Positions 1 through 52,623 of a stretch of DNA of 52,623 bases are shown in pieces. This DNA comes from a bacterium. Its GTDB lineage: Bacteria; Vulcanimicrobiota; Vulcanimicrobiia; Eremiobacterales; Eremiobacteraceae. How positions within the stretch are numbered: the first letter of the stretch is position 1; the number at the start of each line of letters is the position of its first letter. A program made the translations under genes and the position numbers. Location of the stretch: positions 1 to 52,623 of the forward strand of contig CADDZI010000011.1 in the NCBI GenBank assembly GCA_902812405.1. Direction: 5' to 3'. The notes beneath the pieces were generated by a model. That model saw nothing but the letters and a program-made list of their open reading frames with translations. It was not told the DNA's origin and did not search any database.

Positions 1-376
1 GCCCAGGCGTCGCCGCAGCTGTCGTCGCGTCCGCCGGCGGCGTCCCGGCCGGAACGGCACCTCCCGGCGCGTGACCCGCACCCGTCGCCGGGCCGCCGTG
101 TGCAACAGCCGCTGCAGCGGTGCCTTCCAGGCTCTCGCCTTCCTTGCCGAAAATTGCGATGGGCTTGCCGATCGGAACGACGGCGCCTTCCGGCGCCAGC
201 TGCTTGAGGAGAACGCCTTCGTAGGGCGACGGAACTTCCACCGTCACCTTATCGGTCATGACTTCCACCAGCGGCTGGTCTTGTTTGACGTGCTCGCCTT
301 CCTTTACCAGCCACTTGACGATCTCGCCTTCAATCACCGACTCGGCGAGTTCGGGCATCTCGAGTTCGATTGGCAT
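1..376 (-). CDS. 2-oxoacid dehydrogenase E2 acyltransferase, N-terminal part (cut by window edge)
   Basis: Dihydrolipoyl acyltransferase (E2) core subunit of a 2-oxoacid dehydrogenase complex; it carries the acyl group from E1 on a lipoyl-lysine to CoA. Only the first ~125 residues lie in the window. Residues 1-75 form a biotinyl/lipoyl domain with the lipoylation motif TDKVTVEVPSPYEG (Lys43), followed by an Ala/Pro/Gly-rich flexible linker. The peripheral-subunit-binding and catalytic domains must lie beyond position 1. The ATG is preceded by GGAGAG, and the gene follows E1 beta after 50 bases. The DKVTVEVPSP form of the motif is commoner in branched-chain than in pyruvate E2, but this does not prove substrate. 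Confidence 0.9.
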   Translation of the reverse strand, partial: MPIELEMPELAESVIEGEIVKWLVKEGEHVKQDQPLVEVMTDKVTVEVPSPYEGVLLKQLAPEGAVVPIGKPIAIFGKEGESLEGTAAAAVAHGGPATGAGHAPGGAVPAGTPPADATTAAATPG

Positions 377-426
377 GTGCTCTCTCCGTGTCCGTGACGG
401 GCGTCGCGCCGAGGCGACGTCGGAGG

Positions 427-1425
427 TCAGAAGTTCAGCGTTTTCTTGACCGCGCGCACGACCCGCTGCGCGTTGGGCATGTACACCTTCTCCAACGCAT
501 ACGGGAACGCGGTGTCCCAGCCTGCAACGCGCACGATGGGACCTTCCAGGTGCTCGACCGCGTGTTCGGCGATGTAGGCGGCGATTTCCGCGCAGTAGCC
601 GCCGATGCGCGGGGCCTCCTGCAACAGGACGACGTGACCCGTCTTGGCGACGGTCGTCAGGATGGCCTGGGTGTCGTACGGTTGCAACGTGCGCAAGTCG
701 AGAATCTCGGCCTCGACCCCGTCCGCGGCCAAAAGGCCGGCGGCCTCCAGCGCGACCTGCACCATGGCGCCGAAGGTGATGATCGAGACGTGTTTGCCTT
801 CGCGGACAAGAGCCGCTTTGCCCAGAGGCACCTCGTAGGGACCGGCGGGAACCTCGCTTTTGACCGCCCGGTAAATTTTCTTGGGCTCCATGAAGACAAC
901 CGGATCGGGGTCGCGAATGGAGGCGATGAGCAAGCCTTTGGCATCGTAGGGATTGCTCGGTACGACGACTTTGAGTCCGGGCGTCGCCACGAAATAGGCT
1001 TCCGGCGACTGCGAGTGGTAGGCGCCGCCGCGCACGCCGCCGCCGTAGGGCGAGCGGATGACCATCGGCACACCGAATTGCCCCGCCGACCGATAACGGA
1101 TCTTAGCCGCCTCGGTCACGAGTAAATCGAAGCCCGGGAAGATGAAGTCGATGAACTGAATCTCGGCGATCGGGCGCAGACCGTACAGGGCCATGCCGAC
1201 CGCGGCGCCGATGATGCCGGCCTCAGCCAGCGGCGTATCGATGACCCGCTCAGGTCCGAACTTATCGATGAGACCTTCGGTGATGAGGAAGACGCCGCCG
1301 CGGACACCGATGTCCTCGCCCAAGATCACGACGTCCTGGTCCCGCTCCATCTCCTCGAGGAGCGCGGAGCGGATGGCCTGGACCATCGTCAGCTGGGTCT
1401 GGGGAGGGGTTTGGACAGTTGCCAT
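427..1425 (-). CDS. 2-oxoacid dehydrogenase E1 beta subunit
   Basis: Beta subunit (332 aa) of the thiamine-diphosphate E1 component, which decarboxylates a 2-oxoacid and reductively acylates E2. The transketolase pyrimidine-binding domain is recognisable from ILGEDIGVRGGVFLITEGL through the PIAEIQFIDFIFPGFDLL and RSPYGGGVRGGAYHSQSPEA segments. The C-terminal transketolase domain contains the EILDLRTLQPYD motif. I chose the ATG giving MATVQTPPQ, 7 bases after the E1 alpha stop; GGGAG lies a little upstream inside the alpha gene, so the two subunits are likely translationally coupled. Length matches BkdA2/PdhB-type subunits. Branched-chain substrate is favoured by the operon partners but is inference. 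Confidence 0.93.
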   Translation of the reverse strand: MATVQTPPQTQLTMVQAIRSALLEEMERDQDVVILGEDIGVRGGVFLITEGLIDKFGPERVIDTPLAEAGIIGAAVGMALYGLRPIAEIQFIDFIFPGFDLLVTEAAKIRYRSAGQFGVPMVIRSPYGGGVRGGAYHSQSPEAYFVATPGLKVVVPSNPYDAKGLLIASIRDPDPVVFMEPKKIYRAVKSEVPAGPYEVPLGKAALVREGKHVSIITFGAMVQVALEAAGLLAADGVEAEILDLRTLQPYDTQAILTTVAKTGHVVLLQEAPRIGGYCAEIAAYIAEHAVEHLEGPIVRVAGWDTAFPYALEKVYMPNAQRVVRAVKKTLNF

Positions 1426-1432
1426 GCTGTGC

Positions 1433-2530
1433 TTATACTCCCAACTCGGCGGCAAGTTCGGCGCGTTCCCACGCCAGGTGGGGCGTCAACGTCTCGTAGA
1501 CGTGGTCAAAAACGGTCAACGGTGCGGGCGGCGGGCTCTTCTCGGCTTCCTCCATGGCCGCCGCAAGCTGGGCTTTGATCTCGGCCTGCAGACGCTGCTC
1601 CTGCTCCTCCGACCACCAGCCGCGCAATTCAAGGAAGCGGCGCATGCGCGTGACCGGGTCGCGCTGCGTGCGCCACATCTCGAGTTCGCCCTTGGGGCGG
1701 TAGCGCGTGTCATCGTCGGCGGAGGAGTGCGGGCCGTAGCGGTAGGTGTAGGCTTCAATGAGGCTCGGGCCGTTGCCTGAACGGGCCCGGTCCGCGCAGT
1801 GCTTGGTCACCGCGTACACGGCCAGGACGTCGTTGCCGTCGACGAAATAGCCCGGCATGCCGTAGGCACGCGCTTTCTCGGCGATCGTCTTGGTGCGCGT
1901 CTGCTGGTCGGTGCGCATGGAAATCGCATATTGGTTGTTCTGGACGAACATGAGGGCCGGCGCCTGGTAGACCGCGGCGAAGTTCATGCCGACGTGGAAG
2001 TCGCCTTCGCTGGTTGCTCCGTCGCCCATGTAGCAGATCGTGATTTCCTTGCGCTTCTTGATGCGTTGCGCCATCGCGGTGCCGACGGCTTCGGTGATCT
2101 TGTTGCCGACCGTCGAGGCGGGCGGCACGATGTGCAAGTCGCGGCGGCCCGGACCATGCGGCATGAGGCGCCCCTGCGTCGGGTCGAGCGTCCTGCCCAG
2201 CACGTGACCGAACCACTCGGCGGCGCTCAGTCCCTTGACGAGCATGCTGCCCTGCGATCGGTGATCGGGGTACATCCAGTCGTCCTTGAGCAGCGGCAGC
2301 GCGCTGCCGACCTGAGCCGCTTCCTGGCCAGCGATCTGGGCGTAAAAGCCGGCTCGGCCCTGGCGGACGAGAATGTAGCCGCGATCGTCGACGCCGCGCA
2401 CGAAGACAAGCCAGCGGTACATGTGCAGGTAATCATCCTTGCCCAAGCCCAGTGAATCCGGGTTTTCCTTGGGGGTACCGTCGTAGGCGAGAATGCTTAA
2501 GGGCGTGTCGGTAAAGGGTTCGATGCGCAT
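1433..2530 (-). CDS. 2-oxoacid dehydrogenase E1 alpha subunit
   Basis: Alpha subunit (365 aa) of the E1 decarboxylase, first gene of the operon. The thiamine-diphosphate motif runs from GDG at residues 169-171 to NN at 198-199. The phosphorylation-loop-like sequence YRYGPHSSADDDTRYR is the form typical of branched-chain 2-oxoacid dehydrogenase E1 alpha. The open frame extends further upstream, but the start is set at the ATG giving MRIEPFTDTP because TGGAGG stands a few bases before it. The upstream gap holds a perfect 18-bp palindrome that is a good candidate operator. Pyruvate as substrate cannot be excluded. Confidence 0.93.
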   Translation of the reverse strand: MRIEPFTDTPLSILAYDGTPKENPDSLGLGKDDYLHMYRWLVFVRGVDDRGYILVRQGRAGFYAQIAGQEAAQVGSALPLLKDDWMYPDHRSQGSMLVKGLSAAEWFGHVLGRTLDPTQGRLMPHGPGRRDLHIVPPASTVGNKITEAVGTAMAQRIKKRKEITICYMGDGATSEGDFHVGMNFAAVYQAPALMFVQNNQYAISMRTDQQTRTKTIAEKARAYGMPGYFVDGNDVLAVYAVTKHCADRARSGNGPSLIEAYTYRYGPHSSADDDTRYRPKGELEMWRTQRDPVTRMRRFLELRGWWSEEQEQRLQAEIKAQLAAAMEEAEKSPPPAPLTVFDHVYETLTPHLAWERAELAAELGV

Positions 2531-2838
2531 GCGGCCTCCACGGGTCCTGACGAGTCGAGTTATCGGTTTGTGTGCGGTCCGGGCATTACCTCCGGCTGTC
2601 GTGCTTTTGTCCGCAGGATGAAGGCGCGGACGCAAGAGACGGCGCTCGGCCCGGGACTGAGGGCGACAGGAACCCAGCCAGGTGCGATCGCTCACCTGGC
2701 CAGGTGAGATCGCCCTCCTGTCAGGCGCAGCGCATCCTATCCGCCCGACGCAACGTCCGTCAGTCGCCGTATGCACCAGGCGGATGGATTCTTTCACCCT
2801 TTGGCAGAACTTGACCGCATGCCGGGTGGAGACGCAGG
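2531..2838. promoter_or_regulatory. Divergent intergenic region with operator-like palindrome cluster
   Basis: This 308-base gap lies between the E1 alpha start (minus) and the small unknown gene (plus). At 2691-2708 there is a perfect 18-base palindrome, CTCACCTGGCCAGGTGAG. Its half-site reappears as a direct repeat: CCAGGTGCGATCG at 2678-2690 and CCAGGTGAGATCG at 2700-2712, so three half-sites sit within 35 bases. That is the usual look of a dimeric repressor or activator site. I see no RNA gene, no convincing -35/-10 pair and no adjacent regulator gene. Confidence 0.55.
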
Positions 2839-3507
2839 ATGGACGAGGAATCTGTGAAGCTCGGGCCCTTTGCCTACATGAAGCTGGGAATTGGCCTCTA
2901 CCGCCCGGCACCGGTTGCTCCGCTCTCGCCCAACGTACAGGCCGACCTGCTGCGCCACCTGCATGCCGAGTATCCGTCGCTGCAGCAGGTCCCGGGCGGC
3001 GTCCTCTTCTCCGACCCGGCGACGGGACGCGTGCTTGTCATCGACCAGACCAAAATTGAAGCCGTCGAGCACAATCCCAATTCGCCGCTGGATGCGGTCG
3101 AGCGCATCCGCCTCACCTTTCGCAAGGTTGTGCCGGTTGTCGCCTATGCGGCACCGTTCTTCGTTCGCGTCGACGGCGCGGGCACGATTCAGGCGCTCGA
3201 GGGACTCAATCCGACGCAGGTTTTGCTCGAGCATGCGCGGCCGCGTGAGCAGTGGCAGGCCGTCGCAGGAACGTGCGCCTTTGCGGGTTTGCGTTTTATC
3301 TTCCGCACGTTCGACGGCGGCCAGCGCGACCTGCACGTGGAACCTCTCTTCGCACAGCCCGATAAGTTTTACCTCATGGTGGCGAGCTCGGCCGGCAGCG
3401 GAGCCGCCACTTTGGATGCGGCGCTGGATCGCGCACGAGAGGAAGCGGCACTCATCGAGCGCCTTAGTGATCGCATCGTGTCCGATCTCGCCGCCGGCGA
3501 TCCGTAG
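2839..3507 (+). CDS. Hypothetical protein, 222 aa
   Basis: I do not recognise this family. It is a soluble-looking protein starting MDEESVKLGPFAYMKLGIGL, with no signal peptide or membrane segment. The middle alternates short hydrophobic strands (GRVLVIDQTKIEAVEH, KVVPVVAYAAPFFVRVDG) and the C-terminal third is an Ala/Glu-rich helix (LDAALDRAREEAALIERLSD). The ATG has a weak GGAG upstream. It is the only plus-strand gene in this stretch and diverges from the E1 operon across the palindrome cluster, so co-regulation is possible. Codon use resembles its neighbours, and the frame is intact and not explained by the opposite strand. Confidence 0.7.
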   Translation: MDEESVKLGPFAYMKLGIGLYRPAPVAPLSPNVQADLLRHLHAEYPSLQQVPGGVLFSDPATGRVLVIDQTKIEAVEHNPNSPLDAVERIRLTFRKVVPVVAYAAPFFVRVDGAGTIQALEGLNPTQVLLEHARPREQWQAVAGTCAFAGLRFIFRTFDGGQRDLHVEPLFAQPDKFYLMVASSAGSGAATLDAALDRAREEAALIERLSDRIVSDLAAGDP

Positions 3508-3533
3508 GGTCGAGTCTGCATTAGGTCGCCAGG

Positions 3534-3644
3534 TAGCGGTCGCCCTTGGGCGACCGATGGAACATGACATCCTGCCGCGCACATCCAACACGTCACGATC
3601 TCTGGCTCGCGCAAGCCGCAAGGGTCGGCCAAGGCCGACCGCCA
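3534..3644. repeat. Palindromic hairpin doublet (plus copy 3534-3557, minus copy 3623-3644)
   Basis: Two members of the intergenic hairpin family face each other across ~65 bases, between the converging ends of the unknown gene and the aldehyde dehydrogenase. The first has stem GGTCGCCC/GGGCGACC with flanks TAGC and GA. The second has stem GGTCGGCC/GGCCGACC in the opposite orientation, with the flank changed to GCCA. The stems differ from the common GGTCGCGC form by paired, compensating changes. Confidence 0.8.
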
Positions 3645-3660
3645 CGGGACCGCAGGTCTG

Positions 3661-5148
3661 TTACACGGCAAACGGATTGATGGGTTTGGTTCCCGTGTAG
3701 GCGACGACGCCCTTGGTCTCGGTGTACAGGTCCAGCGTTTGCATGGCCAGTTCGCGACCGAAGCCCGACTGCTTGTAGCCGCCAAACGGCAGCCCCGGGA
3801 AAATTGAATACGCGGAGTTGATCGCAATGCCGCCGGATTTGAGGGCTGCCGCAACACGTTGCGCCCGGGCACCGTCTTTCGTCCACACCGATGCCGCCAG
3901 GCCGTACTGCGTCGCGTTGGCCAGCTCGATGGCTTCGCGTTCGTCCTTAAAGGTCATGAGGACGACGACCGGTCCGAAGATCTCCTCCTGGGCCACGCGC
4001 ATCGTCGGCGTGACCTGGTCGAGCACGGTGGGCATGAGGAAGTTGCCTTTGGCGAGCGCCGGGTCTTGCGGCCGCGTGCCGCCGCAGGCGACGACGGCAC
4101 CCTCCTGCCTGCCGATGCCGACGTAGCCCTCGATCTTCTCCAGCTGCCGTCGCGAGATGATCGCCCCGACGTGGGTCGCGGGGTCCAGCGGATCGCCGAC
4201 TTTGAGGGCTTGCGTCTTGCGGATAAATGTTTTGCGGAAGGCATCCGCGATGCTCTCCTGAACGAGAATCCGCGACCGCGCGTCGCAGGACTGACCCGCA
4301 TTGTAGAAGATGGCATGACAGGATCCTGCGGCGGCGGCCTCCAGGTCGGCATCCTCGAAAACAATGCTCGGCGACTTGCCGCCGAGCTCCAACGTGACGC
4401 GCTTGATCGTCGCTGACGCGATCTCCATGATCGTGCGTCCGGTCGCGGTCTCGCCGGTGAAGGCGATCTTGTCCACGCCCGGATGACCCGCCAGATGCGC
4501 GCCGATGACGGCACCCGGACCGGGAAGAACATTGACGACGCCCGGCGGGCAGCCCGCCTCGGCGCAGATCTGTCCGAGCATGAGCGCGGTCAGCGGGGTC
4601 GGTGAGGCGGGTTTGAGGACAACCGTGCAACCCGCGGCCAGGGCAGGGGCGACCTTCCACGCGGCCATGAGCAGCGGGTAATTCCACGGGATGATCTGGG
4701 CGCACACGCCCACCGGTTCTTTCAGCGTGTAGGCAAAAAAGTTGGGTGGAACGGGAAGGGTGGCGCCTGCGATCTTGGTGACGGCGCCCGCGTAGAACTC
4801 GAAGTCCTCGATGACTTGACCGATCTCCGCCTTGGCGCCGGCGATCGTCTTGCCGGCGTTGCGGACTTCGGTCTCGGCCAGAGTGTCCAGCCGCTCGGCG
4901 ATGAGCGAGGCGATCTTATTGAGAATCCGGGCGCGGCGGGCGGGCGTCAAACCGGCCCATTTGCCGCCGAGCGCCTGACGCGCGGCATCCACCGCCAGAT
5001 CGGCATCGTGGATGCCGGCCGCAGCGACCTTGGCGATGACCTCGTTCGTCGCCGGGTTGAGGATGTCGGTATACTCTTCAGACGCGGGCTTGACGAACTG
5101 GTTGTTGATGAAGAGCTCGAAGGTGTGTCCTGCGATTGCGGTGGCCAT
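3661..5148 (-). CDS. NAD(P)-dependent aldehyde dehydrogenase
   Basis: Oxidises an aldehyde to the carboxylate with NAD(P)+. At 495 aa it is the usual length of the ALDH superfamily. Visible hallmarks are PWNYP (oxyanion Asn156), the cofactor-loop segment FTGETATGRTI, the general base Glu254 in LELGGKSP, and catalytic Cys288 in NAGQSCDARSR. The C-terminal PFGGYKQSGFGRE segment is also typical. The ATG giving MATAIAGHTF was chosen over an earlier in-frame start because GGGAGGAAGGGAG stands directly before it. It lies 23 bases after the thiolase gene, so the two are probably co-transcribed. The substrate is unknown; methylmalonate-semialdehyde-type CoA acylation is less likely because the sequence resembles betaine/amino-aldehyde ALDHs. 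Confidence 0.93.
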   Translation of the reverse strand: MATAIAGHTFELFINNQFVKPASEEYTDILNPATNEVIAKVAAAGIHDADLAVDAARQALGGKWAGLTPARRARILNKIASLIAERLDTLAETEVRNAGKTIAGAKAEIGQVIEDFEFYAGAVTKIAGATLPVPPNFFAYTLKEPVGVCAQIIPWNYPLLMAAWKVAPALAAGCTVVLKPASPTPLTALMLGQICAEAGCPPGVVNVLPGPGAVIGAHLAGHPGVDKIAFTGETATGRTIMEIASATIKRVTLELGGKSPSIVFEDADLEAAAAGSCHAIFYNAGQSCDARSRILVQESIADAFRKTFIRKTQALKVGDPLDPATHVGAIISRRQLEKIEGYVGIGRQEGAVVACGGTRPQDPALAKGNFLMPTVLDQVTPTMRVAQEEIFGPVVVLMTFKDEREAIELANATQYGLAASVWTKDGARAQRVAAALKSGGIAINSAYSIFPGLPFGGYKQSGFGRELAMQTLDLYTETKGVVAYTGTKPINPFAV

Positions 5149-5171
5149 CTCCCTTCCTCCCTGCGTGCGTA

Positions 5172-6374
5172 TCAGCGTTCGACGATCGTGGCGATGCCCT
5201 GGCCGACGCCGATGCACATCGTCGCCAACCCGCGCCGTGCACCGCGCGCCTCCATCGCGTGCAACAGTGTGACCATGATGCGGGCGCCGCTGCAGCCCAG
5301 GGGGTGGCCCAGGGCAATCGCACCGCCGTTGACGTTGACGCGTTCCGGCGGAATTTCGAGTTCGCGGATGCAGGCAATGGACTGCGCGGCGAAAGCTTCG
5401 TTGAGCTCCACCAGGTCGATGTCGTCGATGCGCAGTCCGGCGCGCTGCAGCGCTTTCATGGTGGCCGGGATAGGTCCCAGGCCCATGCAGTTAGGGTCAA
5501 CGCCCGCCACGGCGGAGGTAAGGATGCGCGCCATGGGTCGCAGGCCGCGCCGCGTGGCCTCCTCGGCCGCCATGAGGACGACGCCGGCGGCCCCGTCGTT
5601 GATGCCGCTCGAGTTACCGGCGGTCACCGTGCCTCCCTCGCGGAAGGCGGGCTTGAGCGCTGCCAGCTGCTCCATCGTGACGTCCGGCCGCGGGTGTTCG
5701 TCCACCGCCACCACCTTCGGCTCGCCGGCTTTCCCGTTGCCCTTCACCATAACGGGGATGAGTTCGCGGTCGAAGGCGCCCGCGCGCTGGGCCGCACCCG
5801 TCTTGTGCTGACTTGCATACGCGAACGCGTCTTGCTCCCGGCGCGTGATGCCGTAGCGCTGGGCCACGTTCTCGGCCGTCTCGCCCATGGAAAGCGGCGG
5901 GTAGCCGCGGGCCGTGAGCTTCGGATTGTACATGCGTGCGCCGAGCGTCGTGTCGAAGATCTGGGGGGCGCGGGCAAACTCGGCCTCCGGTTTGGGGATG
6001 ACGTAGGGTGCGCGCGTCATGCTCTCGACGCCGCCGGCAAGCATGATGTCCCCGCAGCCGCAGGCGATGGCCTGGGCGGCACTGTTGATCGCCTGCAGGC
6101 CCGAACCGCACAGGCGATTGAGCGTCGTCCCGGCCACGCTTTCGGGGAAGCCGGCTGCGAGCAGCGCCATGCGGGCGACGTTCCGATTGTCCTCGCCGGC
6201 TTGGTTGCTGCAGCCCCACATGACGTCTTCGACCTCCACCGGATCCAGCTTGGCGCGCTCGACGAGCGCGTTGAGGACCACCGCCGACAGGTCGTCCGGG
6301 CGGACGCTGCGCAGCGCACCTGCATACTTGCCGATTGGCGTTCGCGCCGCGGCAACGATGACCACTTCCCGCAT
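5172..6374 (-). CDS. Thiolase (acetyl-CoA C-acyltransferase)
   Basis: Catalyses thiolytic cleavage of 3-oxoacyl-CoA, or the reverse Claisen condensation. The 400-aa protein has the acyl-enzyme cysteine in [11 protein letters not shown] (Cys89), the [10 protein letters not shown] histidine (His357) and the C-terminal general-base cysteine in MCIGVGQG (Cys387). All catalytic residues are present. It starts [17 protein letters not shown], as normal for the family. Together with the aldehyde dehydrogenase behind it and the 2-oxoacid dehydrogenase operon on the same strand, it suggests degradation of branched-chain or other acyl units. A biosynthetic role is equally possible from sequence alone. 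Confidence 0.95.
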
Positions 6375-6633
6375 GTGTCACGCACCCTTCGCTTCGCCGG
6401 CCGGGTGCCCCCGCCGAGATGCCGGCCCAGCGTGCCGTGCAAGCAAGAGCGGCCGGCGGGCTTGCGTCATGGTACGCATCCGCGCGGCGGGCCGGGCGTG
6501 CGCACGCACCGCACGCGCACGCGGTGGGTACCGGCGGGTATTGCGCCCCAACGCGCAGCCGTGACGTGCCGCGTAGAGGTGCCGCGTCCGTGCAGGCCGC
6601 AGTGTCTGGAGCCAGTCGCAGGGAGAGTGACCT

Positions 6634-7155
6634 GTGGTACGTGTTGTAAACAGCCGGCATACGTATTTCGGCCGCGTCTTTAACGTGCGCGTCGATGAGA
6701 TTGAAGATCAAACGGGACGGCGCGCCCATATCGAGGTTGCCGAGCACCGTGGCGGGGTGGCTATCATTGCCCAACCGCGCGCAGGCCAGGTTGTCTTGGT
6801 GCGGCAGTACCGCCCCGCGATCGGCCGCAGCCTGTGGGAAGTTCCGGCCGGCAAGCTCGAACCGGACGAGGATCCGGCTGCCTGTGCGCTGCGCGAACTG
6901 GAAGAGGAAACCGGATACAGCGCGCAATCCTGGCGCCGCCTGTGGAGTTTTTACACGGCACCGGGCTTCTGTACCGAGCGGCTGCACCTGTTTTTGGCCA
7001 CCGGGTTGCGGGCGGGAACACCGCGCCCCGATCCCGGCGAGCACATCGAGACGCGCATCTTCGATGTTGAGGAAGCCTGGCGGCTCGTGACGGCGGATGA
7101 TTTGCCCGACGCAAAAACCCAAATTGCCTTGGCATACCTGCGCGGCCCGCAGTAG
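6634..7155 (+). CDS. Nudix hydrolase, ADP-ribose pyrophosphatase type
   Basis: Hydrolyses a nucleoside diphosphate linked to another moiety, most likely ADP-ribose, to AMP plus ribose 5-phosphate. The 173-aa protein has an exact Nudix box at residues 73-95 (G73, E79, R87-E88, E91-E92, G94), preceded by VRQYRPAIGRSLWEVPAGKLE and followed by SFYTAPGFCTERLHLFLA, both typical of the NudF/YqiK group. The start is GTG at 6634, chosen because GGGAG stands just upstream. The gene faces away from the thiolase across a 259-base gap (6375-6633) in which I see nothing else definable. Its 3' side is closed by a hairpin doublet. Confidence 0.93.
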   Translation: MVRVVNSRHTYFGRVFNVRVDEIEDQTGRRAHIEVAEHRGGVAIIAQPRAGQVVLVRQYRPAIGRSLWEVPAGKLEPDEDPAACALRELEEETGYSAQSWRRLWSFYTAPGFCTERLHLFLATGLRAGTPRPDPGEHIETRIFDVEEAWRLVTADDLPDAKTQIALAYLRGPQ

Positions 7156-7183
7156 GCCGTCACGTTCAGACTCCTCTGTCTCG

Positions 7184-7276
7184 TAGCGGTCGCGCGTGCG
7201 CGACCGAGAGAGCGTCACGTGGCGGATTTGCGTCGCAAGGCGTGACGTCCCATCGGCCGCGCGAGCGCGGCCGCTA
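7184..7276. repeat. Composite hairpin doublet with conserved spacer
   Basis: A plus-oriented hairpin (7184-7207, stem GGTCGCGC/GCGCGACC, loop GT) faces a minus-oriented hairpin (7253-7276, stem GGCCGCGC/GCGCGGCC). The spacer begins GAGAGAGCGTCACG and contains its near reverse complement CGTGACG, so the whole 93 bases could fold back on itself. A second copy of the same composite, with a recognisably similar spacer, lies at 21614-21707. A degenerate further copy is visible near 7302-7320. Confidence 0.8.
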
Positions 7277-7365
7277 CACTACGCGGCCCACGTGAATCCG
7301 TAGCGGCGCGCGGGTCCGGAAACGCCGCGTCGCACGATCTCCCCGCGAGTGTCACGTTCCGGTAT

Positions 7366-8505
7366 CTAGGCGCAGCCTTTTGCCGTCAGGCGTGCAAAGC
7401 GCAGCGTGGCCCAGGCGAGCACGAACGCGGCCAACCCGAAGGTCGCGGCCGCTGGCAGCCACAGGTCTGCCAGGCCGGCGCCTCGATTGACAATTCCCCG
7501 CAGCACCTGGATGAAGTACGTCAGCGGCAGCAGGTGGCTGACGGCCTGCATGATCGGCGGCATGAGGTTAATATCGAAGAACACGCCCGACAAGAGAAAG
7601 GACGTCAAAAGAAAGAATGCCGCGATGATGGCCGCCTGGTGCTGGGACCGGGCGTACGTCGAGATCAGCAAACCCAAGCCCAAGGATGTCACGAGAAAAC
7701 CCGCCCCGAGGAAAAGCAGCAGGCCGACGTTACCGGCAATGGGCACGCCGAACAGATACCGCATGAGAGCCAAAACGCCCAGCAGGTCACCGAACACGAC
7801 GACGGCATACGGAATGAGTTTGCCTAACAGGAGCGCGGGAGCACCAATCGGGGTAACGAGAACCTGTTCCAGCGTCCCTCGCTCGCGCTCGCCGATGATC
7901 GAGAGCGTCACCAAAACGATGCCGATGTTTTGGATGACCAAGCCGATGAGAGCCGGCAGCAGGAAGACCGGCGTGCGCAAGCCGGGATTGAACAGAATGA
8001 TCGGGTCGACGGTCAGCGCCGGCGGCGTACGCACGGCGCCGTAGCGATGCTCCAGCGCGAGCGCGACTTGGCTCGCACCAAAGTGCGCCAGCTGCGCGAC
8101 GTTGAGGTCCGATCCATCAATGTACACCGGCACGCGCACCGGGATGCCCAGCGTCATATCCGTCGCATAGCCTTGCGGCACGACGAACCCGATCTGGGCG
8201 GTATTCGCAACCAGGGCATGCATTAACGCCGCGCGAGATGTCACCCTGCCGACGATGCGAAAGTCGCCCGAGGCTTCGAGGGATTGAATGTCGTGCTGCG
8301 AGAGCGGCTCTCCAGATTCACTGTAGTACACGGTCGGCACGTGCTGCACGTGCAGGTTGATGGCGTAGCCGTAGATGACGAGTTGCATGAGCGGCAGGAT
8401 GATCACCATCGCCAGCGTCGTTGGCTCGCGCACGAGATGCCGGACTTCCTTGTAGAGGACCGCGCCCAGACCGTGCAGCGGCGACGCGGGAGGGCGCCGC
8501 GTCAC
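7366..8505 (-). CDS. ABC-2 type transporter, membrane permease
   Basis: Permease of an ABC exporter (379 aa). One N-terminal membrane segment (TLAMVIILPLMQLVIYGYAI) is followed by a large extracytoplasmic domain of about 130 residues. Then come five hydrophobic segments, including LLPALIGLVIQNIGIVLVTL and LLLFLGAGFLVTSLGLGLLI, separated by the conserved IGERERGTLEQVLVTPI loop typical of ABC2_membrane_3/YhhJ-like proteins. The start is GTG, overlapping the TGA stop of the ATPase gene (GTGA), so the pair is translationally coupled. The same operon begins with a polyprenyl-synthase-like gene, which hints at export of a lipid or isoprenoid compound; that is inference. Confidence 0.92.
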   Translation of the reverse strand: MTRRPPASPLHGLGAVLYKEVRHLVREPTTLAMVIILPLMQLVIYGYAINLHVQHVPTVYYSESGEPLSQHDIQSLEASGDFRIVGRVTSRAALMHALVANTAQIGFVVPQGYATDMTLGIPVRVPVYIDGSDLNVAQLAHFGASQVALALEHRYGAVRTPPALTVDPIILFNPGLRTPVFLLPALIGLVIQNIGIVLVTLSIIGERERGTLEQVLVTPIGAPALLLGKLIPYAVVVFGDLLGVLALMRYLFGVPIAGNVGLLLFLGAGFLVTSLGLGLLISTYARSQHQAAIIAAFFLLTSFLLSGVFFDINLMPPIMQAVSHLLPLTYFIQVLRGIVNRGAGLADLWLPAAATFGLAAFVLAWATLRFARLTAKGCA

Positions 8506-9428
8506 GGTCTCGTCTCCGCGAAGAGATCCTCGAGCGACGCTTCGGTCTCGACGATGTCCGCGAGCGCCACCCGGCCTGCAAGGCCTTCCGCCAATCGCGA
8601 GCAGGTACACTCGTCACTTGCCGTCACCCGTACCGCACCGCCGGCGATCGTCGCACGGTGCACGAAGCTCAGGCCCGCGGCTGCGCCGCACACGCCGATA
8701 AGGTCGGGCGTCGCGATCGCAAACCAGCGCCGGCCCGGCTGCAGGCCGACGGCGGCCCGGCGGACCTCCTGCGGGCTTCCCCAGGCGACGAGCGTGCCGC
8801 GGTCAAGATACCCCAGCCTCGAGCACCGTTCGGCCTCGTCGAGGGAGTGCGTCGTGACAAAAAAGGTTTTACCGGTCTGCGCCATCTCCACGAAAAGATC
8901 CCACAGATCGCGGCGCGTCGCGGGGTCGATGCCCGCCGTGGGTTCGTCCAAGAACACGACCGGCGGGTCGTGGAGCACGGCACAAACCAGCGCCAGACGC
9001 CGCTGCCAGCCGCCGGAAAGCTTGTGCGTACGCGTCTGGAGGTAGCGGCTGATGCCGGTGCGTTCAACCATCTGGCTCGCCCGGAGCCGAACCTCCCGGC
9101 TGGAGAGACCGTACGCCCGGCCATAGAACTCGATGTTTTCCCAGGCCGTCAGATCGCCGTACATGGCAAACGCCTGCGCCATGTATCCAATCCACCAACG
9201 GACGGCACGCCGCTGGCCGACGATATCCATGCCGTTGACCGTGGCGGTGCCGGCCGAGGGCGGGAGAAGTCCGCACAACATGCGGACTGTCGTGGATTTG
9301 CCGCTGCCATTGGGTCCCAGCAATCCGAAAATCGAACCGGCTTCCACCGACACAGTGAGGCCGTTGACGGCCGTCGTCGTGCCGTAGTGCTTGGTCAGCT
9401 CCTGCGTCTGAATTGCGAATGAACCCAA
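8502..9428 (-). CDS. ABC transporter ATP-binding protein (ABC-2 exporter)
   Basis: Nucleotide-binding subunit (308 aa) that powers the permease encoded behind it. Walker A is GPNGSGKST at residues 38-46, the ABC signature is LSGGW at 137-141, and Walker B is VVFLDE at 157-162, followed by the D-loop and the TTHSLDEAERC switch histidine. The last ~80 residues form the accessory domain common in CcmA/YbhF-type export ATPases. The most upstream start is TTG, giving MGSFAIQTQELTKHYG, 9 bases after the stop of the polyprenyl-synthase-like gene. No strong ribosome binding site is seen, consistent with coupling. Confidence 0.93.
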   Translation of the reverse strand: MGSFAIQTQELTKHYGTTTAVNGLTVSVEAGSIFGLLGPNGSGKSTTVRMLCGLLPPSAGTATVNGMDIVGQRRAVRWWIGYMAQAFAMYGDLTAWENIEFYGRAYGLSSREVRLRASQMVERTGISRYLQTRTHKLSGGWQRRLALVCAVLHDPPVVFLDEPTAGIDPATRRDLWDLFVEMAQTGKTFFVTTHSLDEAERCSRLGYLDRGTLVAWGSPQEVRRAAVGLQPGRRWFAIATPDLIGVCGAAAGLSFVHRATIAGGAVRVTASDECTCSRLAEGLAGRVALADIVETEASLEDLFAETRP

Positions 9429-9437
9429 CCGCTATGC

Positions 9438-10304
9438 CTACGCCCGTGCCTGGGCGTGTTGGGCGTCCGCTGGGTCGGCGCGCAGCAGGCTGGGCAACCG
9501 GCGGCGCACCCGGCCCAAGGCCTCGGACAGCGCCGGCGTCTGCCGGCTCGGAAGCAACGTCCCAATCGCATCCAGCTCGTCCCCGAGTAACGCCTCGATG
9601 CGGGCGGCGCGGCCATCGTCCGTGGATACGGCTGCCGTGCCGCCTGAGAGGACGACATTGGCGCGAATGCCGTGCTCGGCATCGCGTGCCGCATCCAGCC
9701 AGTCGTCGAGGTGCGCGCAACACCGGCCAAAGCGGCCGGCACTCTCCACGATCGCGGTGCGCCGCACCGCCGGCATCGGCAGGCGTTCGGCCGCACACGT
9801 CGCGATCATGCGATAGAAATGACCGATCCGGTCCCCGCGCACCGCCGGCGCCTCCTGGCTGCGGCTTTGGTCTCGACACACCTCGAGGGCGCGGTGCAGA
9901 AAATCGGCGGCGGCAGTGCAGCCGGCTTGACTGGGCCCGGGCACGCCAAACACAACCTGAGCCAAAAGAACGTAGAGAAATCCCCCGTACTCGGCGGCGA
10001 CAATCTCGTCCGCGTCGACCATGTCGTCCACGATCGAGGTGGTCAGACTGATGCTCAGGGCCGGCTCGCAGACTGGAATGAGGCTGTCGACAGGGACGCT
10101 GTCGCCCCCCAAGACGTGCTTGAGGAACCACACCACCGGATAGCCCATGCACTTGCCGCCGACGTAGCGGGCAGTCGGCGTCAAGCGCTCTCGCGTGGGG
10201 ACGTCGAGCGGCTCGAGCATGCGCAGGCAGTGCGCCCGGAGTGCATTCCTCTCGGCAGTGGCATCCAGCAACGACTCAAGAATGTCCGAAACATATGGCG
10301 ACAT
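9438..10304 (-). CDS. Diverged polyprenyl-synthetase-like (class I isoprenoid synthase) protein
   Basis: A 288-aa all-helical protein of the trans-isoprenyl diphosphate synthase fold. It keeps both Mg-binding aspartate motifs, DDMVD at 93-97 and DDWLD at 200-204, in the positions expected for chain-elongating synthases. However, the IPP-binding GGKRLRP motif is changed to GGKCMGYP (residues 49-56), losing both arginines. That suggests altered chemistry, such as a terpene-synthase-like ionisation or a new acceptor, rather than ordinary elongation. The ATG has a strong AAGGAG site. It heads an operon with an ABC-2 exporter and faces a squalene/phytoene-synthase-like gene. Function beyond the family is unknown. 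Confidence 0.78.
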   Translation of the reverse strand: MSPYVSDILESLLDATAERNALRAHCLRMLEPLDVPTRERLTPTARYVGGKCMGYPVVWFLKHVLGGDSVPVDSLIPVCEPALSISLTTSIVDDMVDADEIVAAEYGGFLYVLLAQVVFGVPGPSQAGCTAAADFLHRALEVCRDQSRSQEAPAVRGDRIGHFYRMIATCAAERLPMPAVRRTAIVESAGRFGRCCAHLDDWLDAARDAEHGIRANVVLSGGTAAVSTDDGRAARIEALLGDELDAIGTLLPSRQTPALSEALGRVRRRLPSLLRADPADAQHAQARA

Positions 10305-10401
10305 GCCGGCTCCTTATAGGTCGCGGCGCCCTGACGCCGTACCTTCTGCGCCCGGTCGACGGCCTCCCTGGAGCAGCGAGGTTTCACCGCCTGCCGGCTG
10401 G

Positions 10402-10407
10402 TAGCTT
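10402..10407 (+). promoter_or_regulatory. Possible leaderless -10 element (TAGCTT) before the phytoene-synthase-like gene
   Basis: TAGCTT fits TANNNT and ends 7 bases before the ATG at 10415. That start has no Shine-Dalgarno sequence. This is the spacing expected when transcription begins at the start codon. No matching -35 box is obvious, so this remains a weak call. Confidence 0.3.
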
Positions 10408-10414
10408 GAAGCGT

Positions 10415-11302
10415 ATGGACGGCTCCTCAGCTGCAGTTGCACGCAGCCAGGCGTGGTGCCGGCGCGTCATGCGCCGCGAAGCCAAGAGCTCGTATGTTGC
10501 CAGCCGCTTCCTCCCCGCCGCCAAGCGCGAGGCGTTGGAGGCTCTCTACGGGCTGTTCCGCAGTGCCGACAACCTGACCGACGAACCCGGTTATACGATG
10601 GAGGACCGCCGCCGCGGATTGGGCGCGATTCGCGCCGAGGTGCTGGGCTTGGCCGACCCCGGATTCCGCGGCCAGCTACCATGGTTTGCGGCGGTCCGCC
10701 GAGCCTTTGCCCGCTTTCCCCTCGACCCCAGGGAGGTGCTGACTCTCATCGCAGCGTGCGAGCGCGAAATCGAGGGCCACACGATCGCGACGCTTGACGA
10801 TCTCGAGCGCTACGCGCGGGCCGTGTCGGGTAGCGTGGCCCGCTGCACGATGCGTGTCCTGGGAACATCCGACCCAGACTCGCTGGAGCGCGCGGAGAAA
10901 TTGGCGGTTGCCTTGCAGTGCACGAACGCCCTGCGGGATGAGGATGCCGATACACGCTCGGGCCGCTGCTACGTGCCGTACGCGGGTTTCGGGGGCGATG
11001 TCGAGGCCACCCGGAAGGCGGTTGTGCGCCTGGCGCGGGCCGGCTATGCCCAGGCACCCGCGCTCGCGGCACGGGTTGCAGACGACGGCTCGCGCTTCAC
11101 GCTTCTCGTGGCCGCTCAACTCTACGAAGATTTGCTCGCGCGGGTTGTCGCCAACGGCTTTTGCACGGGCAAACGCCGGCCGCCCCGTATCGGACTTGTG
11201 CGCTCGGCGTGGTTCGCCGTGCGCCTTGCGCTGCAGCGGCGTTTCTCCGGCGATGAGGCGGCAGGTGGCAGGAGAGGAGGCGCCCGACCCGGACGCGGCT
11301 AG
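10415..11302 (+). CDS. Squalene/phytoene synthase family protein
   Basis: Head-to-head prenyl transferase fold (295 aa), related to phytoene synthase, squalene synthase and HpnC/HpnD. The first Asp-rich motif appears as RSADNLTDEP (Asp52, Asn53, Asp56), where the family normally has DDxxD, so the second Asp is Asn. The second motif, NALRDEDADTRSGRCYVPY (Asp175-Asp179), is well conserved. The ATG giving MDGSSAAVARS was preferred to more upstream in-frame starts because homology begins just after it. It diverges from the polyprenyl-synthase-like/ABC operon across ~110 bases, suggesting a shared isoprenoid pathway. The product cannot be predicted. Its 3' end overlaps the archaemetzincin gene on the other strand by 4 bases. 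Confidence 0.85.
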   Translation: MDGSSAAVARSQAWCRRVMRREAKSSYVASRFLPAAKREALEALYGLFRSADNLTDEPGYTMEDRRRGLGAIRAEVLGLADPGFRGQLPWFAAVRRAFARFPLDPREVLTLIAACEREIEGHTIATLDDLERYARAVSGSVARCTMRVLGTSDPDSLERAEKLAVALQCTNALRDEDADTRSGRCYVPYAGFGGDVEATRKAVVRLARAGYAQAPALAARVADDGSRFTLLVAAQLYEDLLARVVANGFCTGKRRPPRIGLVRSAWFAVRLALQRRFSGDEAAGGRRGGARPGRG

Positions 11303-11880
11303 CGATTGGCGCGAACGCGCTTGTCGCAGGCTTCGCAGAAGTACGTCAGCTTGGCGTCGGTATCGTAAATCGAGTGGCTGTAGTACATGGCGCAGCGCGC
11401 GCTGTAGCAGTGGCGCAGACCGAAGGCGTGTCCGAGCGCATGCACGCACTCCTTTAGGGTGCGGTCGAAGAGGCGGCGATCATCTTCCGGCTCGCCGTAG
11501 AAGGCCGGGCTAAGCCGGTAGGTGGAGACGACCGCCACTCGGTCGGTCTCGCTGGCATCTCCGAAGATGAAGTTGTGCGAGGTCTTGTAGATGTCGCTGC
11601 CCATGATCCCCAGGAGCAGACCGTTGCGACCGGGGTAGGCGGCCAGCAAGCGGTTGAAGACGGTGGTGAGGAAGAATTGACGCCGGATGGCGTTGGCCTG
11701 CGTGGGGGAGAGGGTAAGCGGCTTTTCAACTGCGAACTTATGGAAGAAACGCTCTTCCAGGCAGGGCGCAAGCCGCTCGCAGAAATCCGTTCCGACGCCG
11801 TTGATGGGAACGAGGCTTATCTTTTCCAAGGCGACAGTGTGGGCAGTCCTCCTGGCCGCAAACGCAATGCGATGTCTCAC
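11299..11880 (-). CDS. Archaemetzincin-like protein with HAxxH in place of HExxH
   Basis: Archaemetzincins are metzincin-type zinc proteases with a second, four-cysteine zinc site. Here the three zinc ligands are present (His147, His151, His157 in HALGHAFGLRHC), as is the structural zinc set Cys158, Cys163, Cys182 and Cys185 and the Met-turn methionine (CAM, Met165). The catalytic glutamate after the first histidine is Ala148, encoded GCG. The protein therefore likely binds zinc but should not hydrolyse peptides by the usual route. The longest frame starts at GTG (193 aa); a TTG giving LEKISLVPING with GGAGGA further upstream is an alternative and is closer to known N-termini. It is convergent with the phytoene-synthase-like gene. 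Confidence 0.82.
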   Translation of the reverse strand: MRHRIAFAARRTAHTVALEKISLVPINGVGTDFCERLAPCLEERFFHKFAVEKPLTLSPTQANAIRRQFFLTTVFNRLLAAYPGRNGLLLGIMGSDIYKTSHNFIFGDASETDRVAVVSTYRLSPAFYGEPEDDRRLFDRTLKECVHALGHAFGLRHCYSARCAMYYSHSIYDTDAKLTYFCEACDKRVRANR

Positions 11881-11949
11881 CCTTCAACCTGCCGGATGCA
11901 AGTCCTCCGGCGCCCCGCCTCGCCCGTCTCACCGGAAGGAAGCAGCACG

Positions 11950-12372
11950 ATGATCATCGGACTTGGCATCGACGTCGCAGAGGTCGACCGCTTTCGCTTC
12001 AGCCCGGCGCAACTGGAGAAGTTCGCACGGAAAGTCTTTACGCCCGAGGAGATCGCGCACGCCCGGCGTCACCGCTACCCGCACGAGCGCCTCGCGGGAG
12101 CCTTTGCGGCCAAGGAGGCCACCCGCAAGGCCTTCGGCCACGCCATTCCGTGGCGTCTCATCGGCGTCCGCCACGAGCGGAGTGGCAAGCCGTACGTAGA
12201 ATTGGGAGGACGCGCCGTCGGGCTCCTCGCCGCACGCGGCGTCCAGCGCATGCACGTGACGATCTCCCACAGCCGCCAGAGCGCGGTCGCAACGGTCATC
12301 CTGGAGTCGGACCACCCGGCGGCGGGTATTGTTGTTGCGCCGCCCGATGTTGAGGAAGCTGCCGCTCGATGA
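11950..12372 (+). CDS. acpS: Holo-[acyl-carrier-protein] synthase
   Basis: Transfers 4'-phosphopantetheine from CoA to the serine of acyl carrier protein. The 140-aa protein has the family signatures IIGLGIDVAEVDRF (Mg-binding Asp8) and LAGAFAAKEATRKAFG (Glu and Lys of the active site), then HVTISHSRQSAVATVIL near the end. The ATG is preceded by GGAAGGAAG. The C-terminus runs about 15 residues past the usual end. The gene overlaps nnr by ATGA, and the acpS-nnr order is common in bacteria. Confidence 0.95.
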   Translation: MIIGLGIDVAEVDRFRFSPAQLEKFARKVFTPEEIAHARRHRYPHERLAGAFAAKEATRKAFGHAIPWRLIGVRHERSGKPYVELGGRAVGLLAARGVQRMHVTISHSRQSAVATVILESDHPAAGIVVAPPDVEEAAAR

Positions 12373-13940
12373 ACGCTCTCACCGCCGAACAGATGCGCAC
12401 CGCCGACCTGCGCGCGATCGAAGACGTCGGCATTCCCCAGATCGTGCTCATGGAGACGGCCGGCCGGGCGGTCGCCGACTTGGCGCGCGATTTCCTCTCC
12501 GACGTGGAAGGCGATCCGATCCGGGTCGCGGTCGTCGCCGGGCCCGGGAACAACGGCGCCGACGCGCTCGTCGCCGCGCGCCATCTCATGCAGCTGGGCT
12601 ACGAGCCGGACATCTACATGGCCGCGAAGGGCTCCGATCTCAACGACCTGTGCCGAGCCCAGCTCGAGATCATGCAGGGATTGGGCGCCTCGGTGAGTTT
12701 TTTGCGCGAGCAGTCGCCAGAATTCTTCCGCTCCGGCCTGCGCGCGGCGAGCCTGATCATCGATGGGCTGCTGGGCACGGGAACCGCGGGCGCCTTGCGC
12801 GATCCGTATCGCGGCTGGGTCAACGAAATCAACATTGCCAATCGCAACGTCGTGGCGGTGGACATTCCGACCGGCATCGATCCCACGTCGGGCGCCGTCT
12901 TCGGACCGGCGGTGACCGCGACGGTAACGGTCACGATGGCCGCGCCCAAGGTCGGTATGCTGCTCTATCCCGCGGCCTCCTACGTCGGAGAGTTGTGGGT
13001 AGCCAACATCGGCATACCGCCGGCCATCCTGGCGGAGGTCGGCGGCCGCTACCACGTCATGACCAAGCAGCAGTTCTTCTACTGGCTGCCCCGGCGCAGC
13101 CGGCAGGCCGACAAGCGCAGCGCGGGTGATATCGTCGTCGTTGGCGGGAGTGCGCGCTTTGTCGGGGCGCCGCTCCTGGTGTCGCTGGGAGCACTGCAAG
13201 CCGGAGCCGGCTACGTGACGATCGCCTGCCCGGCGTCCGCCGCAGCTCAGATTGGCAGTCACGTGTTGGAGCAGGTGGTGGTTCCCTGGCCCGCGACCGA
13301 TGATGCCGACGCTATCGTGCAGGCTCTGTTAGAGACGACACGCCACGCGGGTGCCGTGGTCGTCGGGCCGGGCCTGGGGCGCGAGGAGCTGACGCAGCAG
13401 GTTGTCCGGCGATTCATCGCCCAGACCTCCCGGCCCCTCGTCGTCGACGCCGACGCTCTCTTTGCACTGGCTGGGCACTGTGACGTCGTGGCGGGTAAGA
13501 AGGCCGTGCTGACGCCGCACGACGGGGAGTTCTCGCGTCTGCTGGGGGACAAGGCAGATGTCCTCGTCGCCAACCGCATCAAGGCGGCGGACGACTTTGC
13601 CTCCGAACTGGACATCACGCTTCTGCTCAAAGGCCCGCGCTCGATCACCGCAACCAAAGAGGCAACCTTCGTCAACGTGACCGGGAACGAGCTGCTGGCA
13701 ACCGCCGGCTCGGGCGACGTGCTCTCGGGTATCATCGCGGCGCTCATGGCAGCCGGTTGCAGCCCCCGACAGTCCGCCGCGCTGGGAGCCTTCTGGCATG
13801 GGATCACGGCCGAGTACCTGGCGACGCAGCACAAGCACAGCATCGTGGCGAGCGATATCGCGCGCCATTTGCAGGATGCCGCCCACTGGCTCGACGAGCG
13901 CGAAGAGCAAGACGATGGGTATCTGACGCGCGTCGTGTGA
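12369..13940 (+). CDS. nnr: Bifunctional NAD(P)H-hydrate epimerase/dehydratase
   Basis: Repairs hydrated NADH and NADPH. The 523-aa protein has two domains. The N-terminal YjeF epimerase domain (about 1-215) includes VAGPGNNGADALVAARHL and a DIPTGIDPTSG segment. The C-terminal ADP-dependent dehydratase domain (about 240-515) includes GDIVVVGGSARFVGAP, VLTPHDGEFSRLL and the nucleotide-binding AGSGDVLSGIIAAL. Length and order match full-length Nnr. The start ATG overlaps the acpS stop codon, so the two are coupled. Confidence 0.96.
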   Translation: MNALTAEQMRTADLRAIEDVGIPQIVLMETAGRAVADLARDFLSDVEGDPIRVAVVAGPGNNGADALVAARHLMQLGYEPDIYMAAKGSDLNDLCRAQLEIMQGLGASVSFLREQSPEFFRSGLRAASLIIDGLLGTGTAGALRDPYRGWVNEINIANRNVVAVDIPTGIDPTSGAVFGPAVTATVTVTMAAPKVGMLLYPAASYVGELWVANIGIPPAILAEVGGRYHVMTKQQFFYWLPRRSRQADKRSAGDIVVVGGSARFVGAPLLVSLGALQAGAGYVTIACPASAAAQIGSHVLEQVVVPWPATDDADAIVQALLETTRHAGAVVVGPGLGREELTQQVVRRFIAQTSRPLVVDADALFALAGHCDVVAGKKAVLTPHDGEFSRLLGDKADVLVANRIKAADDFASELDITLLLKGPRSITATKEATFVNVTGNELLATAGSGDVLSGIIAALMAAGCSPRQSAALGAFWHGITAEYLATQHKHSIVASDIARHLQDAAHWLDEREEQDDGYLTRVV

Positions 13941-13968
13941 GACGCAGACATCTTCGCGGTACGCGCTT

Positions 13969-13993
13969 TCGGTCGCGCAAGCGCGACCGCTAC
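13969..13993 (-). repeat. Single palindromic hairpin (minus orientation)
   Basis: Stem GGTCGCGC/GCGCGACC with AA loop, flanks TC before and GCTAC after. It lies between the converging nnr and ligA genes and, with no T-run, is not a classical terminator. Confidence 0.8.
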
Positions 13994-14080
13994 GGATTCC
14001 CTCGCTCCAAGGCCGCACCCGCGCTCTCGGCGCGACGGTCGGCGAAAGCCTGCCGCTGCGGATTCCCTGCGCGACGATCG

Positions 14081-16237
<2,157 letters not shown>

Positions 16238-17788
16238 TTAGCGCCGGGCGGCGGGGAGTTCCCAGCGTTCGGGTCGATAGAATGCCGTCTCCAGACTGGG
16301 TTGGAAGCCGCGCATCCCAGCGGGTACGGCATCGACCTCCCGCAGTTGCGCCAGCGCCACAAAGGGTACGTCCCGGGCAACCGCCGCTTGGACGATCGCG
16401 TAGTCACGCCCCCGCCGTGCCCGATCGTTCGTGCGCAGGGCGTCGGCCAGTGCACGGTCGACACGGGGCTCGCAAAAACGCGCGATGTTGTAGCCGGCGG
16501 AGGGGATTTGGTTGCAGGCCAAAAGCCAGGATGTCTCCGGGTCGGCACCCGTGACAATCTCCTGCAGCGCGAGCTGGAAGCTGCCGGAGGCCAGAGGCCC
16601 TTGGCCGACGGCCGTGGCGGCAAATTGCTGTGCCGAAAAGGGCCGCAGGATGAGGTGCATGCCGGCGCGGCGGGCTTCCTGCTGCATGAGCAAGGCCAGC
16701 GTCCGTTCCAGCTGGCGCGTACCGTCAAACGACAGCGTCAGGCGCGCCGGCAGCGCCGCAGCAGACGGCGGCACGGCGGCGGGAATATAGGCCCAGGTGA
16801 ACAGGCCGCGGGCCGCATCGCGGGCCTCCAAGACGCCGTGGGACGCCAGCCGGACGTCGCGGGAAATGTCAAAGAGGCGGGCGATGCGCCGCCGCACGCG
16901 CGGATCGCGCAGAGCCGGGTCCTGCGTCTGAAAGGTGAGTGAGAGGAATCCGTAGGTGGGGCTGATGCGAACCTTCAGCCGGCGCACACTGCGTAGCTGC
17001 GTCAGAACCGACGGATCGGCCGCAATGTACGCGTCGGCCTCACCCGTGAGGAGCCGCGCGACGATGGTCTGCGGACTGGGGACGAACTCGATGTGCAGGT
17101 GGTCGATCTTGGGCCGTCCGGCGTAGTACTGTGCGTTGGCGGACAGATCCAAACGCTCCCCGCGATGCCACGCGACGACGCGGAAGGGTCCGGTGCCGAC
17201 CGGCGATGCATCGAAGACCGATCCCGCGAGCGGCATGCCGCGCAGCAGGACGTGCGCCGGCAAGATCGGGTAATTCTCGGGCTCAAAGAAGTATGTCAAG
17301 AAGGGCGCGAACCGCCGGCGCAGATGCAGGCGCAGGGTCAGCGGCGTGGGCGCGGTCAGTGACGTGACCTCGTCGAAACCCAGTCGGCTGGGGACCGCAT
17401 TGCGCGGATCCATGATGGCGCGGTAGGTCGCAATCACGTCCCCCGCGCCAAACGGCTGGCCGTCCTGCCAGCGCACCCCGGCGCGTAAGTGGTAGACGAT
17501 CGTTCGGCCGTCCGCAGAAATGCCGCCGTTGCGCCGGCTGGGAACTTGCGTGGCGAGGTCCGGCTCCAACTCTCCGCGCGGTCCGATGCGCAGGAGATAG
17601 GAGTAGACGAGCGAGCCGATCTCTTCGGCGGTCGGGCCGCTCTCCAGGAGAGGATCGAGCGAGCGCGGCTCGGCGGTTTGCGCCACGACGAATGTGGTTG
17701 GGCCTGCGGCAACCCGGTGCGCTTGCGTACAGCCCGCCGGGAATGCCGACGCCAGGACTGCCGCCAGGGCCGCCATCCGTGCGAGCAC
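16238..17788 (-). CDS. ABC transporter substrate-binding lipoprotein, peptide/nickel family (SBP family 5)
   Basis: Extracytoplasmic binding protein of the DppA/OppA/NikA type, about 516 aa. The N-terminus is a lipoprotein signal ending LASAFPAGC, with the cysteine as lipidation site. Family hallmarks include EPRSLDPLLESGPTAEEI, LVYSYLLRIGPRGELEPDLA and the RTIVYHLRAGVRWQDGQPF segment. I start at GTG 17788, which gives a compact signal peptide (MLARMAALAAVLASAFPAGC); ATG 17776 is an alternative, and the open frame continues further. No permease or ATPase gene of an import system lies nearby, so it is an orphan. The ligand is unknown. Confidence 0.9.
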   Translation of the reverse strand: MLARMAALAAVLASAFPAGCTQAHRVAAGPTTFVVAQTAEPRSLDPLLESGPTAEEIGSLVYSYLLRIGPRGELEPDLATQVPSRRNGGISADGRTIVYHLRAGVRWQDGQPFGAGDVIATYRAIMDPRNAVPSRLGFDEVTSLTAPTPLTLRLHLRRRFAPFLTYFFEPENYPILPAHVLLRGMPLAGSVFDASPVGTGPFRVVAWHRGERLDLSANAQYYAGRPKIDHLHIEFVPSPQTIVARLLTGEADAYIAADPSVLTQLRSVRRLKVRISPTYGFLSLTFQTQDPALRDPRVRRRIARLFDISRDVRLASHGVLEARDAARGLFTWAYIPAAVPPSAAALPARLTLSFDGTRQLERTLALLMQQEARRAGMHLILRPFSAQQFAATAVGQGPLASGSFQLALQEIVTGADPETSWLLACNQIPSAGYNIARFCEPRVDRALADALRTNDRARRGRDYAIVQAAVARDVPFVALAQLREVDAVPAGMRGFQPSLETAFYRPERWELPAARR

Positions 17789-17853
17789 ACGGCGCGCAGC
17801 GTCTTGGTGGTGCGTTGCGATCAGGCCGAAGGTCACGCCGGTCGCGCCGGCGC

Positions 17854-18011
17854 CGGTCGCGCAAGCGCCACCGCTACGCACACGAAAGTAGGCATACGCG
17901 TCGGTCGCATGCGCGTTGATGGTGCAAGCGCTGCGCGTGGCGCAAGCGCGAGCGCTACGCACGCGAAGGTCCGCCCACGAGCTTCTGTAGCGGCCGCGCT
18001 TGCGCGGCCCA
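17854..18011. repeat. Hairpin repeats and a ~31-base direct repeat
   Basis: The 253-base gap upstream of the binding protein holds a minus-oriented hairpin at 17854-17878 with one mismatch in its stem and a plus-oriented hairpin at 17988-18011 (stem GGCCGCGC/GCGCGGCC, loop TT). A direct repeat beginning GCGCAAGCGC and running through CGCTACGCAC occurs at 17859-17889 and again at 17940-17970, differing at a few positions. No gene is seen here. Confidence 0.7.
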
Positions 18012-18041
18012 GAGAACGCGACGCGCCCGCGTGTCGCAAGC

Positions 18042-21000
18042 CTACAACTTCACTTCCAGCGTCACATAAGCTTGGAAGGGAATCGTCGTCCCCAAAAACT
18101 GCGTGTTGTTATTCCCATTTTGCACCGTGTACGGGTACTTGTAGTTGGGATCACCCGGCGCGCTGGCGAAGGTGCTCGAGTTGGGCGCGACGTCGAATGG
18201 CAGGGTCGTGTAGACGCAGAAATTGGGCCGATCCCACGGATACCCGCGCTGGTGGCAGGCATCAAAGAGGCCGGTCATCGCGACCGTCACCTGCATGCGT
18301 GGCGCCGGGACGTAGCCTAGCGACAGATTGCCGGTGATCCGAGAGGGCTGCATGAATGCTCCCATACCGTCGAAACGTCCCGTGTAGTCGTCGGGGATGA
18401 CAATCGTGGAGCCGCTGGACGCCGGATCGCCGCCGATCATCGCCAAGGGCGTCCCATACGTCGCCCCGGACGTGTAGGTCACGGAGGGCGATATCGTGAT
18501 CCGTCCGCGGCGGTACTGAAGTAGCGCAGTCGCGGTGACGGGCGGCCCAAAACCGTTGCCCGCGGCCAGCGGCTCGTCGGGCAGGACGTCGTAAGGTGCA
18601 TACTCGCCGTTGGGATCAAACAGCGGTTGCGCGGGCCGGGTCCAGTAGGGGTTGACGACGTCGCCGGACGCACACGAGGGATCGGGTGCCCCCGACGGCG
18701 TGTAACACGGCGCGGCCGGCACGCCGGTGCTCGTGCTGCCGCACAGCGGCGCACCGAACTGCGATGCCCCGTCCGCCTTGCCGCCCGGTGCACAAGCCGC
18801 GGTGTAGGCGTTGTACTGCTGGATGTGCTGGTTGAGCAGATCCAGCAAGTTCAAGCCGCTGGCAAAATTGCTGTAGCGGAAGCGGCTGTGATTGTACGTC
18901 GCGGCGAGCATCGCGGACACGCCGTCGGCCGCGAAATCGCCCTTTTGGACGGCCAGCTCCACACCGTACGAGCGCTCGCTCCCGACGTTGACCCCCGACT
19001 CGTTGCCGCTCGTATCCAGAAGGATGTTCTCGAACTGCCCGGTCGTGCCCCGATAGTAGGGGGTCAGGCGGAAGCTGACGTCCGTGCCCGGCAGATGCTG
19101 CTCCCAGGACAGGTCAACGTTACGGGAGATGTCTGGGACCAAGTCGTGTTGCGGCGTGGTGAACCCGTAGGCTGCGAATTTCTCGGCCATGGGTTGCACG
19201 AGGTTCTGCTGCAGTGTCCCGTACTGCACCCAGGAGGCATTCGGCGGACGCGCATAGACCCCAAACGACGCCCGCAGCGTGCTGTCGGGTGAGAGTTCGT
19301 ACGTGGCCGCCAGTCGCGGCTCAACGACCGAGTTCGATTCGAAGGGATCGCTCGCCAGACTGAAGTTGGCCGGACGGCTGCCCGCGGGGCAAGGACTTGC
19401 CGCACCGCTGACCGGATCGATGCTTCGCTGCACCAGCCCCAGGTTGGCCGTCACGACGCAGAATTCGCGATTGAAGGCCGCAAACCAGAATGGACGGGCC
19501 GGGTAGCCGTCGGCCTCGTTGACCAGCCGGTCCTTGTAGCGTTCGATGCGCACGCCCAGGTCCACGGTCAGCGCGTCGTTGGGCCGGAAGCGATCTTCCA
19601 CGGCTGCCGCCGTCAAGATAGGACTCACCCGGTTGATGAGTCCGCCCAGCCCGTTCTCGGTCGCCAGCCAGCGGGCGCCGTTGGTGACTGCCGGTCCCGA
19701 CGTGGCCACACTGTACGGATCGAAGGCTCCGCTGTTGACGTTGAGCAGCGCCTGCGACGCCGACGAAAAACAACTGGTATAGGCGCCGCTCGACTGGTCG
19801 TAGCAGTGCACGCCGTCAGTGTAGCTGCCGATCGGCACACTGCCCACATAATTGCCGCCGATGAGGCCGTTGGCGGTAAAACCCCCGCCCAGCAGGAAGT
19901 CGAAGCCCGTCGTGTAGCGGTATTCGCGGGAACTTGCCAGCGAGGCGGACACGGTCAGCAGGTGCTTGTCGGTGAGTTGATCAGCAAAGACCGCGCTCCC
20001 GCCAAAGGTGATCTCGGGGAGGATGAACTGCAGCGTCGAGGGGACGGGAATGGGGTCCTCGATGTCCCAGAGGGAGTAGGTTGAGAAGCCGAGGACGCGT
20101 AGGTAGGCGCGCGTCCCGATGTTGTGTTGATACTGCAGCTTGGTCAGGTCGAAGACGTTATCCGCGACGGCACGGCGATCCGCGCTGACCTGACTCTGAA
20201 AACTGCGTGCCGCATCTGGTGTGTTTGGAAAAATGTAGGGAGCAACGGCCGTCGGGACGAGTGGCGCAAAGAGCGGTCCGCTGTAGATGTACTGGTCGGG
20301 GTACGCAAACAGCGTGCCGAAGGTCTTGACGCCTCCGAAATCGTCAAACGAGCCGTACGTAAAGGTAAGCAGGTTGCTCTCGACATGGAGCAGCTGGAGG
20401 TCGTCATTGCTCCCGCCGGCGTGCGGCAAGCTGTAGTGAAGGTTGATGACCGCCTCGCGGTCGCGCGTCTCGGAGGCCCCGAGCGTGATGCCGGGGAGGT
20501 CGATGGGCTGGCCCGACGACGTGAACTGAAACGACGGGAAGAAAAAGCCCGCGTGGTAGAGGCTGGCCCCGTTGTAGGGATCCAGGTAGCGGTAGTACTG
20601 ATCCGCGAGGGCACCCGCAAGGTAATAGGTGAACCGTCCCTCGGGGGATGCCGCTCCGTATTCCACGCCTCCTTTTTGGTAATTGGCCGGCGTGCCCAGC
20701 CCCCAGGTGAGCCAGCCGAACGGCGTTCGCGATCCCGACTTGACGACTTGATTGATGTAGCCGCTGATGCCCTGTCCATCCGAGCTTGCGGTCGCACCGC
20801 CCGTGTACACTTGCAGCTCTTGCTGGCCGACGCTGGAGAGAAGTGACTGCGGAGCGTTGTCGTACGAGCGGTTGACGGGAACGCCGTCCAGCTCGTAGCC
20901 GATCTGATCTTGGTCGCCGCCGCGGATGAAGATCGGCTGATACCAGCCTTGCTGTCCCTGGGGGACGTAGATTCCGGGAACAGCCGCCAGCGCGCTGTAG

Positions 21001-21485
21001 GCTTGGTCGACGCCTCCCGGACCGGCCAGCGGCCGCGCGGCTCCGGCTGTATGCGGGTCGATCGAATACACGTTGATCGTTTGCCCTGGGCTGACGAGGC
21101 CGAGGTGGGCGCGGGTGACGATTCGTCCGATCGTCCGGACCGCCGCGGCCAGATGCACGTCGAGGTGCAGTTGAACGTCGGCGGCAATGGTTACGCCGTC
21201 AACGATCTCCGGAGCGTAGCCGTCGCGGCTGACGCGAAGCTGGTACGTGTCCGGCGGCAGCGACACGAACGTGTACAGACCATCCGGTCCGGTGCGCGTG
21301 GATGCCGACGCCGAGGCTGCGCTGATGGACACCTGAGCGCCGGCGAGGGGCGCGCCGGTCGACGCGTCGAGGACGCGCCCGCTGATGCCGCCGGTCGTCC
21401 CGGCCGACGCCGGCTGGCAGAGCCGGTCTTGCCATGCCAGCATCAAGAAGGAAACGAGGAAACTGAACGCTGCCCGACGTTGCAT
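18042..21485 (-). CDS. TonB-dependent-receptor-like outer membrane protein with carboxypeptidase-regulatory domain
   Basis: A 1147-aa exported protein. Residues 1-28 form a signal peptide (MQRRAAFSFLVSFLMLAWQD, then PASAG). Residues ~32-120 are a carboxypeptidase-regulatory-like beta-sandwich (GGISGRVLDASTGAPLAGA, YTFVSLPPDTYQLRVSRDGY). A plug domain follows, with QPIFIRGGDQDQIGYELDGV and NRSYDNAPQ. The rest is a long beta-barrel rich in aromatic and Gly/Ser/Asn segments. This layout matches SusC/OmpA-related receptors that import large or chelated ligands. The ATG is preceded by GAGGTGG. No TonB/ExbB gene lies in the window. The ligand is unknown, and the orphan binding protein next door could be a partner by position only. 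Confidence 0.9.
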   Translation of the reverse strand: MQRRAAFSFLVSFLMLAWQDRLCQPASAGTTGGISGRVLDASTGAPLAGAQVSISAASASASTRTGPDGLYTFVSLPPDTYQLRVSRDGYAPEIVDGVTIAADVQLHLDVHLAAAVRTIGRIVTRAHLGLVSPGQTINVYSIDPHTAGAARPLAGPGGVDQAYSALAAVPGIYVPQGQQGWYQPIFIRGGDQDQIGYELDGVPVNRSYDNAPQSLLSSVGQQELQVYTGGATASSDGQGISGYINQVVKSGSRTPFGWLTWGLGTPANYQKGGVEYGAASPEGRFTYYLAGALADQYYRYLDPYNGASLYHAGFFFPSFQFTSSGQPIDLPGITLGASETRDREAVINLHYSLPHAGGSNDDLQLLHVESNLLTFTYGSFDDFGGVKTFGTLFAYPDQYIYSGPLFAPLVPTAVAPYIFPNTPDAARSFQSQVSADRRAVADNVFDLTKLQYQHNIGTRAYLRVLGFSTYSLWDIEDPIPVPSTLQFILPEITFGGSAVFADQLTDKHLLTVSASLASSREYRYTTGFDFLLGGGFTANGLIGGNYVGSVPIGSYTDGVHCYDQSSGAYTSCFSSASQALLNVNSGAFDPYSVATSGPAVTNGARWLATENGLGGLINRVSPILTAAAVEDRFRPNDALTVDLGVRIERYKDRLVNEADGYPARPFWFAAFNREFCVVTANLGLVQRSIDPVSGAASPCPAGSRPANFSLASDPFESNSVVEPRLAATYELSPDSTLRASFGVYARPPNASWVQYGTLQQNLVQPMAEKFAAYGFTTPQHDLVPDISRNVDLSWEQHLPGTDVSFRLTPYYRGTTGQFENILLDTSGNESGVNVGSERSYGVELAVQKGDFAADGVSAMLAATYNHSRFRYSNFASGLNLLDLLNQHIQQYNAYTAACAPGGKADGASQFGAPLCGSTSTGVPAAPCYTPSGAPDPSCASGDVVNPYWTRPAQPLFDPNGEYAPYDVLPDEPLAAGNGFGPPVTATALLQYRRGRITISPSVTYTSGATYGTPLAMIGGDPASSGSTIVIPDDYTGRFDGMGAFMQPSRITGNLSLGYVPAPRMQVTVAMTGLFDACHQRGYPWDRPNFCVYTTLPFDVAPNSSTFASAPGDPNYKYPYTVQNGNNNTQFLGTTIPFQAYVTLEVKL

Positions 21486-21806
21486 GCACACCACCTCGTG
21501 CGACGTCAATGTAGCGAGGGGGCGTCAATTCGCAGAACGTGCCCGTCCTCCCCCCACGGGAAGACAACGATGTCCGTGCGGTCGTGCTTGCGCCACCGAG
21601 AGGCACCGGATCCGTGCGATCGCGCTTGCGCCACCGAGAGAGCGTCACGCGGCGGATCCACGTTACAAGATGTCTCGTTCCATCGGCCGCGGCGAGCGCG
21701 GCCGCTACAAACACAGCGCAGCCGCCTAACATACCCGCGACCGCTACACGAACGGCGCTCTCAGCTTACCGCCTGACATGCCAGGCGGCTCGCTTCCCGC
21801 GCCGGC
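21486..21806. repeat. Gap filled with hairpin repeats, including a composite doublet
   Basis: This 321-base gap holds no gene. A degenerate plus-type half hairpin appears twice in tandem (21576-21602 and 21610-21640, both ending GCGCCACCGAGAG). A minus-oriented hairpin lies at 21683-21707 (stem GCCGCG/CGCGGC, loop GCGAG-like). The spacer GAGAGAGCGTCACGCGGCG closely matches the one at 7203-7225, so this is a second copy of that composite element. A hairpin remnant (GCGACCGCTACAC) lies near 21738-21752. Confidence 0.75.
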
Positions 21807-22337
21807 TTAGCGGCCGTTGAGAAACGCGGAGATCATGTCCCAGTGGGCGGCGGGCGCCATCCCTTGCGCGACCACGGTGCCATGTTCGTCAACCAGGTAA
21901 AAGACGTCCATCAATCCTTTGGGGTCCAGAAGCAACGTTTGCTGCCGGGTGAGAACGCCCCAATACCAATTTGGTGCATCACCCGGCGAACCGATCCCGG
22001 CCTTGATTGAGGCGAGGCTAGGTCCGGAACCGCCCAGATTGTCGTAGGCTTCCATTTCCACCAGCGCCGCGTGTGCGCGCTGCAGATCGGCCACATGTTG
22101 GGCCATGAGCGTGGAACCGGCCTGACACGACGGACACCAGGTCGCCATCACCCACAAAATGTACTTGTGCCCTCGCAACCGGGCCGAATGCAGCGTCCTC
22201 CCGTCGAGCAGGCTGTAGGTGACGGGCGGCACTCGATGTCCGATATCGACGGCAGCCGGTCCGGCAGACACAGCCGGTCCGGCAGTCAAAACAGAGAGCA
22301 CGCCCGCGACCAGGCAAACTCGCAGCAAGGCATTCAT
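21807..22337 (-). CDS. Secreted thioredoxin-like (TlpA/redoxin) protein of the mercury locus
   Basis: A 176-aa exported protein. Residues 1-25 are a signal peptide (MNALLRVCLVAGVLSVLTAG, then PAVSA). The mature part is a thioredoxin fold with the redox motif WCPSC (Cys68 and Cys71) after YILWVMAT. The C-terminal LLDPKGLMDVFYLVDEHGTVVAQ strand-turn is typical of the TlpA/redoxin family. Its ATG overlaps the stop of the Cys-Cys membrane protein gene by ATGA, so the pair is coupled and shares one promoter opposite merA. A role in reducing or handing over thiol-bound Hg(II) in the periplasm is attractive but inferred. A general disulfide reductase is the alternative. Confidence 0.85.
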   Translation of the reverse strand: MNALLRVCLVAGVLSVLTAGPAVSAGPAAVDIGHRVPPVTYSLLDGRTLHSARLRGHKYILWVMATWCPSCQAGSTLMAQHVADLQRAHAALVEMEAYDNLGGSGPSLASIKAGIGSPGDAPNWYWGVLTRQQTLLLDPKGLMDVFYLVDEHGTVVAQGMAPAAHWDMISAFLNGR

Positions 22338-22885
22338 GACGATGCTTCCTTTCGACATGGGGGGTGTGTCTGCGCTGCCACCGAAACGCGGCAGACCGCA
22401 GTTGCGCTCCGCGCCGCCAACCACAGGGATGCGAGCACGGCCGCCACAGCCACGCCGATGAATAGGCCAAAATCGCGGGCAAAGAACGAGGCATAACGGC
22501 CGCTCAGACGCAAGACCGCCGGCGCCGAAGCCCCGGCCGCCGCCAAGGCGCTCGGGATGAGGCTCGTGCAACACAGGCTGCTGGGCAAGATCCCGGCCAG
22601 GATGCCGCTCAACGACAGCGCGGCCGGTCCTCGGCCGCCGTGCGGGCGAACTGCGTTAAGCGCAAAGGTCAGAGACACGCCGATGCCGAGAATGACTGAG
22701 GCAAGGGCTTCCCCAGGCGTGAGAAGTTGGAGGGCCGACCAACTGAAGGCACCATAGCGCCCGGCGGGCAGAGCCACAAGGTAACCGATGGTCAGCGGTA
22801 CACCCAGCCCTCCCAGGAGCAGCAGCGACCGTCGCCGGGCCGGCGGCGTGAAGGCGATGTGCAAGGCAGCTCGCAAGGTGTCCAT
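22334..22885 (-). CDS. Four-helix membrane protein with vicinal Cys-Cys, mercury-transporter-like
   Basis: A 183-aa integral membrane protein with four predicted helices: LLLLGGLGVPLTIGYLVAL, ALASVILGIGVSLTFALNAV, SGILAGILPSSLCCTSLIPS, and FGLFIGVAVAAVLASLWLAA. Helix 3 carries adjacent cysteines (Cys105-Cys106). MerT, MerC and MerF transporters also use vicinal cysteines in a helix, though in MerT the pair is in helix 1, so this is not plain MerT. A terminal cysteine (Cys177) lies in the last residues. I chose the ATG giving MDTLRAALHI because the promoter ends 13 bases before it. It faces merA and is coupled to a thioredoxin-like gene. Hg(II) uptake feeding MerA is the best guess; no activity is proven. 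Confidence 0.7.
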   Translation of the reverse strand: MDTLRAALHIAFTPPARRRSLLLLGGLGVPLTIGYLVALPAGRYGAFSWSALQLLTPGEALASVILGIGVSLTFALNAVRPHGGRGPAALSLSGILAGILPSSLCCTSLIPSALAAAGASAPAVLRLSGRYASFFARDFGLFIGVAVAAVLASLWLAARSATAVCRVSVAAQTHPPCRKEASS

Positions 22886-22927
22886 TGACAGCCCATACAT
22901 TATAGGATTATGATATGAAAAAGTCAA
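22885..22927. promoter_or_regulatory. Two interlocking divergent sigma70-type promoters of the mercury locus
   Basis: Plus strand, toward merA: -35 TTGACA (22885-22890), 18-base spacer, -10 TATGAT (22909-22914). Minus strand, toward the membrane protein: -35 TTGACT (22922-22927), 17-base spacer, -10 TATAAT (22899-22904). The cores overlap completely, so both cannot be occupied at once. The merA -35 box also touches the start codon of the membrane protein gene. The segment is strikingly AT-rich compared with its surroundings. An imperfect CATA...TATG dyad (22894-22916) covers both -10 boxes and could be an operator; no regulator gene lies nearby. Confidence 0.75.
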
Positions 22928-22961
22928 CCCACACACCAGCGTGAAAAGAAGGAGCAAGGCT

Positions 22962-24341
22962 GTGTCCGAATCCGGCTACGATCTCGTCATTCTGGGAAGC
23001 GGGTCAGCCGCATTTGCGGCCGCCATCCGAGCCCGCTCGTACGGGGCCCGCGTCGCCCTCGTCGAGGCGCACACGCTGGGAGGAACCTGCGTCAATGTCG
23101 GATGCGTCCCCAGCAAGGTGCTCCTTGAAGCGGCTCAGCGCCGCCATGATTGCCCGCCGACGGCACAGACGATGCAGGAGGCCGTCGGCCGCAAGGACGA
23201 GCTCGTGGCGCACCTGCGCCGGGTTAAGTACGAGGATCTCCTTGCCCGCTACGACCTGGATTTGGTACGGGGAGAAGCGAGCTTCGAGGATGCTTGGACG
23301 GTACGCGCCGGCTCGCGCCTGCTGCGCGCCGGCGCCTACATCATTGCAACCGGGGCGTCTCCCAACCCGCCTCCCATCCCGGGACTGCGGGAGGCTGGTT
23401 TTATCACCAGCACCGAGGCCCTCGACCTGCGTGCCGCTCCGTCCCGTTTGGCCGTCATCGGCGGCAACGCCATCGGGCTGGAGTTAGGACAGTACTTTGC
23501 GCGCATGGGTAGCACGGTTGCAATTTTCGAAGCCCTCTCACGAATCGCGCCCTTTGAGGAGCCTGACTCAAGCCGGGCCTTGCACGACGCCTTAACCGCC
23601 GAAGGCCTCGCCATCTTTACCGGCGCACGGATCACGTCGGTGCGTACAAGCGCAGAGCGGCGCGTCCTCATATTATTCATGGACGCTGCCGGCGCCGAAC
23701 GCGAGTGGGAAGCGGATGCTATCCTCGTTGCCACAGGCCGCCGTCCGAATACCGACCGCCTCAATCTCAAAGGGGCGGGCGTCCGCACGACCCCCGGGGG
23801 CGCCGTGGCCACGGATGCCTATCTGCGGACCGACAGCGGCCACATCTTCGCCGCCGGCGATGTCACGGGAGCACCCCAATTCGTCTATGTGGCCGCATAC
23901 CAGGGAGGGCTGGCCGCCGACAACGCTCTCGGAAAACTACCCATTCCCCAAAACCTGGATGCCGTGCCGCGTGTCATCTTCACGCAACCTCGTCTAGCCG
24001 CCGTCGGTGAGACCGAGGAGCAGGCTCGCGGGCGTGGCGCGGCCGTCGAGACGGCTGTCTTGGACCTCGGAGAAAGCGTTCCGCGAGCGATCGTCAACCG
24101 CCGGGGCGGCATCTTGAAGCTGGTGGTCAGTCGGGGCACGCGCACCATTCTCGGCGCCCATATGGTCGGCGAGCATGCCGACGAAGTGATCGTCGCCGCC
24201 ACCTACGCCGTCCGGTTCAAACTGACAGCTGCCCATCTCATCGAGACCTTCCACCCTTACCTGACGATGGGCGAGAGTCTGCGGCTGTGTGCGCAGGCTT
24301 TGGATGTGGATCCCGCGGCGCTTTCCTGTTGCGCCGCCTGA
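22962..24341 (+). CDS. merA: Mercury(II) reductase
   Basis: Flavoenzyme that reduces Hg(II) to volatile Hg(0) with NADPH. The 459-aa protein has the FAD motif LVILGSGSAAFAAAIRAR, the redox-active pair in GTCVNVGCVPSK (Cys43, Cys48), an NAD(P)-binding motif VIGGNAIGLELGQ, FAD motif GHIFAAGDVT, and the C-terminal Hg-binding pair LSCCAA (Cys456-Cys457) that separates MerA from other disulfide reductases. There is no N-terminal heavy-metal-associated domain. The GTG at 22962 is chosen because AAGGAG lies 7 bases before it; an earlier in-frame GTG at 22941 overlaps that site. It diverges from the Cys-Cys membrane protein and thioredoxin-like genes. Confidence 0.95.
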   Translation: MSESGYDLVILGSGSAAFAAAIRARSYGARVALVEAHTLGGTCVNVGCVPSKVLLEAAQRRHDCPPTAQTMQEAVGRKDELVAHLRRVKYEDLLARYDLDLVRGEASFEDAWTVRAGSRLLRAGAYIIATGASPNPPPIPGLREAGFITSTEALDLRAAPSRLAVIGGNAIGLELGQYFARMGSTVAIFEALSRIAPFEEPDSSRALHDALTAEGLAIFTGARITSVRTSAERRVLILFMDAAGAEREWEADAILVATGRRPNTDRLNLKGAGVRTTPGGAVATDAYLRTDSGHIFAAGDVTGAPQFVYVAAYQGGLAADNALGKLPIPQNLDAVPRVIFTQPRLAAVGETEEQARGRGAAVETAVLDLGESVPRAIVNRRGGILKLVVSRGTRTILGAHMVGEHADEVIVAATYAVRFKLTAAHLIETFHPYLTMGESLRLCAQALDVDPAALSCCAA

Positions 24342-24364
24342 GGGTATCGCGGCGTAACCTTCCC

Positions 24365-24495
24365 TCGGTCGCGCCAGCGCGACCGCTACACAACCTCGTG
24401 CGGTAGGGCGTCCGCACGATGGGACCTTCTGTCGCGCAAACGCACGGTCGGCCAAGGCCGACCGCTACAGTCGGTCGCGCCAGCGCGACCGCTAC
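24365..24495 (-). repeat. Three hairpin repeats downstream of merA
   Basis: Copies at 24365-24389 and 24471-24495 have stem GGTCGCGC/GCGCGACC with a CA loop. The copy at 24446-24468 has stem GGTCGGCC/GGCCGACC with AA loop. All are minus-oriented and end GCTAC. They occupy most of the 169-base gap between merA and the PilZ gene. Confidence 0.8.
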
Positions 24496-24510
24496 CGAAC
24501 ACCTTGGGCG

Positions 24511-24873
24511 CTACGCGTTATAGGATTGCGCCGCCTCGCGCTGCCACTTGCGGACGAGGTACGCGATGAGCTCGGACGTAATGTCGCTGATGCGGACGAA
24601 GGCAATGCCGACGCCGTGCGCGTCGCTGCGGACCACCGTGCCGTACACCGTAATCGGCTGGCTTTCGCCCGCCAGATCCAATTCAATGGAGAGCAGGTCG
24701 TTGGTCGCGACGGGCAGGTCCGAGCGCAAGAGAACACCGCCCGCGCCAATATTGACGATCTGCGCAGGATAGCGCTGGCCCGAGCGGTCGCGTCGTACGT
24801 GAACCGGCAGGGTCTTCTGAACACGCGGATGAGATCGGCGTTCGGTGTGCGGCGGACCCGGAGTCTCGGTCAT
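24511..24873 (-). CDS. PilZ domain protein
   Basis: A 120-aa single-domain PilZ protein, the family that binds cyclic di-GMP and relays it to motility, surface polysaccharide or transcription targets. The RxxxR motif is present in ERRSHPRV (Arg13, Arg17). The second motif reads NIGAGGVLL (Asn41), where the family usually has D/NxSxxG; the serine is replaced by Gly. The remainder (LLSIELDLAGESQPITVYGTVVRSDAHGVGIAFVRIS) follows the PilZ barrel closely. It starts 34 bases after the PilZ-like membrane protein, so uvrA and the two genes may form one unit. Confidence 0.88.
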   Translation of the reverse strand: MTETPGPPHTERRSHPRVQKTLPVHVRRDRSGQRYPAQIVNIGAGGVLLRSDLPVATNDLLSIELDLAGESQPITVYGTVVRSDAHGVGIAFVRISDITSELIAYLVRKWQREAAQSYNA

Positions 24874-24907
24874 GCCGGCATCTCGTCGTCGGCGGGCGGC
24901 AGCCCCT

Positions 24908-25682
24908 TCAGGAGTTTGGTGACTGACCCCACAACTTGACGTCTCCGATGTGATTGGCCCAGTACCACATGCGGCTGACGGCCCACGCAACGTGGTTCCA
25001 CACGTACAGCTCGGCCGCCCGGCCCTGGGGGAAGAGGGCGACGACCAGCAGGATGACCCCGAGGTAAAACGTGACGCCCAGCGAGTTCCAAAAGCGCGTG
25101 GCGGGCGTCGCTTTCGACTGACCGCGCAGCGGCGCTGGCTCGAAGTACTGGCGCCTTTCGGTGCTGTGCTGCTGATTGACCGCCTGGTAGTCGACCGGCG
25201 GTAAAAACGTATGCGAAGTCCCGGCCCGAAACGTCGTCTGCGGCGTGAACGTCGGTGCGGCGACGGGCGCGGGCGCCGACGGGGCCGGGTCATCGCTGTG
25301 ACGGCCCAGTAGGCGCTCGATCTTTTGGCGCGCGTCATCGCTCAGCTCGAGGAAATCGGCAATGACCTCATACCCGGCATCACCGAGGTCGCGTTCGGAG
25401 CGGACCTTAATGAGCCCGCGGGCGGTCGCCTTGATGCTGCGCATATCCAGCGTGGTGAAGAGGACCGTGTTCTCCTTCACCTGGCTGGGGAAGACCGCGA
25501 CGACGCTGTTCGTATCCAAGCGCGCGGCCTTACCCAGGAGATTGACGCCCAGCTCCGCGTTGCGGACGCTGATGTCTATCGGCAAAGGCAGTGCAGCGGG
25601 TAGTTCGCCGGCACCAATCGTGTCGGGCATGGCTCCTCGTGGCGGTTCTTCGGAACCGGTGACCTCACCGGTCACCGCACTA

Positions 25683-25690
<8 letters not shown>
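24908..25690 (-). CDS. Membrane-anchored protein with diverged PilZ-like domain
   Basis: A 260-aa protein of no named family. Residues ~35-125 ([20 protein letters not shown] through [20 protein letters not shown]) resemble a PilZ beta-barrel in strand pattern and C-terminal helix, but lack RxxxR and D/NxSxxG, so cyclic di-GMP binding is doubtful. A Pro/Ala-rich linker follows. Then comes one membrane segment ([20 protein letters not shown]) and a Trp-rich C-terminal tail. The ATG giving [10 protein letters not shown] overlaps the end of uvrA by 8 bases; ATG 25630 ([10 protein letters not shown]) preceded by GAGGAG is an alternative. The true PilZ gene is directly downstream. Confidence 0.7.
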
Positions 25691-28760
<3,070 letters not shown>

Positions 28761-28885
28761 GGAACCGACTGCTTCGCGCCCGGGGGCCGCGGGCGCCTCC
28801 CCGGCGTGGGAGCTACATCGCGCCGTCAGTCGCGCACGCCCCACGACGTGACGTTCCGTCGATTGCACCTCAGGGCGTTACGCTC

Positions 28886-28912
28886 TGGCGGTCGCGCACG
28901 CGCGAGCGCTAC
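28886..28912 (-). repeat. Single hairpin repeat between uvrA and the HAD gene
   Basis: Minus-oriented member with core GGTCGCGC, loop AC and GCGCGAGC, ending GCTAC; one stem pair is broken relative to the consensus. It is preceded by GGCGTTACGCTCTG, a variant of the CGTNACG spacer sequence seen beside other copies. Confidence 0.65.
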
Positions 28913-28926
28913 GGGCGGTCCACACC

Positions 28927-29640
28927 TTACCCGAGGCGGCCGAGTACCGGTGGCAGCTCCGCGATGCTGCCGATCGTGGCTTCAGGAGGCCGAGCACCCT
29001 CCGGCGGACGTTCGTGACGCACGTTGACCCACACGGCCCGCATCCCGGCGGCGTGCGCACCTGTGATGTCGCGCTCGAATCTATCCCCCACCATGACGCT
29101 CTCGCCGGGCGTCACGTTCAGACGCTCCATCGCGTGCCGGAAGATCTCGGGATCGGGTTTGGCAAGTTCCATTTCACCGGCCAAGATGACCGCGTCGAAG
29201 AAACGCTTGAGGCCCAGGCGCGCAATCTTCTCCTCGTGGGTTTCCGCAAAACCGTTGGTGATGATCGCCATCTTGTAGCGCCCGTGCAGCTGGCTGAGTA
29301 CCGGCAGCGTTTCCGGGAAAAGTTCAACGCGCTCCAGGCGGATCGCATCGTAGCGCTGCGCCAGCCGCTTGGCCAACGCGGGGTCGTCAATGCCCTTGGC
29401 CTTCAATGCCTTGCGCCACAGCGCCGGGCGCAGAGCACCGGGCGCGGGTTTGGGCGCCTTGGGTTTCAGGTGCTCCCAAAAATCCATGGCCGTCTCCATG
29501 TATGCGGTAGCCAGATCGTCGGCATCCACACCCCGATCCGCGGCCAATTCGGAGGCGGCCAATGCGGCACTGCGCTCGCTGGAGATCGTATCGTCCAACA
29601 GCGTATCGTCCAAATCAAAGAAGACCGCGGTTACCGGCAT
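28927..29640 (-). CDS. HAD-superfamily phosphatase (YjjG-like)
   Basis: A 237-aa haloacid-dehalogenase-type hydrolase. Motif I is FFDLDDTLLDD (nucleophile Asp9, acid/base Asp11), motif II is IITNGF, motif III has the lysine in LAKPDPEIF, and motif IV is MVGDRFERDITGA. A helical C1 cap lies between motifs I and II. Overall it resembles the YjjG/YfnB nucleotide 5'-phosphatases, but substrates in this family vary widely. The ATG giving MPVTAVFF is well placed; GGAGGAGG lies about 20 bases upstream, too far for a normal site. Confidence 0.88.
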   Translation of the reverse strand: MPVTAVFFDLDDTLLDDTISSERSAALAASELAADRGVDADDLATAYMETAMDFWEHLKPKAPKPAPGALRPALWRKALKAKGIDDPALAKRLAQRYDAIRLERVELFPETLPVLSQLHGRYKMAIITNGFAETHEEKIARLGLKRFFDAVILAGEMELAKPDPEIFRHAMERLNVTPGESVMVGDRFERDITGAHAAGMRAVWVNVRHERPPEGARPPEATIGSIAELPPVLGRLG

Positions 29641-29725
29641 GCGCTCAACGGTTCGGCATCCTCCTCCGACCTGGCATCTGTCAGGATGACGCCGGAGCCA
29701 GCAAAACCATACCTCACCAATTGTT

Positions 29726-30676
29726 CTAGCCTGACCGTGGCCCTGCAACCTCGTCATCTCGGCGGTCGGCAAAGAGCGGCAAACCCGGCTTTGGCTTTTG
29801 GACGTCAAATCCGGCCTCGCGCAATCGCGCGGCGATGACTTCCGGGTCGGCGTGGCAATCAATCGCATAGTGACGGACCAGCCTTAGCTGATCCCTGCTC
29901 AGCGACGCCAAGGCGGGATACTCGCACCCTTCGCAGTTGATCTTGGCCAGGAAAACCTCGCCGGTCTCGGCCAGAACCTCGCCCAGTCCTACGACCTCGA
30001 CAACCTCGCGTGCCCCACCGGCGAACTCCGTGCGCTCGTTTGTGTGGACGTCCGGGAACTCGACCGACGAGGCTGCATCCGCCAGACGCCCCGTGCTGCG
30101 TAACCACAAGCTGCGCCGGCAGTCGCCGATGCCGCAGGCGCGGATGTCGGCCGCGACGCCGTTTAGCGCACAATTGCGCCGTGCCAGAGCGACGAGGATG
30201 GGACTTGGTTCAAAACTGATGACCCGAGCCCCGCGCAGGCCGAAGTACACGGCCGTATCCCCGAGATTCGCCCCGATGTCGAGCACCGTTTGGCCATGCA
30301 CCTCGTATTCGGCGAGCCACTGAGTTGTGTGGAAGGTCACGGACAGCAACCATAAGTCGCTCTTGGCGCTCGCCCGCCGGACGTACAAGCGCGGCCCCGC
30401 GCGCAGGTGCACGAGATAGGTCTCCGCATCCGCCGGGGCGATTGCCGCAGCAAACCACGAACAGGCTTGGAGCAGATCGTGGGGTGTATCGCGGGCTAAG
30501 AGCAAGGCTGCGTACTCGGCCTGGTGGGCGAAACCGGTCTTGAAAGACCGGCGTAACCAGGACCACATCCCCCGCAGCCCCCGCTGCCGCACGGCAGCGA
30601 CCGCCAACTTCGGGTGGGTGAGCGCCTGAACGACGGCCCGCGCCAAAGCGTTCACCTGACGGCGCGCACCGGCCAT
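29726..30676 (-). CDS. FkbM-family methyltransferase
   Basis: A 316-aa SAM-dependent methyltransferase of the FkbM type, often found in glycan or lipid-glycan clusters. Motif I is VLDIGANLGDTAVYFG, with the acidic SAM-ribose ligand in ISFEPSP. The characteristic FkbM C-terminal motif appears as KINCEGCEYPAL. The N-terminal ~110 residues (Arg-rich, then AAIAPADAETYLVHLRAGP) are not typical of the family. The assigned ATG lies about 40 bases past the upstream gene's stop. It is the last gene of a minus-strand unit GT4, GT39-like, FkbM. The likely substrate is a sugar hydroxyl, by context. Confidence 0.82.
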   Translation of the reverse strand: MAGARRQVNALARAVVQALTHPKLAVAAVRQRGLRGMWSWLRRSFKTGFAHQAEYAALLLARDTPHDLLQACSWFAAAIAPADAETYLVHLRAGPRLYVRRASAKSDLWLLSVTFHTTQWLAEYEVHGQTVLDIGANLGDTAVYFGLRGARVISFEPSPILVALARRNCALNGVAADIRACGIGDCRRSLWLRSTGRLADAASSVEFPDVHTNERTEFAGGAREVVEVVGLGEVLAETGEVFLAKINCEGCEYPALASLSRDQLRLVRHYAIDCHADPEVIAARLREAGFDVQKPKPGLPLFADRRDDEVAGPRSG

Positions 30677-30716
30677 CGCGGGCGCCTGGTCGGCGGCCGG
30701 GGCTCGTGCATCGCGC

Positions 30717-32642
30717 TCATGACTGCGAACCCAGTTCGTAGATGGCCACACCGTGCGCCGCGAACACACGGTGAAAGATCGAACGGGTGTCGCCGGCGAG
30801 CGCCTGCCAGTCAATGCCCGCCGGTGTGCGGCCGACAAACGCGGGGTTGGCATTGACGACGACATAGCGCACTCCCATACGTTGCAGCCAAGCAGCTCGC
30901 TGCGCCGGCGACCGGCTCCAGTCGGGCGTCAGCGCCGCCTGGTAGTTGTCGTTGCCCCATCGCGTGCCCGGCGGAAAGTAGTAATCGCGCACGTCATCCA
31001 AGGCCAAAATCTGGCGGCCCGGGATGTGCCGTTGCGCGAGCCAGCGTGCGGCATCAAAGGTTTCCAAACGCCGCGAGAGGTACGCGGTAGCCGATTCCGC
31101 GCCTCGGACGTACGCAAATGCAGGTACGAGAGTCGCCGGTGCCACGGCGACTGTTTGCGGCAGCCAGTTGATGACGACGCCATACGCTCCCAGGACTGCC
31201 AATCCAGCGACCACAGGTGCGCGCAACCGAGGCCCTGCGAGGACAGTACCGGCGGCGGCCAAAGATGTCACACTGAATACCGGCGCCAATGCAAAACGCC
31301 ACTGCTGACTTTCAAAAAACCACAGACCGACGAGCGCCGCCGCCACGGCGGCGATGCGGCGCGCCCACGTGTACGCAATGACCGCAACGCCGGCGGCAAT
31401 GGTTGCGACTTGTAACGCCACACCCGGATCCCCGCAAAATATGCGCGGCGCAAAGAGCAACCTGTACGGTAAGGCAGCGAGGTCGGCAAGCGATGTTCCG
31501 CCGCCGCACCAATGGCGCGTCATGTCCGCGTAGCGCCGCGCAAAGTCGTGCGCAGGACCGGCCGGCCCGAGCCAGGCTATCGAGAACGGATAGACTGGAT
31601 CACCAGTTGCAAGCCAGGTCCGTAGGTACCAGGGTGCGGCGACCACGCACGCGCCGGCAGCGAAAGGAACCAGTCCCTGCAGCCATGACCGGCCAATATT
31701 TTTCCCCCACCGCGCACGCGACCACCAGCATGCCGCCCCAAGAACAATCACAGCTGCCGGCAGACCTGAATACTTGACCGCAGCTGCCGCGCCGGCCAAG
31801 ATGCCCGCAATCAGCAAGAATCGCGGCATGGCCGCCGTCTCCCCGAGGGCGGCCTCGTGCGCGGCGATGATCGTCCCCAAGAGAAACATCGCAAACGGCA
31901 CGTCCACGTACAACGACGGCGCCAGCCACAGCCACAGCCCGCTGGAAACGACGAGCATCGCTGCGGCCAGGCCGACGCTGCGGCCACCCGGTGCGCAGAC
32001 CCGGGCGATGACCGCGGCCTGCAGCGCACACACGACCCCGCAACCAAGGGTTGCAAAGGCTGCGCCTGCCGAACCCGCAAGCACGTAAGCCGGCGTGGCG
32101 GCGGCCTCGGCGAGTTGCGGAAAACCCGATTGCACCATACCCGGGTCAAAGCGCATCGTTGCGTTCGCCAGCGCAGAGGCAACAAGCGGCAGGTGGTAGG
32201 CGATCGGGTCCCACCACACGGCCGGCAGAGCTGCGCTCAGACACGCCGTCACGAAAGCGGCCACCGTCACCAACAGACAGGCCTGGCAGCCGGCGTCGCG
32301 CGCGCTGACGAAACCCGACAGCCGCGAGGGGAGTGCAGGTAACCCGCTGAGCGCCCGCACGTAGTGCGGGAGCCGGGCCGCAAGCGCGATTGCAAGCAGC
32401 GTCTCGATAACCGCCGCACGCTCCAAGCCGCATGCAGCCAAGACGCCGACGCCGCTTCCCAGCAGGGCGTAGCCGGCCGGAGCGGCGATCGCCAGGCGCG
32501 TGCTCCACGCGCAGCCGGCCAACCACCGTCCGGTCAGCATCATGCCGTAATCGCAGGCAAAGAGCCACGTCGCCACGCCGGCCCCAAGACCACACGACAG
32601 ACGTACCCAGAAGGGGGCAAGGTCCAACGGATGTTGGCCCAT
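30717..32642 (-). CDS. Polytopic membrane protein, GT39/ArnT-like glycosyltransferase
   Basis: A 641-aa protein with about a dozen hydrophobic helices followed by a soluble C-terminal domain of ~150 residues (LETFDAARWLAQRHIPGRQI through RYVVVNANPAFVG). The loop after the early helices reads WWDPIAYHLPLVASALANAT, resembling the acidic first periplasmic loop of PMT_2/GT39 polyprenyl-phosphate-sugar transferases. That family moves a sugar from a lipid carrier at the outer face of the membrane. The ATG giving MGQHPLDLAP follows the GT4 stop by 7 bases. Acceptor and donor are unknown. Confidence 0.8.
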   Translation of the reverse strand: MGQHPLDLAPFWVRLSCGLGAGVATWLFACDYGMMLTGRWLAGCAWSTRLAIAAPAGYALLGSGVGVLAACGLERAAVIETLLAIALAARLPHYVRALSGLPALPSRLSGFVSARDAGCQACLLVTVAAFVTACLSAALPAVWWDPIAYHLPLVASALANATMRFDPGMVQSGFPQLAEAAATPAYVLAGSAGAAFATLGCGVVCALQAAVIARVCAPGGRSVGLAAAMLVVSSGLWLWLAPSLYVDVPFAMFLLGTIIAAHEAALGETAAMPRFLLIAGILAGAAAAVKYSGLPAAVIVLGAACWWSRARWGKNIGRSWLQGLVPFAAGACVVAAPWYLRTWLATGDPVYPFSIAWLGPAGPAHDFARRYADMTRHWCGGGTSLADLAALPYRLLFAPRIFCGDPGVALQVATIAAGVAVIAYTWARRIAAVAAALVGLWFFESQQWRFALAPVFSVTSLAAAGTVLAGPRLRAPVVAGLAVLGAYGVVINWLPQTVAVAPATLVPAFAYVRGAESATAYLSRRLETFDAARWLAQRHIPGRQILALDDVRDYYFPPGTRWGNDNYQAALTPDWSRSPAQRAAWLQRMGVRYVVVNANPAFVGRTPAGIDWQALAGDTRSIFHRVFAAHGVAIYELGSQS

Positions 32643-32649
32643 GCAGGTT

Positions 32650-33762
32650 TTATCGGCCGGACAACAACGAGGGTGTGGGTGTCGCGGCGCGCCCGCCAAC
32701 GACCTCGCAGTACATCTCTTCCTGGGCGCGGGCAGCGGCATCCCAGGTGAATGCCGCGCCGCGGGCACGGGCTGCCTGGGCCAGGACCCCGGCCTGCTGT
32801 GCATCCGAGGCGAGCGTCGCCAGAGCGCGGCCAAAAGCTGCGGCATCGAACGCAGGCACAAGCCGGGCTGCACCGGCAAACGTTTCCCGCGAACTGGGCG
32901 TGTCGAACGCGACGATGGGGGCGCCGATCGCCATTGCGTCGAGCGCCACCAGACTCTGATTCTCATAGCGGGAGGGAAAGGCCAGCACGCGAGCCCGGCG
33001 TACGAACTCGTGACGACTTGCCCCGTCCAGCCTGCCGACCAGGTGCACGCGCGCACCCAGACCCCGCCGGCCCACTTCGCGTTCCAGCCACGCGGCTCCG
33101 GGACCGCCGCCGGCTATGCGTACCGAAAGACCTTCCGGCAGAAACGGCACGGCGTCCAGCAGCAGGTCCAAACCTTTCATCCTCCAGTCGAAGCGTCCCA
33201 CGAAAGCGACATAATCGCCGTCGCCTCGCCATGGTGACCCGAAAGCCTCGTCATCTGCAGCGTTAGGGATGACGCGGATGTCGGCTTGGGGAGCCCACAT
33301 TCTCAGGCGTTCCCGCTGGCTTGGCGTCAGTGCAATGATATGCCGGTAGCGCGCCACGGCAAACGCCTCCCAACGGTCAATCGGCAGCCGGTAACGCTGT
33401 GCGGCCTGGCACCCAAACAGGTAGCTGGCAATTCCGATGACCGGACGACGCACGACAAGCGGCGCCGCGCTTGCGGTGAACGGCGAGCTGAAGTCTTCGA
33501 CGATGAGATCGGCTCGAGAGACAAAAGCCCGCCACGGCAGCTCAGCAAAATACCAGACAAAGTTGACAGGATGCGGCAGCGGCAGTGTGTACAGGTAGCG
33601 CACGCCGTCCCTGCATTCGGATCGCAATGACGGGTGACCCGCACTGACGACCGTCATCTCGTGACGCACTGCCAAGCGCTTATTGATTTCGTGGGCGCGT
33701 CTCGCCTGGCCACCCCCGTAGGGTGCGTCGAGCGCGTCGGCGTTAAAGTGAAGGATTCGCAT
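32650..33762 (-). CDS. Glycosyltransferase family 4
   Basis: A 370-aa GT-B retaining glycosyltransferase. The N-terminus MRILHFNADALDAPYGGGQA with AHEINKRLAVRHEMTVVS is the GT4 acceptor-domain pattern. The donor domain shows VAFVGRFDWRMKGLDLLLDA, RIAGGGPGAAWLEREV, and the nucleotide-sugar motif region VLAFPSRYENQSLVALDAMA with the conserved Glu. It is the first gene of the minus-strand part of the glycan cluster and diverges from a second FkbM gene across 63 bases. The sugar is unknown. Confidence 0.93.
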   Translation of the reverse strand: MRILHFNADALDAPYGGGQARRAHEINKRLAVRHEMTVVSAGHPSLRSECRDGVRYLYTLPLPHPVNFVWYFAELPWRAFVSRADLIVEDFSSPFTASAAPLVVRRPVIGIASYLFGCQAAQRYRLPIDRWEAFAVARYRHIIALTPSQRERLRMWAPQADIRVIPNAADDEAFGSPWRGDGDYVAFVGRFDWRMKGLDLLLDAVPFLPEGLSVRIAGGGPGAAWLEREVGRRGLGARVHLVGRLDGASRHEFVRRARVLAFPSRYENQSLVALDAMAIGAPIVAFDTPSSRETFAGAARLVPAFDAAAFGRALATLASDAQQAGVLAQAARARGAAFTWDAAARAQEEMYCEVVGGRAATPTPSLLSGR

Positions 33763-33825
33763 GCCCGTCTGCGCTTCGCACCGGCTTCTCCGCCGACTGT
33801 CCCGGCCAGCCGATAATTCGACGAG

Positions 33826-34737
33826 ATGCTGGGTGCGAATCTCCGCTACAAATGGGCCAGCGTTCGGGGGGCACGTGCCGCCTTCCGGAACTGGCTATCG
33901 TGCGTCGCCATTGCCTCACCGCAGACCCGCTGGGGTTGGCCGCCCGTCAGAATCACCTGGCGGACACGCGCCGGACCCGTCTTCGAGACGATGCCCGGCG
34001 AGCGGGGCTGCTGGGTCCCCAATGAAGTTTGGGGTATGGACGCATACGGCTTGGCGATGCTGCGTCGCCTGGGTCCCCGCACCGTGTTGGACATCGGCGC
34101 CAACGTCGGCGCCTTCTCGCTGGCGGCAGCCGTCAACTTTCCGTCGGCCCGCATTGTAGCGGTGGAGCCGGCACCCGACACGTTCGCCTACCTCGTCGGC
34201 AACGTACGCCGTAACGGCCTGCTGGATCGCATCGAGTGCCTGCAGGCGGCTGCGGTGGGGGCTGCCGATGTGCGTCAGGCGCATGTGACGATGCAGCCAA
34301 AAGATTCTGTGACCACCTCGACCTCGCTGGCACCGCAGGGGCCGCAGTCCTTGACGGTACCCGCTCGGCGCCTCAGCGACCTCATTGCCGGCCTGAAAGA
34401 GGTCGATCTGCTCAAGATCGATGCCGAGGGTGCGGAGTACGAGATTCTGGAAAACACGCCGGCAGAGGCTCTGACGCCCGTGTCCGTCATCGTGTTGGAG
34501 TATCACCCGCGCCCCCAGAGATCGTGGCGGCATCTGGCGGCGATCCTCGGTCATGCCGGCATGCGCTGCGTGGCCCATGACCTGACCGGGGGCTGCGGCA
34601 TCCTCTGGGCGGCCCGCTCGGACGATCTCTTCGCCCTCGTGCGCGCCATTGCACAACGTCCCATCATGGATGTCTTGGCGTTTGGTGCTGCAGACGCGTT
34701 TCACGCGGACACCGTGGAGGGGCGCGACGGGCTATAG
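33826..34737 (+). CDS. FkbM-family methyltransferase (second copy)
   Basis: A 303-aa FkbM methyltransferase. Motif I is VLDIGANVGAFSLAAAVNF, the acidic motif is IVAVEPAPDTFAYL, and the FkbM signature is LLKIDAEGAEYEILEN. It has an N-terminal ~70-residue extension ending in a GMDAYGLAMLRRLG helix. It is not a recent duplicate of the copy at 29.7-30.7 kb; similarity is limited to motifs. GATAAT ends 8 bases before the ATG and no Shine-Dalgarno is obvious. Its last 37 bases overlap the end of the flippase gene on the other strand. Confidence 0.88.
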   Translation: MLGANLRYKWASVRGARAAFRNWLSCVAIASPQTRWGWPPVRITWRTRAGPVFETMPGERGCWVPNEVWGMDAYGLAMLRRLGPRTVLDIGANVGAFSLAAAVNFPSARIVAVEPAPDTFAYLVGNVRRNGLLDRIECLQAAAVGAADVRQAHVTMQPKDSVTTSTSLAPQGPQSLTVPARRLSDLIAGLKEVDLLKIDAEGAEYEILENTPAEALTPVSVIVLEYHPRPQRSWRHLAAILGHAGMRCVAHDLTGGCGILWAARSDDLFALVRAIAQRPIMDVLAFGAADAFHADTVEGRDGL

Positions 34738-36107
34738 GCGCGCACGGTTCGCAGCGCGAGCAGCCACACGCAGGGCGTCAAGACTGCATTGACCGCGATC
34801 GCTATGCCGAGCAGATGAGCGGCGGTCGTCCCTAAACCCGCCATGAGGACGACCTCCAGGAACACCGCAGCCGCGACGAAGCGAAAAACACGGTATTCTC
34901 CCACAGCCAGCAGGTACGAAACGCCCAGGACGCACACCGCGAACAGCCCCTCGTCGACCGCATAGAGATGTAACAGCGGAGCGCCCCCCGCATACAGCGG
35001 TCCGTACGTTGTCCGCACAATCAGGTGGGGGAAGATCCACAAAAAGGCCACACCAATCGAAGCGGCCGCGACCGCCGTCAGCGCAACCAGCGCCAAGACC
35101 CGGCGTAGCGCCGCTGCAGAGGTCTGCGCCGCTGCAGCCGCCAGCGGCGCAAGAACGGGCATCAAGAGACCGGCCCCATACGGAATCGTACGCGCAATCG
35201 TGCCGGCGGCCGCGAACAAACCGGACTCGACCGCGGCAAGATGATGCCGGGCGAACACCATATCAATGTAGAGGAGGCTACTCGTGGCAGCTGCCGTGAG
35301 AGCGATGCTACCCGCGCGGCGTACCAGAGCGGTGAGCGACACCGACGAATCCTGGACGCCGGCGGTACCGGCGAGCGGTGAGAAAGAGCCCGGGATGTCA
35401 TCCCGGACGGGCGTTGGCGGCGTCTGCCGCGCGGCGGTCCACAGGGCGATGACAAGACCCGCCAAAGCGCTTCCCACAAGACCGACCAGAGTACCGACCA
35501 GGCCAAGACCCCAGGCGACAAGGACCAGAGCAAGACACACCTTGGCCGTACCCTCCGCTGTGACGGAAGCCGCGTAGGTTCCAAAACGATGGATGCCCTG
35601 CAGCACGCCCCTGGCGTAGGCCGTCACGAGAGCCGCAGCGACATAAAGGGCGAGGAGAACCCACAGCCGATCGTCCGCAATGTTAAGGTAGCGCGCGAGG
35701 GCGATGCCGGCGGCGCCGACGACAAAGCCCGTGGCAAGACCGACGGCCAGGACGGGGAATAGCGTGCGCCGCACAAAATGGGGCGCGTGGTGTTCCAAGT
35801 GAAGGCTCCACAGACGGGCGGCCTCCTGCATGGCGACGGTTCCGATGGATGAACCGATGACCCCGAGCAGGGCTGCGATGGAGAGCAGGGTGGCCAGGAC
35901 ACCGTATGGCCCGGGCCCTAGGCGCCGTGACAGCACGAAATGGAAGACGTAGGCAAAGACATTAACGAGTAGGGCCGAGCCGGCGACGAGGACGCTATTA
36001 CCGAGGAGGCGGCGCGTCTGGAGGGCGCCCCGAAGCACGGTCCCCGCACCAACGCTTTGCGCGAGACCTTCGGACGCTGCTACCTGCGCATCCTCGCCGA
36101 CGTCCAT
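34701..36107 (-). CDS. Wzx-like polysaccharide flippase
   Basis: A 468-aa membrane protein of the MOP/polysaccharide transporter superfamily with about twelve helices. It begins with a cytoplasmic N-tail, then LLGNSVLVAGSALLVNVFAYVFHFVLSRRLGPGPYGVLATLLSIA, the family's hallmark first two helices and GPxxYG motif. Later helices include ALTAAATSSLLYIDMVFARH. Such proteins flip lipid-linked oligosaccharides across the inner membrane. The ATG follows the GT9 stop with one base between them, so the two are coupled. It converges on the second FkbM gene with a 37-base overlap. Confidence 0.9.
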   Translation of the reverse strand: MDVGEDAQVAASEGLAQSVGAGTVLRGALQTRRLLGNSVLVAGSALLVNVFAYVFHFVLSRRLGPGPYGVLATLLSIAALLGVIGSSIGTVAMQEAARLWSLHLEHHAPHFVRRTLFPVLAVGLATGFVVGAAGIALARYLNIADDRLWVLLALYVAAALVTAYARGVLQGIHRFGTYAASVTAEGTAKVCLALVLVAWGLGLVGTLVGLVGSALAGLVIALWTAARQTPPTPVRDDIPGSFSPLAGTAGVQDSSVSLTALVRRAGSIALTAAATSSLLYIDMVFARHHLAAVESGLFAAAGTIARTIPYGAGLLMPVLAPLAAAAAQTSAAALRRVLALVALTAVAAASIGVAFLWIFPHLIVRTTYGPLYAGGAPLLHLYAVDEGLFAVCVLGVSYLLAVGEYRVFRFVAAAVFLEVVLMAGLGTTAAHLLGIAIAVNAVLTPCVWLLALRTVRAYSPSRPSTVSA

Positions 36108-36108
36108 C

Positions 36109-37212
36109 TCACATGTTCTTTAGGAGTCGCTGCGCTGCGGCAACGACGTTTTCGCGCACCAGTCTGGCGTCGGGACTGCGCCGAGCATGCCACGACGATT
36201 CGGGTTCGACTCCGAGTGGGGTTGTGTGGGGATGCACGCACAGCGCCGCCAGGGGCACGTAGAAGGGACCCGCGATATCAGGATCCGTCGCGGAATACAC
36301 GACGAGGCACGGCACAGAAAGGGCGTCTGCGACATGCATGATTGCCGAGTCCACGCCCATGAAGAGAGCCGCCTCGCACAGCAGATCCGCAACCGCGGTC
36401 AGCGGAGCCCCGCAGATGAGCCTCACCCCAAGGCCATTGAAGCACGCACGCAAACGCTCCTCTTGTCCGGCCGACCCGACCGCACACGGGCGAAATCCAA
36501 GATCTAACGCGGCGGCGGCAAGTGTGCGGGCGTCCTCATTCGGCATTGCACGCGCAGGGACGCTCGGCGCAACGTGGAGTACGGCGATCTTCGAAGGCGC
36601 GCGGCGGCGAAAATGGGCCCGCACGCGGGGTCGGACCGCCGGCCTGACACCCGGAAAGCAGGCCTCGGCAAAACGTTCATACGCTGTACGCCAGCTCGTC
36701 CGGTCGATGGGGATTGTCGTCCCCACCGCCGAGCCGCGCCCGGCCATCGCGATGACCTCGGCGGCGTACGTGCGGGCGTATGCAAGCGCCAGGGGGCGCG
36801 TGAAGAACGGATGCGGCACAAGACCGCGCGCGTAGGGTGCGGTGCGTGAGAGCATTCTTTTCCCGGAGGTAACGAGGCTGGTCGCGCCTTGGTGGCCAAA
36901 AGCGCGAATCCGTCCGACGCCTTCGAAGAGCTCGAAGACGGCTGGAGTCGGTTCGTTGCAGACGATATCCGGCGCAGCGGCAGGCGCGACGTAGCGCGAC
37001 CACACGTTCATAAAGCGCACTTGGTCCCCCAGGTTTGCGAATGCGACCACCAAATCTCCGGACCCGCCTGCCCTCTTTTGTGACAGCGAGGCGATCCCGT
37101 CGCCCACCGTGACGGCGGCATAGGCGAGCGCCCGGCGCCAGATGGGGAGATTTTCAAGGACGGGAGTCGGCGACAGTACCGGAAGACATAGGTGTTGCTG
37201 CGGAGCCGACAT
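36109..37212 (-). CDS. Glycosyltransferase family 9 (heptosyltransferase-like)
   Basis: A 367-aa GT-B enzyme of the ADP-heptose:LPS heptosyltransferase group. The C-terminal half carries the family pattern: VLHVAPSVPARAMPNEDARTL, ICGAPLTAVADLLCEAALFMGVDSAIMHVADALSVPCLVVYS (the GxxD..xxH motif), then FYVPLAALCVHPH. The N-terminal half is less typical. The ATG giving MSAPQQHLCL is chosen; the open frame reaches 26 codons further without a better site. It sits upstream of the flippase and diverges from the GT2 gene. An LPS-core-like role is plausible but the sugar is not known. Confidence 0.82.
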   Translation of the reverse strand: MSAPQQHLCLPVLSPTPVLENLPIWRRALAYAAVTVGDGIASLSQKRAGGSGDLVVAFANLGDQVRFMNVWSRYVAPAAAPDIVCNEPTPAVFELFEGVGRIRAFGHQGATSLVTSGKRMLSRTAPYARGLVPHPFFTRPLALAYARTYAAEVIAMAGRGSAVGTTIPIDRTSWRTAYERFAEACFPGVRPAVRPRVRAHFRRRAPSKIAVLHVAPSVPARAMPNEDARTLAAAALDLGFRPCAVGSAGQEERLRACFNGLGVRLICGAPLTAVADLLCEAALFMGVDSAIMHVADALSVPCLVVYSATDPDIAGPFYVPLAALCVHPHTTPLGVEPESSWHARRSPDARLVRENVVAAAQRLLKNM

Positions 37213-37451
37213 GGGCCTCACAGTGTAGGTATCGGTGAACGTGAACGGGTTCGAGGTCGGATGACGGTGTTTCCCGCCGCAGCGGCCCAATGTCGGCTAC
37301 CGCACCCGCCTGGCGTTCGGTACCCGGCGCCGGGACACCGGGCCACCTGGGGACCCTATGTCAGGAATCCGGCTCTGCTTTCCTGCCCTATTTTGCTGGC
37401 GCGCCCGCACAGCAAGCGCGCGATGTCTGTTGCCCCCGCGGCGACGGGCCG
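37213..37451. other. Divergent gap between GT9 and GT2
   Basis: These 239 bases contain no hairpin repeat and no convincing gene. TACACT lies 9 bases before the GT9 start and could be a -10 element. Promoters for both glycosyltransferase genes must lie here, but I cannot place a -35 box. Confidence 0.3.
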
Positions 37452-38381
37452 ATGAAGAATACGAAAGGCATGCAGACTTCCGCACAGGCCGACAGCGTCG
37501 CCGTCGGCATCATGGCCTACAACGAAGAGCGCAACATCGGGCCGCTGCTCGACAGCCTGCTTGCGCAAACGGCGCTGGCCCGAGTGCGACGCATCGTCGT
37601 CGTGGCCAGCGGATGTACGGACCGCACCTGCGAGATCGTCACCGCGTACTGCGGCCGAGATGACCGAATCACTCTCGTCGTGGAGCCGGCACGAACGGGG
37701 AAGGTGTCGGCGATTAACCACTTCCTCTATACGGCGCAGGAAGAAATTCTCGTCGTTTCCGGCGCGGATCTCATTTTGGAACCCCAGACGCTGGCGTGCC
37801 TGTTGGAACCCTTTGAGGATCCCGACGTTGGTATGACGGGTGCCCATCCCGTACCGGTCAACTCGCCGGATACGTTCTTTGGATACGCCGCCCATGTCAT
37901 GTGGACGCTCCACCATGACGTGGCGCTACGCGACCCCAAGATGGGGGAATTGATTGCCTTCCGTAACGTCTTTCGCCGCCTGGACCCCGGTGCGCTCATC
38001 GACGAGTTGTCGATCCATCAGCTTCTGCGCTCGACCGGTTACCGCATCGTGTATGCGCCCCAGGCGCGACTCTACAACCGCGGCCCGGAAACTCTGCGCG
38101 ACTTCATATCACAGCGAACGCACTGCATCGTGGGAAACCTGCAAATCATGCACGACCATCATGTGCCCGTGCCTACTATGCGCTTCGGTCCGGTGGTGCG
38201 GGCAGCTGTGCCGTTTGCGGCTCGCCATTGGCGGCGCTTGCCGTGGACGATCGCCGTCGCCTGCCTGGAGGGCTACTGCCGAGTGCGCAGTCGCGTGCTG
38301 TACCGGTCGCGACAGCGCCGGCAAGCACTGCGCACCTGGGAGCAGGTGACGACGACCAAGGCCGTCATGCCCAAGGCCTAA
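37452..38381 (+). CDS. Glycosyltransferase family 2
   Basis: A 309-aa GT-A inverting glycosyltransferase. The N-terminal nucleotide-sugar-binding core shows GIMAYNEERNIGPLLDSLLA, VVASGCTDRTCEIV and the metal-binding region VVSGADLILEP. The C-terminal segment, from ELSIHQLLRSTGYRIVYAPQA to the Arg-rich tail RSRVLYRSRQRRQ, looks amphipathic and may associate with the membrane. The ATG giving MKNTKGMQTS was chosen because GT2 homology begins soon after; earlier in-frame starts add a proline-rich stretch. It is the outermost gene of the glycan cluster and its 3' side is a large repeat block. Confidence 0.92.
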   Translation: MKNTKGMQTSAQADSVAVGIMAYNEERNIGPLLDSLLAQTALARVRRIVVVASGCTDRTCEIVTAYCGRDDRITLVVEPARTGKVSAINHFLYTAQEEILVVSGADLILEPQTLACLLEPFEDPDVGMTGAHPVPVNSPDTFFGYAAHVMWTLHHDVALRDPKMGELIAFRNVFRRLDPGALIDELSIHQLLRSTGYRIVYAPQARLYNRGPETLRDFISQRTHCIVGNLQIMHDHHVPVPTMRFGPVVRAAVPFAARHWRRLPWTIAVACLEGYCRVRSRVLYRSRQRRQALRTWEQVTTTKAVMPKA

Positions 38382-38430
38382 CGCGTAGCGGTCGCGATGC
38401 GACGGCATGGATTGCCGACCGCAGCTGTCA

Positions 38431-38581
38431 CGCTTCGGTGGTGCGCGTTATTGAAGCGCAGCGGTCGCGCTTCGATGGTGCGCGTTGTTATTGAAGCGCA
38501 GCGGTCGCGCTTCGATGGTGCGCGTTATTGAAGCGTAGCGGTCGCGCTTCGATGGTGCGCGTTATTGAAGCGTAGCGGTCG
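38431..38581 (+). repeat. Tandem repeat, four units of ~37 bases
   Basis: Units at 38431-38467, 38468-38507, 38508-38544 and 38545-38581 are nearly identical (37, 40, 37, 37 bases). Each starts CGCTTCGATGG and ends GCGGTCG. Unit 2 carries a 3-base insertion (GTT). Each unit ends in the first half of the hairpin repeat (AGCGGTCGCGC), and the array runs into a complete hairpin at 38573-38596. This suggests growth of the array from a hairpin copy by slippage or unequal exchange. Confidence 0.9.
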
Positions 38582-38811
38582 CGCTTGCGCGACCGACGCA
38601 ACGTTCCGCACGCGATGGAGGACGCGGCGGCCGGGGTCCGTGCCGGAGGCCTCTGAGGGCGCGCGAAGCCAGGAGGGCGAGAGCGAGACCGCAGTGGAGC
38701 GCCGATCGTGTGCCGGAAGCACACGACGGCGCGTCCTCGGGCACGGACCTCGGCGGCGCGACCCCACGAAATGGGCGCAAGGTTCCGTCGGCCGCGCAAG
38801 CGCGGCCGCTA
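38573..38811. repeat. Hairpin doublet bounding a structured 190-base spacer
   Basis: A plus-oriented hairpin (38573-38596, stem GGTCGCGC/GCGCGACC, loop TT) and a minus-oriented hairpin (38788-38811, stem GGCCGCGC/GCGCGGCC, loop AA) form inverted ends beginning TAGCGG. Inside, TCGTGTGC (38706-38713) pairs with GCACACGA (38719-38726), extended by GCGCCG/CGGCGC with one bulge. GGTCCGTGCC (38635-38644) is the exact reverse complement of 38740-38749. GAGGACGC (38618-38625) is that of 38731-38738. Confidence 0.65.
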
Positions 38812-38849
38812 CGAGGAAAGGGCTGCGCGGCCACGACACATTTACCAGG

Positions 38850-40904
38850 TTAGAACAGGGCTGCTTCGCGGAGCGCTTGGCCGAAAACTTTGGGCGCTTT
38901 GCGCGAGAGTGACGAATCCCCGGCGTCCGGCAGCTGTCGGCGCAGCTCCCACAATTCATCGCGCAGAGCTGCGGCTTTCTCGAACTCCAGGCGCGCCGCG
39001 GCCTCCTTCATCTCCTGCTCCAGCTTCGCGATCGTCGCGACGAGCACGTCGCGCGGGACCTCGCGCAGAGCCCTGGCACCCGCCTTGCGCGCCGGCTTCT
39101 CGGGCGCCCCCGTGGACTGCGCCAGGATGTCGCGCACAGCCTTGCGGATGCTCTGCGGGTCGATGTGGTGCTCGGCATTGTAGGCGAGCTGCTTGGCACG
39201 CCGGCGCTGCGTCTCGTTGATCGCCCGCTCCATGGACTGCGTGATGTTGTCGGCGTACATGATGACCGTGCCGCTGACGTTGCGCGCCGCCCGTCCGATG
39301 GTCTGGATGAGCGAGGTCTCCGAACGCAGGTAGCCCTCCTTGTCGGCGTCGAGAATCGCAACCAGGGAGACCTCCGGAAGGTCCAAACCCTCGCGCAGCA
39401 GATTGATGCCCACCAGGCAGTCGAATTCGCCCAGGCGCAGGTCGCGCAGGATCGCGATGCGCTCCAAGGTCTCGATCTCCGAGTGCAGGTACTTGGCGCG
39501 GATGTCCATCTCGATGAGGTAGTCGGTCAGGTCCTCGGCCATCTTCTTGGTCAGCGTCGTCACGAGGACGCGCTCATGGGCCGCGGCGCGGCGGCGGACT
39601 TCCTCCATGAGATCGTCCACCTGTCCCTTGGTCGGGCGCACGATGACCTGCGGGTCGACGAGGCCCGTCGGTCGGATGATCTGCTCGACGATCTGCGTCG
39701 AGTGGCGACGTTCGTATTCGCCGGGCGTCGCCGAGACGTAGACGATCTGCTTGACGTGCCGGTCAAACTCCTCAAAGGTCAGCGGCCGGTTGTCGAGCGC
39801 CGACGGGAGGCGGAAGCCGTACTCGACCAAGACTTCCTTGCGCGAGCGGTCGCCGTGGTACATCCCGTGAACTTGCGGCAGCGTCACATGCGACTCGTCG
39901 ACGAAGACTAGCCAGTCATCGGGGAAGAAGTCGAGCAGGCAAAACGGCGTCTGTCCAGGCGCCCGGCCGGTCAGGTGGCGGGCGTAATTTTCGATCCCGT
40001 TGCAGTAGCCGAACTCGCGCAGCATCTCGATGTCGTTGCGCGTGCGCATCTCCAAGCGTTGCGCTTCGAGCAGCTTGCCGTGGGCGCGGAAGTAGGCCAG
40101 CCTCTCCTCAAGCTCGGCTTCAATGCCGTGGATGGCGCGCTGCAGCTTCTCCTCCGGCGTAATGAAGTGTTTGGCCGGAAAGACCGTCACCTCGTCGAGA
40201 TCCTCGAGCAGCTCGCCCGTGATCTGGTTGACGCGCGCGATCGTCTCGATCTGATCCCCGAAGAAGTCAACCCGCGTGACGATCTCGTCGTCGACCGCCA
40301 CCAGTTCCAGGACGTCGCCCCGCACGCGAAATGTCCCGCGCACGAGTGCCAGGTCGTTGCGACGGTACTGCATGTCGACGAGCTTGCGCAGCAGGGCGTC
40401 CCGGTCGTACTCCTGACCCCGCCGCAGCGTGACCGACATCTCGATGTAGTCGGAGGGCGACCCCAAACCGAAGATGCATGAGACTGAGGCGACGATGAGC
40501 GTGTCGCGACGCGTCAAGAGCGACTGCGTCGCAGCATGGCGGAGCCGCTCGATTTCCTCGTTGATGGAGGAGTCCTTCTCGATGTAGGTATCGCTGGACG
40601 GGATGTACGCCTCGGGCTGATAGTAGTCGAAGTACGACACGAAGTACTCGACCGCGTTGTGGGGAAAAAACTCCTTGAACTCGCTGCACAGCTGCGCGGC
40701 CAAGGTTTTATTGTGGCACAGGACGAGGGTCGGCTTCTGGACCCGCTCGATGGTCCAGGCCATCGTCGCGGTCTTACCGCTGCCCGTCACCCCCAAGAGC
40801 GTCTGGGCACGATCCCCGCGCAGGATACCCTCGCTGAGGGCCTGGATGGCGTGGGGCTGGTCGCCCGCTGGGCGGAAGGGAGAAACGACTTCGAACTTCG
40901 GCAT
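38850..40904 (-). CDS. uvrB: Excinuclease ABC subunit B
   Basis: DNA-damage verification helicase-like ATPase of nucleotide excision repair. The 684-aa protein starts [20 protein letters not shown] and has Walker [14 protein letters not shown], the beta-hairpin region [20 protein letters not shown], helicase motif [10 protein letters not shown], motifs V-VI ([31 protein letters not shown]), and a C-terminal UVR domain ([30 protein letters not shown]) that binds UvrC. Length is normal. No strong Shine-Dalgarno precedes the ATG. It diverges from prs across 127 bases in which I see no other feature. Confidence 0.97.
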
Positions 40905-41031
40905 CAAGTGTGTGTCCTGCGCCGCACCGGGCGGCGCAATCGAGAGGGCTGCCGGCGTCTCTTCGGAGAAGTCGGGCCAAGGCCTGCGACCGTCGCTCGC
41001 GGGCGTGAGCTGGCAACGGGAGGCCGCTGTT

Positions 41032-42285
41032 ATGGCTACGGCAAAACCGGTCCTCTTCGCGGGCAACTCCAATCGCGCGCTTGCCGAAGAGATCGCACAA
41101 CGGATGGGCATCCACGTCGGCAAGGCGCTGGTCAGCACCTTCGCTAACGACGAATGCCGCATCGAGATCCGCGAGAACGTGCGCGGGGCGGATGCGTTCG
41201 TCGTCCAGTCCCTGTGCAAGCCGCCGGACGGCATCCACTCGGTCAACGACTCCCTCATGGAGATGCTGCTCATGGTGGATGCGCTGCGCCGGGCTTCGGC
41301 CTATCGCATCACGGCGGTCATTCCATACTACGGTTACGCCAAGCAGGACAAGAAGACCAAAGGCCGCGAGCCCATCTCGGCCAAGCTGGTCGCCAACCTG
41401 CTCTCGACGGCCGGCGTCCAGAGAGTCCTCACCGTGGACCTGCATGCAGCCCAGATCCAAGGTTTCTTCGACGAACCGGTCGACAATCTGACGGCCGGCT
41501 TCATCCTTGCCAATTACCTCATCAACAAGCGCCGGCTGCAGGGGCCGTCGTGCGTCGTCGTCTCGCCGGATGCAGGAGGCGTGGCCCGCGCCGAGGCCTT
41601 CGCCAAGAAGCTCCAGACCTCGGTGGCCATCGTCTTCAAACGCCGACCCCGTCCGGACGTCAACGAAGTCAGCGAGGTCGTCGGCGACCTCAAGGGTAAG
41701 ACCGCCGTCATCATCGACGACATGATCTCGACCGGCGGCACGCTCGTCAAAGCGGCCGAAGCACTCGTCGAGCGCGGCGCGACGTCCATCATCACGTGCG
41801 CCACGCACGGCATCTTCGCCGCGGGCGCGGCGCAGAAATTGATCGACTCGTGCATCAGCGAGGTCATCGTCACCAACACGGTCCCCGTACCGCCCGAAAT
41901 CTGCGGCAACAAGATCACCGTCCTCAAGGTCGGCAAGCTCTTGGCCGACGCGATCAAGCGCATCTCGATGAACCGCTCGGTGTCCGAAATCTACGAGCAG
42001 CAGGAACAGGAACTGGCGCGGTCGCAGTCCGGCGGTCCGCTCTTTGCGGCGGGCGACGACGGCAGCTACGAAGAAGCCGCCGCGTCGGGACCTCACGTTT
42101 CCGACGGCGTGCCGCATCAGCCGGGACCCTCTGCTGCACCCGAGTCCGATGCCGGGCACCCTGCACCCGGCGGTACGGCCGGCCACCTCAACGGTATGCC
42201 CGCAGCCGACGCAGCGCCGCCGGCCGGCGAAACCACGGCCGGGCCGGATCAATGTGAAGAGCACCGCAAGGCCGAGGGCATGTAG
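41032..42285 (+). CDS. prs: Ribose-phosphate pyrophosphokinase with long C-terminal tail
   Basis: Makes PRPP from ribose 5-phosphate and ATP, feeding nucleotide, His and Trp synthesis. The catalytic part (about residues 5-322) is complete: [74 protein letters not shown] and the PRPP loop [14 protein letters not shown]. The family ends near SVSEIYEQ, but here about 90 more residues follow, rich in Pro, Ala and Gly and probably disordered. The start ATG has GGGAGG upstream. PRPP is the substrate of PyrE, encoded 4 kb downstream. Confidence 0.96.
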
Positions 42286-42292
42286 GGAAGGA

Positions 42293-42337
42293 CACCCGCC
42301 CTCGGCGCGGGTGCGACCGCGATGCCGCGGTGGCATC
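42293..42337 (+). promoter_or_regulatory. Two short hairpins in the prs-rplY gap
   Basis: CACCCGC (42293-42299) pairs with GCGGGTG (42307-42313) across a 7-base loop, and GATGCC (42321-42326) pairs with GGCATC (42332-42337) across a 5-base loop. They lie between the prs stop and the AAGAGGAG site of rplY. No T-run follows, so they may act on the message (stability or leader) rather than as terminators. Evidence is pairing only. Confidence 0.35.
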
Positions 42338-42366
42338 ACGCATGTACCTAGTTTTGAAGAGGAGAT

Positions 42367-43026
42367 ATGCAACAGACAACCGTGAAGGTAAAACCCCGCC
42401 CGGCAACCGGCACTCGAGCCGCCAAGGCCGTCCGCTCCCAAGGCGGCGTACCGGGCATCGTCTATGGCAAGGGATTCGGCGATCCATTGCCGGTCGTCGT
42501 TGATGCCAAAGACTTACGTGCCGCCTTGGCCGGGCACGCAGGCAGCACGGTGCTGACCCTTGACATCGAGGGTCGCGGCACGACCCCCGCCATCGTACAG
42601 GATCGCCAGCTGGACGTCATCACCAAGCGTCTCATTCACGTCGACCTGCACGCCATCAGCATGGATGAGGTCGTCGAAGCGCACGTGCCGCTCGTCCTGG
42701 CGGGCACACCGGCGGGCGTCAAAGAGGGAGGCATTCTTGACTTCGTCGTGCGCGAAGTGACGATCGAGGCGCTGCCCACCGATATTCCGGATCAGATCAC
42801 GGTCGACGTCAGCCGGCTCAATATCTTCGACACGATCCACGTCCGCGACCTCACACCGCCGCCGGGCGTCACTATCACGGATGACCCGAGCGAGATCATC
42901 GTTTCGATCTTGCCGCCCGCCAAGGCCGAAGAGGCCGCCACGGCGGCGGCCGCCGAGGCGCCCGCCGAGCCGGAGCTCATCGGAGAGAAGAAAGCCGAAC
43001 CCGAAGAGGGCGAAGAGGCGGGGTAG
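42367..43026 (+). CDS. rplY: 50S ribosomal protein L25 (Ctc type)
   Basis: Binds 5S rRNA in the large subunit; long forms are called TL5/Ctc and are linked to stress. The 219-aa protein has the N-terminal L25 domain (GIVYGKGFGDPLPVVVDAKDL, DRQLDVITKRLIHVDLHAI) and the C-terminal TL5 beta domain (HVPLVLAGTPAGVKEGGILD, IPDQITVDVSRLNIFDTIHV). It ends in an Ala/Glu-rich acidic tail. AAGAGGAGAT stands just before the ATG. Its TAG stop is in the same frame as pth, which continues directly after it with no ATG, GTG or TTG for over 100 bases. The prs-rplY-pth order is widespread. Confidence 0.95.
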   Translation: MQQTTVKVKPRPATGTRAAKAVRSQGGVPGIVYGKGFGDPLPVVVDAKDLRAALAGHAGSTVLTLDIEGRGTTPAIVQDRQLDVITKRLIHVDLHAISMDEVVEAHVPLVLAGTPAGVKEGGILDFVVREVTIEALPTDIPDQITVDVSRLNIFDTIHVRDLTPPPGVTITDDPSEIIVSILPPAKAEEAATAAAAEAPAEPELIGEKKAEPEEGEEAG

Positions 43027-43032
43027 CCCGGC

Positions 43033-43665
43033 CTGGATATCCCACACACGGCCGCGCACACGCTTGTCGTCGGGCTGGGCAATCCGGGCCCGCGGTACGA
43101 GAAAACCCGCCACAATGTCGGCTTTCGCGTCGTCGGTGCGGTGGGTCGGCAGCACGGCGTTGCCCAGTCAGCGTGGCGCACGCGTTTTGCGGGTCGCCTG
43201 GCGATCGTGCCGTCGCACAACCTGCTCCTGCTCATGCCGCAGACGTACATGAACGAGTCGGGCGCCAGCGTCGCGCCCTGCGCCGCGTACTACGACATTC
43301 CGCCGCAGCGCATCCTCGTCGTGTGCGACGACATCAACCTGCCCTTCGGGCGGCTGCGCTTGCGGCGCGCCGGCAGCGACGGCGGACACAACGGTTTGAA
43401 GTCTGTGATTGCAGCTCTGGGAACGCAGGACTTCCCTAGGCTGCGCGTGGGCATTGGCCGCCCGCAGGATGACGCCATCGGGTACGTCACCGGCCGCTTC
43501 AGCGCCGACGAAGAAAAAGCTCTTCCGGAGATCGTCGAGCGTGCAGTGCGGGGCGTCGAGGCCTTCGTGAACCGGAGCGTTGAGGACGCGATCGCCATTG
43601 TCAACGCCTACGGAGGCGGGCCTGCCCCGCCGAAGGAGGAGCCGGCGCCGGGTAAAAGTCCTTAA
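43033..43665 (+). CDS. pth: Peptidyl-tRNA hydrolase, apparent CTG start
   Basis: Frees tRNA from stalled peptidyl-tRNA. The conserved N-terminus VVGLGNPGPRYEKTRHNVGF, with catalytic Asn17 and His27, lies upstream of the first GTG (43141). In this frame, between the rplY TAG (43024-43026) and that GTG, there is no ATG, GTG or TTG. CTG at 43033 (LDIPHTAAHT) is the best start, with GCGGGG 9 bases before it; ATC at 43039 is an alternative. From CTG the protein is 210 aa. Later motifs are intact: LLMPQTYMNESG, VVCDDINLPFGRLRLRRAGSDGGHNGLKSV. Read-through of the rplY TAG to give a fusion, or a sequencing error, are the other explanations. Confidence 0.9.
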   Translation: MDIPHTAAHTLVVGLGNPGPRYEKTRHNVGFRVVGAVGRQHGVAQSAWRTRFAGRLAIVPSHNLLLLMPQTYMNESGASVAPCAAYYDIPPQRILVVCDDINLPFGRLRLRRAGSDGGHNGLKSVIAALGTQDFPRLRVGIGRPQDDAIGYVTGRFSADEEKALPEIVERAVRGVEAFVNRSVEDAIAIVNAYGGGPAPPKEEPAPGKSP

Positions 43666-43667
43666 GG

Positions 43668-43904
43668 GTGCAGAGCAACGTCGAGGGATTCGGGCGGCTG
43701 CTGGTCGCCGCTGGCATGGTGCTGATCGTGCTTGGCTTGCTCTTCACGTTCATGCGGACCCTGCGCCTAGGCATGCTGCCGGGGGACTTCCACTGGTCGG
43801 GGCGCGGGTGGCAGGTGTGGCTGCCTCTTGGGACATCCATCCTGCTGTCCCTCATCTTGACCCTCGTCCTGAACCTGTTTGCGGTCTTCATCCGGCGCCG
43901 CTAG
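43668..43904 (+). CDS. DUF2905 small membrane protein
   Basis: A 78-aa protein with two membrane helices (LLVAAGMVLIVLGLLFTFM and LGTSILLSLILTLVLNLFAV) joined by the conserved loop LGMLPGDFHWSGRGWQVWLP. This loop is diagnostic of the DUF2905 family, whose function is unknown. The start is GTG, two bases after the pth stop, so it is probably in the prs-rplY-pth unit. Confidence 0.9.
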   Translation: MQSNVEGFGRLLVAAGMVLIVLGLLFTFMRTLRLGMLPGDFHWSGRGWQVWLPLGTSILLSLILTLVLNLFAVFIRRR

Positions 43905-43943
43905 GGTGACGATAACCAAAATAGGCGGGAAATCGTTCTGAAA

Positions 43944-44672
43944 GTGATGGACGCATTTTTGGAAGGAAACACGGAAGGCTTGACGACGGCCCGGGAGTTT
44001 GCCGGGAGTGTCTTCGTGCTGCGCCTGGACGAGAGCACAGCGCACGCGCCCACACTCGTCGAAGACCTGCTCTTCATGCGGCGCGTGGGCGTGAGACCCG
44101 TCATCGTCGTGGACGCCGAGCAGCGCCGGCTGAGCGAGCGCCTCATTGGACTCATCAATCGCGTGGGCGGCGAAGCGGTCGGCCTGGACGGCACCTCGGC
44201 CAGCACCCTCGTCGTGTCGTCGAGCGCGGATGGCCGGGCGGTCGTGCGCCGCGTCAACACGTCGTTGCTCGGATTGCTGCTCGAGCAGGGATACATCCCG
44301 GTCTTCACCGCTCGCGGCACCTCGATCGCAGGAACACCGACGCCGCTGGACGCGGCGGATGCCGCCCGTGAGCTTGCCGCCGCAGTCCGTGCCAAGCGCC
44401 TGCTGTATCCCAGCGGCACGGGAGGTATCCGGCTCGAGGACGACGAGGTCGTGGCCGAGTTGACCGCCTCCGAGGCGCTGGCGTTGGCGGCCACAGGCCG
44501 TTTGGACCCCGATCAAGCCAAGCAGCTGGCCGCCGCAGCCCTGGGCGTTCGCTCGGGCGTCGATGCGGCTCAGCTGTTGGACCTGACGGCTACCCACGCC
44601 GCCCTGGTTGAACTTTTGACCTCGCACCACTTGGGGACGCAGGTCATCTCGCACGTCCTGCTGACGAACTGA
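43944..44672 (+). CDS. Acetylglutamate-kinase-like protein, probably inactive
   Basis: A 242-aa amino-acid-kinase-fold protein most like ArgB. Matching segments are RLIGLINRVGGEAVGLDG, VNTSLLGLLLEQGYIPVFTA, AARELAAAVRAKRLLYPSGTGGI and LGTQVISHVL. The catalytic features of ArgB are missing: the N-terminal KxGG loop reads LRLDES, the VxHGGG glycine loop reads VIVVDAE, and the NADxAA motif reads PLDAADAA. It is therefore unlikely to phosphorylate acetylglutamate; a regulatory or ligand-binding role is possible. GTG 43944 or the adjacent ATG 43947 is the start. No other arginine gene is in the window. Confidence 0.75.
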   Translation: MMDAFLEGNTEGLTTAREFAGSVFVLRLDESTAHAPTLVEDLLFMRRVGVRPVIVVDAEQRRLSERLIGLINRVGGEAVGLDGTSASTLVVSSSADGRAVVRRVNTSLLGLLLEQGYIPVFTARGTSIAGTPTPLDAADAARELAAAVRAKRLLYPSGTGGIRLEDDEVVAELTASEALALAATGRLDPDQAKQLAAAALGVRSGVDAAQLLDLTATHAALVELLTSHHLGTQVISHVLLTN

Positions 44673-44808
44673 GCTCACGGCTTGTGGGACGACACGCCCG
44701 GGCGTGCCCAAGCGGGTGGACCTGGGTGACGAACTGACCTGGCGGGCTTGGGATGCGGACAGGTCGGACCCGGCTTTTTCGGCGAACCTCTCGCGGAGGG
44801 CTACAAGG
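44673..44808. other. Gap upstream of the GYD gene with one inverted repeat
   Basis: CCCAAGC (44707-44713) pairs with GCTTGGG (44746-44752) around a 32-base interior that contains ACCTGG twice. It could be a leader structure of the GYD gene, but it fits no riboswitch I know. No short gene is supported. Confidence 0.25.
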
Positions 44809-45099
44809 ATGCCAACCTATATTATTCTCAGCCGCATTGGACCGCAGGCGTTTGCGGATCCTAACGGTTTCAAAAAGATCGCGCAAGACGTCAGCGAGCA
44901 GATTCGACGCGACTGCCCGAACGTGCGCTGGCAGAAGAGTTACCTCGTGACCGGCCGCTTTGATGCGGTGGACATTGTCGAGGCTCCCGATCTCGCCAGC
45001 GTCGAGCGCGCGGCGCTCATCATCCGGGGCCGCGGACACGCGACGACCGAGACCTTAGTGGCGACACCCTGGGATGATTTCATCGCGTCGCTGAGCTGA
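44809..45099 (+). CDS. GYD-domain protein
   Basis: A 96-aa single-domain protein of the GYD family, a ferredoxin-like fold of unknown biochemical role. The hallmark appears as YLVTGRFDAVDIVEAPDLASV, where the name-giving Gly-Tyr-Asp is Gly-Arg-Phe-Asp here. It starts MPTYIILSRIGPQAFADPNG. The ATG is chosen over an earlier in-frame start because GGAGGG lies 8-12 bases upstream. It is isolated between the ArgB-like gene and a repeat block, so context gives no role. Confidence 0.88.
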   Translation: MPTYIILSRIGPQAFADPNGFKKIAQDVSEQIRRDCPNVRWQKSYLVTGRFDAVDIVEAPDLASVERAALIIRGRGHATTETLVATPWDDFIASLS

Positions 45100-45384
45100 G
45101 GCACGCGCGCGGCGGCTGCGCTAGCGCGACCGACAGCGCGCCTCCTTTGGTAGCGGTCGCGCGTGCGCGACCGACAAAACATCCCATATTCCGGGGGCAA
45201 ACGTTACCTGCCAAGGCGCTACGTTCTCTCGGCCGTGCAAGCACGGCCGCTACAGACCCTCATTGGTAGCGGTCGCGCGCCTCCTTTGGTAGCGGTCGCG
45301 CGCCTCCTTTGGTAGCGGTCGCGCGTGCGCGACCGACAAGAACCTACCGGGGTGGTTGATCCTTGGGGCGAGTATGACCGACGA
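45100..45384. repeat. Repeat block: hairpin doublet plus 23-base tandem repeats
   Basis: A plus hairpin (45151-45174, loop GT) faces a minus hairpin (45229-45252, stem GGCCGTGC/GCACGGCC, loop AA). Then a 23-base unit starting GGTAGCGGTCGCGCG and ending CCTCCTTT occurs at 45265-45287 and 45288-45310, followed by a full hairpin at 45313-45336. The same CCTCCTTT precedes the hairpin at 45151, so that copy belongs to the same array. No gene is seen. Confidence 0.85.
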
Positions 45385-45954
45385 TTACCCCAGGCGGCGG
45401 CTGCCCGGGTCCTGCAGCGGCTCCCCACGCCGGCACAATGGGCAGTCCTGCGGCTCATAGTCTGCCAGCGGCATCTCGAGGAGGGCGTGCAGCGGCTGAG
45501 CGAATGCCACTCGGCCCCGCACGACGACCGCCCCGATCCCGACAACCTGGGCTCCGGCTGCCGTGACGACGTCCACCACCTCGCGCGTCGACTGACCCGT
45601 CGTCATAACGTCCTCCACCACCGCAACGCGCTCTCCGGAGCGTAATGAAAATCCGCGCCGTAGGACCGGTACGCCGCCTTCCTTCTCGACGAAGATAAAC
45701 CGGGCGCCGAGGTGCCGGGCAACAACGTAGCCGGGGATGATACCGCCGGCAGCCGCCGACACGACGACCTCGGGCCGCGCCGGCGCGAGCAACCCCGCCA
45801 GGGCGGAACCGACGGTCTCCGCCGCCCTGGGATCTTCAAAAATGCGAAACTTTTGAATAAAGCTGTCGCTGTGTAACCCGCTCGACAGCCGAAAGTGCCC
45901 GCTCAGCAACGCGCCCTTGCGTTCGAGCAGCGCCCGCACCTCTTCCGGCGTCAC
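45385..45954 (-). CDS. pyrE: Orotate phosphoribosyltransferase
   Basis: Joins orotate to PRPP to make OMP. The 189-aa protein has the PRPP-binding motif VVEDVMTTGQSTREVV, the early segment GHFRLSSGLHSDSFIQK, and a C-terminal CPLCRRGEPLQDPGSRRLG tail seen in many bacterial PyrE proteins. The start GTG overlaps the pyrF stop codon (GTGA). It is the last gene of the pyrK-D-F-E operon. Confidence 0.96.
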   Translation of the reverse strand: MTPEEVRALLERKGALLSGHFRLSSGLHSDSFIQKFRIFEDPRAAETVGSALAGLLAPARPEVVVSAAAGGIIPGYVVARHLGARFIFVEKEGGVPVLRRGFSLRSGERVAVVEDVMTTGQSTREVVDVVTAAGAQVVGIGAVVVRGRVAFAQPLHALLEMPLADYEPQDCPLCRRGEPLQDPGSRRLG

Positions 45955-46700
45955 GACGGCTGGCGCGTCAGGTCGGCCTTGGCCGCGTCAAGCTCTGCGC
46001 AGATTGCGCGCACCGCGGCACGCGGGTCGGGCGCTTTCGTGATGGGGCGGCCCACCACGATGTAGTCGGCTCCCGCCCGGACGGCCGCCGCGGCGGTCGC
46101 CGTGCGCCGCTGGTCGCCACCGCTCTCCCCTTCCGGCCGGATACCTGGACAAATGACCGTGAACGGCGGCTGCGTGTGGGCGCGCACGACGGGCACGGCT
46201 TCCACCGGGCACACGACACCGTCCAGCCCGCATTCCTGGGCCAAGCGGGCGCGCATCGCGATCACCTCGTGCGCGGGCCGGTCGACGCCGGTCTCGCGCA
46301 GATCCTCGTTGGACAAGCTTGTCAGCAGCGTCACCGCCACAATCTTCACAGGCCGTCCGGCCGCTGCGAGTTCGTCACGCGCCTGTGCCGCCGCGGTTAG
46401 CATGCTGCGCCCGCCTTCGGCATGGACGGTAACGAATGCGGCGCCGGAGCGGCCGACGCTGCGGATCGCCCCGGCGACGGTATTGGGGATGTCGTGCAAT
46501 TTGAGATCGAGGAAAATCGAACGCCGCGCCTCGCGCAATTCCGCTAGAATCTCATTGCCGAAGGAGTAGTACGCCTGGTAGCCGACCTTGTACCAGCGCA
46601 CGTCGGCCGCGGTGTGGCGAAAGATATCCTGGGCTTCTTCGAGTTTGGCCTCGTCGAGCGCCACAATCAGCTGCGTCATGTGGCCTGCGTTCTTTGTCAT
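45951..46700 (-). CDS. pyrF: Orotidine 5'-phosphate decarboxylase
   Basis: Decarboxylates OMP to UMP, the last step of the pathway. The 249-aa TIM-barrel protein shows LIVALDEAKLEEAQD, the catalytic Asp-Lys-Asp region FLDLKLHDIPNTVAGAI, TVHAEGGRSML, FTVICPGIRPEG and YIVVGRPITKAPDP, typical of the group I family. The start overlaps the pyrD stop by ATGA. MTKNAGHMTQ gives an alternative internal Met at residue 8 that is nearer the usual N-terminus. Confidence 0.96.
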   Translation of the reverse strand: MTKNAGHMTQLIVALDEAKLEEAQDIFRHTAADVRWYKVGYQAYYSFGNEILAELREARRSIFLDLKLHDIPNTVAGAIRSVGRSGAAFVTVHAEGGRSMLTAAAQARDELAAAGRPVKIVAVTLLTSLSNEDLRETGVDRPAHEVIAMRARLAQECGLDGVVCPVEAVPVVRAHTQPPFTVICPGIRPEGESGGDQRRTATAAAAVRAGADYIVVGRPITKAPDPRAAVRAICAELDAAKADLTRQPS

Positions 46701-47674
46701 AAGCCGGCCGCCGGCCTGGGGCCGGCAAAGCCCGGGTTGGCCAAGCCTGTGAGTTCTCCCACGCGGCGACAGCCCCGGCGGAACATTTCCCGCTCAATCG
46801 CCTCCAGCACGCGCAGATGAACGTCGGGCCGGCGGAAGTTTGCCGTGCCGATAGCCACTGCAGTGGCACCCGCGAAGAGGAATTCGAGCGCGTCCGTGCC
46901 CTCCGCGATGCCGCCCATGCCGATGATGGGTATGGTCACCACCTGCGCGGCTTCCCACACCGCATGCACGGCGATGGGCCGGATGGCGGGCCCGGTGAGA
47001 CCGCCGGCCGCATTAGCCAGTACCGGCTGCGCCCGTTCGACGTCAATGACGAGGCCGCGCACGGCGTTGATGAGCGAAATAGCATCCGCGCCGGCATCTT
47101 GGGCGGCACGCGCAATGGGTCGGATGTCGGTCACGTTGGGCATCAACTTCGGGATGACCGGCAGGCGGACGCGCTGTTTCACCGCGGCGACGACCTGGGC
47201 CAGCGACGCGGCATCGGCCGCAAAACAGCGCCCTTCCCGTTCAACGTTGGGACACGAGACATCAAGCTCGATGGCGACAACATTGGGCAGGCCGTCAAGT
47301 GCAGCGGCCACGGTCACGAATTCGTCGACGCTGAAGCCCGCCGCGCTTGCGATGACGGCAGTCGGCACATCCTGCAGCGCTGGGGCAACGTGGTGCAGAA
47401 AGTGGTCGAGACCCGGGCCCTGGAGTCCGATGGCGTTGAGCAAACCCGCGGGTGTCATGGCCAGCCGCGGCATGTCGTTGCCCAGGCGGGGATACCGCGT
47501 GATGCTTTTGAGCGTGATGGCGCCATACCGGCCGACATCCGTCAGGCGGCCGAATTCATCACCCTTGTTGTAGCAGCCGCTTGCGGCAATGACCGGTGCA
47601 CGCAGGGTTGCCGAGCCGATGCGGACGCTGAGATCGGGCGCCGGGGCAGCTTGTGGGACTGTCACGTCTGCCAT
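46697..47674 (-). CDS. pyrD: Dihydroorotate dehydrogenase, class 1B catalytic subunit
   Basis: Oxidises dihydroorotate to orotate in the FMN-containing subunit of the PyrD-PyrK complex. The 325-aa protein shows IAASGCYNKGDEF, NAIGLQGPGLDHFL, IELDVSCPNVEREG with the class-1 catalytic cysteine, LPVIPKLMPNVTD, and the FMN loop IIGMGGIAEGTDALEFLFAG. Presence of pyrK next to it supports class 1B (NAD+ as acceptor). The ATG overlaps the pyrK end by 13 bases. Confidence 0.96.
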   Translation of the reverse strand: MADVTVPQAAPAPDLSVRIGSATLRAPVIAASGCYNKGDEFGRLTDVGRYGAITLKSITRYPRLGNDMPRLAMTPAGLLNAIGLQGPGLDHFLHHVAPALQDVPTAVIASAAGFSVDEFVTVAAALDGLPNVVAIELDVSCPNVEREGRCFAADAASLAQVVAAVKQRVRLPVIPKLMPNVTDIRPIARAAQDAGADAISLINAVRGLVIDVERAQPVLANAAGGLTGPAIRPIAVHAVWEAAQVVTIPIIGMGGIAEGTDALEFLFAGATAVAIGTANFRRPDVHLRVLEAIEREMFRRGCRRVGELTGLANPGFAGPRPAAGL

Positions 47675-48489
47675 ACCAAATCCGCCGCCCGAAAGACGGT
47701 CCCGTCCGCGCACACGCGGGCGACGTCGAAGCTCCGCGTTTCGCTCTCAGCGCGCGGATAGCCCGTACCTTGCGGGCAGCCGCGGCGAACGGGCACAACA
47801 CATCCCCAGCACGTACCGAGAGAGCAGCCGAACGTTTCCTCCAAGGACACTTCGCACGTGATGCCGTGATCGTTCGCGTAGGCGCAGAGTGCGCGCAGCA
47901 TGCCCGGCGGACCGCAACCGTAGAGAACACCCGGCGGAGCCAATGCCTGCAAGCGCTGAATGACGGTCCCGCGGAAACCGCTCGACCCGTCATCGGTGCA
48001 GACGTCAAGGGGAAACCCAAAGATCTGGAGTTCGCGCATGCCGACGAGGAGGTTCGCCGATCGCGCGCCGAGCAGGATGGTCGCGTCCATGCCAGCGTTG
48101 TGCAGCTCGCGAGCCAACAACCACATCGCCGCAACGCCCAAGCCGCCGGCCACAAGGGTGGCTCGGGTAGTACGCTCCTCAGGGAGCCGGAAGCTATTGC
48201 CGAGAGGGCCGATACAGGATACTGCTGTTCCCTCGGCGAGGGAAGCGAGACGGCGAGTCCGTTCACCCCATTCTTGGAAGAGAAGGCTAAACGTATCGTC
48301 CTGGACGGTATAGATGCCCAGGGGCAGCCGCACCATGAACGTACCGGGCAGGTCCAGAGCAACAAATTGAGCGGACTTGGCGGCCGCGGCAATCTGCGGA
48401 GCACGCAGAGTCAGATACCAAAAGCCGGGAGGTAGAAACTCCCGGCGCACGAGCGTCGCGGGCTCGAGGTACGGCCCACTCTGAGACAT
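47662..48489 (-). CDS. pyrK: Dihydroorotate dehydrogenase electron-transfer subunit
   Basis: FAD and [2Fe-2S] subunit that passes electrons from PyrD to NAD+. The 275-aa protein has a ferredoxin-reductase-type FAD domain (MVRLPLGIYTVQDDTFSLLF), an NAD-binding domain (ATLVAGGLGVAAMWLLAREL, VLYGCGPPGMLRAL), and a C-terminal cluster-binding set CSLGTCWGC plus VCADG (C-x4-C-x2-C then a distal Cys). It is the first gene of the pyrimidine operon. Upstream is a hairpin-rich gap. Confidence 0.95.
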   Translation of the reverse strand: MSQSGPYLEPATLVRREFLPPGFWYLTLRAPQIAAAAKSAQFVALDLPGTFMVRLPLGIYTVQDDTFSLLFQEWGERTRRLASLAEGTAVSCIGPLGNSFRLPEERTTRATLVAGGLGVAAMWLLARELHNAGMDATILLGARSANLLVGMRELQIFGFPLDVCTDDGSSGFRGTVIQRLQALAPPGVLYGCGPPGMLRALCAYANDHGITCEVSLEETFGCSLGTCWGCVVPVRRGCPQGTGYPRAESETRSFDVARVCADGTVFRAADLVWQT

Positions 48490-48733
48490 AGTGGAGCACG
48501 TTTTTCGCGCCGGACGGCGACACGCCCTTGGTCTGCCGGGTATCGGGCTGCCCCATGGCCCTCACGTGTGACGTTCTCTCGGTCGCGCACGCGCGACCGC
48601 TACGGTTTTCCGGTGCGTAACGGCCGCGTTGACGCGGCCGACGGAACGTCACGCCATGCAATCACCGGACTCGGTACGTTCTGTCGGTCGCGCACGCGCG
48701 ACCGCTACGGAAGCGGATGCTCTCGCGGGCGCG
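48490..48733. repeat. Three hairpin repeats in alternating orientation
   Basis: Minus copy 48579-48603 (stem GGTCGCGC/GCGCGACC, loop AC), plus copy 48618-48642 (stem GGCCGCGT/ACGCGGCC, loop TG), minus copy 48684-48708 (as the first). GACGTTCTC precedes the first and GGAACGTCACG follows the second, matching the spacer sequences of other doublets. No gene is seen in these 244 bases between the pyrK start and the SIMPL stop. Confidence 0.85.
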
Positions 48734-49501
48734 CTAGCGCACGAGAAACGTTACGAACACCGTCGCCGAAATCGTATCCGTCCCGGGCAAGATCGGCGCG
48801 GCCGACACCATGCGCGCCATCATGGGCCCCGGGGACACCTCAGCCGATGGCGCCACCGTGCTGATGGTCTCGATGCGGACGACGTGCAATCCGGCGGCAC
48901 CCGCGATTGTCTGCGCGACCCGGCGCGCGGCGGCGACCGCTTTCCCGAGCGCCTCCAGGTACAGAGAATCCGCGCGGCTGGACTGATAGCTTAAACCGTA
49001 GGAAACGTTTGCACCCGCGGCAATCGCGGCGTCCAAGACTCGGCCGGCATCGGCAACCGCCGTGGTCACCTGAAGCGTCTCAGAGGCGACGTACGACCCG
49101 GCAGGTGCCATCCGGGCCTGGGCGGCCATGGGTTGCGGTTGCCCGGGCTGGGGAGCAGGCGGCTCGCGATACTCAAGGTTGTATCCCGAGGTTTGAATCG
49201 AGCGCGCGGGGATTCCCAAGCGTTCGATCGCCGCGATCACCTGTGCCGCGGTTGTGTTGACACCCTCTGCGGCGGCGGTTGCCGTCGGGGCCTCGTTGCG
49301 CACGCCCAACTGCATGCGCGCGATGTCCGGCACGTACTCCACGTTGCCCGACGCATTGACGGTGATCGAGGGTGGCCTCGTCATCATCATGCCACCCATC
49401 ATCTCGCGTCCTTGCGCCCGGGCTTGCACCGGCGCGAGTGATGTGGCTGCCAAAGCCGCCACCGCGAGCCCTAACCCCGCCATACCACGCGTCGTCTTCA
49501 T
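48734..49501 (-). CDS. SIMPL (DUF541) domain periplasmic protein
   Basis: A 255-aa exported protein of the SIMPL/DUF541 family (YggE-like), associated in other bacteria with oxidative-stress protection or unknown periplasmic roles. Residues 1-29 are a signal peptide (MKTTRGMAGLGLAVAALAAT, ending QARAQ). The domain starts PPSITVNASGNVEYVPDIAR and includes GIPARSIQTSGYNLEYRE, then LQVTTAVADAGRVLDAAIAAGANVSYG. A Pro/Gln/Met-rich insert (PPAPQPGQPQPMAAQARM) interrupts the domain. AAAGGAG stands before the ATG, which sets the start. Confidence 0.92.
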   Translation of the reverse strand: MKTTRGMAGLGLAVAALAATSLAPVQARAQGREMMGGMMMTRPPSITVNASGNVEYVPDIARMQLGVRNEAPTATAAAEGVNTTAAQVIAAIERLGIPARSIQTSGYNLEYREPPAPQPGQPQPMAAQARMAPAGSYVASETLQVTTAVADAGRVLDAAIAAGANVSYGLSYQSSRADSLYLEALGKAVAAARRVAQTIAGAAGLHVVRIETISTVAPSAEVSPGPMMARMVSAAPILPGTDTISATVFVTFLVR

Positions 49502-49598
49502 CTGAAGTCTCCTTTCGGGTTCACGTTCAACCGCCGCCGCCACACGGCACATGCCGGCTGCGCCAGAGCTGCCGCGACGTCTTCGCTCAGGCCGGACC

Positions 49599-50141
49599 TC
49601 AGGCGAGGGCGATACGCTCGATTGCTTCGTAGCGCGTCGTCTGACCTGCCGGCAGCGATTCCATGAGCGTCAGGCGAACAACCTCCAGGCCGGCTGTCCC
49701 GGGCAGTGGCGGCAGCGCAACCGGCCGCCGATCCTTGATGCGGCAGATCGTCACGTGAGGATGCGGATCGTTGTCAAAAGTGTAGCCCAGAGCGGCGCAC
49801 GTGTCGCGTACCTCGCGGGCACATTCCGCGAAAGCCCGATTCGACGTGCGACTCCCCAGCCAGATGACCCTCGGCCGGCTGGGATTGGGGAAAGCTCCCA
49901 GCACGTCGAACACAATGTTGAAGGGTTTGACACGCGAGGCAGCCCTGCGGAGTGACCGCGTAAGGTCCTCAAGCTGGTCCTGCGGGGTTGCCCCCAAAAA
50001 TGCAAGCGTACTGTGAAGCTTCTCGGACGGTTCGAAGCGTGCACCGCGCAGTCCGGCATCTTCCAACACCGCCGCTGCGCGGCAAGCCAGGTCGCGCACC
50101 GCGTCGTTCACCTCGATGGCGACAAAGAGCCGACGGGTCAC
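49599..50141 (-). CDS. thpR: RNA 2',3'-cyclic phosphodiesterase (LigT-like)
   Basis: Opens 2',3'-cyclic phosphate ends of RNA; the family (2H phosphoesterases) is defined by two HxTx motifs. Both are present in this 180-aa protein: HSTL (His43, Thr45) and HVTI (His129, Thr131), with typical surroundings RLFVAIEVND and NDPHPHVTICRI. The start is GTG at 50141. No strong ribosome binding site is seen. It diverges from the response regulator across 133 bases. Confidence 0.94.
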   Translation of the reverse strand: MTRRLFVAIEVNDAVRDLACRAAAVLEDAGLRGARFEPSEKLHSTLAFLGATPQDQLEDLTRSLRRAASRVKPFNIVFDVLGAFPNPSRPRVIWLGSRTSNRAFAECAREVRDTCAALGYTFDNDPHPHVTICRIKDRRPVALPPLPGTAGLEVVRLTLMESLPAGQTTRYEAIERIALA

Positions 50142-50262
50142 TGCGGCTTATGATTCGGAGCACACCGAGGGCTGTCCCGCGCAGCGCCTGTTCGACCCGG
50201 AATCGCCATTGGGTATCCGGCACTTTCACCCCAGGTTAATGCACGCCGCCGTGCCGGCCGAC

Positions 50263-50268
50263 TAGATT
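50263..50268 (+). promoter_or_regulatory. Possible leaderless -10 element (TAGATT) before the response regulator
   Basis: TAGATT (TANNNT) ends 6 bases before the ATG at 50275, and that start lacks a Shine-Dalgarno sequence. This spacing would give a leaderless message. No clear -35 box is present. Confidence 0.35.
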
Positions 50269-50274
50269 TACTGT

Positions 50275-50970
50275 ATGGATGTCGCGCAGGCTTCGACCAA
50301 GCCTCGGCAGCAGAAGATTTTGATCGTTGAGGACGATGCCAACATCGCCCGGGTCTTGCAGTTGGAGCTTGAGCACGAGGGGTTTGCCGTCGAAGTCTGC
50401 AGCGACGGCGTGACCGCCATCGAGCGCGCGCTGAAGCAGCCCGATCTCATCGTCCTCGACATCCTCCTGCCCCGCATGGACGGGCTCGAAGTCTGCCGCC
50501 GGGTGCGCAAGCACTCGTCGGTGCCGATCATCATGCTCACCGCCAAGGACGCGGTCCCGGATCGCATCACCGGCCTGGAAACCGGCGCCAACGACTACCT
50601 GACGAAACCGTTTTCCATCGAAGAGCTGCTGGCCCGCATCCGCGTACAGTTGCGGAGCCGGGAGCCTGCCCCGCGCATCCTCCAGGCCAAGGATCTCACC
50701 CTCAACCGCGACACGCACGAAGTTCAGCGCGCGGGGCGGCCGATCAGCCTCACCGCGAAGGAGTTTGCCTTGTTGGAGTTCCTCCTGCTGTACCCTAACA
50801 AGGTGCACACGCGCGACGAAATTTTCAACAGCGTCTGGGGGTCGGACTACCTGGGCGAGTCGAACCTCATCGACGTGTACATCCGCTACCTGCGCAACAA
50901 GATTGACACCGCAAGCGACGAGAAGCTGATTCACACCGTGCGGGGAGTCGGCTATTCACTCCGCACCTAG
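50275..50970 (+). CDS. OmpR/PhoB-family response regulator
   Basis: A 231-aa two-component regulator. The receiver domain (14-128) has acidic pocket Glu19-Asp20-Asp21 in IVEDDANIAR, phospho-acceptor Asp62 in IVLDILLPRMDG, LTAK and the KPF lysine. The winged-helix DNA-binding domain (140-230) has LTAKEFALLEFLLLYPNKVHTRDEI, NLIDVYIRYLRNKID and ends HTVRGVGYSLRT, typical of OmpR. The kinase gene overlaps its end by 17 bases, so they form a pair. Target genes are unknown. Confidence 0.95.
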   Translation: MDVAQASTKPRQQKILIVEDDANIARVLQLELEHEGFAVEVCSDGVTAIERALKQPDLIVLDILLPRMDGLEVCRRVRKHSSVPIIMLTAKDAVPDRITGLETGANDYLTKPFSIEELLARIRVQLRSREPAPRILQAKDLTLNRDTHEVQRAGRPISLTAKEFALLEFLLLYPNKVHTRDEIFNSVWGSDYLGESNLIDVYIRYLRNKIDTASDEKLIHTVRGVGYSLRT

Positions 50971-52423
50971 CTCGCCTCGTATCCCCTTCTTCACCAGCCT
51001 GCGCGCCCGCATCACCTTCGCCTACGCAGGCCTCCTCGCGCTGGTGCTGGTCGGCTTCGCGGGCGTCATCTACGCGGGCGCGCGCGACGTTCTCTTGTCC
51101 GCATCCGCGTCCCACGTCGCCGACACCGCGCAGCAGCTCCAGCGCGAGCTCCAGACGGCAAGCCAGAACAACCCCTTCGGGGTCGTCGCGACGCGCACGG
51201 CACTGGGTGATCAGACGTTCCTCGACGGCTTCTCCGGGACCGGTTTGTTCATCGAAGCCTACAATCAGTATGGCCGCCCGATCGGCAAGAGCACGAATCT
51301 CGGCACAGCCGATATCCCGACGACTCTCGAACACCGCGGTTTGCCGCGCCGCCTGCCCGCGCTCGGGGAGTGGGGGATTGCCCAAGGTGACACCGGACGA
51401 CTGCTGGTTGTGCGCGTTCCTCTGCGGGCGGGTTCGACGCTGGAAGCGACCGTTGACGTCGCGGAGTCGCTGGCCAGCATGGATGCCGTCCTGGCGCGCT
51501 TTCGAAGATTCCTCTTGATTGGGCTGGCTGTGGCTTTGGCATGCATCGCCCTGGCCAGCCTGTCGCTCGCCCGTGCCGCACTCGGACCGATCGGGCACAT
51601 CACCCAGGCGGCCCGCGATATCAGCAGCGAGGACCTGAGCAAACGACTCAACTGGACCGGCCGCGCCGACGAGCTTGGCTTGCTCGCGCGCGCCTTCGAC
51701 GATATGTTGGCCCGTTTGGAATCGTCGTTTGCGCGCGAGCGCCGTTTCATCGCCGACGCATCGCACGAGCTCAAAACGCCGCTCACCGTCATCAACGCCA
51801 ACGCGCAGATGCTGGCCCGCTGGGGCGCCCGCAATCCGGATGTCATGGCCGAGGCACTGGCGACGATCGAGGCCGAAAGCGCCACGATGGCCCGTGTCAT
51901 CAACGCCATGCTGACGCTGGCCAAGACGGACGATCCGGGCGCCCTCACCCTGGAGCCGGTCGATCTGCGGCGCATCGTGACGGACGTCGGCAACGCCCTG
52001 CAAACCACTGCTCACGCCAAAGGGCTCGTCCTGCGCGTGGACGCGGGGCCCGCCGAATCCCCGGTCTTTGTGCGCGGCGAACCCGGACTCTTGCGTCAGC
52101 TGGTCACGAACCTCGCCGACAACGCCATCAAGTTTACCCAGCAGGGAGGTGTCACGCTCAACCTTGCGGCTCGCGATGGCATGGCGCATCTGGCCGTTGC
52201 CGACACCGGTCCGGGCATACCATCCGACGCACTGCCGCATATCTTCGAGCGCTTCTACCGGGCCGATCCGGCTCGCTCGCGCAACGTCGAGGGGACGGGC
52301 CTGGGTCTCGCCGTTGTGCAAAACATCGTCCGCCTGCATGGCGGCGACATCCAGGTTCGCAGCCAACCCGGCCACGGCACGTGCTTTGATATCAGCCTGC
52401 CTTTGCTTGGATCCGGTGCGTGA
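50954..52423 (+). CDS. Sensor histidine kinase, apparent ATT start
   Basis: Membrane partner of the response regulator. Helix 1 (FTSLRARITFAYAGLLALVL onward) is followed by an extracytoplasmic domain of ~145 residues, helix 2 (LLIGLAVALACIALASL), HAMP, HisKA with HELKTPLT (His271), and an ATPase with NLADNAIKFT, DTGPGIP, FERFYR and GTGLGLAVV. The first GTG (51044) falls inside helix 1. Upstream in frame there is no ATG, GTG or TTG before a stop at 50927, but ATT at 50954 has GGGGAG 6 bases before it, giving 489 aa (IHSAPSSPRIPFFTSLRA). I take that as the start; GTG 51044 (459 aa) is the fallback. Confidence 0.92.
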   Translation: MHSAPSSPRIPFFTSLRARITFAYAGLLALVLVGFAGVIYAGARDVLLSASASHVADTAQQLQRELQTASQNNPFGVVATRTALGDQTFLDGFSGTGLFIEAYNQYGRPIGKSTNLGTADIPTTLEHRGLPRRLPALGEWGIAQGDTGRLLVVRVPLRAGSTLEATVDVAESLASMDAVLARFRRFLLIGLAVALACIALASLSLARAALGPIGHITQAARDISSEDLSKRLNWTGRADELGLLARAFDDMLARLESSFARERRFIADASHELKTPLTVINANAQMLARWGARNPDVMAEALATIEAESATMARVINAMLTLAKTDDPGALTLEPVDLRRIVTDVGNALQTTAHAKGLVLRVDAGPAESPVFVRGEPGLLRQLVTNLADNAIKFTQQGGVTLNLAARDGMAHLAVADTGPGIPSDALPHIFERFYRADPARSRNVEGTGLGLAVVQNIVRLHGGDIQVRSQPGHGTCFDISLPLLGSGA

Positions 52424-52623
52424 AGCGAGACTTCCGGCACGCCGGTCGCGTTTCTCATCAACCCTTCATGCCCGGCCCACCCGGGTCTCATTCCCTTCAG
52501 CGGCGGTTCCCCGTACAATGAGATGACGCGGGCGTGCGCCAAGCCGCGTCACCAAGAGGATGCTGAAGACAAAGATGCCCCATGCCCCAGTTGCCCCGCT
52601 TTCGGTCGCGCGAGCGCAACCGC
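52424..52623. other. 3' flank of the kinase gene, hairpin repeat at the window edge
   Basis: I see no supported gene in these 200 bases. A minus-oriented hairpin repeat begins at 52602 (TCGGTCGCGC, loop GA, GCGCAACCGC) and runs off the end; one stem pair differs from the consensus. Confidence 0.6.

Follow-up and report, generated by a model that had tools for sequence, protein, structure and literature searches.

A mercuric reductase locus with a MerT-related membrane protein and a redoxin as putative Hg(II) carrier in Eremiobacterota and DPANN archaea

How Hg(II) could reach a mercuric reductase whose gene is neighboured by a secreted redoxin, and not by MerP, is the question raised by the locus characterized here (Table 1), which lies in a window of 52,623 nucleotides, the whole stretch of DNA that was analysed. 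In mer operons, the periplasmic protein known to carry Hg(II) is MerP. Like the classical operons of Tn21 and Tn501 (merR-merT-merP-merA), the locus combines MerA with an inner-membrane protein that has a Cys-Cys pair and with a CxxC protein outside the membrane, and its divergent promoters overlap; unlike them, it has a redoxin and not MerP, a predicted four-helix transporter, an ArsR-type and not a MerR operator, and a MerA without the NmerA domain. Three genes and their motifs had been described in an earlier note, and gene positions and translations prove all of them, with their coordinates, to be correct; its view of the site as a mercury locus, where a Cys-Cys membrane protein occurs together with a secreted redoxin that would stand in for MerP, gains support from a genuine MerA and from the conserved linkage of the genes. 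In the reading that we consider fairly probable, the locus is an ArsR-controlled module for Hg(II) uptake and reduction in Eremiobacterota and DPANN archaea, in which the redoxin would replace MerP as the carrier.

Table 1. Features of the locus (positions in the window)
Feature	Position	Strand	Remarks
Redoxin gene	21807..22337	-	176 aa; secreted thioredoxin-fold protein, TlpA/ResA-like
Asp144 codon	21906..21908	-	assigned to the thioredoxin cis-Pro position; invariant in 39 homologues
WCPSC motif	22125..22139	-	residues 67-71; W67, C68 and C71 invariant in 39 homologues
ATGA overlap	22334..22337	-	TGA stop of the membrane protein gene / ATG of the redoxin gene
Cys-Cys membrane protein gene	22334..22885	-	183 aa; four predicted helices; second half a divergent MerT hairpin
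Cys165 codon	22391..22393	-	after helix 4; >=90% conserved (41-row alignment)
Cys105-Cys106 pair	22568..22573	-	helix 3; invariant in 41 homologues (LCCT..IP)
merA promoter	22885..22914	+	TTGACA-18-TATGAT, 11/12 match
ArsR-type operator	22897..22916		putative; ACATTATAGGATTATGATAT; consensus ATATCAT-N6-ATGATAT; between both promoters
Membrane protein-redoxin promoter	22899..22927	-	TTGACT-17-TATAAT, 11/12 match; overlaps the merA promoter, face-to-face
merA	22962..24341	+	mercuric reductase, 459 aa; divergent from the membrane protein-redoxin unit

The merA product is, judged by its TIGR02053 score (490.7 bits against a curated cut-off of 454.45), a genuine mercuric reductase, and its best PDB matches are mercuric reductases as well. 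The gene starts with GTG, with AAGAAGGAG upstream, the active site is GGTCVNVGCVPSK, with the redox-active CxxxxC, and the protein ends in LSCCAA with its Cys-Cys pair; an NmerA domain is absent from the N-terminus. Just past merA, at 24367-24389 and 24473-24495, lie two palindromes of the GGTCGCGCCAGCGCGACCGCTAC type, a short REP-like repeat which, variants included, has 15 copies in the window against 0.01 expected, the 13 others lying elsewhere in it. An Rfam scan across the whole window gave no match.

The membrane protein is the more difficult partner to place. Taken alone, it has no match in Pfam or NCBIfam or among PDB sequences, and a fold search with its model gave no significant match, which is no surprise with a helical membrane protein of this small size. 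Four main helices, with the Cys-Cys pair in the third, are predicted by AlphaFold2 (pLDDT 76) and hydropathy, and in the alignment of 41 homologues the invariant positions are L104-C105-C106-T107, I110-P111 and a handful of others, with Cys165 nearly invariant. Profile-profile comparison with ten MerT sequences matches the first hairpin of MerT, together with the Cys that follows it, to residues 86-169 (hhalign 96.7%, E 3.4e-10, against at most 8.5% for the reversed and 20 shuffled controls), the region of Cys165 being aligned with a MerT stretch that ends in a Cys after helix 2. MerT (PF02411) is also the leading meaningful Pfam match of the family, with hits in 6 of 41 members (best E 6.6e-5); single members score below the gathering cut-off or not at all, whereas the families of MerC, MerE and MerF have no match at E<=1 among the 41 homologues. 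Because of this profile match, with its low controls, and the Pfam result, the protein is best regarded as a distant relative of MerT with two extra N-terminal helices, the similarity covering only a part of it: the helix hairpin, the Cys-Cys pair in its first helix and the Cys after its second are shared, but two helices precede the hairpin, which sits at the C-terminal end, and the third helix that follows the Cys loop in MerT is absent. The protein had been called an atypical transporter, to be checked with Pfam and HHpred; it is atypical in its four helices and in finding no Pfam family by itself, but the comparison of profiles recovers the MerT hairpin and makes it a divergent MerT relative and not an unrelated protein. 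MerH of Mycobacterium marinum is a four-helix protein. Two relatives (L024:6678-7430 and L032:6788-7375) have a fused extra N-terminal stretch with a Cys-Cys of its own, and in a close relative of the former (L025:4336-5019) the Cys-Cys helix of the membrane protein is deleted.

The operon pairing with a redoxin, together with the lack of CcdA/DsbD in most archaeal carriers, could also be taken to mean that the membrane protein is no transporter at all and that it acts as an electron conduit of the DsbD/CcdA type, feeding the redoxin. This is hard to credit, as the 41 homologues have no match to DsbD_TM, the two Cys residues are adjacent in one helix and not distributed over two, and the profile match is to MerT.

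The linkage of the genes was followed at two scales. Among 148 related genomes the membrane protein is found in 16, a MerA above the cut-off in 17 and both in 13 (Fisher test of co-occurrence, p 8e-13, a value inflated by relatedness); in the relatives the redoxin gene lies directly 3' of the membrane protein gene wherever the contig permits, and then comes merA, either downstream or divergent. A scan for the LCCT motif in genomes of about 85,000 species yielded 42 loci, 15 from these bacteria and 27 of an archaeal type, and as the exact motif was required other lineages may be missed. The archaeal-type loci come nearly all from metagenome-assembled genomes (MAGs) of DPANN archaea (Micrarchaeota, Parvarchaeota, Nanoarchaeota), the exceptions being one labelled 'bacterium' and one from Marsarchaeota; they contain the redoxin in 27 of 27 cases and merA in 24 of 27, with a recognisable arsR between them in most, and many show the ATGA overlap. 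Conversely, a search of the relatives with the redoxin (E<=1e-12) returned 17 loci, of which 15 are the bacterial loci in which the membrane protein had already been found; of the other two, one adjoins arsR and a MerA-like gene and one lies at a contig edge. According to the earlier note, homologues lying mostly apart from merA would refute its reading; instead, merA is present in 13 of the 16 relatives with the membrane protein and in 24 of the 27 archaeal-type loci. The pairing of membrane protein and redoxin is obligate, its linkage is conserved in two domains, and with such conservation the neighbourhood of the three genes is not due to chance. Searches with the membrane protein of plasmids (tblastn) and of viral contigs gave no match. 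Thirteen members of the host's family lack both the membrane protein and MerA, which would suit a lateral gain of the module in the host, loss being possible as well. In one relative there is a second arsR-redoxin set (L112:3179-5520 in G022); it includes a divergent MerA-like gene, and between them no intact gene for the membrane protein is seen.

It should be added that the reductase and the pair appear not always to have travelled together. In the MerA tree the window sequence clusters with those of L023 and L032 alone (100/100), set apart from the MerA proteins of other Eremiobacterota loci and of archaea (tested against a single MerA clade, the AU result is marginal, p 0.037), whereas in the tree of the membrane protein-redoxin pair the window and L023 are nested among carriers of a second MerA type. 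The disagreement of the two trees on these two loci indicates that the association of the pair with MerA arose more than once, the simplest reading being that merA was exchanged while the pair stayed. In three genomes of one genus the pair occurs without a MerA above the cut-off, two of the three having a MerA-like protein with an in-frame TGA. Near the pair in L031 (4627-5991) and L033 (11272-12675), MerA-like oxidoreductases have such a TGA, which may encode selenocysteine, at the position of the first Cys of the active site (GGT-TGA-MNVGC) and are without the LSCC tail, and in another member of the phylum (L049, G118:C326:3684-5063) a MerA match with one in-frame TGA adjoins MerR and a MerT-P fusion.

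The redoxin is the partner on which the proposed replacement of MerP depends. Its model has a thioredoxin fold (pLDDT 89), among solved structures ResA, TlpA and DsbE are closest to it, with ResA best in both profile and fold comparison, and an HMA domain of the MerP type (ferredoxin-like, GMTCxxC) has no match in it; an N-terminal hydrophobic stretch is read, by eye, as a putative signal peptide. Like the TlpA/ResA/DsbE thioredoxins, it would be an exported protein with WCxxC, but it differs from them in an invariant Asp at the cis-Pro position, in its MerT-like partner and in archaeal carriers that are usually without CcdA/DsbD. In a MAFFT alignment Asp144 falls in the cis-Pro column, which is occupied by Pro in ResA and in four paralogous redoxins of the host genome, and in the model it opens strand 144-149, the strand that the cis-Pro of thioredoxins precedes; the HMMER alignment to ResA has a one-residue gap at Asp144, so that the assignment depends on MAFFT and on the start of the strand in the model, and is strong but not structural proof. 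According to a survey of this fold (PMC2757866, citing Su 2007), the cis-Pro is more conserved than CxxC itself, and it may prevent metal binding.

These observations bear on whether the redoxin carries metal or reduces thiols. As a periplasmic thiol reductase of the TlpA/ResA type it would keep the Cys pair of the transporter, or thiols of the envelope, reduced or free of Hg without carrying Hg itself. Its fold, its solved relatives and the retained WCxxC agree with such a role, as do the CcdA/DsbD-like proteins of the host genome and the induction by Hg(II) of tlpA in Thermus thermophilus (PMC6445937). However, canonical members keep the Pro where this family has an invariant Asp, the redoxin is paired with one transporter and is not of general occurrence, and the CcdA/DsbD membrane domain that would supply electrons is absent from 12 of the 13 archaeal carriers tested, all of them MAGs of unstated completeness. 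It is also absent from one of four bacterial carriers. Gaps in the MAGs or other electron donors possibly account for the absence in archaea. Nevertheless, the invariant Asp144 and the usual absence of CcdA/DsbD in archaeal carriers favour a predicted metal-binding role over that of a reductase, which we consider unlikely, if still worth keeping in mind.

A second locus of the mercury type in the same genome (contig C55, L044:6042-7573) places a redoxin beside a MerT of the usual kind. It has, in a row, tRNA-Sec, arsR, a MerT gene whose product exceeds the Pfam cut-off and is thus a classical MerT, and a redoxin gene that contains a TGA. Read through this one TGA, the redoxin is lipoprotein-like with the motif PT-U-PLC, and the genome has selB; hairpins after the two in-frame TGAs examined are no better than those of shuffles, and therefore do not by themselves prove selenocysteine insertion. 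The protein is probably a mercury-linked selenoprotein, and it too has Asp at the cis-Pro position. Similar arsR-MerT-redoxin sets are present in other members of the class (L098, L101). The earlier statement that classical MerT is missing thus applies to the locus but not to the host genome. With its Asp-bearing redoxin, the set on C55 lends support to a partnership between redoxins and MerT-type proteins in this host, and a wider scheme is conceivable, which we put forward tentatively and with rather less confidence than the module itself: redoxins would have become extracytoplasmic Hg(II) carriers through replacement of the cis-Pro by Asp, and would serve two transporters, the four-helix MerT relative with a CxxC redoxin in bacteria and DPANN archaea, and classical MerT with a UxxC selenocysteine redoxin in Eremiobacterota.

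Control of the locus appears to be of the ArsR type. A promoter search of the region found two promoters against 0.6 expected. A matrix built from the promoters of eight relatives has its top site of the window between them (15.1, against 9.4 for the next), and at two mismatches or fewer from the operator consensus this is the sole site in the genome of 2.32 Mb; merA and the membrane protein-redoxin unit share this one predicted operator. A MerR operator was considered but dropped: it would have a spacing of 19-20 bp, whereas the spacers here measure 17 and 18 bp, and it is the ArsR operators of the relatives that the site matches. In the relatives a CmtR-like arsR adjoins the membrane protein gene and the operator, whereas at the window locus there is none; the only close ArsR in the host genome is the one on C55, which is 55% identical, lies behind a similar operator site (12.9) and matches HTH_metalloreg with 87.5 bits against a cut-off of 55. 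We infer that it controls the window operator in trans. MerR is absent from the locus, as claimed before, but it is replaced, apparently in trans, by an ArsR-type regulator whose operator is conserved. Cys72, Cys76 and Cys118 are invariant in all 14 ArsR proteins compared, an arrangement that resembles the thiolate site of CmtR.

As CmtR is a Cd/Pb sensor, the module might instead be for a soft, thiol-seeking metal other than Hg, such as Cd, Pb, Cu or Ag, or might export metal and not import it, MerA being one of several outputs. The C55 ArsR is closest to CmtR (72.6 bits, below the equivalog cut-off of 150), the three genomes with the pair and no MerA above the cut-off would be accommodated, and many carriers are MAGs from acid mines, which are rich in many metals. 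Against this, the partner found most constantly is MerA with its LSCC tail, drawn from separate MerA clades, and the hairpin is MerT-like, which makes mercury the better candidate and another metal an improbable one.

For the Hg(II) module, the following course of events is proposed. Outside the membrane, the CxxC of the redoxin would bind Hg(II) and pass it by thiol exchange to Cys105-Cys106 of the membrane protein; from there it would move to Cys165 on the inner side and on to the C-terminal Cys pair of MerA, which would reduce it to Hg(0). The thiolate sensor of the ArsR/CmtR type would repress both units via the one operator until metal releases the repression. That Hg is the substrate, that it is bound and transferred in this direction, that it induces the genes and that the redoxin is a carrier and not a reductant are inferences from the sequences compared here.

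To our knowledge, the archaeal mer operons reported to date consist mostly of merA with or without a regulator, and no report of a redoxin partner in mer operons was found in the open-access literature. No redoxin is listed in the tables of a survey that covered 272 mer operons (PMC3466566). The same survey shows that control of merA by ArsR is established for the mer loci of Sulfolobus and Streptomyces lividans, and that archaeal operons often have merA alone, that of Sulfolobus having ArsR and TRASH; unlike the window locus, none of these ArsR-regulated archaeal and actinobacterial loci is described there with a transporter-redoxin pair. MerA homologues have been recorded in 22 Micrarchaeota and 10 Parvarchaeota genomes, in a part of PMC8261052 that reports no operon partners for them, whereas the linked pair was found in the present analysis.

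The recurrence of the pair in tiny archaea suggests a second, unrecognised way of handing Hg into the cell for its destruction. If this is true, DPANN archaea and an uncultured bacterial phylum would gain a full pathway of Hg uptake and reduction, an unnamed protein family would obtain a function, and the invariant Asp would offer a natural test of the proposal that the cis-Pro keeps thioredoxins from binding metals.
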